From Yponomeuta sedellus (lineage: Eukaryota; Arthropoda; Insecta; Lepidoptera; Yponomeutidae): a DNA stretch of 64,000 nt. The translations under genes were made by a program, and so were the position numbers. Location of the stretch: contig OW203744.1 of assembly GCA_934045075.1 (NCBI GenBank), forward strand, positions 3,993,501-4,057,500, in the 5' to 3' direction. Each line of letters begins with the position of its first letter. Within the stretch, counting starts at the first letter, position 1. This document shows, piece by piece, positions 1 through 64,000 of the stretch. Under the pieces are notes generated by a model. It searched no databases, was not told where the DNA came from, and saw only the letters and a program-made list of their open reading frames with translations.

Positions 1-165
1 TATTTACATACAGGCACATACATTAATTACTTCTTGGCCCTCACTAGGATACCATGTGTCATTAACATCCAAGACCTGGGGTTTTTTTTTGTCCCCAGCC
101 GGGGTTTGAACCCGGGGCTCTTGCATGGTAGGCAGATGCGCTACCGCTACGCCACAGAGGTCATA
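1..165 (-). mobile_element. tRNA-headed SINE, 3' end cut by window edge
   Basis: Read on the minus strand, the head (about 165 to 95) looks like a tRNA with an A-box-like GGCGTAGCGGTAG and a B-box-like GGGTTCAAACCCCGG. It is followed by a T-rich spacer and a body containing the tail motif GGTATCCTAGTGAGGGCC. Related copies lie at 14195 and 60098, with more distant ones at 5355, 9238 and 45262. The family is recognised by structure and copy number; its published name is not known to me. Confidence 0.75.
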
Positions 166-433
166 AAACAAAAATAAAATAAAATTGATTTGTAGGCAAA
201 TATGTACAGAGAGGCTGTGCCACATGGAGGGAAAGTACCTTGAATAACGTAGATGGGAGAATTTAATGTATGAAAACTTTATTTTAGTAAAAAACATAAT
301 TTAAGCTGAATTCATAGATTTTTAAAAAATTACATGGTTAAACCGGGAATCGAACCCGCTACACGAGAAAAAACATACGCTGTAGCTTTATCATATACCG
401 ATCGAAAGGTTTTATCTTAAGGATTATTCGTGG

Positions 434-530
434 GTTAGCTGGAAGAAAACACTATCTAGTATTAAGCTCGCCTTTGTACAAATTTGTTTTAATTGCAATA
501 AAGAATTTTCATTCATTCATTATTTTTTAT
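434..530 (+). mobile_element. LINE 3' end fragment
   Basis: Contains a GCTGGAAGAAA block, a degenerate TAGTATTAAGCTCGCC segment and a terminal GCAATAAAGA followed by ATTC repeats. The same layout is seen at 39440-39556. This looks like a 5'-truncated non-LTR retrotransposon 3' UTR. No coding part remains. Confidence 0.45.
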
Positions 531-548
531 TAAACAACATAATTATTG

Positions 549-861
549 TCAGCAACAACAGGCGCGGTCAGGTACAGGATGGGTGAGCGTCCCGTGACTA
601 CCGCTAGTGGCATTTTTCCGAGCGGTTCCATGCTTCGCAAGGCACGCTAAGCCGTTGGTGCCGGCTGTCATATAATGGCAGTCGTTAAGCCATGTCAGAG
701 GCTTTATGGGCGGCTTGATAACTGCTGACAGTAAGGCCCACCACTGTCTTACAATCCTCCACCAACCCGGACTTGGCCCCCGTGGTGGAGTATGGCCTAA
801 CCTTCCTGCGATGCAGGAAGAGACCCGTGCCCCAGCAGTGGGGACATACAAGGGTTGATAA
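549..861 (+). mobile_element. 5S-headed SINE-like repeat
   Basis: The head CAGCAACAACAGGCGCGGTCAGG..GGATGGGTGA resembles the internal control region of 5S rRNA. The conserved body carries GCATTTTTCCGAGCG, GCCGTTGGTGCCGGC, GCCATGTCAGAGGC and CTTGGCCCCCGTGGTGG. It ends CAGCAGTGGGGACATACAAGGGTTGATA. At least 25 full or partial copies occur in both orientations in this window. The open frames on both strands here are repeat artefacts. Confidence 0.8.
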
Positions 862-1942
862 CGAACTATTGTCAGAAATGAAAGTAAGACCACTAGTTGT
901 AACATTCGACACCAATTTCTTACAGTAGTAAAAAGGACAAAGAACACGAAATGGTAGTTGTGGCAGTTTGTAGGCAGTTTATTGTATTTCCATACGTTTT
1001 CACTTTTTCGTTCACATCTGAACGACAATACGTTAAATATTATTATATTACGCTATGCGTAAACGCTGACAATCGGCCACAGAGAATATAATCACTACGT
1101 TTTTGATTAACTTAGCTCGCGGACTCTAATTCGCTACGTATTTACACGTTAACATTAGGATTCACAATAAGCCTGCTCACATTCGGCGGCTGACTATACG
1201 TTGGGTTTGAACACGGCCTTATCCTAAATCTGCTGAGAGACGCGTAAATAATGTTATCCATCGTAATGCGGCTGGCTGGTTATAAAAAAATCAAATTCAA
1301 AAACGTGTTCCATTTTTGAACTTTCAAACTTTTCAGTGTGTGATTTTCATTTTAGGATTTTTGCATTGTACTGTGAATCGGTTACACAGCGATTAAATGA
1401 ATTAATGCAAACACGTTATAAAACACTTGTTCTTCTAATAAAACATATATTATTGTGAGAGTAACCTGAAGTATAATTTCTCTTGTGAATCTCATTAGCC
1501 ACGTCAGTTTTCTGTTACAAAATTTTTATCTTCAAAGCAATCCTCTGATATTTTATTTTAGCGAATAACGATGAACTTTCTAGTCACCTCACAACTCCAT
1601 TTTGTCCCCCTCGGGCTCGGGAATCGATATAAATACACCCTCAGTGTTTTCTACAATCTCGGATAGTTGTCAAAACTTCTCCTGGCGGATCAACTGTGCC
1701 CTCAGGAATAGAGCATTGAATTCCACTGGTCCGCTGATCCAATTTGTTCTTTAAACTCGATCACAGATCAACTCTTAGGAGTAGCACGTTCGCGCTTCGA
1801 CGGAGTCATTTGGAAAATTCATTTTACTTTTTTTTTGAACTAAAAGTTTAGAAAGCCCTACTATATTATGATTATTGATTTTACATTGGCTTAAATGAGT
1901 AAAATTGTAAAACCTTATGTATAAAAACAGGATTTATACGTA
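862..1942. other. AT-rich intergenic or intronic DNA, nothing recognised
   Basis: No open frame with coding character, no recognised repeat terminus and no RNA gene was seen. The locally GC-richer stretch near 1600-1780 has no splice-bounded coding frame that I can support. Confidence 0.4.
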
Positions 1943-1956
1943 AAAACCTGTTTAAT

Positions 1957-2236
1957 AGATTAAACTATTTTTTTAATGCACTAACCCGTGCTATGGACAA
2001 TTTTAAAAACCTATATAGAGGCTAAAAATTCCACCCGTGCCGGGATTCGAACCCGCGACCTCTGGCTATCCGTGCCAGCGCACTTTCCAACTGAGCTAAT
2101 GGGCGACTCACCAGCGTCAGTGAAATTTCGATACTCTTTGCAATATTCTCTGTATTACGTACAGACAGCAAGGCACCAGAGGTCGCGGGTTCGAATCCCG
2201 GCATGGGTGGAATTTTTAGCCTCTAAATAGGTTTTT
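1957..2236 (-). mobile_element. tRNA-hairpin element
   Basis: The left arm carries the complement of a tRNA-like unit (GGGATTCGAACCCGCGACC..GAGCTAATGGGCGACTCACC). A middle block (GAAATTTCGA..CTCTGTATTACGTACAG) follows, then a shortened inverted arm (CCAGAGGTCGCGGG..GGGTGGAATTTTTAGCCTC). Flanks 1943-1956 and 2237-2250 match at 13 of 14 positions, consistent with a target-site duplication. Confidence 0.8.
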
Positions 2237-2739
2237 AAAACCTGTTAAATCGGTTTATTTCATCTGTAATTATGCCATTTCCTTGTAAAATCTCAACTGC
2301 GGACTACTTAAGCACAGTACAAATAAAGATTTTAGTAATTTATGGAGAAAAGATTTGTTTATTCACAAAAAATAACTCCTTTAACACTCCAAAAACGCTT
2401 ACGAAAGTAGTCTGTGGTGCAGAAAGTTACGAGGAAAACAGGTAATGAATGACACATTTTTATCAAAGGCCTCTAGGAGTGCTTTAGTAGAAGCGTAATG
2501 TTATAAAAGGCCGTATGTTCCTTTTTTTTTCTGCTGTACAATAAGGGATTATTAATTATTATTTTCATTCTTTATTGCATTAATTACATGAGTAAACGTA
2601 CAAGGGCGTGCTTAATGCAGGCGATGAAGAGACTGGCAAAGGGTAGTGCAGAAAAAGAAGGATATTGTTATCCAATTAATTCTACATAACTGCACACCAA
2701 AATTTCACAGGACATGAGAAATACTATGAACAAAAGCGA

Positions 2740-3165
2740 GCGTATATTTATAGGATAGATAGATAGAGAACACTTTATGCACAACCAGAAAAAAGAATAC
2801 AACCGTGATTTCTTAAATTAGATTTATTACACTATTTTTATTTTTAATGCACTAACCCGTGCTAAGGAACAAATTTAAAAACCTATTTAGAGGCTAAAAT
2901 TTTTTTAAAGAGGTTCGAAATTTCACTGATGCCGTGAGTCGCCCATTGGCTCAATTGGTAGAGCGCTGGTACGGATAGCCAGAGGTTGCGGGTTCGAATC
3001 CCGGCATGGGTGAAATTTTTAGCCTCTAAATAGGTTTTTAAATTAGATTTATTGTAATGTTATACAATAGGCGGTCTTATCGCTAAGAGCGATCTCTTCC
3101 AGACAACCTTTGAATGGAGTGGATTGCATGAAGAATATAGGAGACATCTTACAGAGATAAATAAA
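2740..3165 (-). mobile_element. LINE 3' tail split by a tRNA-hairpin element
   Basis: GATAGATAGATAGAGAACACTTT followed by CAACC..GAATACAACCGTGATTTCTTAAATTAGATTTATT lies left of the insertion. GTAATGTTATACAATAGGCGGTCTTATCGCTAAGAGCGATC lies right of it. The same sequence without the insertion is found in the opposite orientation at 14085-14190, which serves as an empty-site reference. It looks like a non-LTR 3' UTR with an (ATCT)n end. Confidence 0.55.
2829..3037 (-). mobile_element. tRNA-hairpin element with perfect 16-bp target duplication
   Basis: Begins ACACTATTTTTATTTTTAATGCAC (the complement of the element tail) and ends in the complete plus-sense tRNA-like unit plus TTTTTAGCCTCTAAATAGG. 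TTAAATTAGATTTATT is repeated exactly at 2813-2828 and 3038-3053. The A box (TTGGCTCAATTGG) and B box (GGTTCGAATCC) are intact, but a T5 run follows the tRNA-like part at once. Confidence 0.9.
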
Positions 3166-3560
3166 TAAATAAAAATAAATATTCATGGACATATTACACA
3201 GATCTCGTTAAAAAATGAGAAAATTTCACTACAATAACTCACCTTGCGTACCTTTTATTCACGCGATGAAATCAACCCCTGGACGTGCAACTGTTCATAA
3301 AGAAACATAGGTACATCCCTACGTTTGCAAAAACATAACTCTACAGAATACGAATTACCAGCCATTTCACGAAGCGCCAATGCGTCCCAGGATTAGCCAC
3401 TACTCCGGCGTATAAATTGCCACATTACCCTCCACCTGAGCGGAGAGCTGCCCAGAGACACTAATTTACAATTAGTTTAAAAGTCTAGCACTATTTTAAC
3501 CGTTGTTTATTCAACCTGTGCGGACAATCTGTGCGGAATTAAGTTTGACTCATGTAACGA
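3166..3560. other. Unassigned DNA
   Basis: Starts with a short AAATAAATAAATAAAAATAAAT run and continues as ordinary AT-rich sequence. No gene or repeat boundary is supported. Confidence 0.35.
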
Positions 3561-3562
3561 CT

Positions 3563-3720
3563 GTTAAGCCATGTCAGGGGCCTTATGAGCGGATAACTTC
3601 TGACAGTGAGGCCCGCCACTGTCTTACACTTATCCACCAACACGGGCTTGGCCCCCGTGGTGGAGTATGGCCTAGCCTAGAGAGCCGTGCCCCAGCTGTG
3701 GGGACATACAAAGGGTTGAT
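3563..3720 (+). mobile_element. 5S-headed SINE-like repeat, 3' half
   Basis: Starts at TGTTAAGCCATGTCAGGGGCC and runs to GGGGACATACAAAGGGTTGATA. The 5S-like head is missing and the GATGCAGGAAG stretch is deleted compared with other copies. Confidence 0.75.
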
Positions 3721-4293
3721 ACCGTACCATGTTAGGTATAGAGCTTGTTGGTTGTGAAAGTCTATCAGAGGCCTAATGATTCGCACTAAATCCTGTCGTA
3801 ATCCTGACGTTAGCGATAGCAATTATAAATTACCAAGGTTTCTCAAAGTTGGGCACGCGAACCCTTACCATAGGCAAAGACAATGGCTTGCCACTTGGGT
3901 TGGGCTTGCCATGGGATATTAACCATCATAATCCCGATATTTCCATCTTGCTACACTTAGGTAAAAATAGCATAATAATAATACGTTTTACGCAACACAA
4001 TCAGTTGATCTGTCCTTCTATTACGTAATATTCCACTCTATCGAGTTAAGCATTTAGACAACTCCAAAGTGTCAAAAAGTATATGCATTTGACAGCTGAA
4101 GTAGCTTAAAAAAGTAAAAATCAACCTTACTCAACTCAGTGGATACATACATGATAATTCCCCCAGGTTCCAAACTAGGACATTCTGTACCATACCGGTA
4201 CCCTCAGTATGTTAACCAGCAAGAAGTTCAGATGAATATAAATGTAAAATCTTATTCAACGCACTCGATATTTCAATCTTGCTCCACACACCT

Positions 4294-4556
4294 GCGCATT
4301 GATTATGTAACTTTGTGCACAAAGTATTCTATAGCACACAGATGTATGTATACGTGACTTCAGTGTGCAATAACGAAATATCTACTGAAATTTGTGATAC
4401 AATTATGAGTTGTGATATCACTGCCATGTCCCAGATATCTACAGAAATGCGGCTGCCACTATGTGTAGCACATATTACTCATATATATATACTGCAGAAC
4501 TAAGTAAACTTTCCGCTTTCACACATAGATGTATACGTCAAAAGTTGCATAATCAA
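4294..4556. mobile_element. MITE with about 20-bp imperfect terminal inverted repeats
   Basis: The left end GCGCATTGATTATGTAACTTT is the imperfect complement of the right end AAAAGTTGCATAATCAAGGCGC. The internal part (CAGATATCTACAGAAATGCGG..CATAGATGTATACG) matches the complement of 62058-62335. No transposase is present, so it is a non-autonomous element; its superfamily is not determined. Confidence 0.55.
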
Positions 4557-4837
4557 GGCGCTGAAGTTAACCTCAAACGGTAACTCAGCTCTCAACGTGA
4601 TGTTTAAAACCAACTACCTAATTTTGCAAAAATACGTTAGGCGTAACGTCTACGATTGCCCTCACTCGGCTTGCAACCCGCCCCTGAAACTCGAGAGGTC
4701 CTACTACACTACTCCCATGTCTGCTGTAACGGAGTGACCCCTCAGACTATGAATCATCTCTCTGTGTGTCTCTTGTAAGTAATTTATTGACAAAAAACAT
4801 ATAATGTAACTTTATTACTGTAACTGTAAAACATATT

Positions 4838-4945
4838 AAACGGGTCAAATCGCGATTATTTATTCGGTAAAACGTAATTACCTTATTTCCCGACGTTTCG
4901 GCAGCGTTACAGTTGCCGTGGTCGTGGGTAGACTGAAGTGGCGAG
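4838..4945 (-). mobile_element. Penelope-like element fragment (inferred)
   Basis: On the minus strand it reads GACCACGGCAACTGTAACGC then TGCCGAAACGTCGGG. The GAAACGTC after a GC-rich hairpin resembles the 3' core of the hammerhead ribozymes known from Penelope-like retroelements. An upstream CUGAUGA core was not found, so catalytic function is unlikely. Related pieces lie at 14800, 28178 and 44845. Confidence 0.45.
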
Positions 4946-5354
4946 TACAGTCAATTATTGTGGGTAGTCACTATTAGTTTTTCGCAGCTGGCCGACACAC
5001 AACACACACTACGTCAACGGACAGGTCCGGTGATAAGACGCGTGACTTGTAAATAATATATAACTATGTATGAGTATCGCGAACAAGTAAGAAATACTAA
5101 TGTAACTTTCTCTATGTACAGCTTTCTTACAATATTACGTAACGTCCTGACTGCTAAACTAGGGTAACCTGTATCTTAGGAGTCAAATGAGGTCGTTGTG
5201 ACCGTCCACATGCACTCGACCCATGTGACCTCATTTCTTTAGTCTATTAGCTGCAGGAAGATTTTCCTGGTCCTTAAAATAATAGATCTTCTTCTTCGCA
5301 TAAAAATGTGAAAATTACTTTGCTAAATTCCGCCACAAATTTATAAGCTCCGTA

Positions 5355-5556
5355 CAAAACACTTACTTGTCCTGGTCCCAAATTAGGATACCTATTCTAT
5401 GCAGTGACTACCCGGCAAGGAGATCCCAAACATGGAATACACTTAGACAAACAAATGGCACAAATGTACAAATGTAGGGCGGCTCCCAAGTGGGAATCGA
5501 ACTCACGTCCTCTGGCGTGGTAATAGGACGTGATATCGCTATGCTCACGAGGCAAT
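5355..5556 (-). mobile_element. tRNA-headed SINE, diverged
   Basis: On the minus strand it has a tRNA-like head with GTGGGAATCGAACTCACG as the T-arm (given here on the plus strand), then a body with TTTGGGATCTCC and GGTATCCTAATTTGGGACCAGGA. The tail motif is shared with the SINE at 14195 and the LINE-like tails at 34128 and 44028. Confidence 0.6.
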
Positions 5557-5756
5557 AAATGTCACCTCTAATTATATACGGGTGCAGTGTACTAGCACTT
5601 GCCACAGTCTTGCCGCTTCGCTGCGTGTCACGGAGCGTGCCGCGTGACAAGAGGGCACGCTCGCCGCTTCCTCGAAACGGAACGTTACATTCCGGGCACA
5701 TTCGCAAAGGGCTTCATTCAGGGCTTATTTGCGAGATTTGTTTTATTTTATTAGTT

Positions 5757-5890
5757 AAGGCGCTAGGCGGCGCTAAGCAGAGCCAACATTCGAAAAAAAT
5801 CATAACTTGTTTTTAAATGTATTTTTTAAGTTAATCTTCATATATTTTAACAACTGTAGCAACTATTTTTAGGACCTAGAATGAACAACC
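5757..5890 (+). repeat. Dispersed repeat (GGCGCTA..ATCATAACTTG family)
   Basis: TAAGGCGCTAGGCGGCGCTA, AAAATCATAACTTGTTTT and AACAACTGTAGCAACTATTTTTAGGACCTAGAA recur in the same order at 47815-47970. The second half recurs at 53925-54050. No coding potential; class unknown. Confidence 0.5.
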
Positions 5891-5914
5891 TAGGACTTGA
5901 ATTGATATTGATAT

Positions 5915-5992
5915 CAACCCTTGTATGTCCCCACTGCTGGTGTACGGCTCTCTTCCTGCATTGCAGGAAGGTAAGGCCCTACTCCTGCCCAC
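5915..5992 (-). mobile_element. 5S-headed SINE-like repeat, 3' end only
   Basis: ATATCAACCCTTGTATGTCCCCACTGCTGG through CTTCCTGCATTGCAGGAAGG to ACTCCTGCCC is the last 80 bases or so of the family, strongly 5'-truncated. Confidence 0.7.
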
Positions 5993-6189
5993 GTGCGGTC
6001 AGCTAGTTAGTAATATAAAATTTTGTAAAATTTTAAAACTCTACAAATTCCAATGTTATTTAATGGAACATTTAATTTCATTATAGAACAAGTGTTTGAA
6101 TATTGATTTATTACTGTATGATCAATTATGTAAGAATATAAATTATTTGATTTAATGCATGACTTAGAATTGATTGAATTTTTTTTTTT

Positions 6190-6348
6190 TAAACCTATTT
6201 AGAGGCTAAAAATTCCACCCATGCCGAGATTCGAACCTGCGACCTCTGGCTATCCGTGCCAGCGCTCTTTACTGAGCTAATGGGCGACTCACCGGCTCAT
6301 CAGTGAAATTTCAAACCTCTTTACAATATTCTCTGTATTACGAATTAT
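6190..6348 (-). mobile_element. tRNA-hairpin element, truncated
   Basis: AAACCTATTTAGAGGCTAAAAATTCCACCC is followed by the complement of the tRNA-like unit (mutated T-arm GAGATTCGAACCTGC) and the middle block up to CTCTGTATTACG. The second arm and the tail are absent. No target duplication was found. Confidence 0.7.
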
Positions 6349-6756
6349 TTTATTTATTTAAAATGTTTAGTGTTCGGAAAATAAAGGCTTTATATATTAT
6401 TATATATTATTTCACCGAGACCAAGAAAACCTCTTAAGATTCGAATAGTTATGTTTTAAATTACTATTTCAGTAGACGGTGGTATTTCCTCAGAAGTTAG
6501 GTTAAGAGGTGCTAAGAAAGAAAATGGTTTTTCTCTTTCACCTGCCGTTCTTAGCAACAAAGACTTTTTACGAGGCTTCGATCGAAAACCATTAAACCAG
6601 CGGCCTTTGTGAGAAATCCCCTTTCGATGTTGTAAATTGTCAGATAGCAATTTCTTCGCAGTTTTCCGCTGAAAGCCACGAAAAGTTATTTGCTAGGTAC
6701 TGATAAAAAATTTTAATTAAATTACAATTAATAAAATTATATTATGCTGTGGATGT

Positions 6757-7112
6757 GAATCGCTCGTAACCCCGGCTGCCTGAGTGATCTTGAACGATCA
6801 CGAAGGTTAGGCAACACAGGGCGCGTTCAGTGCATGGATGGGTAAACCATCTATCACTAATGCTAGTGGCATTTTTCCGAGCGGTTCCGTGCTTCACAAG
6901 GCTCTTAAGGTAGTTGGTGCCGGCTGCCGTCGATAGATGGCAGTCGTTAAGCCAAGCCAGAGGCCTTAGGGGGGCTTGAAAACTTATGACAGTAAGACCA
7001 GCCTCTAGTATTGCAAGCCTCCACCAATCCAGACTTGGCCCCTGAGGTGGAGTATGGCCTATACCTTCCTCAGGAAAGAGACCCGTGCTATTCTATGGGG
7101 ACATTATAGGTT
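6757..7112 (+). mobile_element. 5S-headed SINE-like repeat, second subfamily
   Basis: The head GAATCGCTCGTAACCCCGGC / TGCCTGAGTGATC / GGTTAGGCAACACAGGGCGCG / GGATGGGT differs from the common AGCGCTCGTGGCC head. It is closer to 5S rRNA (GATCAC..GTTAAGCAAC). The body is shared with the common subfamily. It ends in a (GAT)n run. Confidence 0.75.
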
Positions 7113-7304
7113 GATGATGATGATGATGTTCTGGAACGAAGCGATGGTAGCGGAGCCGTAGTCGTAATCAACTTTTAATCAACCATTTAAAATAAACTCT
7201 ATACGATTGTTAAGACTTGTCACATTTTTATATCTTTTTAATTTTAACTGGTTCCCCAAGACACAGGCCTTGCCTAGTTCGGGGACCCTTGAAAACTTTT
7301 GTAT

Positions 7305-7442
7305 GCGATACGGTCCCACTGCTGCGGCATGGGTCTCTTCCTGCATCGCAGGAAGGTTAGGCCATACTCCACGACGCGACGGGGACCAAGTCCGGATTGG
7401 TGTGGGAGTATGGCCTAACCTTCCTGCCATGCAGGAAGAGAC
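7305..7442. repeat. Inverted pair of 5S-SINE 3' segments
   Basis: TGGGTCTCTTCCTGCATCGCAGGAAGGTTAGGCCATACTCC is followed after about 30 bases by its near-complement (GAGTATGGCCTAACCTTCCTGCCATGCAGGAAGAGACC). The pair makes a hairpin and explains the mirrored open frames on both strands. Confidence 0.7.
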
Positions 7443-7837
7443 CTAAGCTATGCACTGAATGTAAAATAAGTCACCACCACTATAAATGTACCATTATGTT
7501 TGTGCAATAAATAAATACTTTACTTGTGATAACAATTATTCATAGAGTAAAATATTATGTAGGAACCCTGGTAGTGACTGAGTTAGCAGTAAGTTAAAAT
7601 TAACTACTCAAACGTCCGGGTCGCGCGGCCACGTAAGCCTTAAACGTCCGCGCTCGCGAATTACATTTTTGAGACATTTTTGCACGCCGAGCGGCCGGTA
7701 CCATTGTTAGAAAAACTGTAATAACTATAGAATTGCTCTAAAATTCGTGTCACAGCAATTGTTATTGAACTCTTCCAAAACGGCTTCATCAGTTTTTATG
7801 TTTTCATTGTGTGTATTTGGTATTTGTGTATTTGTGT

Positions 7838-8168
7838 GGCCTAGTCGAACCAAGTGATTGAATCGAGTGAGTGAATGAATCACTTGAGTTAAGCAACAAC
7901 AGGCGCAATCAGGTGCATGATGAATGACCGTCCCGTGACTACAGCTAGTGGCATTTTTTCGAGCACTTCCGTGCTTCACAAGGCATGTAATGGCAGTCGT
8001 TCAGCTATGTCAGAGGCCTTATGGGCGGCTCGATAACTTCTGACAGTAAAGCCCGCCACTGTCTTACAATCCTCCACCAACCCGGACTTGGCCCCCGTGG
8101 TGGAGTATGGCCTAACCTTCCTACCATACAGGAAGAGACTCGTGCCCTATCAGTGGGGACATACAAGG
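7838..8168 (+). mobile_element. 5S-headed SINE-like repeat
   Basis: GTGGCCTAGTCGAACCAAGTG, a short duplication in the AATCACTTGAG area, then GTTAAGCAACAACAGGCGC and the standard body to GGGACATACAAGGTTGATA. Roughly 20 bases around GCCGTTGGTGCCGGC are deleted. Confidence 0.8.
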
Positions 8169-8499
8169 TTGATATCGACGACACGACGCAACACTACGCT
8201 TTTCATCGCGGTTTTAGAAAAATGGAAAAATGCTTTATTATATGGCAAAAACCCGGTATAAAGCCAGCACAAAATCCGCTCGGTTCGTGGCTTCCAGATC
8301 TGTCCAGCTGGGCGCAGGTGTATCGCCATCTCGTAACAACGTACAAAATGAGCCGACCACAGCCGTGAAAAGTTGTTTGGAGACCTTTTACCGATATATT
8401 AGGCAAGTCAGATTTGTTTTTGACACTTAATGCACGTTACAAGTGTCCGCTGAAACAGGTACTTAGGTATCCATGGTTATATTGAACACAATTCTTACA

Positions 8500-8734
8500 T
8501 TGTAGACTTTTAGTCCGGATCTACTAACGGGTGTTGTTATATCGGAAAAGTCCGACCAGGTTTCGCTCCGATTCGCAGAGGTTAATCATGACGCGAGCTC
8601 CGTCTCTCCTCACCATGATTAAGCTCTGCGAATCGGAGCGAAACCTGGTCGGACTTTTCCGATATAACAACACCCGTAAGTAGATCCGGACTAAAAGTCT
8701 ACAATGTGTTGTGCTTACAAAAGTTTTAGTTCAA
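8500..8734 (+). mobile_element. Retroposon-like hairpin element, family F (copy 1)
   Basis: TTGTAGACTTTTAGTCCGGA..GTTATATCGGAAAAGTCCGACC and its complement form arms of about 95 bases around a GTCTCTCC-type centre. Only the right side extends further, to TGTTGTGCTTAC..TTTTAGTTCAA. CAATTCTTACA (8489-8499) and CAATACTTACA (8735-8745) flank it with 10 of 11 matching. Not recognised as a named family. Confidence 0.8.
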
Positions 8735-9237
8735 CAATACTTACAAATCATATCACAGAGATTTTCGCTTTCAAATGCACCTAGCCTCTCTACAATAGGC
8801 GTTAATTTTGCACGATTCTGACCCTTATTACAGTCGTAACTAGTTCCATATTCGCCGATAACATTTCAGAGCACAGCTGTGAGAAAAGGGCATATTCCGG
8901 CGTGTTAAATAGGTCGTTAGTCTGATATCTACCCGGCGATGGGGCTAAACGACCCACTGCTTATCCGACTGCGACGAAGCCTGAAAAGAGGTTAATGTGT
9001 TTGGCTTGTGTGTGTGTTTACCCGACTACTCGTTTGTGTGTATGTGAGTTATTACTTTGCGTTCTTGTCTGTATTATTATTATTAGTTTTGGCTGGGTTT
9101 TCTCACATTTTAAAGGATTGTTTTCATATTTTAAAATATCTGTGGAATTCAAAAGAAAAATAAAAAATACCTGATATATAGAGAAAGAGGTTATAATAAT
9201 ATTAACCACCACACGACGCAATCACATATCGTTCATA

Positions 9238-9375
9238 TATTCATATGTTCACATATATTCTGGTCAGAAACTAGAATACCCTGTACCGCATGTAACCAGG
9301 CAAGAATATCACAAACATGAAAATACCAGACAGAGGTAATTTTTACATATACCATAGCTTCTAATAGAAATCGAA
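9238..9375 (-). mobile_element. tRNA-headed SINE, truncated
   Basis: On the plus strand: CTAGAATACCCTGTACCGC, ATCACAAACATGAAAATACC and a tRNA T-arm-like AATCGAACCCAC. It borders the LINE fragment that starts near 9430. Confidence 0.55.
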
Positions 9376-9429
9376 CCCACAATTTGTACCAAGTAATTAC
9401 TAGACAAACGAAGCAGGCATTATATTTTA

Positions 9430-9770
9430 AAAGTATTAGAAAGATTGACGAAACAAATATATATATTGCGAATGTTAGTGGAAAGGCTGGTAAGGGACGT
9501 CCTAGGCGGACATACATCGATGTACTAGCAAAGGGGAAAATAAAAAGTACCCGGAACCGTCGTGCGTGCATGCAACGACTTATGAACGTTGATCAAACGA
9601 AGGTGATCTGCAGGATCGTGGCAAGTGGCAGTCCCTGGTCTCTGCCTACCCCTCTGGGATACAGGGGTGAGGTTATGCATGCATGTATGTATGTATGTAT
9701 GTATGTATGTATGTATGTATGTATGTATGTATGTATGTATGTATGTATGTATGTATGTATGTATGTATGT
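9430..9770 (+). mobile_element. LINE 3' end with (TATG)n tail
   Basis: The frame from about 9433 encodes RKIDET..IYIANVSG, then KGRPRRTYID, GKIKSTRNRRACMQRLMNVD and a diverged end. This is the C-terminal tail of a non-LTR reverse transcriptase ORF also seen at 13410, 29818, 32796, 36820 and 40798. It is 5'-truncated and lacks the polymerase motifs. GTGAGGTTATGCATG leads directly into the TATG repeat. Confidence 0.8.
9683..9769. repeat. (ATGT)n microsatellite from a LINE tail
   Basis: About 21 tandem copies of a 4-base unit start where the LINE 3' end stops. All CMYV- or THI-rich open frames here come from this repeat and are not genes. Confidence 0.9.
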
Positions 9771-10305
9771 CAGTATTAGACACCCGGTAGAGCGGAGAGG
9801 ATTACAATAAAAAATGTAAATAAAAAAATAATGGGTTACGAGCATTAACCTCAATTGTATATTTAATTAATGAATTGCTAGCTTTAGCCTTTTCTCAATT
9901 ACGAAAGGGATTAAAATCTACACCGTAAGCGGGTTCGAGATAATCTTAAATCTAAAACAAACCGCCCAACCTTTGCGTAGTTTCATGACTGAAATAGAAT
10001 AAATTACTGCGGCACAACCTTAATTTTGACATCCACTAAATGTGTTAAAGGTGCTCATAAAACATTTTCGGTTTGAAATCGGGGAAATAGAAAATTGGAA
10101 TAAAAAATAAGCAACTGAGCATTAACTCCTAGGCACGCGGGACCCAATCCGCAATGTGCTCACTAATCTTGTTGAATTTGGGCCCGTGGGGCCCTGTATC
10201 ATTACATGTGGTGACACCAAATTAAGTAAAAGTGAAAGTGAAGTGAAAGCGAAAAACATTTATTTCCACCAATAAACATAACACCAAAGTAAAACAAGAA
10301 TATGA

Positions 10306-10410
10306 AGACCTATTTATATTTAGGGGCTAAAAATTCCACCCATGCCGGACTCGAACCCGCGACCTCTGGCTAACCGTGCCAGCGCTCTCCCAACTGAGCT
10401 AATAGGAGAT
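10306..10410 (-). mobile_element. tRNA-hairpin element fragment
   Basis: GACCTATTTATATTTAGGGGCTAAAAATTCCACCC followed by the complement of the tRNA-like unit to CAACTGAGCTAATAGGAG, where it stops. The middle block and second arm are missing. Confidence 0.65.
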
Positions 10411-10794
10411 CCTCCATACACAGAAAATACCCTGTAGGTAGATGCGTATATACCCAGTCAAAATAGTTAAATACAGTTTCGCCTGTGGCCACATCCGGGC
10501 AAAATTGATTAGCAACTCAAACAAATTGATCAGACCCCGGAAATCGGGCCGGACAGATAATTGACACTAGGCTAGACAAGGGTCTTGACCGCACAGCCGA
10601 ATAATAGATTTATAAGTGGACACCGAAGTACGGAGACTTAAGAGATTTTTGCATTTTTGTACGATTATTGGTTCAATTTAAAAAACCTTCATGTAAATAC
10701 CTATATCTTAAATAGCGACGCACCTCACCGAGGTAGCTGTGGGATTTTAAGGTTATCCCGAAATGGTTGAACTGTCATCTCCTTTTGGTCTGCA

Positions 10795-11180
10795 CGGATT
10801 TTGGCACAATACACCATCGACCCATTATGTCCTCACCGAGGGGCACGAGTCTCTTCACTGAGAAAGGTATAGGCCATACTCCACCACGGGGGCCAAGTCC
10901 GGATTGGGAGAGGCTTGCAAGACTAGTGGCCGGTCTTACTGTCACAAGATTTCAAGCGCACTAAGACTTGGCTTAATTACTGCCCTCTATCGACGGCAGC
11001 CGGCACCAACAGCTTAACGTGCCTTGCCAAGCATGAAACGGCTCGGAAAAATGACAGTAGCGTTAGTCATAGACAGTCACCCATCCATGCACTGAACGCG
11101 CCCTATGTTGCTAATCTTCGTGATCGTTTAACCTGTTAAGAGCTCTCAGGCAGCCGGGGTTACGAGCGATTAACTTCATA
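10795..11180 (-). mobile_element. 5S-headed SINE-like repeat, second subfamily
   Basis: Near full length on the minus strand. The 3' portion (ATCGACCCATTATGTCCTCAC, CGGGGGCCAAGTCCGGATTGG) precedes the 5S-like head complement (ACCCATCCATGCACTGAACGCGCCC) and CAGGCAGCCGGGGTTACGAGCG. It pairs in type with 6757 and 36470. Confidence 0.75.
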
Positions 11181-11454
11181 TTAATTCTTTCGTAACTTCC
11201 TTATTCAGCCACTCCTGCTCTCAACACGATAAAATTAACCTTCAGAGTTACCCACCTCCTTGTTCGCAGGTGACGTCAATCTGTAAATCCCTGAACAGTA
11301 ATTCGCAAAACCGTGTCTTAAGCGCCCTCACCCATAAGGGATTGGTGAAATGGTGACCAACTTGACAATTGAGTTAGCTGTTTCATTTAATGCCGTCACT
11401 TTAAATTTATTTGGAGGCATTCACTTAGCGCTTGAAGCTGGAAAAATTATACGG

Positions 11455-11690
11455 GGATTAGTCCGAGTTGGTGGACGATTGTAAGACAGTGGCAGGTATT
11501 ACTGTCACAAGCACCAAGACGCCCATCAGGCCTCTGACATGGCTTAACCAGTGCCACTTCATGACAGCCAGCACCAACGGGTTAGCGTGCTTTGCGAAGC
11601 ACAGAAGCGTTCGGAGAAAACGCCTCTAGCGGTAGTCACAGGACGGTCACCCAACCAGCATCTGACCGCGCCTGTTGTTGCTTAACTCGG
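11455..11690 (-). mobile_element. 5S-headed SINE-like repeat
   Basis: GTCCGAGTTGGTGGACGATTG through GCCTCTGACATGGCTTAAC and the 5S-like head complement (CACCCAACC..GACCGCGCCTGTTGTTGCTTAACTC). The 3' terminal 70 bases are missing. Confidence 0.75.
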
Positions 11691-11750
11691 TCCCATTAGA
11701 CCCCAGTAGGATGCCCATTAAAAGTAAAATTTTACTATTATTATTTTAAA

Positions 11751-11830
11751 GGTACGGTTTGGGGACCAGATACCATTTAAGTGAATGAATGATTATTCAC
11801 TTAAATGGTATCTGGTCCCCAAACCATACC
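11751..11830. mobile_element. 80-bp hairpin MITE
   Basis: Two 36-base arms (GGTACGGTTTGGGGACCAGA..AAGTGAAT and complement) surround an 8-base loop, with one mismatch in 36. It is short, nearly perfect and has no coding capacity, so it is probably recent. The target duplication was not resolved. Confidence 0.7.
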
Positions 11831-11841
11831 TATAAAACCAT

Positions 11842-12291
11842 AACTTTATTCTGGTTTGAACCAGAATACGCTATTCTATAATATAAAAATGAATGCTTGA
11901 TGTGTTGGACTCACGGAACTTTATTCTGGTTTGAACCAGAATACGCTATTCTATAATATAAAAATGAATGCTTGATGTGTTGGACTCACGGAACTTTATT
12001 CTGGTTTGAATCAGAATACGCTATTCTATAATATAAAAATGAATGCTTGATGTGTTGGACTCACGGAACTTTATTCTGGTTTGAACCAGAATACGCTATT
12101 CTATAATATAAAAATGAATGCTTGATGTGTTGGACTCACGGAACTTTATTCTGGTTTCAACCAGAATACGCTATTCTATAATATATAAATGAATACTTGA
12201 TGTGTTGGACTCACGGAACCTTATTCTGGTTTGAACCAGAATACGCCATTCTATAATATACAAATGAATGCTTGATGTGTTGGACTCACGG
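11842..12291 (+). repeat. 75-bp tandem repeat, six units
   Basis: CTATTCTATA recurs at 11871, 11946, 12021, 12096, 12171 and 12246, an exact 75-base period. Each unit holds TTCTGGTTTGAACCAGAATACG (itself partly palindromic), the Helitron-like TCTATAATAT start and GATGTGTTGGACTCACGGAA. Units differ by only a few substitutions. Confidence 0.9.
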
Positions 12292-12473
12292 ATGTCATTG
12301 ATATCCGTGGTTGGACTACATAGTACTGAAGAAAAAGAATGTGTTGGTAAGCGCAAATCTCGAGAGCAGCTGCACCGATTCTTTTTTAAGAATGTTCCTT
12401 GAAGTACGAGGATAGTTATTACAGAAAAAAAGAATCGACTGTTAGGCGGTATGAAGTTCGCTGGGTCAGCTAG
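11842..12473 (+). mobile_element. Helitron-like element with iterated 5' terminus
   Basis: The right part (GTGTTGGTAAGCGCAAATCTCGAGAG..CTTGAAGTACGAGG..GCTGGGTCAGCTAG) matches the short Helitron at 56746-56927. It ends CTAG followed by T, as canonical Helitrons do. The left part is a tandem array whose unit contains the 5'-terminal TCTATAATATAAAAATGAAT of that family. No Rep/helicase gene is present, so it is non-autonomous. Confidence 0.7.
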
Positions 12474-13279
12474 TTACAAATAAATATCACAAAGTAAAAC
12501 GGACTTCCAAATAAAATCCATAATAATAATATTGCAAATTTCTCAATTCGTATTTCATAGCTCCGTTGAGCGAAGGGTCACTCAATATCTCTTACAATCC
12601 ACTTCCTGTCCATCTTGCGTCCCGCCAGCCAATAATAACGCCGACCCTCTGTCAATCACACGTTTTCGCGAACCTTTTTAGGGTCCCGTAGGCAAGAGGA
12701 CCAAAAAACTCTAATATATAAAGATAAGATAATTGATTTCATCAAAATCAGAGTTACACAGCTATGGTACAATAACATATGTAGAGTACATTTTTGACAT
12801 AAGGTACTAGAGCTTGCACTTAATAATGAATGCCTGATGTCTAAACTAGGCAGGGCCTGTTGTATAGAGCATCAGTGTTCCTTCCATATTTATATTACAA
12901 AAATTTACAATAGAGCAACATATTGTTATTCACTAGTTATTACGAAGTATCAAAAGGTAAATTTTATCAATTTGACTTATGGTGTGACATAGGTAAACCT
13001 TTATTTTTAATTATTAACACACTATAAGATTTAAATGATTCTGCAGTTAAGTACTTAAATTTAATCAAATTTATTATAAATTTATTTAATGAAATATTAT
13101 ATATTCCACCTTACTTTATTTATAAAGTGAGTACAGCAGGTGACAATCAGATAACTATATAAAATTAAAAGTTTAGGGCTCTAAGCTTGACTGCCCCCCA
13201 AAACATTCGCAGACGTTTGTTTATTCATAAAAAACTTGACTTGACACTTGAACACTACGCATTGATACACAATATTATT
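12474..13279. other. AT-rich unique DNA
   Basis: No coding frame and no recognised repeat ends. A GC-richer segment at 12600-12690 has no supported exon. Confidence 0.35.
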
Positions 13280-13390
13280 TCTTCTTCTTCTTCAGGCTAT
13301 ATTATATAGTCCAGTGCTGGACATAGCCCTCCCCTAATCAGCGCCATAGCGCCCTTCAGCTTGCCGCATCCAGCATCTGCCGGCAGTTTA
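13280..13390 (+). repeat. Fragment of dispersed family G
   Basis: TTCTTCTTCAGGCTATATTATATAGTCC, CTGGACATAGCCCTCCCCTAATCAGCGCCATAGCGC match the start of the repeat at 38405, 48025 and 63480. Confidence 0.65.
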
Positions 13391-13409
13391 AAATAAATAC
13401 AACTTAAAA

Positions 13410-13515
13410 CATACATACATACATACATACATACATACATACATACATACATACATACATACATACATACATACATACATACATACATACATACATACAT
13501 ACATACATACATACA

Positions 13516-13546
<31 letters not shown>
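13410..13546. repeat. (ACAT)n microsatellite from a LINE tail
   Basis: About 34 copies of the unit lie immediately 3' (minus strand) of the LINE end. Open frames of alternating MYVC residues are artefacts. Confidence 0.9.
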
Positions 13547-13547
<1 letters not shown>

Positions 13548-13868
13548 CTTAAGAATGTACATACATAACCTCACGCCTGTATCCCAGAGGGGTAGACAGA
13601 GATTATCTACGTTCATAAGTCGTTGCATGCACGCACGCCGGTTCCGGGTACTTTTTATCTTCCCCTTCGATAAATCCCCTTTTTGGTCGATGTATGTCCG
13701 TCTGGGACGTCCCGTACCATCCGTTCCACTCACATTCGCAATATAGGTGTTTCGTCCTCAGATCATGATCTGAGGTTTCGTCAATCTTTCTTCCGTCAGC
13801 GTCATCCTCTCCACATGTCCAAGCCAATGCGACATTCCTTTCTCAATTCTAGTCACTACATCCTCTTT
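13410..13868 (-). mobile_element. LINE 3' end with (CATA)n tail
   Basis: On the minus strand: C-terminal reverse-transcriptase ORF remnants (GRPRRTYIDQKGDLSKGKIK, STRNRRACMQRLMNVD), then the 3' UTR AACCTCAC complement and a long tetranucleotide run. Frameshifts separate the conserved blocks, so it is dead. Confidence 0.8.
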
Positions 13869-14084
13869 CAAAAATAACAATCAACTATCATCATTTAGTA
13901 ACAAAATTAAATTGTTATTCTAGTCTTATGTTTCGAAAGTATCTTGTGTACTTCAAAAAGTTATCGCAATTTTAAAAGCGTAATACTTAATTTTGCAGGC
14001 CAGTGTAAATAGACATTTACCAAAAAGAATATATTTACAGTGTTTCTATTTAGGCGATTCATACGTAGTTATTAGGTTGCCTGT

Positions 14085-14190
14085 AAGAAATCACTCTTAG
14101 CGATAAGACCTCCAATTGTATAACATAACTTAGATTTAAGAAATCATGGTTGTATTCTTTTTTATGGTTATGCAATAAAGTGTTCTCTAT
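14085..14190 (+). mobile_element. LINE 3' tail with (ATCT)n end
   Basis: AGAAATCACTCTTAGCGATAAGACC, CAATTGTATAACATAACTTAG, GATTTAAGAAATCATGGTTG, AATAAAGTGTTCTCTATCTATC. This is the uninterrupted version of the sequence that is split at 2740-3165; a related tail is at 60345. Confidence 0.6.
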
Positions 14191-14194
14191 CTAT

Positions 14195-14395
14195 CTACGA
14201 CGACCTCTGTGGCGCAGCAGTAGTGCATCTGCCTACCACGGAAGAGGTCCCGGGTTCGAACCCCAGCTGGGGACAGTAAAAAAGCCCCAGGTCTTAGATG
14301 TTTACATGTTTGTGATGTCGTTGTTGCTGGTTCCCACGACACAGGGTATCCTAATGTGGGGCCAGAAGCAATGTATGTGCTTGTATGTAAATGTT
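14195..14395 (+). mobile_element. tRNA-headed SINE, nearly full length
   Basis: The head GACCTCTGTGGCGCAGCAGTAGTGC..GGGTTCGAACCCCAGCTGGGGAC has pol III A- and B-box-like elements. A short A run and a body follow (GATGTTTACATGTTTGTGATG, CACAGGGTATCCTAATGTGGGGCCAG). It inserted next to a LINE tail. Open frames through it are not genes. Confidence 0.75.
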
Positions 14396-14799
14396 ATGAT
14401 ACTACGTTATCTATCTTATTTAAGTCTGTGTTCCTGTTACCTGTGTGTTAAATATTGCAACAGTAGATGACGTAACAAGCAAATGTAACAAACCATTTTT
14501 TTTTATTCTACCCGAAGCGAATAAAACTTTGTCCAATTAAAATTGAAAATCTTCCATTTGCCTCCTAAGCGGGAATCAATCAGGAAAGAACTAATTTAAC
14601 AAGAACAAGAAGTAGGCGGAGATAAAACCTTCGGAAGATGTCGTCTAGATAGCGGGGCCTACTCGGGATAAAGCAGCGGAAGATTTTTTTGCATCCTAAC
14701 AATGTACTCGTCGCGTGCTTGTCAAATAAATACCTAAACAAATCTAAATAAATGTCTTTGACATTAACAGTGAAGTATTTTCTAAGGTTAACACGAGCA

Positions 14800-14975
14800 C
14801 TAGTCATAATTAAAACTGTTTCTATACGGATTTATGCTCGTTTATTACATTTTTACAATTTTCCGACGTTTCGGCACTTTTTAGGTGCTTTGGTCCCGGG
14901 TGACTGAGGTGACCACCTCAAAGACATTTATTTGGATAAACGAGCATAAATCCGTATAGAAACAGTTTTAATTAA
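14800..14975. mobile_element. Penelope-like repeat with inverted termini
   Basis: TTAAAACTGTTTCTATACGG..ATGCTCGTTTAT appears at the left and inverted at the right. Between them are CAATTTTCCGACGTTTCGGCAC and GGTCCCGGGTGACTGAGGTGAC. The same terminal and internal motifs bound the larger copy at 28178-28835. Confidence 0.55.
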
Positions 14976-15039
14976 CAGTGAAAACAATTTATTTGAACAC
15001 AATAATAAAGGTACAGTTTATAGGGTCGTTATTATTTTT

Positions 15040-15187
15040 AAAAACCTATTTAGAGGCTAAAAATGCCACCCATGCCGGGATTCGAACCCGGGGCCTCTGG
15101 CTATCCGTGCCAGCGCGCTTTTTAACTGAGCTAATGGGCGAGTCGTCCTTGGGTAAAATTTTTAGACTCTAAATAGGTTTTTAAAAT
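15040..15187 (-). mobile_element. tRNA-hairpin element, short form
   Basis: AAAAACCTATTTAGAGGCTAAAAATG, the complement of the tRNA-like unit to TGAGCTAATGGGCGAG, then directly the inverted end TTTTTAGACTCTAAATAGGTTTTTAAA. The middle block and second tRNA arm are missing. Confidence 0.75.
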
Positions 15188-15357
15188 TATCCTTAGCACG
15201 CACTTTTTTTACAACATTTGTATTTCTTACCATAGCTGAAGATCTCCACACTAGGCTTAGCCTGGAATGTGGAGATCGCAAGACGAATTGCTATACAATA
15301 TTGTGCGGATTTCAGGTAGGTACAGTATCCAGCTGTGTATGAGTGAGATATAATAAT

Positions 15358-15512
15358 TTTTGAACTAAAACTTTCGTAAGCACAACACATTGTAGACTTT
15401 TAGTCCGGATTTACTTATGGGTGTTGTTATATCGGAAAAGTCCGACCTATCCTATTATCGGACTTTTCCGATATAACAACACCCGTAAGTAAATCCGGAC
15501 TAAAAGTCTACA
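15358..15512 (-). mobile_element. Retroposon-like hairpin element, family F (copy 2)
   Basis: Starts TTTTGAACTAAAACTTTCGTAAGCACAACAC, then a near-perfect inverted repeat of about 60-base arms ending CTAAAAGTCTAC. AGATATAATAAT is repeated exactly at 15346-15357 and 15513-15524. The long central block of copies 1 and 3 is deleted. Confidence 0.85.
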
Positions 15513-15616
15513 AGATATAATAATAATTGGAATTAAAATAGAAGTATGATAACAAATTAAATCGGCAATACATCACAATGTTTATATTGTAATTAAAGGA
15601 AGCTTTATCGTTGTTA

Positions 15617-15965
15617 ACCCTTCCCCACTGCTGGGGCACGGGTCTCTAACTGCATCGCAGGAAGGTTAGGCCATACTCCACCACGGGGGCCAAGTCCGGG
15701 TTGGTGGAGGATTGTAAAACAGTGGCAGCCTTACTGTCAGAACTTATCAAGCCGTCCATAAGGCCTCTGACATGACCTAACGACTGTCATTATATATGAC
15801 AGCCGGCACCAACGGCTTAGCGTGCCTTCCGAAGCACGAAAGCGCTCGGAAAAATGCCACTAGCGGTAGTCACGGGATGCTCACCCATGGTTGTTGCTTA
15901 ACCAAGTGATTGATTCCAATCACTCGGTTCGTCTAGGCCACGAGCGCTTCCCTAGGCCACAAGCG
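15617..15965 (-). mobile_element. 5S-headed SINE-like repeat, near full length
   Basis: Runs from TTAACCCTTCCCCACTGCTGG to GTCTAGGCCACGAGCGCTTCCC on the plus strand. The 5S-like head is partly deleted (ACCCATGG..TTGTTGCTTAACC). Confidence 0.8.
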
Positions 15966-16435
15966 CTGGGAATAGTTCAGACGAACAAAAACTTTTATTA
16001 GAGTCACAAGACGTATCAGGTTGGTTTATGTTTAGTTAGTTTATTTTCACCGAGAAAACGTGAAACGTTTAGTCTGGAGATGTAGACATTTCCTAATTGC
16101 AATTATCCTGACAAACCAGTTTCGCTTATTAACATTACTTGGGATAATTTTCTTACAAAACTGAAGTGCCTGAGTAGTCTAACGTGAACTTCTATTGACT
16201 CAACGGTGATTGGATTGGAATGTTTCCCACTTCGTTACGACGGAACCCCAACTGGGAAGTTGGCTTGTTATAAAAAGAATGGAACTTTTCCTGCCTCTCG
16301 GAACAAAGAGTGACTTTTGAGCGCCGAAGTTCTGAAAAGTGTAAAAGGTTTGCTGTTTGAGTTGCGTTTGTTCCCGTAAAGGCCATCCTAATTAAAATTA
16401 AGTCGGGGGCTTAATGACTCCTCAGTCTTGGGGCA

Positions 16436-16607
16436 AGCCATGTCAAAGGCCTTTTGGGCGGCTTGATAATGTCTGACAGTAAAGCCCGCCACTGTCTTAC
16501 CGACCTCCACCAACCGGGACTTGGCCCCCGTGGTGGAGTTTGGCCTAACCTTCCTGCAATGCAGGAAGAGACCCATGCCCCAGTAGTGGGGACTTACAGG
16601 GTTGCGA
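16436..16607 (+). mobile_element. 5S-headed SINE-like repeat, 3' half
   Basis: GCCATGTCAAAGGCC to GGGGACTTACAGGGTTG; 5' truncated. Confidence 0.75.
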
Positions 16608-16964
16608 TCGCAGTCTTGGGGCTAGGGACTGAAGGCACTTAATGGGACTTACCTGCATCGCACGCTAGCGCCATGAATATCATCATAAAGACGCTTTAAC
16701 ATCCTGAAGACGCCCACAGGATAGAGGCCTCCCCCGTAGTTTCTCACGAATATATCATCCCGAGTGAATTGAAATAGTCGATTTGAGTTGATTCAGTATT
16801 CGCGTCATCATCAGACATTTGCCGCCCAAATTAATGAATGAAAATGTTTATTTGCACGAAAAGTGGTACATAGTTAACAGCTGTTAAGGTATATTTAATT
16901 TTCTTCACAATTCATCTCTTTAGGTATGCAAAAATTAAAATATATTATTTACAATGGTCATGGC

Positions 16965-17160
16965 TTAGCGACTGACATTACATGACAGCCGACACCAACG
17001 GCTTAACGTGCCTCGCGAAGCACGGAAGAGCTCCAGTGGCATTTTACTAGGGGTAGTCACGGGATAGTCTCCCATACAGTACCTGACCGCGCTTGTGATC
17101 GCTTACCCCTAGTGATAGAATCACTCGGTTCCAGAAGGCGACGAGCACTTTGTGGCTTCG
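16965..17160 (-). mobile_element. 5S-headed SINE-like repeat, 5' half
   Basis: TGGCTTAGCGACTGACATTAC, GCACCAACGGCTTAACGTGCC, then the diverged 5S-like head complement (CTCCCATACAGTACCTGACCGCGC) and CACTCGGTTCCAGAAGGCGACGAGC. Confidence 0.7.
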
Positions 17161-17959
17161 TTATGTAATGATACATCAAAAATAATTTACGAACAAAATT
17201 AGTACCTCCTCCCTTAAGTAATGTCCGTTAATAAACTTTCTCATTTATAAAAGCGGTACGAGACAGGATTATCGGGATATCGCTAAGCAAATGTTTCCCC
17301 AGAGAGTATGTTAGGAATTTCTTAAGTCGACATTTGCCTTTTCGCGTTTATTTATTTTATTACCGCGACACATATGCGTCGCTCACTGAGCCATTATAAT
17401 TGTCAAGAACAACTAATAATAATTGTCGCAACATGTTTTACTCGACGCCACATCAGGTGTCATTGTAAAAGATTTATCCCGCATTCTTTGTAACCAGATG
17501 TTTATTTGTAAATTTTAATGTGGTAATAATGTTGTGCGGTACCCTGAGTGTCAGTGGTGTTCAACTACCTCAGCGCTTGCCAAAGCACGATGGGCTTGCG
17601 TAGTAACTTAGCGCATACTGTATCTCTCTCTCTCTCTGAGAGAAGGCCTTGCCTTGCAATTGGATGTATTAAGAAGTCCTTCTGATAAGTATGCCAAGAT
17701 CTGTTTAGAATTGTATGGGAACCCAGGAAATGTTTGGCTATTTTATAGTTATTGGCAAAAGTCTTGTACATTCAAAGTCGTAGAAACAGGTTGCGTGGAA
17801 GCGTCATGCTTCTTTTAACTCACTCCGATCTAGTGACGCGTTTCACGAATTACGTCATCTCGCTCTTGCTTTACAATTTAAAGGAAGAAAACAGGATGCG
17901 TGGATTCGCGCTCCCTCGCTCTAGGTGTACAATTTAAAGGAAAATAGATGAATTCGACA
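17161..17959. other. Unique DNA, nothing recognised
   Basis: Contains a short (TC)n run at 17618-17638 and a duplicated TTACAATTTAAAGGAA motif (17871 and 17928 areas). No supported exon or repeat. Confidence 0.35.
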
Positions 17960-18125
17960 GAATGGCGGCCGTGGGAGGGGGAACGGTCGGTGGGCAAACC
18001 AAACCAGGTCAGACGACCTAAGTTAAGTAGCCGGCAAACAGTGGATGAGACTAGCGCGAGACCGTGCTGCCTGGCGTGGAAATGAAGAGGCCTATACCCA
18101 GCAGTGGGGTTTACCGGGCTGATGA
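17960..18125 (+). mobile_element. LINE ORF C-terminus and 3' end (RTE-like)
   Basis: The plus-strand frame reads W..DDL..VAGKQWMRLARDRAAWRGNEEAYTQQWG and then stops near TTTACCGGGCTGATGATGA. This layout (RWMRxAxDRxxWRxxxEAYxQQW) is the classic tail of RTE-type LINE polymerases of Lepidoptera. It is 5'-truncated. Confidence 0.7.
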
Positions 18126-18147
18126 TGAGATGAATTCGATTCAAAGA

Positions 18148-18203
18148 TAGATAGAGAACACTTTGTTACACAACCAGAAAAATATTACAACCATGATTTA
18201 AGA
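18148..18203 (-). mobile_element. LINE 3' tail fragment
   Basis: GATAGATAGAGAACACTTTG, CACAACCAGAAAAATATTACAACCATGATTTAAGAGG; same family as 14085 and 2740. Confidence 0.5.
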
Positions 18204-18695
18204 GGATACATTTTAAAGTCTTTAAAGTTTTTAAAGACTTTAAAATGTATAAAATGTAACCTAACCTAACCGTGAATGAAAACTTTCTGAGAAAACGCGA
18301 GCGCCTGAGGTGCTCATATACAATAGTGCCGTTTTGTGCAAACCTCTTAAAACCGCTTAGAAGCGCCGGACTGTGGTGAGAAATATTGGTAACCCTGTGT
18401 GAAAGATGACCCTTTCTGTCAACAGCGACTTTCCGCAATATTGTTTTAATAAGTAATTCCCTTACCCCGGCCCGGCTGGATTGATAGGCCTCAAAGGGGT
18501 CTGATTAAAATTCCCTAAGTGGAGGGCCGATATTTCACTTTGAGATAATAAATCAGAAAGCAACAGCCGATGAGAGGAGGATGATTAGAAATTCCCTCGA
18601 AAGGTATTGCTGGAAGACTTATTTTTGTGGCTGAAAACGTAATTTAGGCTATTTGACAGTGTGAAAAAACTTTTATACATTTGTATCAATTAAAA

Positions 18696-18890
18696 ACTGA
18701 ACCAGCGAACTTCGTTCCGCCTAACAGTCGATTCTTTAATTTTTTTTTTATTTTTCCTTCCGTAAGAACCATCCTCGTGCTTCAAGGAATATTCTAAAAA
18801 GAGAATTAGCGAAATCGGTTCAGCTGCTATCGAGATTTGTTCATACCAACACATACAGGAATCGCTGAACGATTATAGAGGAGTTTTAAA
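18696..18890 (-). mobile_element. Helitron-like element, diverged
   Basis: ACCAGCGAACTTCGTTCCGCCTAACAGTCGATTC, CCATCCTCGTGCTTCAAGGAATATTC, CGAAATCGGTTCAGCTGC and a decayed end. Same family as 56746-56927. Confidence 0.6.
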
Positions 18891-18954
18891 CCTAATTTAA
18901 GGCATTTCAAATCAATTTTCAATGGATCATATTTGCAAAACAAAATAGGACAAA

Positions 18955-19140
18955 ATTTGATACAGTCTGTTAGCTTTTAGGATATACCTCGGGCTCTAGA
19001 GTAGGCTTCGGTTTTCGCCGAAAGCACACCAGTGTAATACTACTTCTAACTTTTCTACACTATTTTGAGAAGTTATGTGTCATATTAGTTCTTATATTTT
19101 TATTACACGAATATATCCGATTCTATCCATTAGTAGCCGA
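18955..19140. mobile_element. MITE, partial (related to 30778)
   Basis: GTCTGTTAGCTTTTAGGATATACCTCGGGCTCTAGAGTAGGCTTCG and TTACACGAATATATCCGATTCTATCC match the element at 30778-31013 in the opposite orientation. Confidence 0.6.
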
Positions 19141-19445
19141 GGTATTGTGTAGACGAGGTAGACTGTAATTTTGTGTCTGTAGCAATTTTATCGAAAACGG
19201 CCAGGATTGGTCGCATCTCTAATGACGTCACATATTGCTCAAGAGTGTTTTGGCGGCTTATTTTAAAAAATAAGGTTTATGTACCTACTTATTGTTTTAG
19301 AGAAATACACGATTAATTTATCACTCTCCGAGCACTTAATAAACACCAACGAAAAATCTGAATTGATTTTCTGTAAATGTGACATATAGCTTATCCAATA
19401 TACTTAACGCCGCCAATTGTACTCAGTATCTTTACTCCTTTATAA

Positions 19446-19858
19446 ACCCTTGTATGTCCCCACTGCTGGGGTACGGGTCTTTTCCTGCATGGCAGGAAAG
19501 TAAGGCCATACTCCACCAACGGGGTTCAAGTTCGGGTTGGTGGAGGATTATAGCTTACAATACTTCCATCCAATCACAAGGCCCGCCACTGCCTTACTGT
19601 CAGAAGTTTTTAAGCCGCCCATAAGGCCTCTAACATGGCTTAATTTACTTCTTTATCAACCCTTGTATGTCCCCACTGCTGGGGCACGGGTATCTTGCTG
19701 CATCGCAGGAAGGTTAGGCCATACTCCAACACGGGGGTCAAGTTCGGGTTGGTGGAGGATTGTAACTTACAATTCTTCCATCCAATCACAAGGCCCGCCA
19801 CTGCCTTACTGTCAGAAGTTTTTAAGCCGCCCATAAGGCCTCTAACATGGCTTAATTT
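19446..19858 (-). mobile_element. 5S-SINE 3' portion, tandem dimer
   Basis: Two adjacent copies of about 205 bases (19446-19650 and 19655-19858) share an unusual internal variant, TTACAATTCTTCCATCCAATCACAAGGCCCGCC. The same variant is present at 31252-31460. They look like a local or retroposed duplication of one variant. Confidence 0.75.
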
Positions 19859-20001
19859 ATCTTTACTTTTTTTTAATTCGTGTACTCTGGTGTACAATAA
19901 GAAATATACTTATGCTATTCTTGTACATGTCAACTCTACATATAGATTTGTTCGCTGTTTTGAAAGTTATAATTTCTGTATGTTTAAGTATTACTTTACT
20001 T

Positions 20002-20138
20002 AAAAACCTATTTAGAGGCTAAAAATTTCACCCATGCCGGGATTCGAACCCACTCGAACGCGCATTCAAACAAATTTAAATAGGTTTTTAAATTTGTTCC
20101 TTAGCACGGGTTAGTGCATTAAAAATAAAAATTGTATA
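20002..20138 (+). mobile_element. tRNA-hairpin element, short form with 12-bp target duplication
   Basis: AAAAACCTATTTAGAGGC..GGGATTCGAACCCA, then an abrupt junction to AAATAGGTTTTTAAATTTG and the tail hairpin GCACGGGTTAGTGC plus ATTAAAAATAAAAATTGT. ATTACTTTACTT is repeated exactly at 19990-20001 and 20139-20150. Confidence 0.85.
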
Positions 20139-20265
20139 ATTACTTTACTTGTTTATTTTTTTTCTGTAATTTGCCTTATTGTTCAATATCAAAGTCAATA
20201 ACGATCATCATAACAGATTTTTTTTTATTAAAGTGAAATTTATTCATTGTATACAAAATTATATT

Positions 20266-20530
20266 CTTTTTTTTAATGCACTAACCCGTGCTAAGGAAAA
20301 TTTTAAAAACCTATTTAGAGGCTAAAAATACAGATCTGAATCTGTACGTAATACATAGAATATCTGAATCTGTACGTAATACAGAGAATATTGTAAGTTG
20401 AGGTTCGAAATTTTACTGATGCCGGTGAGTCGCCCATTAGCTCAGTTGGAAAGAGCGCTGGCACGGATAGCCAGAGGTCGCGGGTTCGAATCCCGGCATG
20501 GGTGGAATTTTTAGCCTCTAAATAGGTTTT
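20266..20530 (-). mobile_element. tRNA-hairpin element
   Basis: Tail complement (TTTTAATGCACTAACCCGTGC) and first arm, a small tandem duplication (ATCTGAATCTGTACGTAATAC twice), then a complete plus-sense tRNA-like unit with perfect A box (TTAGCTCAGTTGG) and B box (GGTTCGAATCC). No target duplication was resolved. Confidence 0.8.
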
Positions 20531-21375
20531 TTAAATTCTATAAAAAATGTCAATTTAAATGTCAACACACACACACGCCAAAGTCATTTTTTTTTAGTAC
20601 TTACTTGTTGAAAGTTTGATTCATACGTTTGTGTTGGATTTATTGGGTTCGCGTAACTATTCACCTTTTTTGAACTAAAACTCTACAATTATTCACCTTG
20701 TTATCTAAATTCTAGTTATATTAAAAACGTGAAAGTTTTTAAGATTGGGTGAAGAAGAAAGAAGACAAACATTTATTTAACGCCACATAGACATACAAAA
20801 TTTGACAGAAATGAAGAAAAAAAAAGCAGGAGTAAAACAAAAGCAGAAGAAAAGCGGAACTACAGATGAATGAGATGAACATAAATTCCTACGCTACACA
20901 GTATGTCCATGCAGCGGAAAAAAGGCCTCATGCTCAGTATAAGCTGAGGGTTTGCACCCACAACACTGATTTTCAGCAAGGGCCTTTGATTTTCAGCAAG
21001 GGCCTTTGGATGAAGGGTGGATGGATGTTAGTTACTCTTTCACGTAAAAACTACCGAATGGTTGCAAAAGCATGTATGCATTGTACATTTGCATATAGTT
21101 CGGTCTCTGCTAATCAACGTAAGGGACTAGCTGATTGTTGCCCAGGGTCCGCCAGACATACGAGCTCCTCTAACTAGAGCGTACCCTGAGCGCGTACCCA
21201 GCATCAAATCTTGAGTGACACCAATCGTGTTACTGTCAAATCTCACACTAATTGCTGTCACAAACGTCAGGGCTCCAGCAGGATTTGGTGGGCATAATCC
21301 GATTTCCGATACCGACTTGATGTCCCGACGCATTTCGTACCGCCACAGAACCCATTTTTACGATCAAATATAATA

Positions 21376-21785
21376 AAAGATCTTAACACATAAGATCTTT
21401 TATCTTTTTTAAAAGATAAAAAAGATAAAAGATCTTATGTAAAAACCTATTTAGATGCTAGAAATTTCACCCATGCCGGGATTCGAACCCGCAACCTCTG
21501 GCTATCCGTGCCAGCGCTCTACCAATTGAGACAATGGGCGACTCACCGGCATCAGTGAAATTTCGAACCTCTTTACACTATTCTCTGTATTACGTACAGG
21601 CAGCGACATCTAGCTTAAGCAAATTGCATCACTTACAGCCCCGACTACCTACTTTGTCCTTAGCACAGGTTAGTGCATTAAAAATAAAGAATAAGGAATA
21701 TTTATTGTGAGCATAGACATGGGTTACACCTTTAGCAGTAACAGTATTATGTGTTGACACATAAGATCTTTTATCTTTTTTTATC
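21376..21785. repeat. Split inverted repeat around a tRNA-hairpin element
   Basis: ACACATAAGATCTTTTATCTTTTTT at about 21390 is followed by its complement to 21441 and recurs in direct orientation at about 21757. Between them, 21440-21690 is a tRNA-hairpin copy that ends TTAGTGCATTAAAAATAAAG. Confidence 0.6.
21440..21690 (-). mobile_element. tRNA-hairpin element
   Basis: First arm (AAAAACCTATTTAGATGC), complement of the tRNA-like unit, middle block through CAGCCCCGACTACCTACTTTG, then the tail TTAGCACAGGTTAGTGCATTAAAAATAAA without a second tRNA arm. Confidence 0.75.
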
Positions 21786-21984
21786 CTGAAACGTCGAGGT
21801 AAAATAGCAATAAATTACAACGCGATTAAGCCCCGAAAATATTCTAACTATATTATCATATTTAGCTGTCTTTCTCGCTACACTGTATTTGTAAGTTTAC
21901 ACTTGTGATGCGCCTTCTGATTCCTATGTTACTGTTATCATATTGTGATATTAGTGTTCTATAAAATAAAATAAATAATTAACA

Positions 21985-23113
21985 AATTTAAAAACCTATT
22001 TAGAGGCTAAAAATTTCACCCATGCCGGGATTCGAACCCGCAACCTCTGGCTATCCGTACCAGCGCTCTACCAATTGAGCCAATGGGCGACTCACGGCAT
22101 CAGTGAAATTTCGAACCTCTTTACAATATTCTCTGTATTACGTACAGGCAGCGACATCTGACTTAAGCAAATTGCATTACTTACAGCCCCGACTACCTAC
22201 TTTGCAGTTAGGTTTAACATCGGAACGATATCACTGTACCCACATGATTACACTATTTTTAATGCACTAACCCGTGCTAAGGAACAAATTTAAAAACCTA
22301 TTTAGAGGCTAAAAATTTCACCCATGCCGGGATTCGAACCCGCAACCTCTGGCTATCCATACCAGCGCTCTACCAATTGAGCCAAGGGCGACTCACGGCA
22401 TCAGTAAAATTTCGAACCTCTTTACAATATTCTCTGTATTACGTACAGGCAGCGACATCTGACTTAAGCAAATTGCATTACTTACAGCCCCGACTACCTA
22501 CTTTGCAGTTAGGTTTAACATCGGAACGATATCACTGTACCCACATGATTACACTATTTTTAATGCACTAACCCGTGCTAAGGAACAAATTTAAAAACCT
22601 ATTTAGAGGCTAAAAATTTCACCCATGCCGGGATTCGAACCCGCAACCTCTGGCTATCCGTACCAGCGCTCTACCAATTGAGCCAATGGGCGACTCACGG
22701 CATCAGTGAAATTTCGAACCTCTTTACAATATTCTCTGTATTACGTACAGGCAGCGACATCTGACTTAAGCAAATTGCATTACTTACGGCCCCGACCACC
22801 TACTTTGCAGTTAGGTTTAACATCGGAACGATATCACTGTACCCACATGATTACACTATTTTTAATGCACTAACCCGTGCTAAGGAACAAATTTAAAAAC
22901 ATATCTAAGCTGCCTGTACGTAATACAGAGAATATTGTAAAGAGGTTCGAAATTTCACTGATGCCGTGAGTCGCCCATTGGCTCAATTGGTAGAGCGCTG
23001 GTACGGATAGCCAGAGGTTGCGGGTTCGAATCCCGGCATGGGTGAAATTTTTAGCCTCTAAATAGGTTTTTAAATTTGTTCCTTAGCACGGGTTAGTGCA
23101 TTAAAAATAGTGT
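21985..23113 (+). mobile_element. 1.13-kb tRNA-hairpin array with 12-bp target duplication
   Basis: Three head-to-tail units of about 305 bases are each built of arm, tRNA-like complement, middle block, CAGCCCCGACTACC, GTACCCACATGATTACAC and tail complement. They are followed by one inverted tRNA unit and the A-rich tail ..ATTAAAAATAGTGT. AAATAATTAACA is repeated exactly at 21973-21984 and 23114-23125, so the whole array lies within one target duplication. Units differ by only a few substitutions. Confidence 0.9.
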
Positions 23114-23529
23114 AAATAATTAACAGTTGCCAGCCTAAATCTTGGGAACAAAAGTTTATGTTTATTTCTATTATTTACATTGTGATGGCTACCTACGGTT
23201 TTAATGTTACTGTTATTTTACCTAACGTGCAAGATATTGTTATAAGTATATTTACTGATTAAAAACTGTCAGGATGTTAGTTTCTTTGAAAAAAACTCTT
23301 AACTCTCCTTACTGACTGGCTTATAAATTAATCTGATCGGCCTCTTCTGCCAGACGATGATGGCCTCAATGTCTACTGTCGGACCCTACAGTACCTAGTG
23401 CGCAGTGGGACAAAATACTTTGAAAATAAGCAAGCATAACAGTTGTGACTTCAGTTGCTTTCTGGCTTCTTATGACTACTTATACAACAAAACTAAATAT
23501 ATTATGTGCATTTTTTTTCTATATGATAA

Positions 23530-23674
23530 CCCTATTGAAGCTTTGCATCAGATGTGTTATCTAGAAATACAGTTTCTTCTACAAGTTTCAGTATAAACCC
23601 CAACATAACTTTTCTGTAAATCATTTTGACATTTGGCCATTTGAGATTAGAAGTGAATCAGCTTGTGTTTTGTA
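23530..23674 (+). repeat. Dispersed repeat (related to 30300-30700)
   Basis: CCCTATTGAAGC, ATCTAGAAATACAGTTTCTTCTACAA and ATTAGAAGTGAATCA recur in the same order in the 30.3-30.7 kb region. Class unknown. Confidence 0.45.
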
Positions 23675-24195
23675 TCAAGCCTTGCTGCTAGAACTGCAGG
23701 GGCGCGGGTATCTGCCTGCATCGCAGGAAGGTTAGGTTTTCACGGGGGCCAAGTCCGGGTTGCTGGAGAATTGTAAGCCAGTGGCGGGCCTTACTGTCAG
23801 AAGTTATCAAGCCAATAAGGTTTATGACATGGCTTAATGACTTCCTTTACATGACAGCCGGCACCAACGGCTTAACGTGCCTTACGAAGCGCGGCGGTAT
23901 CCACAGGACGGTCACCCATCCTGCGCCTGACCGTGCCTGTTGTTGCTTAACACAAGTCATTGATTCCAATCACTCGGTTCGACTAGGCCACGAGCTCTTC
24001 ATCCTCCTGCATCGCAGGAAGGTTTATTTTGGTTAGGTTTTCACGGGGGCCAAACCCGGGTTGGTGAAGTATAGTCTGACAGAGGCGGGCCTAACTGTCG
24101 GAAATTATCAAGACGCCCATAAGGCATCTGAAATGACGGCTTTTAAACGACAGCTGGCACCAACGGCTTGAGGCGCCTTGCAAAGCACGAATGTG
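23675..24195 (-). mobile_element. Two adjacent 5S-headed SINE-like copies upstream of KH exon 1
   Basis: Copy one (23675-23998) is near full length with deletions in the head. Copy two (24003-24195) starts CCTGCATCGCAGGAAGG and continues to GCACCAACGGCTTG and GCCTTGCAAAGCACG. The second copy reaches within about 45 bases of the splice acceptor of the KH exon at 24240. Confidence 0.75.
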
Positions 24196-24239
24196 TCTGC
24201 AATGACGTAAAGCTTGAGCACCGTCCCCTGTTGTTGCAG

Positions 24240-24337
24240 GTGATTGGCGCAGTGAGCGGAAGATGCTCGACATCACGCGCGACAAACCCGTCAAGGTGTG
24301 CGTGCGAGTTGTTGTGCCGGTGCGCGACCATCCCAAG
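24240..24337 (+). CDS. KHDRBS/Sam68-like STAR protein, exon encoding the start of the KH domain
   Basis: This internal coding exon belongs to a nuclear STAR-family RNA-binding protein, a class that binds A/U-rich motifs (UAAA-like) and controls alternative splicing and RNA handling. The frame starts with two bases completing a codon, then 32 codons: DWRSERKMLDITRDKP.., ending VVVPVRDHPK. The DKPxKVxVRVxVPVRxHPK stretch is the beta-1 region of the STAR KH domain. The acceptor is TTGTTGCAG/GT and the donor AAG/GTAAGT, phase 0. It joins in frame to 45527-45643. The preceding exon (QUA1 region) was not found in 1-24239 and probably lies upstream. The acceptor is close to SINE sequence. Identity is by recognition of conserved residues; which paralogue (KHDRBS2/3-, kep1- or qkr-like) is undecided. 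Confidence 0.85.
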
Positions 24338-24769
24338 GTAAGTAAATGAAAATAAAATAAAAAATAAAACGCCTTTATTGTAAAGGCCAATGAGACGAGA
24401 TAAAGAATGTAAACAAAGTTTCAGGGGTCCTAAACATTTTTATTTGAATAAATTATAGTTATACAAATTTCGGATTCCCTATTCTAATCGCTTTCGTTTG
24501 TATTAGTCAAACATGATTCACCGGAAGAGTACGAATTATCCGAAACTATCCATAGAATTATCAATCAGGCAACCATAATACAAATACAAAATGTTTTATT
24601 TAAAAGAAAAAGATTACAAACATGTTTTACGTTGGTTACCACACTACGTAGATGTACGAGTACCTAAGTCTGTGCGGTGGTAATCAGAGGAAGTCTTAAC
24701 ATTAAACTTTTATTTTATTGAAAATATTGGTAATCTCTTTTTTTTATAAAACTAAATCATAATTATACT

Positions 24770-24967
24770 CTTTTTTTAATGCACTAACCCGTGCTAAGGA
24801 CAATTTTAAAAACCCATGCAGAGGCCAAAAATTCCACCCATGCCGGGATTCGAACCCGTGACCTCTGACTATCCGTGCCAGCGATCTTTCCAACTGAGCT
24901 AATAGGTGACTCACCGGCATCAGTGAAATTTCGAACCTCTTTACAATATTCTCTGTATTACGTACAT
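24770..24967 (-). mobile_element. tRNA-hairpin element, one-armed
   Basis: Tail complement, first arm and tRNA-like complement, then the middle block to TCTGTATTACGTAC, where it ends. No second arm and no clear target duplication. Confidence 0.7.
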
Positions 24968-25654
24968 AATGTTTTAAATATCTACTTTCCCTTAATATCG
25001 TTAAATCTTTGATTATTTGATACTGTCGTCACGCCTATAGTGATGTGACAGTGGACGGGTCATAGCAGGGTAGACTAGCTCCACCTAGGCTCCCCCGACT
25101 GTCCCCAGACTAGGTCTAGAGTCGGGACCGCGAATCGGCAAACGTAGCGTGTCGACTTGAAGCAGCAAAGAAAAATTAAATTGCCATGTTCATGCAATTG
25201 TCATTGTACCACAATGCGTTAGTAGAATCTAGGCTCAGGTGAAGCGAAGACAATCGCAAGGCGTTTTATCTAAAAATACAGATTATCGTATAGTATGAAT
25301 GGAATCGAATTAGCTTTATATTTGAAAATAACGGTTTCTTCTCAATAAATCTATGTCAACTTTCTCTTGCCTAGTGGTTGCACTTAACAAATTGAAATAC
25401 AAAAAGTAATTGATTAGTTTTTTAATTAACCTGTTATTATGTATCGGTTAAAAGAGATATTTTACAACCAACTGCTTTTCATAGATAAAAAGATGAATCA
25501 TTTATTTGAATTTTCACACACACAGTTTTCTAGGAACCGGTTTAAATCACTAATCTAAATCGCCCTCTTGATAGCCAACTAGTTGTAGTGACTAAAATAC
25601 TTGGACTTGATTTATTATTTGGGATATTCGGTGAGTGACCAGAAATATGGCTGT

Positions 25655-25716
25655 GGCACTCATTAGGGGAGGGCTTTGTCCAGCAGTGGACTATATAATA
25701 TAGTCTGAAGAAGAAG
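25655..25716 (-). repeat. Fragment of dispersed family G
   Basis: CATTAGGGGAGGGCTTTGTCCAGCAGTGGACTATATAATATAGTCTGAAGAAGAAGG is the complement of the family start seen at 13280 and 63480. Confidence 0.6.
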
Positions 25717-26302
25717 GCCAGAAATAATAGATACAAAAAGTTGGTCCCACAGCTGTGGATGGTTGCGCAAATTACAAGCTAGATAGTCGTTTAACTTGGG
25801 ATAATAGCACCATGGTCTTTTTGTATCCTTTTATTTATATAAGAATATCCCAAATAATAAATCAAATCAACCAAATCAACGTATCATATTCAAAATAACA
25901 CAGACACTATAATTTATTGAACTTTAAAAGAGAAACTATTTGCTTAGCGTAACAAGTAAAAATAGGTGTCTATTTAAAAATGTAAATAATTTTAAAAATA
26001 AAAATGGACAAATAAGCTCCAGACTTGATACAGACAGATTGAAGTATTAAATTAATTATCCAATACACGAACGTCATGAGCTTTAAAAAGACACTTCTAA
26101 TCAGAGTCTTTCGTGTACACAGAAGATAAGCCAAAAAAATGCTATAGTAGAAAGCTCTCGCCTGTGCCAAATTTCGACGCGAGAGCGGAAAAAAAATTAC
26201 ACTAAGGGTAGCCCTCGGTCCGACTTAACTCGACACTAAACTAAACATTACGTGTACGGTCAGCAACTACTGAAAGTACATTGACGTACGAGGTAAATTG
26301 CG

Positions 26303-26608
26303 CAGTGCTTAGTGCGAGTTTGACAGATCCAATCGAATAACTTTACTACCGCGATAATCGAGCATTGAGTACCTATGAGTAAGTTAACCGTTAGAACTGG
26401 CAAAACGCGGTCACAGTACAACTCGCGCTCGCGTTTATTCGTGTTTTGGCTGGTAAACGTGTTCACTTCTCAACGTAAACTATTACAACTAGCACTCAGC
26501 AATTTTAATTTCCATACTTGTCGCTAGGTGGCGCTTCCTCGATGCCATAGAAATATGAGTCTACGTTAACGCGATCGAGTAGTTAAAAAACTCGCACTAA
26601 GCACTCCG
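26303..26608. mobile_element. About 306-bp MITE with GTGCTTAGTGCGAGTTT termini
   Basis: The left end CAGTGCTTAGTGCGAGTTTG is complementary to the right end AACTCGCACTAAGCACTC. It is about 95% similar by eye to 49227-49537. Internal landmarks are ATCCAATCGAATAACTTTAC, AAACGTGTTCACTTCTCAACG and GTCGCTAGGTGGCGC. No transposase; superfamily undecided. Confidence 0.7.
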
Positions 26609-27014
26609 GAAATAAGCTGACGGTGCAGTTTACATTTGCGATACATTAGTTTTTAGGTTGAGTTACAATAGCTCGCATATAACCAACATTATCATTGAAC
26701 AATAAACAGTAAAGTTTTTAAATAACATTTTTGATTGGTTCAAACAACCCTCGACAACTATAAAAACGAGTACCAGTCAGTTGACATCAACGTCAACACT
26801 TACTGCAGGAGTTTGGAGTAACTAAAGCTACTAGCCCCTACATTACGAGTCTGTCATAACATAGCATACATTATATAATAAGCAAGCTGTACAACATAAT
26901 GCAGGTCACAGCCCTTCTCTAAGAACGAGAGCTTAGTCACATACCCACGGAAATTAGCAATTTGAAGCGCTAAGATTTTGTCCACAAAATCGATTTTCCT
27001 CATGGTGATTTCAT

Positions 27015-27690
27015 TCACCGTCGGGGATAAAGTTAGGCCATAGTCCACTACGTGGTCCAAGGTTGGTGGAGAATTAAGTTAAATGTAAGACAGTGGCAGG
27101 TCTTAGTGTCAGAAGTTATCAAGCCGCCCATAAGGCCTCTGACATGGTTTAGCGACTGCCATTACACGATAGCCGGCACCAACAAAAGCGTTCGAAAAAA
27201 ATACCCCTAGTGGTAGTCACGGGAAAGTTACCCATCCAGCACCTATTGTTGATGCTTAACTCAGGTTCGTTCGTTAACCCTTGTATGTTCCCACTGCTGG
27301 GGCACGGGTCTCTTCCTGCATCGTAGAAAGGTTAGGCCATACTCCACCACGGGGCCAAGTCCGGGTTGGTGAAGGATTGTAAGACAGTGGCGGGCCTTAC
27401 TGTCAGAACTTACCAAGCCGCCCATAAGACCTCTGACTCCTCTGGCTTAACGACTTCCATTACATGACAGCCGGCACCAAGGGCTTAACGTGCCTTGCAA
27501 AGCACGGAAGCGCTCGAAAAAATGCCACTAGCGGTAGTCACGGGACGGTCACCCATCCACGCCTGTTGCTGCTTAACTTAAGTGATTGATGCCAATCACT
27601 CGGTTCGCCTATCCACGAGCGCTTCACTTCACACACTTAACTCAAGTAATTGATTCCAATCACTCGGTTTCACTAGGCCACGAGCGCATT
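27015..27690 (-). mobile_element. Two consecutive 5S-headed SINE-like copies plus a head fragment
   Basis: 27015-27265 lacks the 3' end and part of the head. 27271-27620 is near full length (TTAACCCTTGTATGTTCCC to CTATCCACGAGCGC). The head region CTTAACTCAAGTAATTGATTCC..CACGAGCGC is repeated again to 27690. Confidence 0.8.
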
Positions 27691-28177
27691 CGTTCTACCC
27701 GTTTTTAAATAGTTTTCTTATTTAAACAGTCCCTTCCGCAACAGCACTGAAAGAAGAATTTTAGAAACGTATCGACAGCATCGCCACCCTAGCTCCTCAT
27801 CCGAGGCTTAGCGAATTGGGCTACAAATGTACCGCGAGGCTAGGTAATGGTTTTATATGTCCGACCGCATTAACACTCGCTTTTTGTCTTTTTTTCTCCT
27901 CGGGAGATAGACGAGAAGGTAATAATTTTCACCATCCTCGTTATGGGCATCACTTTTCATTGCGAAAAAGGTCGGGGCTGTATTTTTTTAGGCTGTGTTC
28001 TTAGGATAAATGGCCAGCTTCGATTCACTGGATTAGGGATCCGGATGGCGCGTCAGTGGGTATATCAGACTATTTGTCTATAAATTCTTTGAAATAAGCT
28101 TTTGACCTTTTAACAGTAATTAGAACCGAGCCAACATTGCAACAGAATAAATTGGTAGAACTACGAAAGATTTAGTA

Positions 28178-28835
28178 TTTTCTAAGATTAACACGAGCAG
28201 TAGACATAATTAAAACTGTTTTTATACGGATTTATGCTCGTTTATTACATTTTTACAATTTTCCAACGTTTCGGCACTTTTTCAGGTGCCGTGGTCCCGG
28301 ATGATCAGTCAGTGACCGGCGGCGTCTTTTAGAAAGCATTAGCAGAAAGCAGGTCTTCGCAAGACCGTTTCTTCCCTAGAATGATACGCGAGGCAATAGA
28401 GATCCGCCGGCATCCAAATTTTAATAGAGATCGTGGTTGGAACATACCGGTAGCATGGGAACCAGTGCTTAAGTCCATGAGACCCCCTTGCTAGAAGTTT
28501 GACTGTAAAGAAAAAAAAAACAATTAATAATCAGTATTTTAAGTTCATGTAAAGTAATAAGTTTATAAATTAAATTTTAACTTCAATTACTAATAATCAA
28601 TATATTGGTTTGCCTATAATATTTTGGAAGGTAACTTCATAATTAACTTTTGTAATTTTTGCCGAGGGTAGTAAACTAACCGTTAATGCTTTCTAAAAGA
28701 CGCCCGTCACCTCAGTCATCCGGGACCACGGCACCTGAAAAAGTGCCGAAACGTCGGAAAATTGTAAAAATATATTTTTACAATTTTACGACGTTTCGGC
28801 ATAAATCCGTATAAAAACAGTTTTAATTACGAAAG
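28178..28835. mobile_element. Penelope-like element remnant with C-terminal coding fragment
   Basis: Bounded by ATTAAAACTGTTTTTATACGG and its complement, with GACGTTTCGGCAC..GGTCCCGG on both sides in opposite orientation. A plus-strand frame near 28365-28490 encodes RMIREAIEIRRHPNFNRDRG and VAWEPVL, a pattern I associate with the extreme C-terminus of Penelope-like polymerases. The RT and GIY-YIG regions are gone. It is an internally deleted, non-autonomous copy. Confidence 0.6.
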
Positions 28836-28904
28836 ATTTACTGATAGAAAGATTTACCTGAGGTATATAATATCCTAATAATCTCATCATATTACATCAC
28901 ATCA

Positions 28905-29060
28905 TTACACTAATTATCACATCACATCACATAACATCACATCACATCACATAACATAACATAACATCACATCACATCACATCACATCACATCACATCAC
29001 ATCACATCACATCACATCACATCACATCACATCACATCACACCACATCACATCACATCAT
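28905..29060. repeat. (ATCAC)n pentanucleotide microsatellite
   Basis: ATCAC/CATCA repeats with ATAAC variants run about 155 bases and end in a (CAT)n tract. A distinct unit from the LINE-tail ACAT arrays. Confidence 0.9.
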
Positions 29061-29109
29061 CATCATCATCACTTCATGACACTGTCACATCACATCCCAT
29101 CACACCAAT

Positions 29110-29545
29110 ATTGTGGAGGCGAAAGTTTGTGAGTGTGTATGTTTTTGAACTAAAACTTTCGTAAGCACAACACATTGTAGACTTTTAGTCTGGATTTACT
29201 TACGGGTGTTGTTATATCGGAAAAGACCGACCAGGTTTCGCTCCGATTCGCAGAGCTTAATCATGGTGAGCAGAGACGGAGCTCGCGTCGTCGGTTGCTT
29301 GTCTCACACGGTTGTGTGAGACAAGCAACCGACGAAGCGAGCCGGAGCGAAACCTGGTCGGTCTTTTCCGATATAACAACACCCGTAAGTAAATCCGGAC
29401 TAAAAGTCTACAAAGTGTGTATGTTAGTTACTTCATCACGTCTAAACTGCTGGAGCGATTTGAATAAGATTTATCTTAATTCATAAGTGTGTGATTGAGT
29501 AATCAACATCCAAACGTCTTCACAAACTTTCACATTTTTATGATA
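29110..29545 (+). mobile_element. Helitron-like element split by a hairpin element
   Basis: GGAGGCGAAAGTTTGTGAGTGTGTATGTT (left) continues after the insertion with AGTTACTTCATCACGTCTAAACTGCTGGAGCG. This is the usual start of a lepidopteran non-autonomous Helitron (compare the complement at 29760-29815). The 270-base interruption is the family F element. Confidence 0.55.
29144..29413 (-). mobile_element. Retroposon-like hairpin element, family F (copy 3)
   Basis: TTTGAACTAAAACTTTCGTAAGCACAAC leads into arms of about 110 bases. The centre contains an additional inverted repeat (GTCGGTTGCTTGTCTCACAC and complement) not present in copy 1. AGTGTGTATGTT is repeated exactly at 29132-29143 and 29414-29425. 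Confidence 0.85.
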
Positions 29546-29817
29546 CTAGACAGTTGCTGTGTCCCGCGGTGTTATTATTTTTATTAATACTTTATTGCAC
29601 CATAAAATCGTACAATGCGGCGAACTTAATGCCATAAGCATGTTACCCGCGGTTTATCGATTTTCCCATGGCAATAACATATTTTCCCAAGTAAAACGTA
29701 GCCTATGTGTTGGTATCAGCTAACTCCATATCAAATTTTACTAAAACCGCTCCAGCCGTTTAGACATGAAGAAGTAACCAACATACACACTCGCAAACTT
29801 TCGCCTTTTTAATATTA
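29546..29817 (-). mobile_element. Helitron-like element
   Basis: On the plus strand it starts CTAGACAGTTGCTGTGTCCCGCGG and ends AACATACACACTCGCAAACTTTCGCCTTTTTAATATTA. On the minus strand this is a 5'-TAATATTAAAAAGGCGAAAG and 3'-CTAG arrangement with a GC-rich near-terminal segment. Confidence 0.6.
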
Positions 29818-30110
29818 CATACATACATAACCTCACGCCTGTATCCCAGAGGGTGTAGGCAGAGACCAGGGACTGCCACTTGCCACGATCCTGACAGATC
29901 ACCTTCGCTTCATCAACGTTCATAAGTCGTTGCATGCACGCACGCCGGTTCCGGGTACTCTTTATCTCTCCCTTTGCTAATACATCCCCTATTTGGTCGA
30001 TGTAAGTCCGTCTGGGACTTACGTAAGTAAGTCTTTATGCCAGCCCTTACCAGCCCTTCCCCTCACATTCGCAATATGAACTTGTTTCGATCTTTCTTCG
30101 ATCAATATGT
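29818..30110 (-). mobile_element. LINE 3' end
   Basis: ACATACATACATAACCTCACGCC followed on the minus strand by ACMQRLMNVDEAKVICQDRG and KGK-type remnants; truncated near 30110. Joined directly to the preceding Helitron. Confidence 0.75.
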
Positions 30111-30777
30111 AATCTTTCTTCCTTCATCCTCTCCACCATCTTCTTCACCATCATCTTTTAATGTTAGTATGATAATTATGATGATGAAGTGTAGTGTGAT
30201 GAGATTAACATTAATAAACCTAGCAGCTGCTACATCAGTTAGTCTCCAGAATGTTTTGACTGCATGCGCTGCAGTGCAAATCATTATGCTTTAATGTTTT
30301 AATACGAAAACCCCATTGAAGCATCAATTATGATATCTAGAAATACAGTTTCTTCTACAACTTCCCGTTTGTTATTTCCTTATATTATAATGTTTTATCA
30401 AGAACTATTTTGGCCTTGTATAGCCTCCTAAGCCCTGGAGGTAACAGTTACTTCAAGTCTTCTAAAAATACGTAGATTTTGAAGAACTTTTTCTTCTTGT
30501 TGTCCAAAAAATGATGAAAAAAATATTGGACCTGGAACAGTAAGCTTTCCGGACTTCCTACTAAATCATTGGGTGTGAATTAAGAAAGTTATTCGTGATT
30601 TCCTATTTTTAGTACGCCAGGGCTTATGAGGATAGGGTGAATTTTGTGTATATTTTAATTTAACAAAAAGTAATTAGAAGTGAATCAATTTGTTGCCTTT
30701 CGCATTACTTGTAAGTAATTTTTCTCATTTCCTCTGTCTTAGTTTTAAAGATAAGTGACGTGGAAACTTGATATAAT

Positions 30778-31013
30778 AGGTATAGTCTATTAGCTTTTAG
30801 AATATACCTCGGCTACTATCGGATAGAATCGGATATATTCGTGTAATAGAAATGTCGGAACTAATATGAACTAATAATTACATAACTTTTCAAAATAGTG
30901 AAGAAAAGTTTTATACAGAGCAGAAAGTAGTATGACCTACACTAGTGTGCTTTCGGCGAAAAACGAAGCCTACTCTAGAGCCCGAGGTATGTTCTAAAAG
31001 CTAACAGACCTAT
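30778..31013. mobile_element. MITE with about 30-bp imperfect terminal inverted repeats
   Basis: GTCTATTAGCTTTTAGAATATACCTCGG at the left and CCCGAGGTATGTTCTAAAAGCTAACAGAC at the right are complementary. No coding sequence. Related half-copy at 18955. Confidence 0.65.
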
Positions 31014-31127
31014 CTCTGACATGTTTTGAACCACGAACGACAAAGTATGTAAATGTGCAAAGAAGCCACGGGTTTTCTCGCTATGCTTTCACACTTAGCC
31101 AGTGATAATGCTACGATAACTTCACAA

Positions 31128-31240
31128 TTAATGTAGGTACACAACTTAGAAAACAAAGTCATTGGTACATGCAGAGAATCGAACCCACGTCCTCCCGAAT
31201 GTGAGGTATGCTGCACTCTGCTACCACCACTCTACTCGTA
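31128..31240 (-). mobile_element. tRNA-headed SINE, second tRNA family
   Basis: Plus strand: AAACAAAGTCATTGGTACATGC, T-arm-like GAATCGAACCCACG, then the rest of a tRNA-like head ending CTGCTACCACCACTC. Relatives at 42488 and 48640. Confidence 0.6.
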
Positions 31241-31251
31241 ATTTTATCGAT

Positions 31252-31822
31252 ATCAACCCTTGTATGTCCCTACTGCTATGGCACGGGTCTCTTCCTGCAT
31301 CGCAGGAAGGTTAGGCCATACTCCACGACCGGGGCCAAGTTCGGGTTGGTGGAGGATTGTAACTTACAATTCTTCCATCCAATCACAAGGCCCGCCACTG
31401 CCTTACTGTCAGAAGTTTTCAAGCCGCCCATAAGGCCTCTAGCATGGCTTAATTTACTTCTTCTTCCCTTGTATGTCCCCACTGCTGGGGCACGGGTCTT
31501 TTCCTGCATCGCAGGAAGGTTAGGCCATACTCCACGACGGGGGCCAAGTTCGGGTTGGTGAAGGATTGTGAGACTGTGGCCGGCCTTACTGTCAGAAGTT
31601 ATCAAGCCGTCCATAAGGCCTCTGACATGGCTTCACGACTGCCATTACATGACAGCCGGCACCAAGGGCTTAACGTGCCTTGCGAAGCACGCAAGCGCTC
31701 GGAAAAATGCCACTAGCGGTAGTCACGGGACGGTCACACATCCTGCACCTTACCGCGCCTGTTGTTGCTTAACTCAAGTGATTGATTCCAATCACTCGGT
31801 TCACCTAGGCCACGAATTTTAT
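31252..31822 (-). mobile_element. Two consecutive 5S-headed SINE-like copies
   Basis: 31252-31460 is the 3'-portion variant also seen at 19446. 31470-31822 is near full length with a well preserved 5S-like head complement. The long open frames here follow the repeats. Confidence 0.8.
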
Positions 31823-31862
31823 GCACATTACAAATAGGAATCTCAACCTATTCTTACCTTTA

Positions 31863-32473
31863 GGGCCGGTTTCCGAATTGAGAACTTTATTAAGTAAATA
31901 CTGGTAAATAGTAAAGTAAATACGTGGTGGGCCAAGGTAGCAAATAACTTGGAGCGAGCCCAGTTGAGCGAGCGGACAACCCAGGACAAGAAAATCTTGG
32001 TGCAAAAGAACGAAGAGATCCGACCCCAAATGATGGGATGAGGCAAAGACAATGGGGCAAACTGTTTTTTTTCTCTGATTATTCTATTTTTGTTTTTCTT
32101 GCATGCAATATTGTTATATTGACTGACAGTCGTCCGCTCAATGTATCTCGACGAAAGTTTGTACGCACATGTTTTATGTTGTAATTTAATTTCACCTTCT
32201 CCTAAGATACAGGTTTTTCGCCTAGTTTAGGAGACAGCATGCAACGACAAAAATATTGTACAATAGATTTAGCACCAAACGATTGTAGTCATTTATTTAC
32301 ATTTAAAATTTTGGTATTTAAAATAAAGAATTTATTATTGTTATATTATTATTATAAAGAAGAAGAAATACTAAAGTAACGTTCTGTCACGCTCTTTTTT
32401 GCTGAGAAATTCCAAGAGACAGAACTACAGTAAAATATTTACTTAGCGATATTGTCAACTCAGAAATTGGCCC
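31863..32473. mobile_element. PIF/Harbinger-like non-autonomous element
   Basis: GGGCCGGTTTCCGAATTGAG at the left pairs imperfectly with CTCAGAAATTGGCCC at the right, and TTA flanks both ends (31860-31862, 32474-32476). A short frame inside (WWAKVANNLERAQLSERTTQ..) may be a relic of an accessory ORF; I cannot assign it. The right half is AT-rich with (ATT)n. Confidence 0.5.
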
Positions 32474-32611
32474 TTAGTAGCCCAATAGGGGAATGTCCTT
32501 GACAAAATCGTTTGTTCATCGGATGCTCTTCGAAAAGACACCGAAATCATATCCATCGTTGACACAATGAAGATTATAGCTAGGGAGGAAAATTAATACA
32601 TTTTCCTGTCC

Positions 32612-32700
32612 CTAAAAAGTACCCGGAACCAGCGTGCGTGCATGCAACGACTTATGAACGTTGATGAAGCGAAGATGATCTGTCAGGATCACTTTTCAGA
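32612..32700 (+). mobile_element. LINE 3' fragment
   Basis: AAAAAGTACCCGGAACCAGCGTGCGTGCATGCAACGACTTATGAACGTTGATGAAGCG matches the coding 3' end of the TATG-tailed LINE and stops at GTCAGGATC. Confidence 0.65.
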
Positions 32701-32795
32701 AACAGAAAACATACATACATACAAACATGCTAGTTTTAATACAGTATGTAACTGCACTGTAAAGTTTTTCCTGTAATAAAGATTATTATTATACA

Positions 32796-33325
32796 TACAT
32801 AACCTCACGCCTGTATCCCAGAGGGGTAGGCAGAGACCAGGGACGGCCACTTGCCACGATCCTGACAGATCACCTTCGCTTCATCAACGTTCATAAGTCG
32901 TTGCATGCACGCACGCCGGCGCCGGTTCCGGGTACTTTTTATCTTTCCCTTTGCTAATACATCCCCTATCTGGTCGATGTATGTCCGCCTGGCACGACCC
33001 TTACTAACCCTTCCTCTCACATTCGCAATATTTATTTGTTTCGTCAATCTTTCTTCCCTCATACTCTCCACATGTCCAAACCAACGCAACATTCCTTTCT
33101 CGATTCTAGTCACTACATCCTCTTTCAGTCCACAACGTTCTCCGATCAGACTATTGCGTATCCTGTCATTCAAAGTAACACTAAACATACTTCTCAAGGA
33201 CCTCATTTCTACTGCATTAATTCTACTTTCTTGCTTCTTTTGCCACACCCAAGGCTCGCTACCATACATAAGTGTTGGGACCAGCACGCCACTATGAATA
33301 GCCAATCTAGCTCTTTTGGAGATGT
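32796..33325 (-). mobile_element. LINE reverse-transcriptase C-terminal region, longest copy
   Basis: A minus-strand frame from about 33321 to 32805 encodes RLAIHSGVLVPTLMYGSEPW, ESRINAVEMRSLR, CGLKEDVVTRIEKGMLRWFGHVESM and RRTYIDQIGDVLAKGKIKST, ending SAYPSGIQA. This is the region after the RT domain in non-LTR elements (YGSExW and LRWFGHV are hallmarks). The catalytic YxDD part is absent because of 5' truncation. The tail is ACATACATAACCTCACG. It is the best reference for the other copies and is not a host gene. Confidence 0.85.
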
Positions 33326-34127
33326 TTCAGCTGCACACAATGGAGTGCAAAGCACCGTTTACACAATTCTAGGTCTACAATTCACAATTTATGTCTAGGT
33401 GAAAAGCTACATAATCAGGCACTTGGTTTCTGTCTACCCCTCCGAGCTACAAGTGTGTGTTCAAGTTCTTGTTTTGGTGGTACGGAACTCTCAGTACAAG
33501 AGTCCGACTAGCACTTAGTCGGTTTTATAGCCCGCAATAAAAACTTATTAACCCGCCACCAAATCCACGTGACATTAGGTGACGTCATCATTCAATAAAG
33601 GGGTGCAAAAAGCCTAGCCTTCACGATAAAATCTAGATCCTATCTATCGGGCGAATAACAACGTCACGAAGGGTATATAGAGGGCCTAATTTCGCCCGCC
33701 CCCGCCAGGTTTGTAGGCGACCTAAATTGTAAATCGATAGAGGTGGCAAAAGAAGACAGTTTCCTTTTTCTATAAGATTAGGGTGCGTTCGCACTGAACG
33801 GCAAGTTGAGAGGTTGAGTGCGTTCTAATCAACCCTTGTATGTCCCTACTGCAACGCTCGCCTTCCCTTGAGAGAGAAAGAGAGAGAGAGAATATGCGAT
33901 AAATAAAACATTTATACAAAGACATAAATTAAACGTTTCAAAAATAATATCATGCACAGCGCGTGTCTCTCTGGTGACCCCGTGCGCTTACATAATGCCG
34001 TGGAGGGTCGAGTGCCCAGGTAGCCTGGCGATTCGGCTTCTGCTAGCTTGATATAACCGAACAAATTCTTTATAAGTTACCCTCTCACTCGAAATATAAG
34101 CTCAGCAAACTTTTCTGCTTTATTTTT

Positions 34128-34345
34128 TCTTGATTTTTAAATTGATTTTAACATGACTGTGTTGTACTTAAGGTAAGCATAAACGTAATCTAATTAGATC
34201 TAAGAAATCTGCAATTATGCACATTGTGCATGCAACTACGCAAGTGCCTGGCTACCCATAGCACAGGGTATCCTAGTTTGGGAGCCAGGACAAATACTGT
34301 AACTTTTAGTACCTAATAAACGTTTTTCATTTCATTTCATAAATA
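34128..34345 (+). mobile_element. Repeat with SINE-like 3' tail
   Basis: AACATGACTGTGTTGTACTTAAGG..GGCTACCCATAGCACAGGGTATCCTAGTTTGGGAGCCAGGAC..AATAAACGTTTTTCATTTCATTTCAT. It recurs inverted at 44028-44235. The GGGTATCCTAGTTTGGGAGCCAGG part is shared with the tRNA-headed SINEs, so it may be the 3' end of their partner LINE. Confidence 0.55.
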
Positions 34346-34404
34346 AATAAATGAAAACGGAAGGTCACGGGCGTGTCAATTTTGCTATCAACGGCAACTG
34401 ACTC

Positions 34405-34775
34405 AGTAATATCGATATCAACCGTCGTATGTCTCCACTGCTGGTATCCTCCTGCATCGTAGGAAGGGCAATAAGGTTAGGCTATAGTCCACCATGGGGG
34501 CCAAGTCGTTGGTGGAGGATTGTAAGGTAGTGGCGGCCTTACTGTCAGTAGTTATCAAGCCGCCCATAAGGCCTCTGACATGACTTAACGACTGTCACTA
34601 CATCACAGCCAGCACCATCGGCTTCACGTGCCCTGCGGAGCACGAAAGCGCTCGGACAAAATTACAATGGTAGTCACGGGACGGTCACCCATCCAGCACC
34701 TGACCGCGCCTGTTGTGGCTTGACTAAAGTGATTGATTCCAATCACTCGGTTCGACTAGGCCACGAGCGCTTCAT
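34405..34775 (-). mobile_element. 5S-headed SINE-like repeat, near full length
   Basis: CGATATCAACCGTCGTATG to CGACTAGGCCACGAGCGCTTC, with small internal deletions. Confidence 0.8.
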
Positions 34776-35094
34776 GTTCTATACTTACTTACATATTACA
34801 GATCTATTAGCATTATATGACTAGCTTAGGTAATAATATTAATTTGCAAAACGTATATTTGTCGTATTGCACAAGTAGCTTTATTTTAGCAGGAAAACCA
34901 ATTTGTTACCTTGAATCGAGATATTATTTGCCCTCCCAGTAACTCTGGCGGAAACATTCGAGATAAGACTCGGTAATTATAGATGGGCTCCCGAGTTTTT
35001 CTAACAATTTTTTGGGGTTCCAACGAGGTCCTTGGGCTAAAGAGCCCCTCTTTTACAGGAGTTAGGTAAAATTATTCCATGCGAAATTATTTCA

Positions 35095-35478
35095 TAAAGC
35101 GCTCGTGGCCTAGGGAAGCGCTCGTGGCTGAGGCGCACCGAGTGATTGGAATCAATCACTTGAGTTAAGCAACAACAGGCGCGGTCGGGTGCAGGATGGG
35201 TGACCGTCCCGTGACTACCGCTAGTGGCATTTTTCCGAGCGCTTCCGTGCTTCGCAAGGCACGTAAAGCCGTTGGTGCCGGCTGTCTTGTATTGGCAGTC
35301 GCTAAGCCATGTCAGAGGCCTTAGGGGTGGCTTGATAACTTCTGACAGTAAGGCCCGGCACTGTCTTACATTCCTCTACCAACCCGGACTTGGCGCCGAT
35401 GGTGGAGTATGGCCTAACCTTCCTGCGATGCAGGAAGAGATCCGTGCCCCAGCAGTGGGGACATACAAGGGTTAATAA
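35095..35478 (+). mobile_element. 5S-headed SINE-like repeat, full length
   Basis: Starts AAAGCGCTCGTGGCCTAGG (start motif duplicated), ATTGGAATCAATCACTTGAG, GTTAAGCAACAACAGGCGCGG, GGATGGGTGACCGTCCCGTG, and ends GCAGTGGGGACATACAAGGGTTAATA. This is a good reference copy of the common subfamily. Confidence 0.85.
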
Positions 35479-36001
35479 CGATTTCATGCGAAAATATTCA
35501 GGCTAAACAGAAATCTTCTTGTCAAATGCCTAATAAATTTCACTTTCGGTGAAGCCTGAAAAGTTGAACGTGGCAGTGTGTCCACACATTAGAGTGGTAG
35601 GGAGTTCGAATCCCGGCATGGTAGAGTTACATTTTTTTTTAAAAGAATAAAATACACACCATAATAATACCTCCCATCCGCCGAAGGTTTATCTGTGGAT
35701 TGGGTTTTTTATGTTACGTATATTTGTGAATTTATAGTAGCAAGCAATACCACTTCCTAAGTGTGGAAAAAAACACAGTGAAAAAACCCGATTCACCTAT
35801 TTTAGTGCTTGAAATCGCACATCTGCAGTGGGCAAATTATCTGGTGTGTGCATTCTTGAGTTTTTCATATTCTCATCACAAACTTGAAAAAACACCCAGT
35901 TTTATTTAATTTGAAAGAAAGAAAGAAAACATTTATTTAAATTGCCACGAATGCACAACCATAAAAAATACACAGTAATGGGGAAGATGAACATCAATTA
36001 G

Positions 36002-36040
36002 GAATTTAAAAACCTATTTAGAGGCTAAAAAATTTCATTT
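36002..36040 (-). mobile_element. tRNA-hairpin element, first arm only
   Basis: AATTTAAAAACCTATTTAGAGGCTAAAAAATTTCA with nothing further of the element. Confidence 0.55.
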
Positions 36041-36469
36041 ATTGTTTATTATTTTAGGTCGCGAACGTTTAAAACAGGTAGGTACATTTTATTGCATTCT
36101 AGTGTTAAGGATGTATATTACTTAACTCAAATCAACTTAAATTTTGAATCAAATGACAAAACAATCGAAATATAGGAAAAACACGAAGAATTACGTTCAA
36201 CAAATACATAAAATTTGAGGTACGAGTACGTTGCCACAAATCTGTGTAGTTTATTGTGGAGACTATGGGGGTTGGAGGGCTAAGGCCAAAATTCTCGTTA
36301 GGGGGCTGGGGCGCCGATTGAGGGATCGTGGGCTTGACAACCGCTCTGGGGCGTAGATAATGTTAGTCAATGGATCTCTTTAGCGGTGCCGCGTGGCAAT
36401 GCTGCCAACGTGTTGGGGTTATGGTTCAGTTGTTGTCCGGAGTGTTTTATTCAGTTATGTTTTTTTTTT

Positions 36470-36600
36470 GTTTTTCATCAACCCATTATTTCCCCACCGA
36501 GGGACACGAGTGTCTTCCCCAAGGAAGGTATAGGCTATACTCCACCACGGGGGCCAAGTCCGGATTGGTAGAGGCTTGCAAGAATAGTGGCTGGTCACGC
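36470..36600 (-). mobile_element. 5S-SINE 3' end, second subfamily
   Basis: CATCAACCCATTATTTCCCCACCGAGGGACACGAG..CCACGGGGGCCAAGTCCGGATTGGTAGAGGCTTGCAAG; compare 10795. Confidence 0.7.
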
Positions 36601-36819
36601 ACTAAATGGACATATTTTGCACGAAGTCACGCGCATGAAAGCCCGCTAGGGAATTATTCAAGTTTCTAGTCTTAAAGGTAGTATCCGTGCGTTTATTTAA
36701 AACTTTCATCTCTTATTTTACCCTTTTAAGGGTTTAATTTAAAAAACGCCGAAATAAATGACTTATTATCTAAGCTTTACTGAATTTGTAGGAAATTTCG
36801 TGCATTAAATTATTCTTGA

Positions 36820-37290
36820 CTTGGGTGTGGCAAAAGAAAGTAGAATTAATGCAGTAGAAATGAGGTCCTTAAGAAGTATGTGTAGTATTACTTTGAATGA
36901 CAGGTTACGCAATAATCTGATTAGAGAATATTGTGGACTGAAAGAGGATGTAGTGACTATAATTGGTAGTGACTTGACTAGAAAGAAATGTTGCGTTGGT
37001 TTGGACATGTGGAGAGGATGAAGGAAGAAAGATATATTGCAAATATATATATATTGCGAATGTGAGTGGAAGAGCTGGTAAGGGACGTCCCAGGTGGACA
37101 TACATCGACCAAATAGGAGTTTTATTAGCAAAGGGGAAGATCAAAAGTATTCGGAACCGGCATGCGGGCATGCAACGACTTATGCACGTTGATGAAGCGA
37201 AGGTGATCTGTCAGGATTGTGGCAAGAGTGGCAGTCCCTGCCTACCCCTCTGGGATACAGGCGTGAGGTTATGTATGTAGGTATGTAAAT
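36820..37290 (+). mobile_element. LINE 3' end, frameshifted
   Basis: GVAKESRINAVEMRSLRSMC, CGLKEDVVT, then frameshifts, then RRTYIDQ-like, LAKGKIKS and MQRLM.VDEAKVICQD. Ends GGCGTGAGGTTATGTATGTAGGTATG with almost no tail expansion. Confidence 0.8.
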
Positions 37291-37299
37291 TATGCTTTT

Positions 37300-38400
37300 A
37301 ATAGCTGTTGCCTAACCTAGGTCCGGCAGTAGACAAATGAGGGCCGGAACCCTACGGCTCATCCGCCACGGACCCAATTCCTTTTTTTCGCTGCTACTTT
37401 TGTAAGGACCTCCCGAAGCGTGTAATGGAGACGGGAAGCGTTACCCGAGCTTTTTTGTTTTGAAATGAATACACTTTTTATCCGAAGAACGTGTCCTTGT
37501 AAATGAACCGTTGATACAATCGACGTTCTAAATTCCCTAATAACGATACTAAAAATAAAGTCGCTGAACCATTAACGACTTTTAATTTTTTTTATTGATT
37601 TATTATTTGAAAAATGAAGTCGGAGCTTGGTCTTTGAGAGACACCTACTTTATAGGTAAACTCACTATTCTTTAATTCATTTGTTATTAGTTTCTAGCAC
37701 TAGAATTATCCCACGGGGTCGCATTACCAGGAGCATTTTACTTATCGTCTCAATTCAGATCATTTCTATTTTTCGGCAATTTCCATTCAGCCGTTATTGC
37801 CTGACTGACTAACAAACATCCAAACATTTTCAAAAACTTTCACATTTCACGTAAAATATAAAAATAATTATTTTATTAAAAAAATTACAAATAACAAAGT
37901 TTTTTGCTGAAATAAGCTCAGCATGCCCATTTATTTTTGGCTTTTTGCATATATATAATAGATTTTATTATATATTGTTATTATTTATATTCATTATATG
38001 TGTATTTTTTATGTACTTATGCAAAATTTAAGTAATAACATAATACTTTTTGTATCGGCAGAGTTAATAGTGAAAATTGGTTATACATTAAATTGTATAT
38101 TTAAATTGGTTATCATAGTTATACATTCATTAAACGGGTCTAATCACTATTGTTAAGTACTGTATGGCGCCCTACCTTTCTGTTTTAATAATAGGTTAAT
38201 AATTTATTTATAAATCCGTGTTTATTCCATAATATTTACAAGAAAACTTTTACAAGAACAGATAGAGAACTCAATTTAAAAACTGACACAAGTAAAAAAA
38301 GACAATAATATGTACAAAAAGTCAAAACAATAAAAAAAGGTCTGTCGCCAACAACTATTATTTATTACGTAAAACGTTATTACCATAATCGTGACTCTTC
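37300..38400. other. AT-rich DNA, nothing recognised
   Basis: Long AT-rich stretch with weak Helitron-like wording at 37800-37860 (CATCCAAACATTTTCAAAAACTTTCAC). No gene supported. Confidence 0.35.
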
Positions 38401-38404
38401 GTGA

Positions 38405-38680
38405 TTCTTCAGGCTATATTTTATTAGTCCACTGCTGGACATAGCCCTCCCCTGATGAGCGCCATAGCGCAAGGTTGTGCCATCATTGGAGGGTCATCAT
38501 CATGCCCATAATCCCCACGCTGGGCATGCGGGTTGGGCATGGCAGTTTGGTGGAATTGTACTGCAGGGGGCGCTGCTGCCCACCCCCCGGTTTGTGTCCC
38601 TTAGTCACCTTTTACGACACCCGCGGGAAGAATTTGGGTTGGTGATATTCTCTAGGCCGACACCACAGAAGTCTAATCGT
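38405..38680 (+). repeat. Dispersed family G, full copy
   Basis: CTTCAGGCTATATTTTATTAGTCC, CTGGACATAGCCCTCCCC, GAGCGCCATAGCGCAAGG, CATAATCCCCACGCTGGGCATGCGG, GGGGGCGCTGCTGCCC, TTTTACGACACCCGCGGGAAG, TCTAGGCCGACACCAC. Five long copies occur (38405, 47101, 48025, 62895, 63480) in both orientations. There is no coding potential that I can support; class unknown. Confidence 0.7.
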
Positions 38681-39079
38681 GATTAGGCCTGTTTGATACA
38701 TATGAACCTTATGCAGCTCAAAAGCGCAAAAGTTTAAAGTTAAATTAATAAATAAAACTTTATGTTAAACGGTTAAAAACCAAAGATTACGGCTCGCAAC
38801 TTAACAGTAAATTAAAACGTTATCTTCCAGTATGAATGAGTGCCCCAGTAACATAATATTGACATTCTGAAAAAGGGCAGCCGAAGGTATATTATAATGA
38901 AGAGCACTTCTAGTCCCGGCCCCATTAGCCGGTGAAATCTGCCTCTTGACAGCACAAGGGGTCTACTGTGGAATGCAGGATGCCGATAAAGTCCACTAAA
39001 GGGACGTAAATTTATCACAAAGGGCGTGGGTTGAGAATGAAGTAATTTTTATTTATTTTTTTGGCGACAAACGTATATT

Positions 39080-39205
39080 CAAAGCGCTCGTGGCTTAGTG
39101 AAATCGAGCGATTGGATTCAATCACTTGGCTTAAGCAACAACAGGCGCTGTCAGGTACTGGATGGGTAAACATCCCGTGACTGCTTGTGGCATTTTTCCG
39201 TGCGA
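39080..39205 (+). mobile_element. 5S-headed SINE-like repeat, head half
   Basis: AAAGCGCTCGTGGCTTAGTG to CATTTTTCCGTGCG, cut off abruptly. It carries AAGCAACAACAGGCGCTGTC and GGATGGGTAAAC. Confidence 0.75.
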
Positions 39206-39439
39206 TTTTCCATTGTCTATCTACCTATATAAGTTACGTTAATTTGTATTGTCTTTTTGGAAATAAACGATTTACTTTTTACTTGTTTATAGAAACACGA
39301 CTCCTTAAAACACTCCAAAAGCGCTGATTAAAAAAAGGCTGTGGTGGAGTTTTCACAGAAAAAATGTATTTTATTTATATTTACAGGTATTTAGCTTACG
39401 TAATTTATTTTGTACACGTATATAGACCCGATTTTTACT

Positions 39440-39645
39440 GCTGCTCCGACTCTACAAGGTTTTCTGGAAGAAATCTCTTACAGAGATAAGCTCGTCTTTG
39501 TACATGTTATTTCTTACGTAATGTGTACTGTTTCGTGTATCGTGTGCAATAAAGTTGATGGCCCCCGTGGTGGAGTAAGGCCGAACCTTCCTGCGAAGCA
39601 GGAAGACGCTCGTGCCCCAGCTGTAGGGACATACAAGGAATGATA
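39440..39645 (+). mobile_element. LINE 3' tail followed by a 5S-SINE 3' end
   Basis: 39440-39556 reads GGTTTTCTGGAAGAAATCTC..AGATAAGCTCGTC..GTGCAATAAAGTTG (LINE-like 3' UTR). 39558-39645 is GGCCCCCGTGGTGGAG..GGGACATACAAGG. The junction is directly abutting. Confidence 0.55.
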
Positions 39646-39921
39646 TAGACTCTAGGGAGTAAAACGACTGATTGTCGGAGGTTCTAGAAGTAGCGTTAAT
39701 TCTGTATTAAGTCATTTCTCACTCATCCCCAGTAGGGGCCCCACTCGTGAATCCCCACGGTCTGTTTGCACAACCCTCGACCTGGAGCGTCAGGTGTGTG
39801 CACACCCTCGTGTGAGCTTTGACGGAGTCACCAGCAGTGCTGCTTTTACACATACATCACCCAGGGTGGTAATTTGGGCTCAGGAGACTAAGGGAAAAAC
39901 AACGAAGAAATTTATACTCAA

Positions 39922-40040
39922 CTAGCTGACCCAGCAAACTTCGTGCCGCCTAAAGTAGTTTCTTTATTTATTTATTTTTCTCCGTAAGAACCATCCTCGT
40001 ACTTCAAGGTCTTTCAGCGATTAATTTTTATATTAAAGGA
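39922..40040 (-). mobile_element. Helitron-like element, internally deleted
   Basis: CTAGCTGACCCAGCAAACTTCG (3' terminus on the minus strand), CCATCCTCGTACTTCAAGG, then a jump to CAGCGATTAATTTTTATATTAAA. Confidence 0.65.
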
Positions 40041-40051
40041 GAAGACGAGTT

Positions 40052-40350
40052 GATATCAACCCTTTGTATATCCCCACTGCTGGTGCACGGGTCTCTTTCT
40101 GCATCCTCTTCAAGCTATATTAGTCCACTATTGGACTTAGCCCTCCCCTAATAAGCGCCATAGCGCTTCAGCTTGCTCCAGCATGTGCCGGCAGTTTTTC
40201 GCAGATCGTCATCCCTCTTGATCCATCTTCCTGCATAGCAGAAAGGTTAGGCCATGGGGGCCAAGTCCGGATTGGTAAAGGATTTTAAGAAAGTAGCCGT
40301 CGGCCCCTAAAGGCCTCTGACATGGCTTAACGACTACCATTACATGACAG
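40052..40350 (-). mobile_element. Mosaic of 5S-SINE and family G pieces
   Basis: 40052-40105 is a 5S-SINE 3' end. 40108-40200 is a family G start (GCTATATTAGTCCACTATTGG..GCGCCATAGCGC). 40225-40350 returns to 5S-SINE body (AAAGGTTAGGCCATGGGGGCC..GGCCTCTGACATGGC). G appears inserted in or recombined with the SINE. Confidence 0.6.
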
Positions 40351-40797
40351 CTGATACCAATGGTATTTCTTAATGACTGGCACGGCAAGGAAGTCAAAAC
40401 CTATGATGGATATCAAATTACTTAAAAATTTATATGTACGCTGTCTCCTAAGAAAGATTTCCATTAGTTGCAAAGGTCAGTATTATTTTAGCTCCATCTC
40501 AAATAACCACTGAGAATTCCTTCCTCGGTCTCGCTGCACAAGGTTTTTCTCAGACAAGGAAAATTTATTGAGACGCCACGTGACGTCAAGACTAAAGGGG
40601 CAGTGGGTTTTAACTGTCTCCTTACTGGAGACTAATTATCCTTCAAACTCACGTAATTGGTCTACTGGCTTGGTCAGCGAAGCTAGTAGCTCTTATTTCC
40701 CACTCCATAAGTTTGAGTATCGAGCAAAGACGTGCCACTGTAGGTAAAGATGTCGGTTCGAGATCCTAGTACAAGAGGTATCACTCCTGTTACGTCG

Positions 40798-41150
40798 TAC
40801 ATACATACATACATACATAACCTCATGCCTGTATCCCAGGGGGGTAGGCAGAGACCAGGGACTGCCACTTGCCACGGTCTTGACAGATCACCTTCGGTTC
40901 ATCAACGTTCATAAGTCGTTGCATGCACGCACGCCATTTACGGGTACTTTTTATCTTTCCCTTTGCTAATACATCCCCTATTTGGTCGATGTAAGTCCCT
41001 TACCAGCCCTTCCACTCACATCCGCAATATATATATTTGTTTCGTCAATCTTTTTTCCTTCATCCTCTCCACATGTACAAACCAACGCAACATCCCTTTC
41101 TCAATTCTAGTCACTACATCCTCTTTCAGTCCACAACGTTCTCTAATCTA
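40798..41150 (-). mobile_element. LINE 3' end
   Basis: ACATACATACATACATACATAACCTCATGCC followed by the complement of the C-terminal coding part to CACAACGTTCTCTAATC. Confidence 0.8.
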
Positions 41151-41233
41151 TAAAGAACAATCTTACACAATAACCAATAATTATTTCCTTATATACCTAC
41201 ATATACAAATTCAGGCTTGTTTCCAGTGAGGGT

Positions 41234-41990
41234 CAGCGGATACCTGTGTTTATCGCTTACCGTGATCCTGACAAACCTATTTCGCTTCATCAGCTTCAAT
41301 AGTCACTTTATGCGTGCACGCTGGTTTCGGGTACTTTATATCTTGTCTTTGACTGATATCTCCTATTTGGTCGACGTGAGAATGCCTGGGAATTCCTAGA
41401 AACCTATTTAAAAGTAATTCCGTAAATTTGGTGGTTCAATATCCAACAGTCGCTGCAAGCGTGCACGCTGGTTTCGGGTACTTTATATCTTGTCTTTGAC
41501 TGATATCCCCTATTTAGTCGACGTGAGAATGCCTGGGAATTCCTAGAAACCTATTTAAAAGTAATTCCGTAAATTTGGTGGTTCAATATCCAACAGTCGC
41601 TGCAAGCGTGCACGCTGGTTTCGGGTACTTTATATCTTGTCTTTGACTGATATCCCCTATTTGGTCGACGTGAGAATGCCTGGGAATTCCTAGAAACCTA
41701 TTTAAAAGTAATTCCGTAAATTTGGTGGTTCAATATCCAACAGTCGCTGCAAGCGTGCACGCTGGTTTCGGGTACTTTATATCTTGTCTTTTACTGATAT
41801 CCCCTATTTGGTCGACGTGAGAATGCCTGGGAATTCCTAGAAAACTATTTAAAAGTAATTCAGTAAATTTGGTGGATCAATATTCAACAGTCGCTGCAAG
41901 CGTGCACGCTGGTTTCGTGTACTTTAAATCTTGTCTTTCACTAATCAGAGTATCCCCTAATTGGTCGACATAAGAGCGCTTCAGATGTCC
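41234..41990. repeat. 147-bp tandem repeat built on LINE-like sequence
   Basis: AATGCCTGGGAATTCC recurs at 41381, 41528, 41675 and 41822, an exact 147-base period, with degraded units at both edges. Each unit includes GCGTGCACGCTGGTTTCGGGTACTTTATATC and CCCCTATTTGGTCGACGTGAG, recognisable as diverged LINE 3' coding sequence (compare 40930-40990). It also has a unique AACCTATTTAAAAGTAATTCCGTAAATTTGGTGG segment. Confidence 0.9.
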
Positions 41991-42487
41991 TCGAAACATT
42001 TTAAAAGTACATAATTCAGTGGATTTGCTGATACGGTTGGGAAATGACGATCTGGGCTTCGATGCTGCTGGTATTTAAAGTTTGTATGAGCCAACCAGCA
42101 TTGACACTCGTCATTGTATTGTCTGCCCATAATATTCCTAAGAAGAGTGTATAAATCAGAAGGGTGGAGCGCGAGCTGTGTCCTATACTTCTGTGAAAGT
42201 CTACCGCAGCAAGCAAGTCACAGAACAAGCCAGTTGTCAACCTTCGATTGTCCAATTAGCTCTGGCAAGGCTAGGTCCAGCCGGGTTGTATAGCCAGTCT
42301 AGGGAGCCTTGCGGTTTACATAAATCACGTTTATTCGTCCATCACCCTTCACTAAATGTGTACCCGCCACCGTACTTCACTTCATACTCTAGCAATCAGA
42401 CTTGCGACTTCCATATTAGCCTCATAGTTATGAAGCAGTTTATGAAGGTTATGAAGCAAGCGCTGAGGTAAGATAAAACTAGAAACA

Positions 42488-42655
42488 TTAGGGTTTCTTC
42501 ACGATGTTTTCTTTTACAGTTAGTTATTGATATTGCACCTATAATTTCACAAATCTACATAACGTAGAAAACAAAGGCATTGGTACATGTAAGGATCGGA
42601 ACCTGCGACCTCCCGATTGAGAAGCAGGCGTTCTACTAGTCCGCTGCACCGCTAA
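42488..42655 (-). mobile_element. tRNA-headed SINE, second tRNA family
   Basis: TTCTTCACGATGTTTTCTTTTAC, GAAAACAAAGGCATTGGTACATG, T-arm-like GGATCGGAACCTGCGACC and a tRNA-like end to CCGCTGCACCGC. Confidence 0.6.
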
Positions 42656-43611
42656 TTAATTTCATTCCTTACCGCACACGTAAAAGACATGCAGCAATCA
42701 CATAATTGACAAAATAAAAAGTACGGCACATAATTGACAAGGTAAAAAAAACGGCGAGTTTATTTCAGCAGAAATGTCTTGCAGCCAACCATCGATGCGT
42801 ACGTACGCTACTTAAATAAAGACACCGCCGCACTCAAAAACGTCAATTAAAAGTTAGTCTCCGTTAAGTATGCTGTTGTCCTTTTCTGTTTCATTGATAA
42901 TAAGTAAAAGATAATGATGGTTTCATTGATAAAAGAAAATAAAAAAAATCTCATCCCTATAGTCTGTGGCCTATCGCAATGCGCGCGCATAGGACAACTG
43001 ATTAATTTTTCCCGCCATAGCGAAATATTTTTCACAACTAAATAAAGCGACTTTTTATTGTTATTTTATTCAAAAGTGTGTTGAAAAACGTCTTATGATA
43101 CACGTGTGTATTGATGATTACCGTCCTTGACTCTCTTAAGACCCTCGCCTACGGCTCGGGACTCAATGGCGCCTCGGCTGTAATCACCAATGTTACACAC
43201 TAGTATTATAATGTACAATTAAATAAACATTAAATTTAATGAACGTCTCTCAGTGCAGCAGTTATCTACGATTCTTGGAGACTTCTTTTATTTTTATGAC
43301 GTCACTGTTGCACCTGTCGTAGTGATATTCACGGCAGGCATAGAAACAAATTTTGTCTGATTCGAAGCGAGACGGTAATGCTTCAGTTTCGCTATAATGA
43401 CACACAAGTCGGCGGGCGTTGATAAAAATCGAGTCTACGCGTGTACCTCTTACAATTCAGGGCCTAGAGATGTACCAAGATAGGCTTAGGGGCTGATAAT
43501 ACAGGTGTAGACGCGATGTTTATCTAAGCGCTCCATTGAGAGCAGAGGTGCTTAACCAGTGGTGGTCCCTGGAAGCATTTCAAGTGGCCCACGAAACGAT
43601 CATTCGATCGA

Positions 43612-43880
43612 TCGATCAATACCAGCCCTTTATATGTACCCACTGCTGGGGCAACGCTCTCTTCCTGCTATGCAGGAAGGTTACGCCATACTCCACCACG
43701 GGGGCTAAGTTCAGTACTAACATTAATTTAATTATTTTTTTGCAATAACGTTTTCAGTGGTTCGCAAGGCACGTTAAGCCGTTGGTGCCGGTTGTCATGT
43801 AATGGCCTTCGTTAAGCCATGTCAAAGGCCTTATGGGCGACTTGATATCTTCTGATAGTCAAGCTCGCCACTGTCTTCAG
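43612..43880. mobile_element. Head-to-head 5S-SINE pieces
   Basis: 43612-43720 is a minus-strand 3' end (CAATACCAGCCCTTTATATG..GGGGGCTAAGTTC). 43756-43880 is a plus-strand middle (CGCAAGGCACGTTAAGCCGTTGG..CTCGCCACTGTCTTC). Next to it (43880-43925) the motif CAGTGGCGAGTC is iterated in both orientations. Confidence 0.7.
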
Positions 43881-44027
43881 TGGCGAGTCGCCACTGTGGC
43901 GCCACTGTTTTCAGTGGCGAGTCACTGCTTATCTTCAGGGAAAAGCGCAGAATTAATAGACAATCCGCCAAATAACTAAGGTGACAGCCCATACCGTATT
44001 GAAGTGGCAGTGGGCTGTTCACATATG

Positions 44028-44235
44028 AAATGAAAAACGTTTATTATGTACTAAAAGTTACAGTCTTTGTCCTGGCTCCCAAACTAGGATACCCTGTGCT
44101 ATGGGTAGCCAGGCACTTTCGTAGTTGCATGTACAATGTCCATAATTGCGGATTTCTTAGATCCAATTAAAGTACGGTTATGCTTACCTTAAGTACAACA
44201 CAGTCATGTCAAAATCAATTTAAAAAAATAAAAAA
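44028..44235 (-). mobile_element. Repeat with SINE-like 3' tail
   Basis: Complement of the 34128 copy: GAAATGAAAAACGTTTATTATG, CTGGCTCCCAAACTAGGATACCC, CTTAAGTACAACACAGTCATG. Confidence 0.6.
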
Positions 44236-44759
44236 GAAAAGTAGCACAACACAGTAGTTTTTTTGGTTTTTTTTTTATATTAAGCACAATAGATTGATCT
44301 CTCGAGATCATTCAGTCTCACAAATTTGCACATTGTAAACATTATTCAATAGTTATACTCGTAAATACACCACAGGATAGGTTTTTATGGTTTACAATTA
44401 CTAGTTTTAGGCAAGAATGTATATGCCGAAGAACCGATGGAATACTAAGATGCTCGAGTGTAGAACAAGTCACGGCAAACAGCTTAGCATGCCCCCTATC
44501 TCGCTAGACCGAACATCAGAGGCTGGATGAGGATGGCTGAGGACATAAAGAAGTGGCGTGCCTTTGGGGGACAGTTGCGGAAAAAAATTGTTTACGTTTA
44601 CTCTTTAATGGACAGAGCTAGTATAACTTTTTAAATATTTTTGGACTTTATTTCTAATTGATGAGGTTCACTTTATCTTCGGAGAACCAGTGCTTGGTAA
44701 ATGGTTAAAAATATAGTGAGTGTTGAAAGACCATTTTTCGATTTAGGGTTCCGTTTGCA

Positions 44760-44822
44760 AGGTCAAAGGAAGTAGGTCGTCTGGAGGGTAGACGACCTAC
44801 TTACGACCTACTTTGACCTACA
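44760..44822. repeat. Perfect short hairpin
   Basis: AGGTCAAAGGAAGTAGGTCGTCT and AGACGACCTACTTACGACC..CTTTGACCT form nested complements around GGAGGGT. Flanked by AGGGTTCCGTTTGC, a common repeat end. Confidence 0.55.
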
Positions 44823-44844
44823 ACTCATAATTAAATTTGTAATT

Positions 44845-45015
44845 TTTGCCGAGGGTAGTAAACTAAGAGTTAATGCTTTCAAAAAGACGCCTACTACCTC
44901 AGTCATCAGGGACCACGGCATCTGTAAAATTGTAAAAATGTAATAAACGAGCATAAATCCGTAATGAAACAGTTTTAATTATGTCTAGTGCTCGTGTTAA
45001 CCTTAGAAAATATTA
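44845..45015 (-). mobile_element. Penelope-like fragment
   Basis: TTTTTGCCGAGGGTAGTAAACTAA, AGACGCCTACTACCTCAGTCATC, GACCACGGCATCTG, AACGAGCATAAATCCG, CAGTTTTAATTATG match the right part of 28178-28835. Confidence 0.55.
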
Positions 45016-45261
45016 AATACTTAACCTAAACTTAGAGAAAACAGTACTCGTAGGATGGTCATGTGACAAACATTACAGATACTGACATTTTTTTTGGCGG
45101 CGACGACGCGAGCTGAGGAAACTTGCTTATTGTCGAGCTGTGACGTCACGACGTTACACATAGGTTTTAGATTTTTTTTTCCACAATTGTTGAAGTAAAA
45201 ATTTACAAAGTATTTTTCCTGTACTCTATAGATTCTAATCTGGAAACGGTATTTTTTATTC

Positions 45262-45418
45262 TGTAGTATAATAAGGGCAAGGACGTCACAAACATGAAAA
45301 TACACCCAGACTGAGGCCACTTGTATAAATGTACGGCAGCCCCAGTAGGAATTGAACCCACGACCTCTGTCTCGGTACCCAAGCGCCTTAACCAACGAGG
45401 CAACCACGACAGGACATA
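45262..45418 (-). mobile_element. tRNA-headed SINE
   Basis: On the minus strand: CCTGTCGTGGTTGCCTCGTTGGTTAAGGCGC (A-box-like), GTGGGTTCAATTCC (B-box-like), then TTCATGTTTGTGACG. It lies about 110 bases upstream of KH exon 2. Confidence 0.65.
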
Positions 45419-45526
45419 GACAGGACGATACCCCTATTACATTCTTCTCACATGTGCCAGTGACATAGTACGGCGACGCTTAAACAGAATCCAGGCCCAG
45501 GACTAACTAGCCCAATTTGTTCCCAG

Positions 45527-45643
45527 TTCAACTTCGTGGGCAAGCTGCTGGGACCGAAAGGAAACTCGTTGAAGAGGCTGCAAGAGGACACCATGTGCAA
45601 GATGGCGGTCCTCGGTCGGGGCTCCATGAAGGATCGGCAAAAG
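45527..45643 (+). CDS. KHDRBS/Sam68-like STAR protein, exon with the KH GxxG loop
   Basis: Thirty-nine codons in phase 0: [20 protein letters not shown], then [31 protein letters not shown] carries the invariant GPKG loop that contacts RNA, and GRGSMKD(R/K) is a STAR-family signature not found in ordinary KH proteins. The acceptor is TTGTTCCCAG/TT and the donor AAG/GTAATT. It continues exon 24240-24337 and joins 56987-57133 without frame change. No stop or frameshift is present, and the codons are GC-rich against an AT-rich background, as expected for a selected exon. Confidence in the family is high; the exact orthologue is not fixed. Confidence 0.93.
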
Positions 45644-45852
45644 GTAATTCGATAATAATATTGTAAATTACGAATGGGCTTAAAAACTGCCTAATGCCCA
45701 CTACAGATGTCACCATTGTTGTGTTAGTCATTGATTTGACAATTCTCAATAGTGTTTTTGTAAACATATTAGGTGTTTTGTGAATAATTATTATACAATG
45801 ACTCGCTGTGCAGCAGTTGATTGCAAAATACGGGAATTCATTTATTTCCCAA

Positions 45853-46838
45853 CTAGCGGCCCGTCCCGGCTTCGCACGGGGGGACTTAAGATTTTTTACA
45901 TAGTTCTACGTTTTATTTATATTTTATATTTTATTTATATTCTCAGTCAGCCAAAATGACATTACTTTGGAGCAAACATCTAAATCATTAAAACGATTGT
46001 TATGGGTAAACTATAAAAGGTAGACATATGCTCTCGCGGATTTTTTTAAAGATAATGTTATTAAATGAACAATTCATCCATAGAGCATTTTTATATAACT
46101 TTAACTATATGCTCAGCGCACGCCACGGAAGGCCTCAGAAACGATACTTTTCCCCCGTTTTTGAAACATTTTCGGTTACTGCTCCATAACTAAACATTTA
46201 ACATTTTAAAACATGAAACATTTTCGGTTACAGACCTTTACATAAGCGTACCTACAAGATCCGTTCGCCTTGCGCGGCACTTTGCTATCCCGCCTTGCCG
46301 GCTAAATATGACTGCTAACAACCCGATTCGGCGCATGTGTTCTTCTTACAACAACATTATTATGAGTAATCCAGAGAGTGTGCCTGACATCCATCACGAC
46401 TCACTCGCATGCTTTAAGTTCAAAATGGCAAATATCCTTGCCTCCGATGTAATTTAATGCTTTCAATAAATTAATTATTTAAGTTTTTTAAATTCATTTA
46501 TAATTCTAAGTACTTATAATTAGTAATTTTATTAAAATTAATGTAATTTATCATGCTGTATGCACATGTGTTGGTGTTATGGATTGAGTTGAGTGTTTTT
46601 GTCATTTCATATTTGTAATTTATGTCCGTAATACTGTTTTGTGTATCTAATAAATAAAATAAAATAAAAATAAAATAACTATAGGACCTAGCGTGATATT
46701 ATATAGCCTATGTTACTTCTGAATAAAGCAGCTTTCTAATGGTGAAAAAATTATTGCAATCGGTCCAGTAGTTTTTGAGTTTATTCATTACAAACATACA
46801 AAAATACAAATCTTTCCTCTTTATAATATTAGTGTAGA
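45853..46838 (-). mobile_element. Non-autonomous Helitron with nested LINE end
   Basis: On the minus strand it begins TCTACACTAATATTATAAAG and ends with a GC-rich hairpin (CCCGTGCGAAGCCGGGACGGG) and CTAG followed by T, the Helitron end rules. The second copy, 51372-51903, is nearly identical except for the insertion at 46193-46674. There is no target duplication, as expected. Confidence 0.8.
46193..46674 (+). mobile_element. 5'-truncated LINE 3' end inserted in the Helitron
   Basis: Absent from the sister Helitron at 51372. Flanked by ATAACTA at 46186-46192 and 46675-46681. An open frame encodes TANNPIRRMCSSYNN and ends MANILASDVI stop, like the C-terminus of a Jockey/CR1-type LINE. A 3' UTR and an (ATAAA)n-type tail follow. 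Confidence 0.75.
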
Positions 46839-47100
46839 CGAACCTAAAAGAAGGAAACTGTGGGAGAAAGCTCGTCATAGAAAAATTTTCAAGGCTAGTA
46901 CTTCTTCAAGAATATTTTCAACCTGAAGGTTACTTACGCCATTCATATACAAATGATGAATCTCTACACAAATTGAAGAAAACAGCTGTATCCTCTATAT
47001 TTTCATTTTCTAAAGCGATACTCACAGTGTTGCCAACTATGAGCGTTCTGTTTTTAACCTCATTGATGTGGAACAAATTTTCTATGTGTGGGTACTGTAA

Positions 47101-47345
47101 CTACTTATTAAACTTAAAGGCCGCAATTCGGGGTCGGCCTAGAGAATAGCACCAACCCAAATTCTTCCCGCGGGTGTCGTAAAAAGTGACTAAGGGACTC
47201 AAACCGAAGAGTGGGCAACAGCGCCTTTTGCAGTACAATTCTACCAAACTGCGATCCTCAACCCGCATGCCCAGCGTGGGGATTATGGGCATTACCCCCT
47301 AATGAAGGCACAACCTTGCGCTCATTTAATAGACTAATATAGCCA
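47101..47345 (-). repeat. Dispersed family G
   Basis: GGTCGGCCTAGAGAATAGC, CTTCCCGCGGGTGTCGTAAAAAG, GCATGCCCAGCGTGGGGATTATGGGC; complement of 38405. Confidence 0.7.
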
Positions 47346-47432
47346 GAAGAAGAATCAAGGGCTGCATCCCGTGGAACTGCATCACTTGCTGAGCGTCACG
47401 TGCAGAAAGTTGTATCGACATACCGTGTGTTA

Positions 47433-47602
47433 TGCCAGGTTTTCACGGTCTTACTACGCTCGGACCGAGTGCGCCATCCGAGTAAACTAATGCTTCTGAT
47501 TGGCTATTTTGGTGTAGTCATGAAAAACCGTCCAATCAGAAGCACTAGTTTGCTCGGATGGCGCACTCGGTCCGAGCGTAGTAAGACCGTGAAAACCTGG
47601 CC
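47433..47602. mobile_element. 170-bp palindromic MITE with TTA target duplication
   Basis: The two arms of about 70 bases (GCCAGGTTTTCACGGTCTTAC, GCTCGGACCGAGTGCGCC, ATCCGAGTAAACTAATGC, TTCTGATTGG) are complementary around TTTTGGTGTAGTCATGAAAA. TTA flanks both ends, as in PIF/Harbinger-type elements. A second copy is split at 57508-59590. Confidence 0.75.
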
Positions 47603-47814
47603 TTAATCAACTTGGTGTTGTGGGTACGTCGAGTTGTCACTACAAACGCCGACGTCACATTTTCGATCAATCAGGGGAATCAAAATTCATACGGTATCTA
47701 CTTCCCGTTAATTAACCCAGATCAATGAATTTAAATATATCTTCTTAGTATTTCTTATTGTCTTATGCTACAAATACAGGAAAAAATCTAACTAAAAACT
47801 ACACATTTGTAGTT

Positions 47815-47970
47815 AAAACATTTAAGGCGCTTAGGGGCGCTATCTAGCGCCACCAATGGAATAAAAATCATAACTTGTTTTATAATAATAAATACGTTTT
47901 TTATCTAAAAGTGATCCTGTAAAATCTTAACAACTGTGACAACTATTTTTAGAACATAAAGTCAGGGAGT
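47815..47970 (+). repeat. Dispersed repeat (GGCGCTA..ATCATAACTTG family)
   Basis: ATTTAAGGCGCTTAGGGGCGC, AAAATCATAACTTGTTTTATAATA, AATCTTAACAACTGTGACAACTATTTTTAGAAC; see 5757 and 53925. Confidence 0.5.
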
Positions 47971-48024
47971 GAGTATTATATACTGAGCCTTTAGGACCTG
48001 TGAGTGTTGTACTAACGAGTGAAG

Positions 48025-48285
48025 TGATAGTCGTCGTCAGGCTATACTAGACCACTGCTGGACATAGCCCACCCCTTAAGAGCGCCACGTTGTGCTATCA
48101 TAGGGGGTAATGCCCATAATCCCCACGCTGGGCGTGCGGGTTGGGGATCGCAATTTGGTGGAATTGTACTGTAGGGGGGCGTTGCTGCCTACCCTCCGGT
48201 TTGTGCCCCTTAGTTGCCTTTTACGACACCCGCGGGAAGAATTGGGTTGGTGCTATTCTCTAGGCCGACACCACACAGCAGAGTT
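48025..48285 (+). repeat. Dispersed family G
   Basis: CGTCAGGCTATACTAGACCACTGCTGG through AGGCCGACACCACAC; same order of motifs as 38405. Confidence 0.7.
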
Positions 48286-48639
48286 GAACACTGTACAACC
48301 CTACATATTAATATACTTAGTTAAAACACTTAGCTAAGACACTTAGTTAAGGCTTAGTTAAGACCTAGTAAAGTAAGTAAACGTGTAAGGTACCACAACA
48401 TCGGTACCAACTTGTATAAGCGAAAAACTGTAGATGGAGTAGAAGCGGGAGCAAAGAAAGGGAGAATTAAAATTGCAACATGTATACAAAACGCACGGAC
48501 CTCGAGTCTGTGGGAAGCCGATGTAACTAATATAAACAAAAATACCCTACATAATAATAATAATAATAATATTGGCCTTTTGCATCTACTTAAGGAGATG
48601 ATTTATACGTCAGCATCCAGTGGTATATTCACTCACACT

Positions 48640-48965
48640 AGATGAGTGAAGGGACCACTCCGACGCTGTAGTGCCTGGGACATGGTTTTATAGATGGTGT
48701 AGGCTGGCCCAGCACCTATACCATCCTGACAGCTTAGTTGGCCTAGCCCACAGGAAAGACTAGTCGACACGTGCGGAGCCAACCAAGCCGCGGCTTTCCT
48801 CACGATGTTTTCCTTCACTGTTAGCGTGTGGTATTGCGACTACAAATTCGCAAATGTACGTAACTTTGAAATTAAACAAAGTCATTGGTACATGCCCGCA
48901 CCGGGGATCGAACCTGGGGCTCTCGCTTGCCAGTCCATGGTTCTACCCACTGAGCTACCACCGCA
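48640..48965 (-). mobile_element. tRNA-headed SINE, second tRNA family, with extended body
   Basis: Minus-strand head GCGGTGGTAGCTCAGTGGGTAG (A box), CAGGTTCGATCCCCGG (B box), then GCATGTACCAATGACTTTG and the complement of CTTTCCTCACGATGTTTTCC. Further sequence to 48640 (GCCTGGGACATGG..GGCTGGCCCAGCACC) may belong to it or to a partner LINE. The tRNA-like part (48885-48965) could score in a tRNA search but is embedded in the repeat. Confidence 0.6.
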
Positions 48966-49142
48966 CAGAATTATGTTACCGGTAATCTGTGTAATATGGT
49001 ATTCTATACAATATATAGGCAACGTATAGAATACCTAAAACGTTAAGGTAATGTAGAAATATTTTTCATTTTATAGCCTAGCATTGCCTAGGCATTCTAT
49101 ACAATACCGAATGCGCTGCCGGCAATGTGTGTAAAAGGTAAC

Positions 49143-49555
49143 ATACGGCGCGTTCAGTCCATGGATGGACTGAACGCGCCGTATGTTGCTTAACCTTAGT
49201 GATCGTTTAAGATCACTCAGGCAGCCCAGAGTGCTTAGTGCGAGTTTGACAGATCCAATCGAATAACTTTACTACCGCGTTAATCGAGCATTGAGTAGTG
49301 AGTATGAGTAAGTTAACCGTTCGAACTGGCAAAACGCTGTCACAGTGCAACTCGCACTCGCGTTTATTCGTGTTTTGGCTGATAAACGTGTTCACTTCTC
49401 AACGTAAACCATTACAACTCGCACTCAGCAATTTTAATTTCCATACTTGTCGCTAGGTGGCGCTTCCCCGATGCCATAGAAATATGAGTTTACGTTAACG
49501 CGATCGAGTAGTTAAAAAACTGGCACTAAGCACTCTGGCTACGAGCGATTCTTTA
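49143..49555. mobile_element. 5S-SINE (second subfamily) head split by a MITE
   Basis: GGACTGAACGCGCCGTATGTTGCTTAACC, GATCACTCAGGCAGCC lies left and GGCTACGAGCGATTCT right of the MITE 49227-49537. The left edge contains a perfect palindrome (CGGCGCGTTCAGTCCATGG and complement). Confidence 0.7.
49227..49537. mobile_element. 311-bp MITE with GTGCTTAGTGCGAG termini
   Basis: CAGAGTGCTTAGTGCGAGTTTG and AAACTGGCACTAAGCACTCTG are complementary. Very similar to 26303-26608. No direct duplication of SINE sequence is visible at its borders. Confidence 0.7.
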
Positions 49556-49789
49556 TTCTTACTTTAAAATATTAATACCTCTAACTACCTACCTACTAAC
49601 TAACTAAGTAACTACCTACATATATAGAATATAATTTAATATAATCACTTGTATGTATAATGTTCCTTGGCATTTTGGGCACTTTTACTTTGTTTTGCTT
49701 TGTAAAATTGATTTCTAATATTGAGCAACCTCTGGCAGCATTATTATCTTATATGAAAGATTTTCAGCCTCCAGAACAAGAACACTTTT

Positions 49790-50003
49790 AAAAACCTATT
49801 TAGAGGCTAAAAATTTCACCCATGCCGGGATTCGAACCCGCAACCTCTGGCTATCCGTACCAGCGCTCTACCAATTGAGCGCTGGTACGGATAGCCAGAG
49901 GTTGCGGGTTCGAATCCCGGCATGGGTGAAATTTTTAGCCTCTAAATAGGTTTTTAAATTTGTTCCTTAGCACGGGTTAGTGCATTAAAAATAAAAATAG
50001 TGT
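49790..50003 (+). mobile_element. tRNA-hairpin element, cleanest hairpin, 12-bp target duplication
   Basis: About 80 bases of arm plus partial tRNA-like sequence are followed by the complement with almost no spacer (CTACCAATTGAGCGCTGG turn). Then come the single-stranded tail AAATTTGTTCCTTAGCACGG and ATTAAAAATAAAAATAGTGT. AAGAACACTTTT is repeated exactly at 49778-49789 and 50004-50015. Reference copy for the element ends. Confidence 0.92.
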
Positions 50004-50477
50004 AAGAACACTTTTGTGTACTTTTTTACTATGAAATAAACAGTTAAATTTACTTACATAACATTGATAAATACAGGCCCAAATATAGTACTTATTTTAC
50101 ACATTGCCGGTGGATCTATAAAATACCTAGGAATTGTATACATTACCTAGGTAAAGTACCTATATAATGGAAAATAGTATTCATAATATTTAAAACATTG
50201 CCTAGACGCCTTAGGTATTCTATACATTACCTAGGTATTGTATAGAATACCTAAACTGTACAGATTGCCGGTAACATATAGAACACTATGTATACACATA
50301 ATTATTTGCTCGACGTACGCACCAGGGCAATGCTAGAAGATTAGATGGTGAACTAACCACGGCCCAAGACTCTAACAAGCTAGTAGTGTGCAAAAACTGA
50401 CAAAGTCGGCCGCAGGATTTGATTTAGCTTTGGTACAATGAAACAGGGTCCTGTATTCGGAGAGATTATGTAACTGC

Positions 50478-50940
50478 GATTGCCGGTGAGTAGTCCATTA
50501 GCTCAGTTGGAAAGAGCGCTGGCACGGATAGCCAGAGGTCGCGGGTTCGAATCCCGGCATGGGTGGAATTTTTAGCCTCTAAATAGGTTTTAAAAATGTC
50601 CTTAGCACGGGTTAGTGCATTATAAATAATATAATCATGTGGGCACAGCGATATCATTCCGATGTAAATCCTAACTGCAAAGTAGGTACTCGGGGCTGCA
50701 AGTGATGCAAATTACTTCAGCCACATGTAATAGCCTGCCAGCCTGTACGTAATACAGAGAATATTGTAAAGAGTTTCGAAATTTCACTGATGCCGGTGAG
50801 TCGTCCATTAGCTCAGTTGGAAAGAGCGCTGGCACGGATAGCCAGAGATCGCGGGTTCGAATCCCGGCATGGGTGGAAGTTTTAGTCTCTAAATTGGTTT
50901 TTTTTTAAATGTCTTTAGCACGGGTTAGTGCATTAAAAAT
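50478..50940 (+). mobile_element. tRNA-hairpin family, head-to-tail dimer in tRNA-sense orientation
   Basis: Two tRNA-like units (50490-50570, 50798-50878) have perfect A (TTAGCTCAGTTGG) and B (GGTTCGAATCC) boxes. Each is followed by GGAATTTTTAGCCTCTAAATAGG or a variant and the GCACGGGTTAGTGCATTA tail. The link is the unit middle block. This is the only array without an inverted arm. Confidence 0.75.
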
Positions 50941-51029
50941 AATATAAACTGGGATTATTTATTTATATAATAGATACTCCTAACAGATGTTCAGTTAAAG
51001 TACATTATGATGTAAGCGCGGTAAGGTGA

Positions 51030-51312
51030 AATAGGTGACCGTGACTACCGCTAGTTGCATTTTTCCGGGCGCTTCCGTGCTTTGCAAGGCATGCTAAGCC
51101 GTTGGTGCCGGCTGTCATGTAATGGCAGTCGTTAAGCCATGTCAGAGGCCTTTGAGCGGGTTGATAACATCTGACTGTAAGACCCGCCGCTGTCGTACCA
51201 GTCCTCCAGTCCAATCCTCCACCAACCCGGTCTTGGCCCCCGTGGTGGAGTAAGCCTAACCTTCCTGCGATGCAGGAAGACACCCTTCTGGGGACATAAA
51301 AGGGTTGATGCA
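51030..51312 (+). mobile_element. 5S-headed SINE-like repeat
   Basis: GGTGACCGTGACTACCGC to CTGGGGACATAAAAGGGTTGATG; a short duplication CAGTCCTCCAGTCCAATCC is present. Confidence 0.75.
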
Positions 51313-51371
51313 AGAAAGCAGAGGCTGTAATTATCAAAGCGCACGTGTGTCACACGACGTTTTATAAGATA

Positions 51372-51903
51372 CTAGCGGCCCGTCCCGGCTTCGCACGGGG
51401 GGACTTAAGATTTTTTACATAGTTCTACGTTTTATTTTATTTATATTTTATATTACATAGTTCTACGTTTTATTTATATTTTATATTTTATTTATATTCT
51501 CAGTCAGCCAAAATGACATTACTTTGGAGCAAACATCTAAATCATTAAAACGATTGTTATGGGTAAACTATAAAAGGTAGACATATGCTCTCGCGGATTT
51601 TTTTAAAGATAATGTTAAATGAACAATTCATCCATAGAGCATTTTTATATAACTTTAACTATATGCTCAGCGCACGCCACGGAAGGCCTCAGAAACGATA
51701 CTTTTCCCCCGTTTTTGAAACATTTTCGGTTACTGCTCCACAACTATAGGACCTAGCGTGATATTATATAGCCTATGTTACTTCTGAATAATGCAGCTTT
51801 CTAATGGTGAAAAAATTATTGCAATCGGTCCGGTAGTTTTTGAGTTTATTCATTACAAACATACAAAAATACAAATCTTTCCTCTTTATAATATTAGTGT
51901 AGA
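51372..51903 (-). mobile_element. Non-autonomous Helitron, uninterrupted copy
   Basis: CTAG plus GC-rich hairpin at the left, ..ATATTAGTGTAGA at the right, with flanking A and T as Helitrons require. An internal 30-base duplication (ACATAGTTCTACGTTTTATTTATATTTTATAT) is present. It lacks the LINE insertion of 45853-46838. Confidence 0.8.
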
Positions 51904-52271
51904 TGTAGATGTAGATAGTGTAGATTTGCGAGGAAATAAATAAAACTCAGCCTTTCTTAATTGAATAATCCTTTAGTCACTTTTTAAAGCAGTCAGAATT
52001 TTTTTAACAATTTGTCAATTTGATTATTATCTCCCTAAGCTAATTTTATGCATAAAATTTTTATCAATTTTATGACATGTAAACTCTTTGCTATGATATA
52101 AAAAGTTCCATTCGGTTTAGATGGGTGCATTTTGATAAACCGTGCATTTTATCTTATTCAAAGGAAACTCGTGCGTTTAACATTACAGTAACGCAAAAAT
52201 ACGTAATGATATACAATACTATATTGAATTTGGTGAAAAAAGAGACCCTTCATAGAACTTATAATCTACAA

Positions 52272-52540
52272 AAGCGTTCGTGACCTACTGAATCGTTCGT
52301 GGCCTAGGCAAACCGAGTGATTGGAATCAATCAAGCAACAACAGGCGCGGTCAGGTGCAGGATGGGTGACCTTCCCGTGATGACCGCTAGTGGCATTTTT
52401 CCGAGCACTTTTGTGCTTTGCAGGGCATGTTATTCCTTTGGTGCTGGATGTCATGTAATGGCAGTCGTTAAGCCATGTTAGAGGCCTTATGGGCGGCTTG
52501 ATAACTCTGACCGTAAAGCCGGCCACTGCCTTACAATCCA
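52272..52540 (+). mobile_element. 5S-headed SINE-like repeat
   Basis: AAAGCGTTCGTGACC, CAAGCAACAACAGGCGCGGTCAGG, GGATGGGTGACC and the body to CGGCCACTGCCTTACAATCC, where other sequence begins. Confidence 0.75.
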
Positions 52541-52904
52541 ATGATGAATAAGACTGGGAGACTTTCCTTCCTCTCGGAAGAGAGTTCCATCTCTTCCCTC
52601 GCCAAAGGATTTGGTATTCCCCAGCCTACGGTCAAGTTGTACAACACGGCGAAAACTTTTAGGCCGTCCGCAGATGTTGCTCATTGGCGGCTTTATTACA
52701 GCTGCGGACTGCCTTAGAAACTTATTAGGAACTAGAGCTAGTTGCAAATCGTCGGAAAGTTGGTCATTCTTAGTCCAGTACATTGTCGAGGGGGGCGAGT
52801 CTCTAAAATGCATAGTTGTTCAATAGAGTCATATTAGTCCGGTAATGGTCGTTTCATTCACACTATCGATAGTCTAGTTACCAATCGCATTGCAATTGTG
52901 TAGA
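52541..52904. other. Unassigned DNA between SINE pieces
   Basis: Holds sequence such as CTTCCTCTCGGAAGAGAGTTCCATCTC with no recognised coding or repeat identity; both strands are partly open but not convincing. Confidence 0.3.
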
Positions 52905-53175
52905 CAGCCGGCACCCACGTCTTACCGTGCCTTGCGAAGCACGGAAGCGCTCGGAAATATGCCACTAGCGGTATTCAGGAGACTTTTTCAAAATTTGTTT
53001 GTAACAAAATTTGTAAAACCAAAATGTAAAGGTTATTTTCTGCTATTAAAAAGTCACCGAATGGGTATCACGCTGTGGTCATCGCCAATGCGGGAGGCGG
53101 CCGAGAAGACGATGGTGGGATAATCTCAACAAATTCTTGCCGGAGTGTTCAGAAGTGGAAAAAGACGGAAAATCT
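52905..53175. mobile_element. 5S-SINE fragment (minus) and LINE C-terminal fragment (plus)
   Basis: 52905-52975 is AGCCGGCACCCACGTC..GCCACTAGCGG. 53085-53175 encodes GRPRRRWWDNLNKFLPECSE, a typical LINE C-terminal motif. Confidence 0.55.
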
Positions 53176-53199
53176 TGGTTTAAAAAAAAAAAGCCGTAC

Positions 53200-53693
53200 C
53201 TTGAAGCGCTCGTGGCCTAGTCGAACCGAGTGATTGGAATCAAACACTAGAGTGAAGCAACAACAGGCGCAGTCACGTGCTGGATGGGTGACGGTCCCGT
53301 TACTACCGCTAGTGGCATTTTTCCGAGCGCTTCCGTGCTTCGCAAGGCACGTTAAGCCGTGGGTGCCGGCTGTCATGTAATGGCAGTGTTAAGCCATGTC
53401 AGAGGCCTTATGGGCGGCTTGATAACTTCTGACAGTAAGGCCCACCACTGTCTTACAAACCTTCAGAGAGAGAGAGAGAGATTTATTTGAAATCTACTTT
53501 TATGGTATGATTTATGTGATTTATGATTTATGATACATTTATTTGAAGCCACAAAGATACAATACATATAACACAATGTAACACGATATTAAAAACACCA
53601 ACCCGGACTTGGCCCCCGTGGTGGAGTATGGCCTAACCTTCCTGCAATGCAGGAAGAGACCCGTGCCCCAGCAGTGGGGACATAGAGGGTTGC
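53200..53693 (+). mobile_element. 5S-headed SINE-like repeat with a 135-bp interruption
   Basis: 53200-53460 is a near-perfect 5' part. After TTACAAACCT an insertion (about 53463-53596: (GA)n, ATTTATTTGAA repeats, ACAATACATATAACAC) interrupts it. It resumes at ACCAACCCGGACTTGGCC to GGGGACATAGAGGGTTG. Confidence 0.8.
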
Positions 53694-53924
53694 AATCGCT
53701 TTGCCTTGTAGCGGGACACCCAAAAACCTTAACAATCATGAAGTGAACAAATAACCTTGATTTATTCATTATCATGAAGGTTGTTTTTGTTAACCGACCA
53801 CAAAAGTTACCTGACAAAGAAATACTTCATTTGTTTTGAGGTGCCAACCAAGGTTTTATGTTAATGTAGTGATAAGGCATTTCCAAATGGTTTACTCGTA
53901 TTTTACGAGAATTACATAGGTGAA

Positions 53925-54050
53925 CATGAGAAATCTTAACAACTGTAAAAAACCTCAGCACGGGTTAGTGCAACAAAAAGAATATAATCTTAACAACTGT
54001 GACAAATATTTTTAGAACCTATCGCCTAGAACCTAGAATCCACAACCAAG
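53925..54050 (+). repeat. Dispersed repeat carrying a 39-bp tRNA-hairpin insertion
   Basis: AATCTTAACAACTGT..AATATTTTTAGAACCTA matches the second half of 5757 and 47815, interrupted at 53947-53985. Confidence 0.55.
53947..53985 (+). mobile_element. Minimal (39-bp) tRNA-hairpin element with 15-bp target duplication
   Basis: AAAAAACCT is fused to CAGCACGGGTTAGTGCA and an A-rich end. AATCTTAACAACTGT is repeated exactly at 53932-53946 and 53986-54000. Only the two extreme ends of the element remain, which defines the termini. Confidence 0.85.
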
Positions 54051-54289
54051 GACTTTAATCACGTTCCGTCAAAAACGGCCGTTCTTAACGGAAATCTATT
54101 TAATCTCTCTCACACACACACACAAACACCCACCCTCACATACACACACTTACATAAACATACAGGCGCCGAAATGTTTTGCATGAATCATGTTGATTTT
54201 GATATTCTTAATTTTGGTATTCAAAACTTTGTTTTAATATAACTAAGACCAGGCAACTCTGTTGCCTGCTTTGTGTTTCGTAAATACGA

Positions 54290-54405
54290 TTAGTATAAAA
54301 AAATATTAGTCCGTAATTCGCCTATGTTTGGCCTACATTTATTTACTTATTTTATATTGTTTTGTGCTGTGGGCTTTTATAAATTAATAAAATAAAATAA
54401 AATCT
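54290..54405 (+). mobile_element. LINE 3' tail
   Basis: Ends GCTTTTATAAATTAATAAAATAAAATAAAATC, an (ATAAA)n-type tail like that of 46193-46674. No coding part recognised. Confidence 0.4.
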
Positions 54406-54493
54406 ACTTCTAGACTGTAAGTTCTAAAAAGAGTTGTTAAGATTTCGCATGTTCCTTATTAGATGAAAACGTATTGTAATACAACTTACGATA

Positions 54494-54633
54494 AAAAGTA
54501 CCCGAAACCGGCGTGCGTGCATGCGACGACTTATGAACATTGATGAATCGAAGGTGATCTGTCAGGATCGTGGCAAGTGGCAGTCCCTAGTCTCTGCCTA
54601 CCCCTCTGGAATACAGGCGTGAGGTTATGTATG
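54494..54633 (+). mobile_element. LINE 3' end fragment
   Basis: AAAAAGTACCCGAAACCGGCGTGCG to GGCGTGAGGTTATGTATG; 140 bases, strongly 5'-truncated, abutting the mariner-like MITE. Confidence 0.75.
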
Positions 54634-54635
54634 TA

Positions 54636-54891
54636 CAGTCTATTTATTCTTACTTGTCCAATTTAGTAACAAGGTTCTAACCTTAAAATTGAGATTAGAT
54701 GCCTAAACTAGACATTTTCTCGCAAATTCATGAACTATCATGAACTATGTTTATAAAATTGGCAGCGTGTTATCTTAAAGAGTGTTCCAGGTTACTTCAT
54801 TTATGGAAGTATGGCAGTTTTGAACTAAAAAGTCACAGTTTAAGGGTAGAATCTTGTTTACTAAATTGGACAAGTAAGAATAAATAGACTG
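54636..54891. mobile_element. Tc1/mariner-like MITE, 256 bp
   Basis: CAGTCTATTTATTCTTACTTG, TCCAATTTAGTAAC is exactly complementary to the right end (about 34 bases). TA flanks both sides (54634-54635, 54892-54893). No transposase frame. Confidence 0.8.
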
Positions 54892-55184
54892 TATGTTACG
54901 TTTTTAATTCCATTGGTGCCGCCAGTTAGCGTCCCAAAACGCCTTAATACTATACTGCAGCGTTGAATGGATCGGTCCTATCTCCGGATTAGAGAATCGG
55001 GTAACCTAGCAACGCCTTTTCGATGTCGTTTCGAAGCTCTCCTGCTTTTCTAATATCATTCAATTGTCTTCCCTCAAACAGCTTTGGAGGTGATTTTACT
55101 TTTCCAATTGAGGATTTACACAAAAGACTGTTTTAATCTCATTGGTGACATGTCGAGATAAATAGTTATAGCCGTGATTAACGT

Positions 55185-55186
<2 letters not shown>

Positions 55187-55216
<30 letters not shown>

Positions 55217-55370
55217 CATACATACATACATACATACATACATACATACATACATACATACATACATACATACATACATACATACATACATACATACATA
55301 CATACATACATACATACATACATACATACATACATACATACATACATACATACATACATACATACATACA

Positions 55371-55401
<31 letters not shown>

Positions 55402-55430
55402 GTAACCTCACGCCTATATCCCAGAGGATT
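55187..55430 (-). repeat. (ACAT)n microsatellite, about 53 units, with LINE end
   Basis: A 215-base uninterrupted tetranucleotide run ends in ATGTAACCTCACGCCTATATCCCAGAGG, the 3' UTR start of the TATG-tailed LINE. This is almost only tail with about 25 bases of LINE. The reading frames across it are artefacts. Confidence 0.9.
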
Positions 55431-55532
55431 CATGGTTTACTATGACAATAGACATGACGAAAGATTTTTAAATCCTCTTCTATAATATAATATTCTTCCA
55501 TTTATTATTTACAAAAAAAAAAACATATATTT

Positions 55533-56039
55533 AAAAACCTATTTAGAGGCTAAAAATTTCACCCATGCCGGGATTCGAACCCGCAACCTCTGGCTATCCG
55601 TGCCAGCGGTCTACCAATTGAGCCAATGGGCGACTCACGGCATCAGTGAAATTTCGAACCTCTTTACACTATTCTCTGTATTACGTACAGGCAGCGACAT
55701 CTGACTTAAGCAAATTGCATTACTTACAGCCCCGACTACCTACTTTGCAGTTAGGTTTAACATCGGAACGATATCACTGTATCCACATGATTATACTATT
55801 TTTATTTTTAATGCACTAACCCGTGCCAAGGAACAAATTTAAAAACCTATTTAGAGGCTAAAAATTTTCACCCATGCCGGGATTCGAACCCGCAACCTCT
55901 GGCTATCCGTGCCAGCGCTCTACCAATTGAGCCAATGGGCGACTCACGGCATCAGTGAAATTTCTCTAAATAAGCCTCTAAATAGGTTTTTAAATTTGTT
56001 CCTTGGCACGGGTTAGTGCATTAAAAATAAAAATAGCAT
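55533..56039 (+). mobile_element. tRNA-hairpin array with 15-bp target duplication
   Basis: One full direct unit, a second arm with tRNA-like complement, then the terminal inverted arm TAAGCCTCTAAATAGG and tail TTAGTGCATTAAAAATAAAAATAG. AAAAAACATATATTT is repeated exactly at 55518-55532 and 56040-56054. Confidence 0.88.
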
Positions 56040-56373
56040 AAAAAACATATATTTCAGTAATAAACTAAAGTTTAACAAAGTTTAAGGCCATTCTTCTAAA
56101 ATTATCTTTATTTTGTGGGAAAACAGCTCGCAGTGTAATGGCGTCGAATCTGACGTCACGCGCAGGTAAACAAACGTCGTTATCAAGTAGTCACAACGTA
56201 GCATGGGTGTGAAGTTTACCAATGTTAACCTAAGCGTGACGTCACGCGTTGTGATGGGTATTTCGTATTTCAGTCATAATGGCTGAGAACAGTGCATTAT
56301 AATCTTTTACTTTAATGAATATAATATTGGTAATCTCTTTTTTCATAAATCTAAATCAGTGATTTAAATCCTT

Positions 56374-56652
56374 ATACTTTTTTTTATTTTTAATGCACTG
56401 ACCCGTGCTAAGGACAAATTTAAAAACCTATTTAGAGGCTAAAAATTTCACCCATGCCGGGATTCGAACCCGCAACCTCTGGCTATCCGTGCCAGCGCTC
56501 TTCCAATTGAGCCAATGGGCGACTCACCGGCATCAGTGAAATTTCGAACCTCTTTACACTATTCTCTGTATTACGTACAGGCAGCGACATCTGGCTTAAG
56601 CAAATTGCATCACTTACATGGATGAAATTTTTAGCCTCTAAATAGGTTTTTA
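56374..56652 (-). mobile_element. tRNA-hairpin element with 13-bp target duplication
   Basis: Tail complement, arm, tRNA-like complement, middle block to TGCATCACTTACAT, then GGATGAAATTTTTAGCCTCTAAATAGG. GATTTAAATCCTT is repeated exactly at 56361-56373 and 56653-56665. Confidence 0.88.
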
Positions 56653-56745
56653 GATTTAAATCCTTTTAATATACACTTTCCCCTAATATCGTTAAAGCAT
56701 TATACTATTTTTATTTTAATGCATTTTTACCATTTTTATGTACAA

Positions 56746-56927
56746 CTAGCTGACCCAGCGAACTTCTACCGTCTACGATCGATTCTTTAATTTCTTAATT
56801 TTTCTCTCCGTAAAAACCATCCTCGTACTTCAAGGAATATTCTAAAAAATAATTAGCGAAATCGGTTCAGCTGCTCTCGAGATTTGCGCTTACCAACACA
56901 TTCGGCGATTCATTTTTATATTATAGA
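56746..56927 (-). mobile_element. Short non-autonomous Helitron, 182 bp
   Basis: On the minus strand 5'-TCTATAATATAAAAATGAAT and 3'-..CTGGGTCAGCTAG, inserted between A and T. It lies 60 bases upstream of the KH exon 3 acceptor. Family reference for 11842, 18696 and 39922. Confidence 0.75.
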
Positions 56928-56986
56928 TAAAATGTTCTCTATCTACCTCTATCTATTGTACAGCTGCCGTCTCTTTCTTTCCTCAG

Positions 56987-57133
56987 GAAGAGGAGCTCAG
57001 AGTCTCGGGTGACCCGAAGTTCGCGCACCTTTCGGACGAACTACACGTGGAGATCAGCGCCTTCGCCACGCCCGCCGAGGCGCATGCGCGCATCGCCTAC
57101 GCGCTGGCCGAGTTGAGGAGATTCCTCGTACCG
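56987..57133 (+). CDS. KHDRBS/Sam68-like STAR protein, exon encoding the KH C-terminal part
   Basis: Forty-nine codons in phase 0: EEELRVSGDPKFAHLSDELH, VEISAFATPAEAHARIAYAL, AELRRFLVP. EEELRxSGDPKxAHLxxxLHVxI and ATPAEAxARIAYALAExRxFLVP are the KH beta-2/beta-3 and long helix of STAR proteins; family members then continue into QUA2. The acceptor CTTTCCTCAG/GA and donor CCG/GTAAGT are strong. Third base positions are strongly GC-biased and contrast with the surrounding intron. The next exon (QUA2, then a Tyr/Arg/Gly-rich tail in known members) was not found before 64000. The frame is intact, so the gene is likely functional. Confidence 0.93.
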
Positions 57134-57793
57134 GTAAGTCTCTCTCTCTCCTCCTTGTTTAGACAGAGACAGACGCAATCGTTTTGGTGCGCTTCGAATT
57201 CCTGCATCGCGCAAGCAAAAAGTTTTTCAGACTTAGCTCGTATGACATTCTGACTGCAGTGGTAGTGATTATATACTCTTTGGCAGTGGTAATTTGAGGA
57301 GTTTGTAAGGGATCGCGAAACTATCAACTGAAGAAGGTAGGGCAACATTTAGTAACAAGAAAACAGAATCCGCAAAAAGATCAATGGATTGCGACGGTCA
57401 CCCGTCGCAGTCCAAAACCTGAGTTTCAACAACGTTCATATTTACCCACATATTTACTCGGGCCATCATGATGACCACCATTTGAGGTTAGTTTCTATTA
57501 GAATAAAGCCGTGTTATCGCGGTCTTAGGCTGACGAAAACTAAGCTAAGACCGGTCTCAGAAATGTCAAAATCACGTACTTAGAATTATTTCGTATTCAG
57601 AATCGAAGCTTATCAAGTTGAGTATGAAATGGTACTTAGCTAAGTGTAAGTAGCCAATATTGGTGACTTTCCGTGAACTTAGAACTGTCATCTGTCATTT
57701 GGTTCTCTTCACTTTGAGGTTACCTTTTTGTCGTATTGTTTTGGTTAGAGATTTGTGATTAGCATTGTGTTTACTGCGGAGTTTTGTGCGAAA

Positions 57794-57868
57794 ATGAATC
57801 GCTTTGAAGTTATAGACTTTTTAGAAGAAGTGGACGCCTTGGAAGACCTAGGTCTGGATGATGAATAA
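57794..57868 (+). CDS. Small acidic open frame inside the Harbinger-like element
   Basis: ATG in a good context (GCGAAAATGAATC), 24 residues MNRFEVIDFLEEVDALEDLG plus LDDE, then TAA. The strongly acidic, leucine-spaced peptide could be a first exon or relic of a transposon protein. There is no continuation and no family match that I recognise. It may equally be chance. Confidence 0.25.
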   Translation: MNRFEVIDFLEEVDALEDLGLDDE

Positions 57869-58248
57869 TGAATAATAATTTACAGAATTGAGAATAGGTA
57901 CAATTTTCGCCAACTTATAAAACTCGCGCCAACCGCCAACCAATGAATGTAAAAAAATCTTTCGCTCACAGACGACTCCAAACGTCATTTCACTGATGTT
58001 CTACGAGCATTATCTGTGAGCTTTTTATTTCACTCTCACATACATAAACTTGTATGATGTTGTCTTGCACTCCTGTAGCGATATAATATTTAAAAAACCC
58101 GTAAGAACTACATCACTAAAACATAATAGACAATATAGATGACTTTCTTAAGACAGTTCTTCTCTTAGCTCATGCTTAACTCCGGCTCCCCATCGAATGT
58201 GAATACGAACATTTCGGCGCTTTACTAAGTATGACTTTAGTTTACTTT

Positions 58249-59376
58249 ACACTATTTTTTTATTTTTAATGCACTAACCCGTGCTAAGGAACAAATTTAA
58301 AAACCTATTTAGAGGCTAAAAATTTCACCCATGCTGGGATTCGAACCCGCAACCTCTGGCTATCCGTACCAGCGCTCTACCAATTGAGCCAATGGGCGAC
58401 TCACGGCATCAGTGAAATTTCGAACCTCTTTACAATATTCTCTGTATTACGTACAGGCAGCGACATCTGACTTAAGCAAATTGCATTACTTACAGCCCCG
58501 ACTACCTACTTTGCAGTTAGGTTTAACATCGGAACGATATCACTGTACCCACATGATTACACTATTTTTTTATTTTTAATGCACTAACCCGTGCTAAGGA
58601 ACAAATTTAAAAACCTATTTAGAGGCTAAAAATTTTTCACCCATGCCGGGATTCGAACCCGCAACCTCTGGCTATCCGTACCAGCGCTCTACCAATTGAG
58701 CCAATGGGCGACTCACGGCATCAGTGAAATTTCGAACCTCTTTACAATATTCTCTGTATTACGTACAGGCAGCGACATCTGACTTAAGCAAATTGCATTA
58801 CTTACAGCCCCGACTACCTACTTTGCAGTTAGGTTTAACATCGGAACGATATCACTGTACCCACATGATTACACTATTTTTTTATTTTTAATGCACTAAC
58901 CCGTGCTAAGGAACAAATTTAAAAACCTATTTAGAGGCTAAAAATTTCACCCATGCCGGGATTCGAACCCGCAACCTCTGGCTATCCGTACCAGCGCTCT
59001 ACCAATTGAGCCAATGGGCGACTCACGGCATGGGTGAAATTTTTAGCCTCTAAATAGGTTTTTAAATTTGTTCCTTAGCACGGGTTAGTGCATTAAAAAT
59101 AAAAAAATAGTGTAATCATGTGGGTACAGTGATATCGTTCCGATGTTAAACCTAACTGCAAAGTAGGTAGTCGGGGCTGTAAGTAATGCAATTTGCTTAA
59201 GTCAGATGTCGCTGCCTGTACGTAATACAGAGAATATTGTAAAGAGGTTCGAAATTTCACTGATGCCGTGAGTCGCCCATTGGCTCAATTGGTAGAGCGC
59301 TGGTACGGATAGCCAGAGGTTGCGGGTTCGAATCCCGGCATGGGTGAAATTTTTAGCCTCTAAATAGGTTTTTAAA
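58249..59376 (-). mobile_element. 1.13-kb tRNA-hairpin array with 12-bp target duplication
   Basis: Two full direct units (about 313 bases), a short arm fused head-on to its own complement at CGACTCACGGCATGGGTG, then one full inverted unit. TTAGTTTACTTT is repeated exactly at 58237-58248 and 59377-59388. The repeats are nearly identical, so the array is young. It is nested in the Harbinger-like element. Confidence 0.9.
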
Positions 59377-59639
59377 TTAGTTTACTTTGCTAAGACTGCT
59401 CTAAGCATGAACTTGGGATCCGTCTCTGAATGTCAGCCTTAGTGGACTCGGACCGAGTACGCCATCCGAGTAAACTAAAGCTTCTGATTGGCTATTTTGG
59501 TGTTGTCACAAAAAACCGTCCAATCAGAAGCATTAGTTTACTCGGATGGCGCACTCGGTCCGAGCGTACTAAGACCGTGAAAGTTTGGCCTATGTCTCAA
59601 GTCAGATCTTTGTGTGTCTATGTTCCAAGTTCCATCGCA

Positions 59640-59757
59640 AAATCGCTCGTAGCCTCGGCTGCCTAAGTGATCTAACGAAGCTTAAACAACATAGAGCGCG
59701 GATTAGGCACTCGGTCCGAGCGTACTAAGAACGTAAAAACCTGGCTTACATTATAAC
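59640..59757. mobile_element. 5S-SINE head fragment and MITE arm fragment
   Basis: AATCGCTCGTAGCCTCGGCTGCC, TAAACAACATAGAGCGCGG (5S-SINE second subfamily), then GCACTCGGTCCGAGCGTAC..GTAAAAACCTGGC (right arm of the 47433 MITE). Confidence 0.6.
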
Positions 59758-59936
59758 TCTTTGTTGTACACCAGATATAATAATATCCGATTTATTGTAC
59801 ACCAATCCGGGCAGTTCCGATGGCACAAGTCACGAGTGTTGTGCCGCTGAAACGTCAGAAATTACAATGAATGTACTGGAATAACGCAACTGTTGACATT
59901 CAAAATACGTTATTAGCATCGTTGTATTACCCAGGT

Positions 59937-60049
59937 AGGGCCTAGCTTCATAAAACTACAATTCTTTTCTATTATTTATTATGACTATTCGATGTACATC
60001 TAATTGTCATAGTAAACCATGAATTGTAGTGCTATGAAACAGGCTCCGA
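59937..60049. mobile_element. 113-bp MITE
   Basis: GGGCCTAGCTTCATAAAACTACAATTC and GAATTGTAGTGCTATGAAACAGGCTCC are complementary with a few mismatches. TCATAGTAAACCATGAATTG recurs as a fragment near 55430-55455. Confidence 0.6.
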
Positions 60050-60097
60050 TATTATAGAAAGGAGAGTTCTAATTCAAGCATCGCATTTTTGTAAAAT

Positions 60098-60478
60098 AAT
60101 AACATTTATGTACAGGCACATAAATTGCTCCTGGCCCCACACTAGGATACCCTGTGTCGTGGGAACCAGAAACAGCGATATCACAAACATGTAAACATCC
60201 AAGACCGGGGTTTTTTTTGTCCCCAGCCGGCGTTCGAACCCGAGACCTCTCAAATTGTAGACAGATGGGCTACCGTTGCGCAACAGAGGTCGTCTAATGT
60301 AACAATACAACCCCTATTTATCACAGTGCAACAAACGCATGAAATATGATTTATATGTATTGTATAGGAAGAGATCACTTTTAGTGATAAGGTCGCCGTC
60401 TGTACTCTTAGGTTAAGAAATACCTATCTGTGTAATTTCTATTATTATGTATAATAAAGTGTTCTCTATCTATCTATT
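60098..60478. mobile_element. tRNA-headed SINE (minus) followed by LINE 3' tail (plus)
   Basis: 60098-60296 is the first tRNA-SINE family (complement of GACCTCTGTTGCGCAACGG..GGGTTCGAACGCCGGC). 60345-60478 is AGGAAGAGATCACTTTTAGTGATAAGG..AATAAAGTGTTCTCTATCTATC, a LINE 3' UTR. Confidence 0.7.
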
Positions 60479-61097
60479 TCTGTATCAAACAGGTCTAAAT
60501 AATCGCGATTATATCCCTTTTAATATCTAACTACGTAAGAACATCGCACAAAATATTCCAAAACGTTCCCAAACTATTTAAATATTGAACTCCACTTCTT
60601 CCGACGAACGTCCACTTATCCTGGCCCGTAAAATTTATATTGAAGCCGCAACTATGGAGGCGTCGAAGCCGCTAAATCGTATCTGAAAGCTCTGATTCAC
60701 ACACGTACGAGAGGTACCTATATTTTATATCATTCCCGCGGACCGTGTTAAACATCTGAGGCTATTCTAAAAGATTTTTTTTTCTCAAATAACGCGAATG
60801 GGCTGTGTCCTGTGATTCGGGTTACAAAATGTGTAAAATAAATTTTGCGCCAAAAACATAAAGGGTTATTGATAGCAGTCAATGATGTCTGGAATAAACT
60901 CAGTATAATGCATGAGTTCTATGTTTTACAGTATTTATTTTATATCGTTTTTTAAAGAACTTGGTACATAAAAGAAAAGCGACTATGTCGTCCTAGTAAT
61001 GCTATAATATACAGTTATACTTGTGACAAGTAAGTCTCTATACATGACTAAAGCTGATTAAATATTTGTCCTAGCTTTTAAACCAATTTTATTATTA

Positions 61098-61663
61098 TAC
61101 TATTTTTATTTTTAATGCACTAACCCGTGCTAAGGAACAAATTTAAAAACCAAATAGAGGCTAAAAATTTTCACCCATGCCGGGATTCGAACCCGCAACC
61201 TCTGGCTATCCGTGCCAGCGCTCTACCAATTGAGCCAATGGGCGACTCACGGCATCAGTGAAATTTCGAACCTCTTTACACTATTCTCTGTATTACGTAC
61301 AGGCAGCGACATCTGACTTAAGCAAATTGCATTACTTACAGCCCCGACTACCTACTTTGCAGTTAGGTTTAACATCGGAACGATATCACTGTACCCACAT
61401 GATTATACTATTTTTATTTTTAATGCACTAACCCGTGCTAAGGAACAAATTTAAAAACCAAATAGAGGCTAAAAATTTTCACCCATGCCGGGATTCGAAC
61501 CCGGATTGATACGTAATACAGAGAATAGTGTAAAGAGGTTCGAAATTTCACTGAAGCCGTGAGTCGCCCATTGGCTCAATTGGTAGAGCGCTGGCACGGA
61601 TAGCCAGAGGTTGCGGGTTCGAATCCCGGCATGGGTGAAAATTTTTAGCCTCTAATTGGTTTT
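61098..61663 (-). mobile_element. tRNA-hairpin array with 14-bp target duplication
   Basis: Tail complement, full direct unit, a second arm broken after GGGATTCGAACCCGG, then an inverted unit ending TTTTTAGCCTCTAATTGG. CAATTTTATTATTA is repeated exactly at 61084-61097 and 61664-61677. Confidence 0.88.
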
Positions 61664-61677
61664 CAATTTTATTATTA

Positions 61678-62057
61678 CCAATTTGTATAAAATTTTGAAT
61701 TCCTCCTCTTTTGAATTAGGAAATGCAAGAACAACGTTACAACCTCCGATAGTACTAAATATTGCATTGTTACATAATAACTTTCTTGCGGTTTCGTTTC
61801 GAACACATTCCACTAAAATATGATGTACGTCTTCAATTACCTCACATTCTACGCGGTTTCGAGACGGCTCCTCATCATGAAGGCGAACTTATTACGTGTG
61901 ATGTGACCGGATCGAACTCTAAATGCAATCACTAGTGAAAATCTTTACAGTAATTATGCGAACTCTGTTAATTAAGGATTTTGATGAGACTAAGCTTGCA
62001 GTTTCTGTTGTCCATTTTTTTTGTCTAAAATGATCTAGATTTTGAAATGGACACATA
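61678..62057. other. Unassigned DNA
   Basis: Ordinary AT-rich sequence; CGTCTTCAATTACC..CGGTTTCGAGACGG hints at an old LINE relic but nothing firm. Confidence 0.3.
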
Positions 62058-62335
62058 GTTTGACTTGTAACGTTCATTAAGCCGCAATTTCTGTGCTATT
62101 TTGTTCTGTATCTATATTCTGTGTATCTATGTGCGAAAGCGAAATATTTACTTAGCTCTTCCGCATAGATGTAAGCCGTTATATGTATTACATATAGTGG
62201 AAACCGTATTTCAGTGGATACCTGAAATGACAGTCTTATTGAGACGTATGATTATACGACAAATTTCAGTAGATTTTTCGTTTTCGCACACAGATCTATA
62301 AGTTAAACGTTACATAATCAAGGTGCAGGTGTGCT
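62058..62335. mobile_element. MITE related to 4294
   Basis: CGCACACAGATCTATAAGTTAAACGTTACATAATCAAGG at the right and GCGAAAGCGAAATATTTACTTAGCTCTTCC inside match the complement of 4294-4556. Confidence 0.55.
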
Positions 62336-62894
62336 GTCATATCACACATCAAGAAGGACCGTCTCAAGTGACGGGTTGCTGAAATACAGGCAGAGACTAA
62401 TTCATTTCTATTTAGTATTTAATTAGTTTTCCTTCTAGCACTTCCAAGCGCTCCGACGTAGATCAAAAGACTTTCGCAAAGGGGCTGACCCCTTTGGGCA
62501 CTTGTTGACAGTATTATTGACTTTACAGAAAGATGAACAGTTCTGAATATATTGAGTGAATATGGGTGAAATTACCGGTAAGGGACGTCAAAGGCGGACA
62601 TAATTATTTTAATTTTATATATTGAAAGAAAACAAACGATTGTACAATATAGTGTCTTATTCTGCTAACACCAATCAAGGATGGGGTTAGTTGAGTACTT
62701 CCAACAGCACATTAACCCCTACACATGTGCCATCTGTTTTGTTACGTCAATTTTCAGCACAAATTTAGGTAAGGGCCTATCAGCTGTCCATACACTCTTC
62801 TAAAAGTTACCAAGTACATACTTCACACATAACAAATATTTATTATTCCTTATTAGTTTAAGCAAAGGGGAAGATTTTTATTTTATTCATTAGG

Positions 62895-63160
62895 TGCGCT
62901 GTGTGGTGTCGGCCTAGAGAACAGCACCAACCCAATTCTACCCGCGGGTGTCGTAAAAGGCGACTAAGGGACACAAACCGGGGGGTGGGCAGCAGCGCCC
63001 CCTGCAGTACAATTCCACTGAACTGCGATCTCCAACCCGCATGCCCAGCGTGGGGATTATGGGCATTACCCCCATATAGGCACTCTTTAGGGAAGGGCTA
63101 AGTCCAGCAGTTGACTAGTATAGCCTGACGAAGACGAAGATTCATTAGGTACACCAACAG
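62895..63160 (-). repeat. Dispersed family G
   Basis: GTGTGGTGTCGGCCTAGAG, CCGCGGGTGTCGTAAAAGGCG, GGGGGTGGGCAGCAGCGCC, ending CAGTTGACTAGTATAGCCTGACGAAG. Confidence 0.7.
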
Positions 63161-63329
63161 CAAGCACGAAAACATGATAAAGCTTATACTAAAAGTGACA
63201 TTGCCAATTAAAGGTATACACAGCATTTTTTGACTTGTAATATTACAACTAGAAATATAATATTACAATACGGTGATAATATAAATGTTATTACCACGTA
63301 AGATAAGAATTTTTAGATATTAGAAAGAT

Positions 63330-63440
63330 GAAAAGATGACTAACGAACGTTGATGAAGCAAAAAAGTTCTGTAAAACAATCCTAGGCAAGTGGTGAATTG
63401 GCTACCCATCACGGATACAAGCGTATATTTATGTTATGCT
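63330..63440 (+). mobile_element. Decayed LINE 3' fragment
   Basis: GACTAACGAACGTTGATGAAGCAAAAAAG, TCTGTAAAAC, GGCAAGTGG and ATACAAGCG follow the order of the TATG-tailed LINE 3' end with many substitutions. Confidence 0.45.
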
Positions 63441-63479
63441 GTGAATAGTACTTTACAGTATACGACTACGTTTATTTAA

Positions 63480-63725
63480 TCTTCTTCTTCAGGCTATATT
63501 AGTCCACTGCTGGACATAGCCCTCCCCTAATGAGCGCCACAGCGCAAGGTTGTGCCATCATTGGGGGTAAAGCCCATAATCCCCACGCTGCAGGGCATGC
63601 GGGTTGGGGATCGCAGTTTTGTGAAATTGTACTGTAGGCGGCGCTGCTGCCCACCCCCTGGTTTGTGTCCCTTAGTCGCCTTTTGCGACACCCGCGGGAA
63701 GATATTCTCTAGGCCGACACCACAC
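63480..63725 (+). repeat. Dispersed family G
   Basis: TCTTCTTCTTCAGGCTATATTAGTCC to TAGGCCGACACCACAC; near-full copy abutting the terminal 5S-SINE. Confidence 0.7.
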
Positions 63726-63747
63726 ACAGTTGAATTATATGATTCGT

Positions 63748-64000
63748 TATCAACCCTTGTATATTGCCACTGCTGGGGCATGGGTCTTTTCCTGCATCGC
63801 AGGAAGGTTAGGCCATACTCCACCACGGGGGCCAAGTCCGGATTGGTGGAGGATTGTAAGACAGTGGCGGGCCTTACTGTCAGAAGTTATCAAGCCGCCC
63901 ATAAGGCCCCTGACATGGCTTAACGACTGCCATTATATGACAGCCGGCACCAACGGCTTAAAGTGCCTTGCAAAGCACGGAAGCGCTCGGAAAAATGCCA
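63748..64000 (-). mobile_element. 5S-headed SINE-like repeat, running off the window
   Basis: TTATCAACCCTTGTATATTGCC to GCTCGGAAAAATGCC at the last base; the 5S-like head lies beyond the edge. Confidence 0.8.

Follow-up and report, generated by a model that had tools for sequence, protein, structure and literature searches.

What kind of mobile element leaves a nearly perfect hairpin, built around a tRNA-like sequence, between two copies of its target? The hairpin at positions 49790–50003 of the 64-kb stretch of Yponomeuta sedellus DNA that we analysed (the window) raises this question, and a preliminary description read it as an element that moves as a hairpin. The hairpin itself is real: two 79-nt arms pair without a mismatch around an 8-nt loop and are followed by a 48-nt tail with a mini-hairpin (49970–49983), and the fold (MFE −167.6 kcal/mol, z −25.45) is equaled by none of 200 shuffles. 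This copy, E12, is the neatest in a varied set. From left to right it comprises the target duplication AAGAACACTTTT (49778–49789), an antisense arm that runs from a site called a into the tRNA D-arm (49790–49880, minus strand), a sense arm that runs from the tRNA part to site a and overlaps the antisense arm by the four bases GAGC (49877–49955, plus strand), the tail from site a to a second site, b (49956–50003, plus strand), and the right target duplication (50004–50015).

BLAST and reading by eye place E12 among 18 insertions (E1–E18) of one repeat family within the window; weak BLAST matches at 14243–14271, 35593–35636, 45348–45403, 56704–56723 and 60216–60250 lie outside the 18. The mobile unit is a tandem repeat of about 310 nt (period 302–312) with three parts in the sense order A-B-C. 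Part A (109 nt as cut) consists of the tRNA part followed by GCCTCTAAATAGGTTTTT, part B is the tail (48 nt in E12) and part C is about 158 nt long; site a is the A/B boundary and B ends at site b. ARAGORN and Rfam call tRNAs in many family copies, which thus have the tRNA-like head with pol III boxes of a SINE, and the family contains partial units in tandem and also partial copies that are inverted, as Penelope-like elements (PLEs) do. The copies range from a 40-bp remnant (E14) to an insertion in which part A occurs five times, in full or in part (E17), and 13 of the 18 are arranged head-to-head.

We also note that the last ~30 nt of part C resemble the reverse complement of A 64–96 (about 79% identity; 59243–59275 and other C/A boundaries), so that the unit itself holds an inverted copy around its own tRNA, perhaps the fossil of an earlier head-to-head insertion. 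Exact 19–30 nt patterns, searched with A, B and C in viral contigs and with B and C in genome contigs, neither collection being one of insect genomes, gave a sole match, L001; it was rejected as an external relative, since its 25 matching bases lie in a contig with phage-like ORFs and are taken as chance. A tRNA-Gly-like sequence (90–162) and a tRNA-like fragment (35593–35636) occur outside the family, as do two tandem arrays (11842–12292 and 41312–41942; 75-bp and 147-bp units, 97% matches).

The outer ends of the insertions are of two kinds. End a, AAAAACC or GGTTTTT, lies before the tail, and end b lies after the tail, near TAGTGT. Each of the ten insertions flanked by duplications combines one a end with one b end (p about 0.001 at even odds), and in all ten the tail lies between the two sites and is present on one inverted end only, as in PLEs. 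The ends had been described as the same each time and as complementary in the manner of a foldback transposon; they are indeed fixed, but they are two different ends, one of each per insertion, which are not complements of one another, the tail being on one alone.

Besides E12, four of these ten have a on the left and b on the right (plus strand), namely E6 (19990–20150, 12-bp duplications), the multi-unit copies E9 (21973–23125, 12 bp) and E15 (55518–56054, 15 bp), and E14 (53932–54000, 15 bp), the shortest, whose antisense a arm of ~8 bases (by eye) is followed by the tail and yet lies exactly at the duplication. The other five have b on the left and a on the right (minus strand): E1 (1943–2250, duplications with one mismatch), E2 (2813–3053, 16 bp), E16 (56361–56665, 13 bp), and the multi-unit copies E17 (58237–59388, 12 bp) and E18 (61084–61677, 14 bp). 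Three more head-to-head copies are E5 (15036–15205, plus strand), with a on the left and a right end inside the tail, E7 (20255–20540, minus strand), with the b side on the left and a on the right, and E8 (21437–21700, plus strand), with a on the left and the tail on the right; E7 and E8 reach at least positions 44–47 of the 53-nt B query. E10 (24763–24985, minus strand), mostly antisense with b on the left and an a end of just 8 bases, may be a fourteenth. An a side alone is present in E3 (6184–6344, minus strand), a one-sided antisense copy of A and part of C with its a end on the left, in E11 (36003–36040, minus strand), a short antisense fragment, and less clearly in E4 (10310–10412, minus strand), an old antisense copy of A only. 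Finally, E13 (50472–50956, plus strand) is a sense-only tandem copy, A-B-C-A-B at 50482–50946, that ends at b and has a 10-bp duplication with one mismatch, by eye.

A direct repeat flanks ten of the 14 two-ended insertions and was matched by none of 182 mismatched flank pairs; the same test, run from the element ends, gave no clear repeat at E5, E7, E8 and E10. All ten repeats had been recorded in the preliminary description, and they were recovered where it placed them, nine exact and one (1943/2237) with one mismatch. Their length varies from 12 to 16 bp, and the duplicated strings, hand-normalised, are 84% AT compared with 60% for the window, an AT-rich target such as PLEs use. When the insertions are oriented with b on the right, the shared repeat starts with AA in seven of the ten, with TAA in E18 and with ATT in E1 and E6. 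Furthermore, E2 sits in another repeat, a second copy of which (14074–14197, minus strand) is without the insertion and forms a paralogous empty site, where the target is present once, diverged and 6 bases shorter; 18145–18198 was rejected as a second such site, as it matches the left flank only.

Two of the insertion sites have features of their own. E10 and E16 lie at near-identical positions in two copies of another repeat (left flanks 24703–24759 and 56300–56358, right flanks near 24977–25005 and 56668–56696), though they belong to different subfamilies, and this coincidence could have arisen by repeated insertion or by exchange. E8 is flanked by a 23-base exact inverted repeat (21418–21440 and 21759–21781), as if it lay within another foldback element.

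At end a the last target bases are the same as the unit bases just before the start point. This annealing amounts to 26 bases in ten insertions (mean 2.6; 1 in E14, 0 in E16 and E18), whereas mismatched pairs anneal by 0.77 bases each (n = 90), and a total of 26 was reached in 0 of 20000 random draws and in 1 of 20000 AT-rich draws. The flank test, the E2 empty site and the annealing at a together support target-primed reverse transcription with 12–16 bp duplications, as had been proposed for this locus. The antisense arms of E9 and E17 have bases past the T5 run at a that are not supplied by the target copy; thus the RNA continued beyond this run and a is an internal start, which contradicts an origin of end a in an RNA terminated there by pol III.

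The central joins show how the hairpins arise. The 13 head-to-head insertions have 13 distinct pairs of unit positions at the join, so each hairpin was created at insertion, and this, together with the sense-only tandem at 50482–50946, speaks against a hairpin that moves as such. As called by script, the arms overlap at the join in three of 13 (the 4 bases GAGC in E12, 2 in E16, and 24 in E17, which fall inside a longer within-unit similarity), abut in E8 and are separated by gaps of 2–40 bases in nine. For E5, E7 and E14 the gap is called too long, since the script halts at diverged or very short arms. The E7 join (20330–20395) contains a 28-bp near-duplication with near-palindromic filler.

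Opposite arms of one insertion are far more alike than arms of different insertions, with differences at 27 of 2121 positions (1565 of which come from E9 and E17, comparisons of <15 columns being dropped) versus 5325 of 60140; in seven insertions picked as young the values are 20 of 1966 within and 841 of 20882 between insertions. The least alike arms are those of E5 (4 of 33) and E15 (4 of 89). Private or subfamily variants are common to both arms in E18 and, at one B base, in E15; E9 has four copies of B, all of one form, and so has E17. In 11 of the 13 insertions (all but E8 and E14) the two arms cover some of the same unit positions, so the template was not one monomer RNA read once per end; RNA in the form of a multimer or a circle fits, as do sister RNAs, and the variants shared among the units and arms of an insertion point to the same templates. 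Assembly of the arrays by template jumping between monomer RNAs was considered and rejected, since the B/C boundary is constant, base changes aside, in E9, E13, E15, E17 and E18.

The anatomy of the copies establishes the two ends, the duplications, the distinct joins, the shared variants and one empty site. The best explanation, to which we give a probability of about 0.5, is a tRNA-bearing retroelement that is non-autonomous, with a PLE as its putative helper, and is copied from RNA at both cut strands of the target; double-ended priming by the target at two fixed positions of the RNA, taken as a component of its own, is very probable. One cut target 3′ end, often ending in TT, would prime at site b, and the other strand, cut 12–16 bp away, would prime at site a, 48 nt upstream of b. 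The two antisense cDNAs would then extend inward along a multimeric or circular RNA, or along sister RNAs from one source, and meet via chance microhomology or filler, and the product would be head-to-head copies, of which just one side bears the tail, with a 12–16 bp target duplication.

Among other explanations, the one that survives best, although we consider it unlikely, is a tRNA-derived SINE moved by a LINE with unusually frequent twin priming, whereby an internal stretch of the SINE RNA pairs with the second target end and one cDNA is joined to the other. The tRNA head and the 12–16 bp duplications resemble those of a SINE/LINE pair, and LINE-1 twin priming as reported in PMC2912911 also gives an inverted part, target duplications, annealing of the second end, and short overlaps or filler at the join; the mean of 2.6 bases at a, compared with 0.77 for mismatched pairs, is in keeping with the 2–5 bp microhomologies given there for about 70% of 5′-inverted L1 copies. 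However, internal priming in our family occurs at one fixed site, and arms that overlap in 11 of 13 insertions are not expected from a monomer RNA read once per end. The rate is also far above that reported for Alu and SVA: the same source counts 639 of 2068 L1 copies as 5′-inverted, but of Alu only 1 of 5554 and of SVA 4 of 477, and given this rarity, a SINE with 13 of 18 inverted by twin priming would be a clear exception.

It seems considerably less likely still that the hairpins form by self-priming, in which a folded-back cDNA or RNA, with the turn at the tRNA D-arm in the case of E12, is extended from its own end, so that the hairpin would arise ahead of integration or in its course. For head-to-head PLE copies, the authors of PMC3846280 favour such self-priming with an antisense template, and the E12 join at the D-stem GAGC/GCTC, the nearly palindromic filler of E7 and the high likeness of opposite arms agree with it. 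By itself, however, it explains neither the second outer end at a nor the target annealing there, and most joins have no such stem, nine of the 13 having a gap or filler by script (overstated in E5, E7 and E14). A foldback DNA transposon with a captured tRNA would have the long complementary arms, but is highly improbable, as the family has two unlike ends, duplications that range from 12 to 16 bp, different joins in 13 of 13 insertions and a sense-only copy, and not the constant inverted ends and constant duplication length of such transposons.

Reverse transcription from both cut strands, the preferred reading, has a precedent in PLEs. The preliminary description knew of no named family with this combination of features, which went too far, since inverted partial copies, a one-sided tail and target duplications are all described for PLEs in what PMC3846280 and PMC11167929 report. 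The PLE studied in PMC11167929 (PAc of Anolis) cuts and extends both strands at AT-rich targets, and its reverse transcription starts from two adjacent internal sites, the genomic tail being the stretch between them. In Pen2a of Adineta vaga (PMC3846280) the pLTRs are inverted, one of them carries a 31-bp tail, and duplications of 8–10 bp are absent in some copies. Judging from these accounts, our family shares with PLEs the partial tandem units, the head-to-head inverted partial copy, the AT-rich targets, the target duplications and the two internal starts of reverse transcription, as well as the tail on one inverted end (30–40 bp in PLEs, 48 here). It differs from them in carrying a tRNA, in always having one a and one b end, and in showing neither an ORF nor a hammerhead, the latter being common in pLTRs, though perhaps not universal. 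Its duplications of 12–16 bp are longer than those of 8–10 bp in the Adineta element. Moreover, the target anneals at a, whereas in the account of PMC11167929 the start site is the same on either strand and has no homology to the cut DNA.

We infer the enzyme, the order of cuts, the form of the RNA and the use of the promoter from this anatomy. The unit is presumably transcribed by RNA polymerase III from its tRNA boxes. For the helper we give even odds to an endonuclease-bearing PLE, a value that is lowered by the lack of a start-site difference between strands in the studied PLE; a Pfam search of 10 of the 240 window ORFs of at least 60 aa gave 0 families at E 0.01, and so neither a PLE nor a LINE gene. 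Taken as a whole, the more specific proposal of a SINE-like parasite of PLEs, with a tRNA-promoted unit of ~310 nt, a multimeric or circular RNA, and a helper that starts at two fixed RNA sites to extend the one and the other target strand, which would make head-to-head copies the normal outcome, falls somewhat short of even odds.

Several other short elements invite comparison. Animal retrozymes (PMC7761336) are presented as short tandem units (150–300 bp) without an ORF and as proposed users of PLE machinery, and are alike in this; they differ by their self-cleaving hammerhead, a source of circular RNA, and no such motif was found in our family (the other Rfam matches, e.g. mir-6131 with E 0.094, were far under gathering scores), and a retrozyme reading was rejected on that ground. 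The Helenus TRIMs (PMC10886601) have tRNA-like LTRs and so resemble our family in having a tRNA-like sequence in a repeated terminal unit, but the duplications cited for them are 4–5 bp and not 12–16 bp. The lepidopteran tRNA SINEs Metulj and PxSE (PMC4016481, PMC8010984) are likewise short, dense repeats with a tRNA-derived head; head-to-head insertions do not figure in the available descriptions of them. Non-autonomous PLEs are already known, as PMC6685494 speaks of “short, nonautonomous Penelope elements” for heliconiine butterflies, and we recognised no tRNA-promoted PLE among the matches listed in the open-access literature. A tRNA-bearing Penelope-type element would be new, though its kind is already known.

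With 18 insertions of a short family in 64 kb, one can follow base by base where copying starts, how the target anneals and how the arms meet, and the family may bear on how PLEs complete insertion and why inverted copies remain. If it is indeed a PLE parasite, it offers a dense natural record of two-site initiation, which has hitherto been seen in vitro for one PLE, and if a PLE is the helper, parasites of the pol III type extend beyond LINEs. It also carries a warning, in that foldback repeats listed in libraries may have formed on insertion instead of being DNA transposons.
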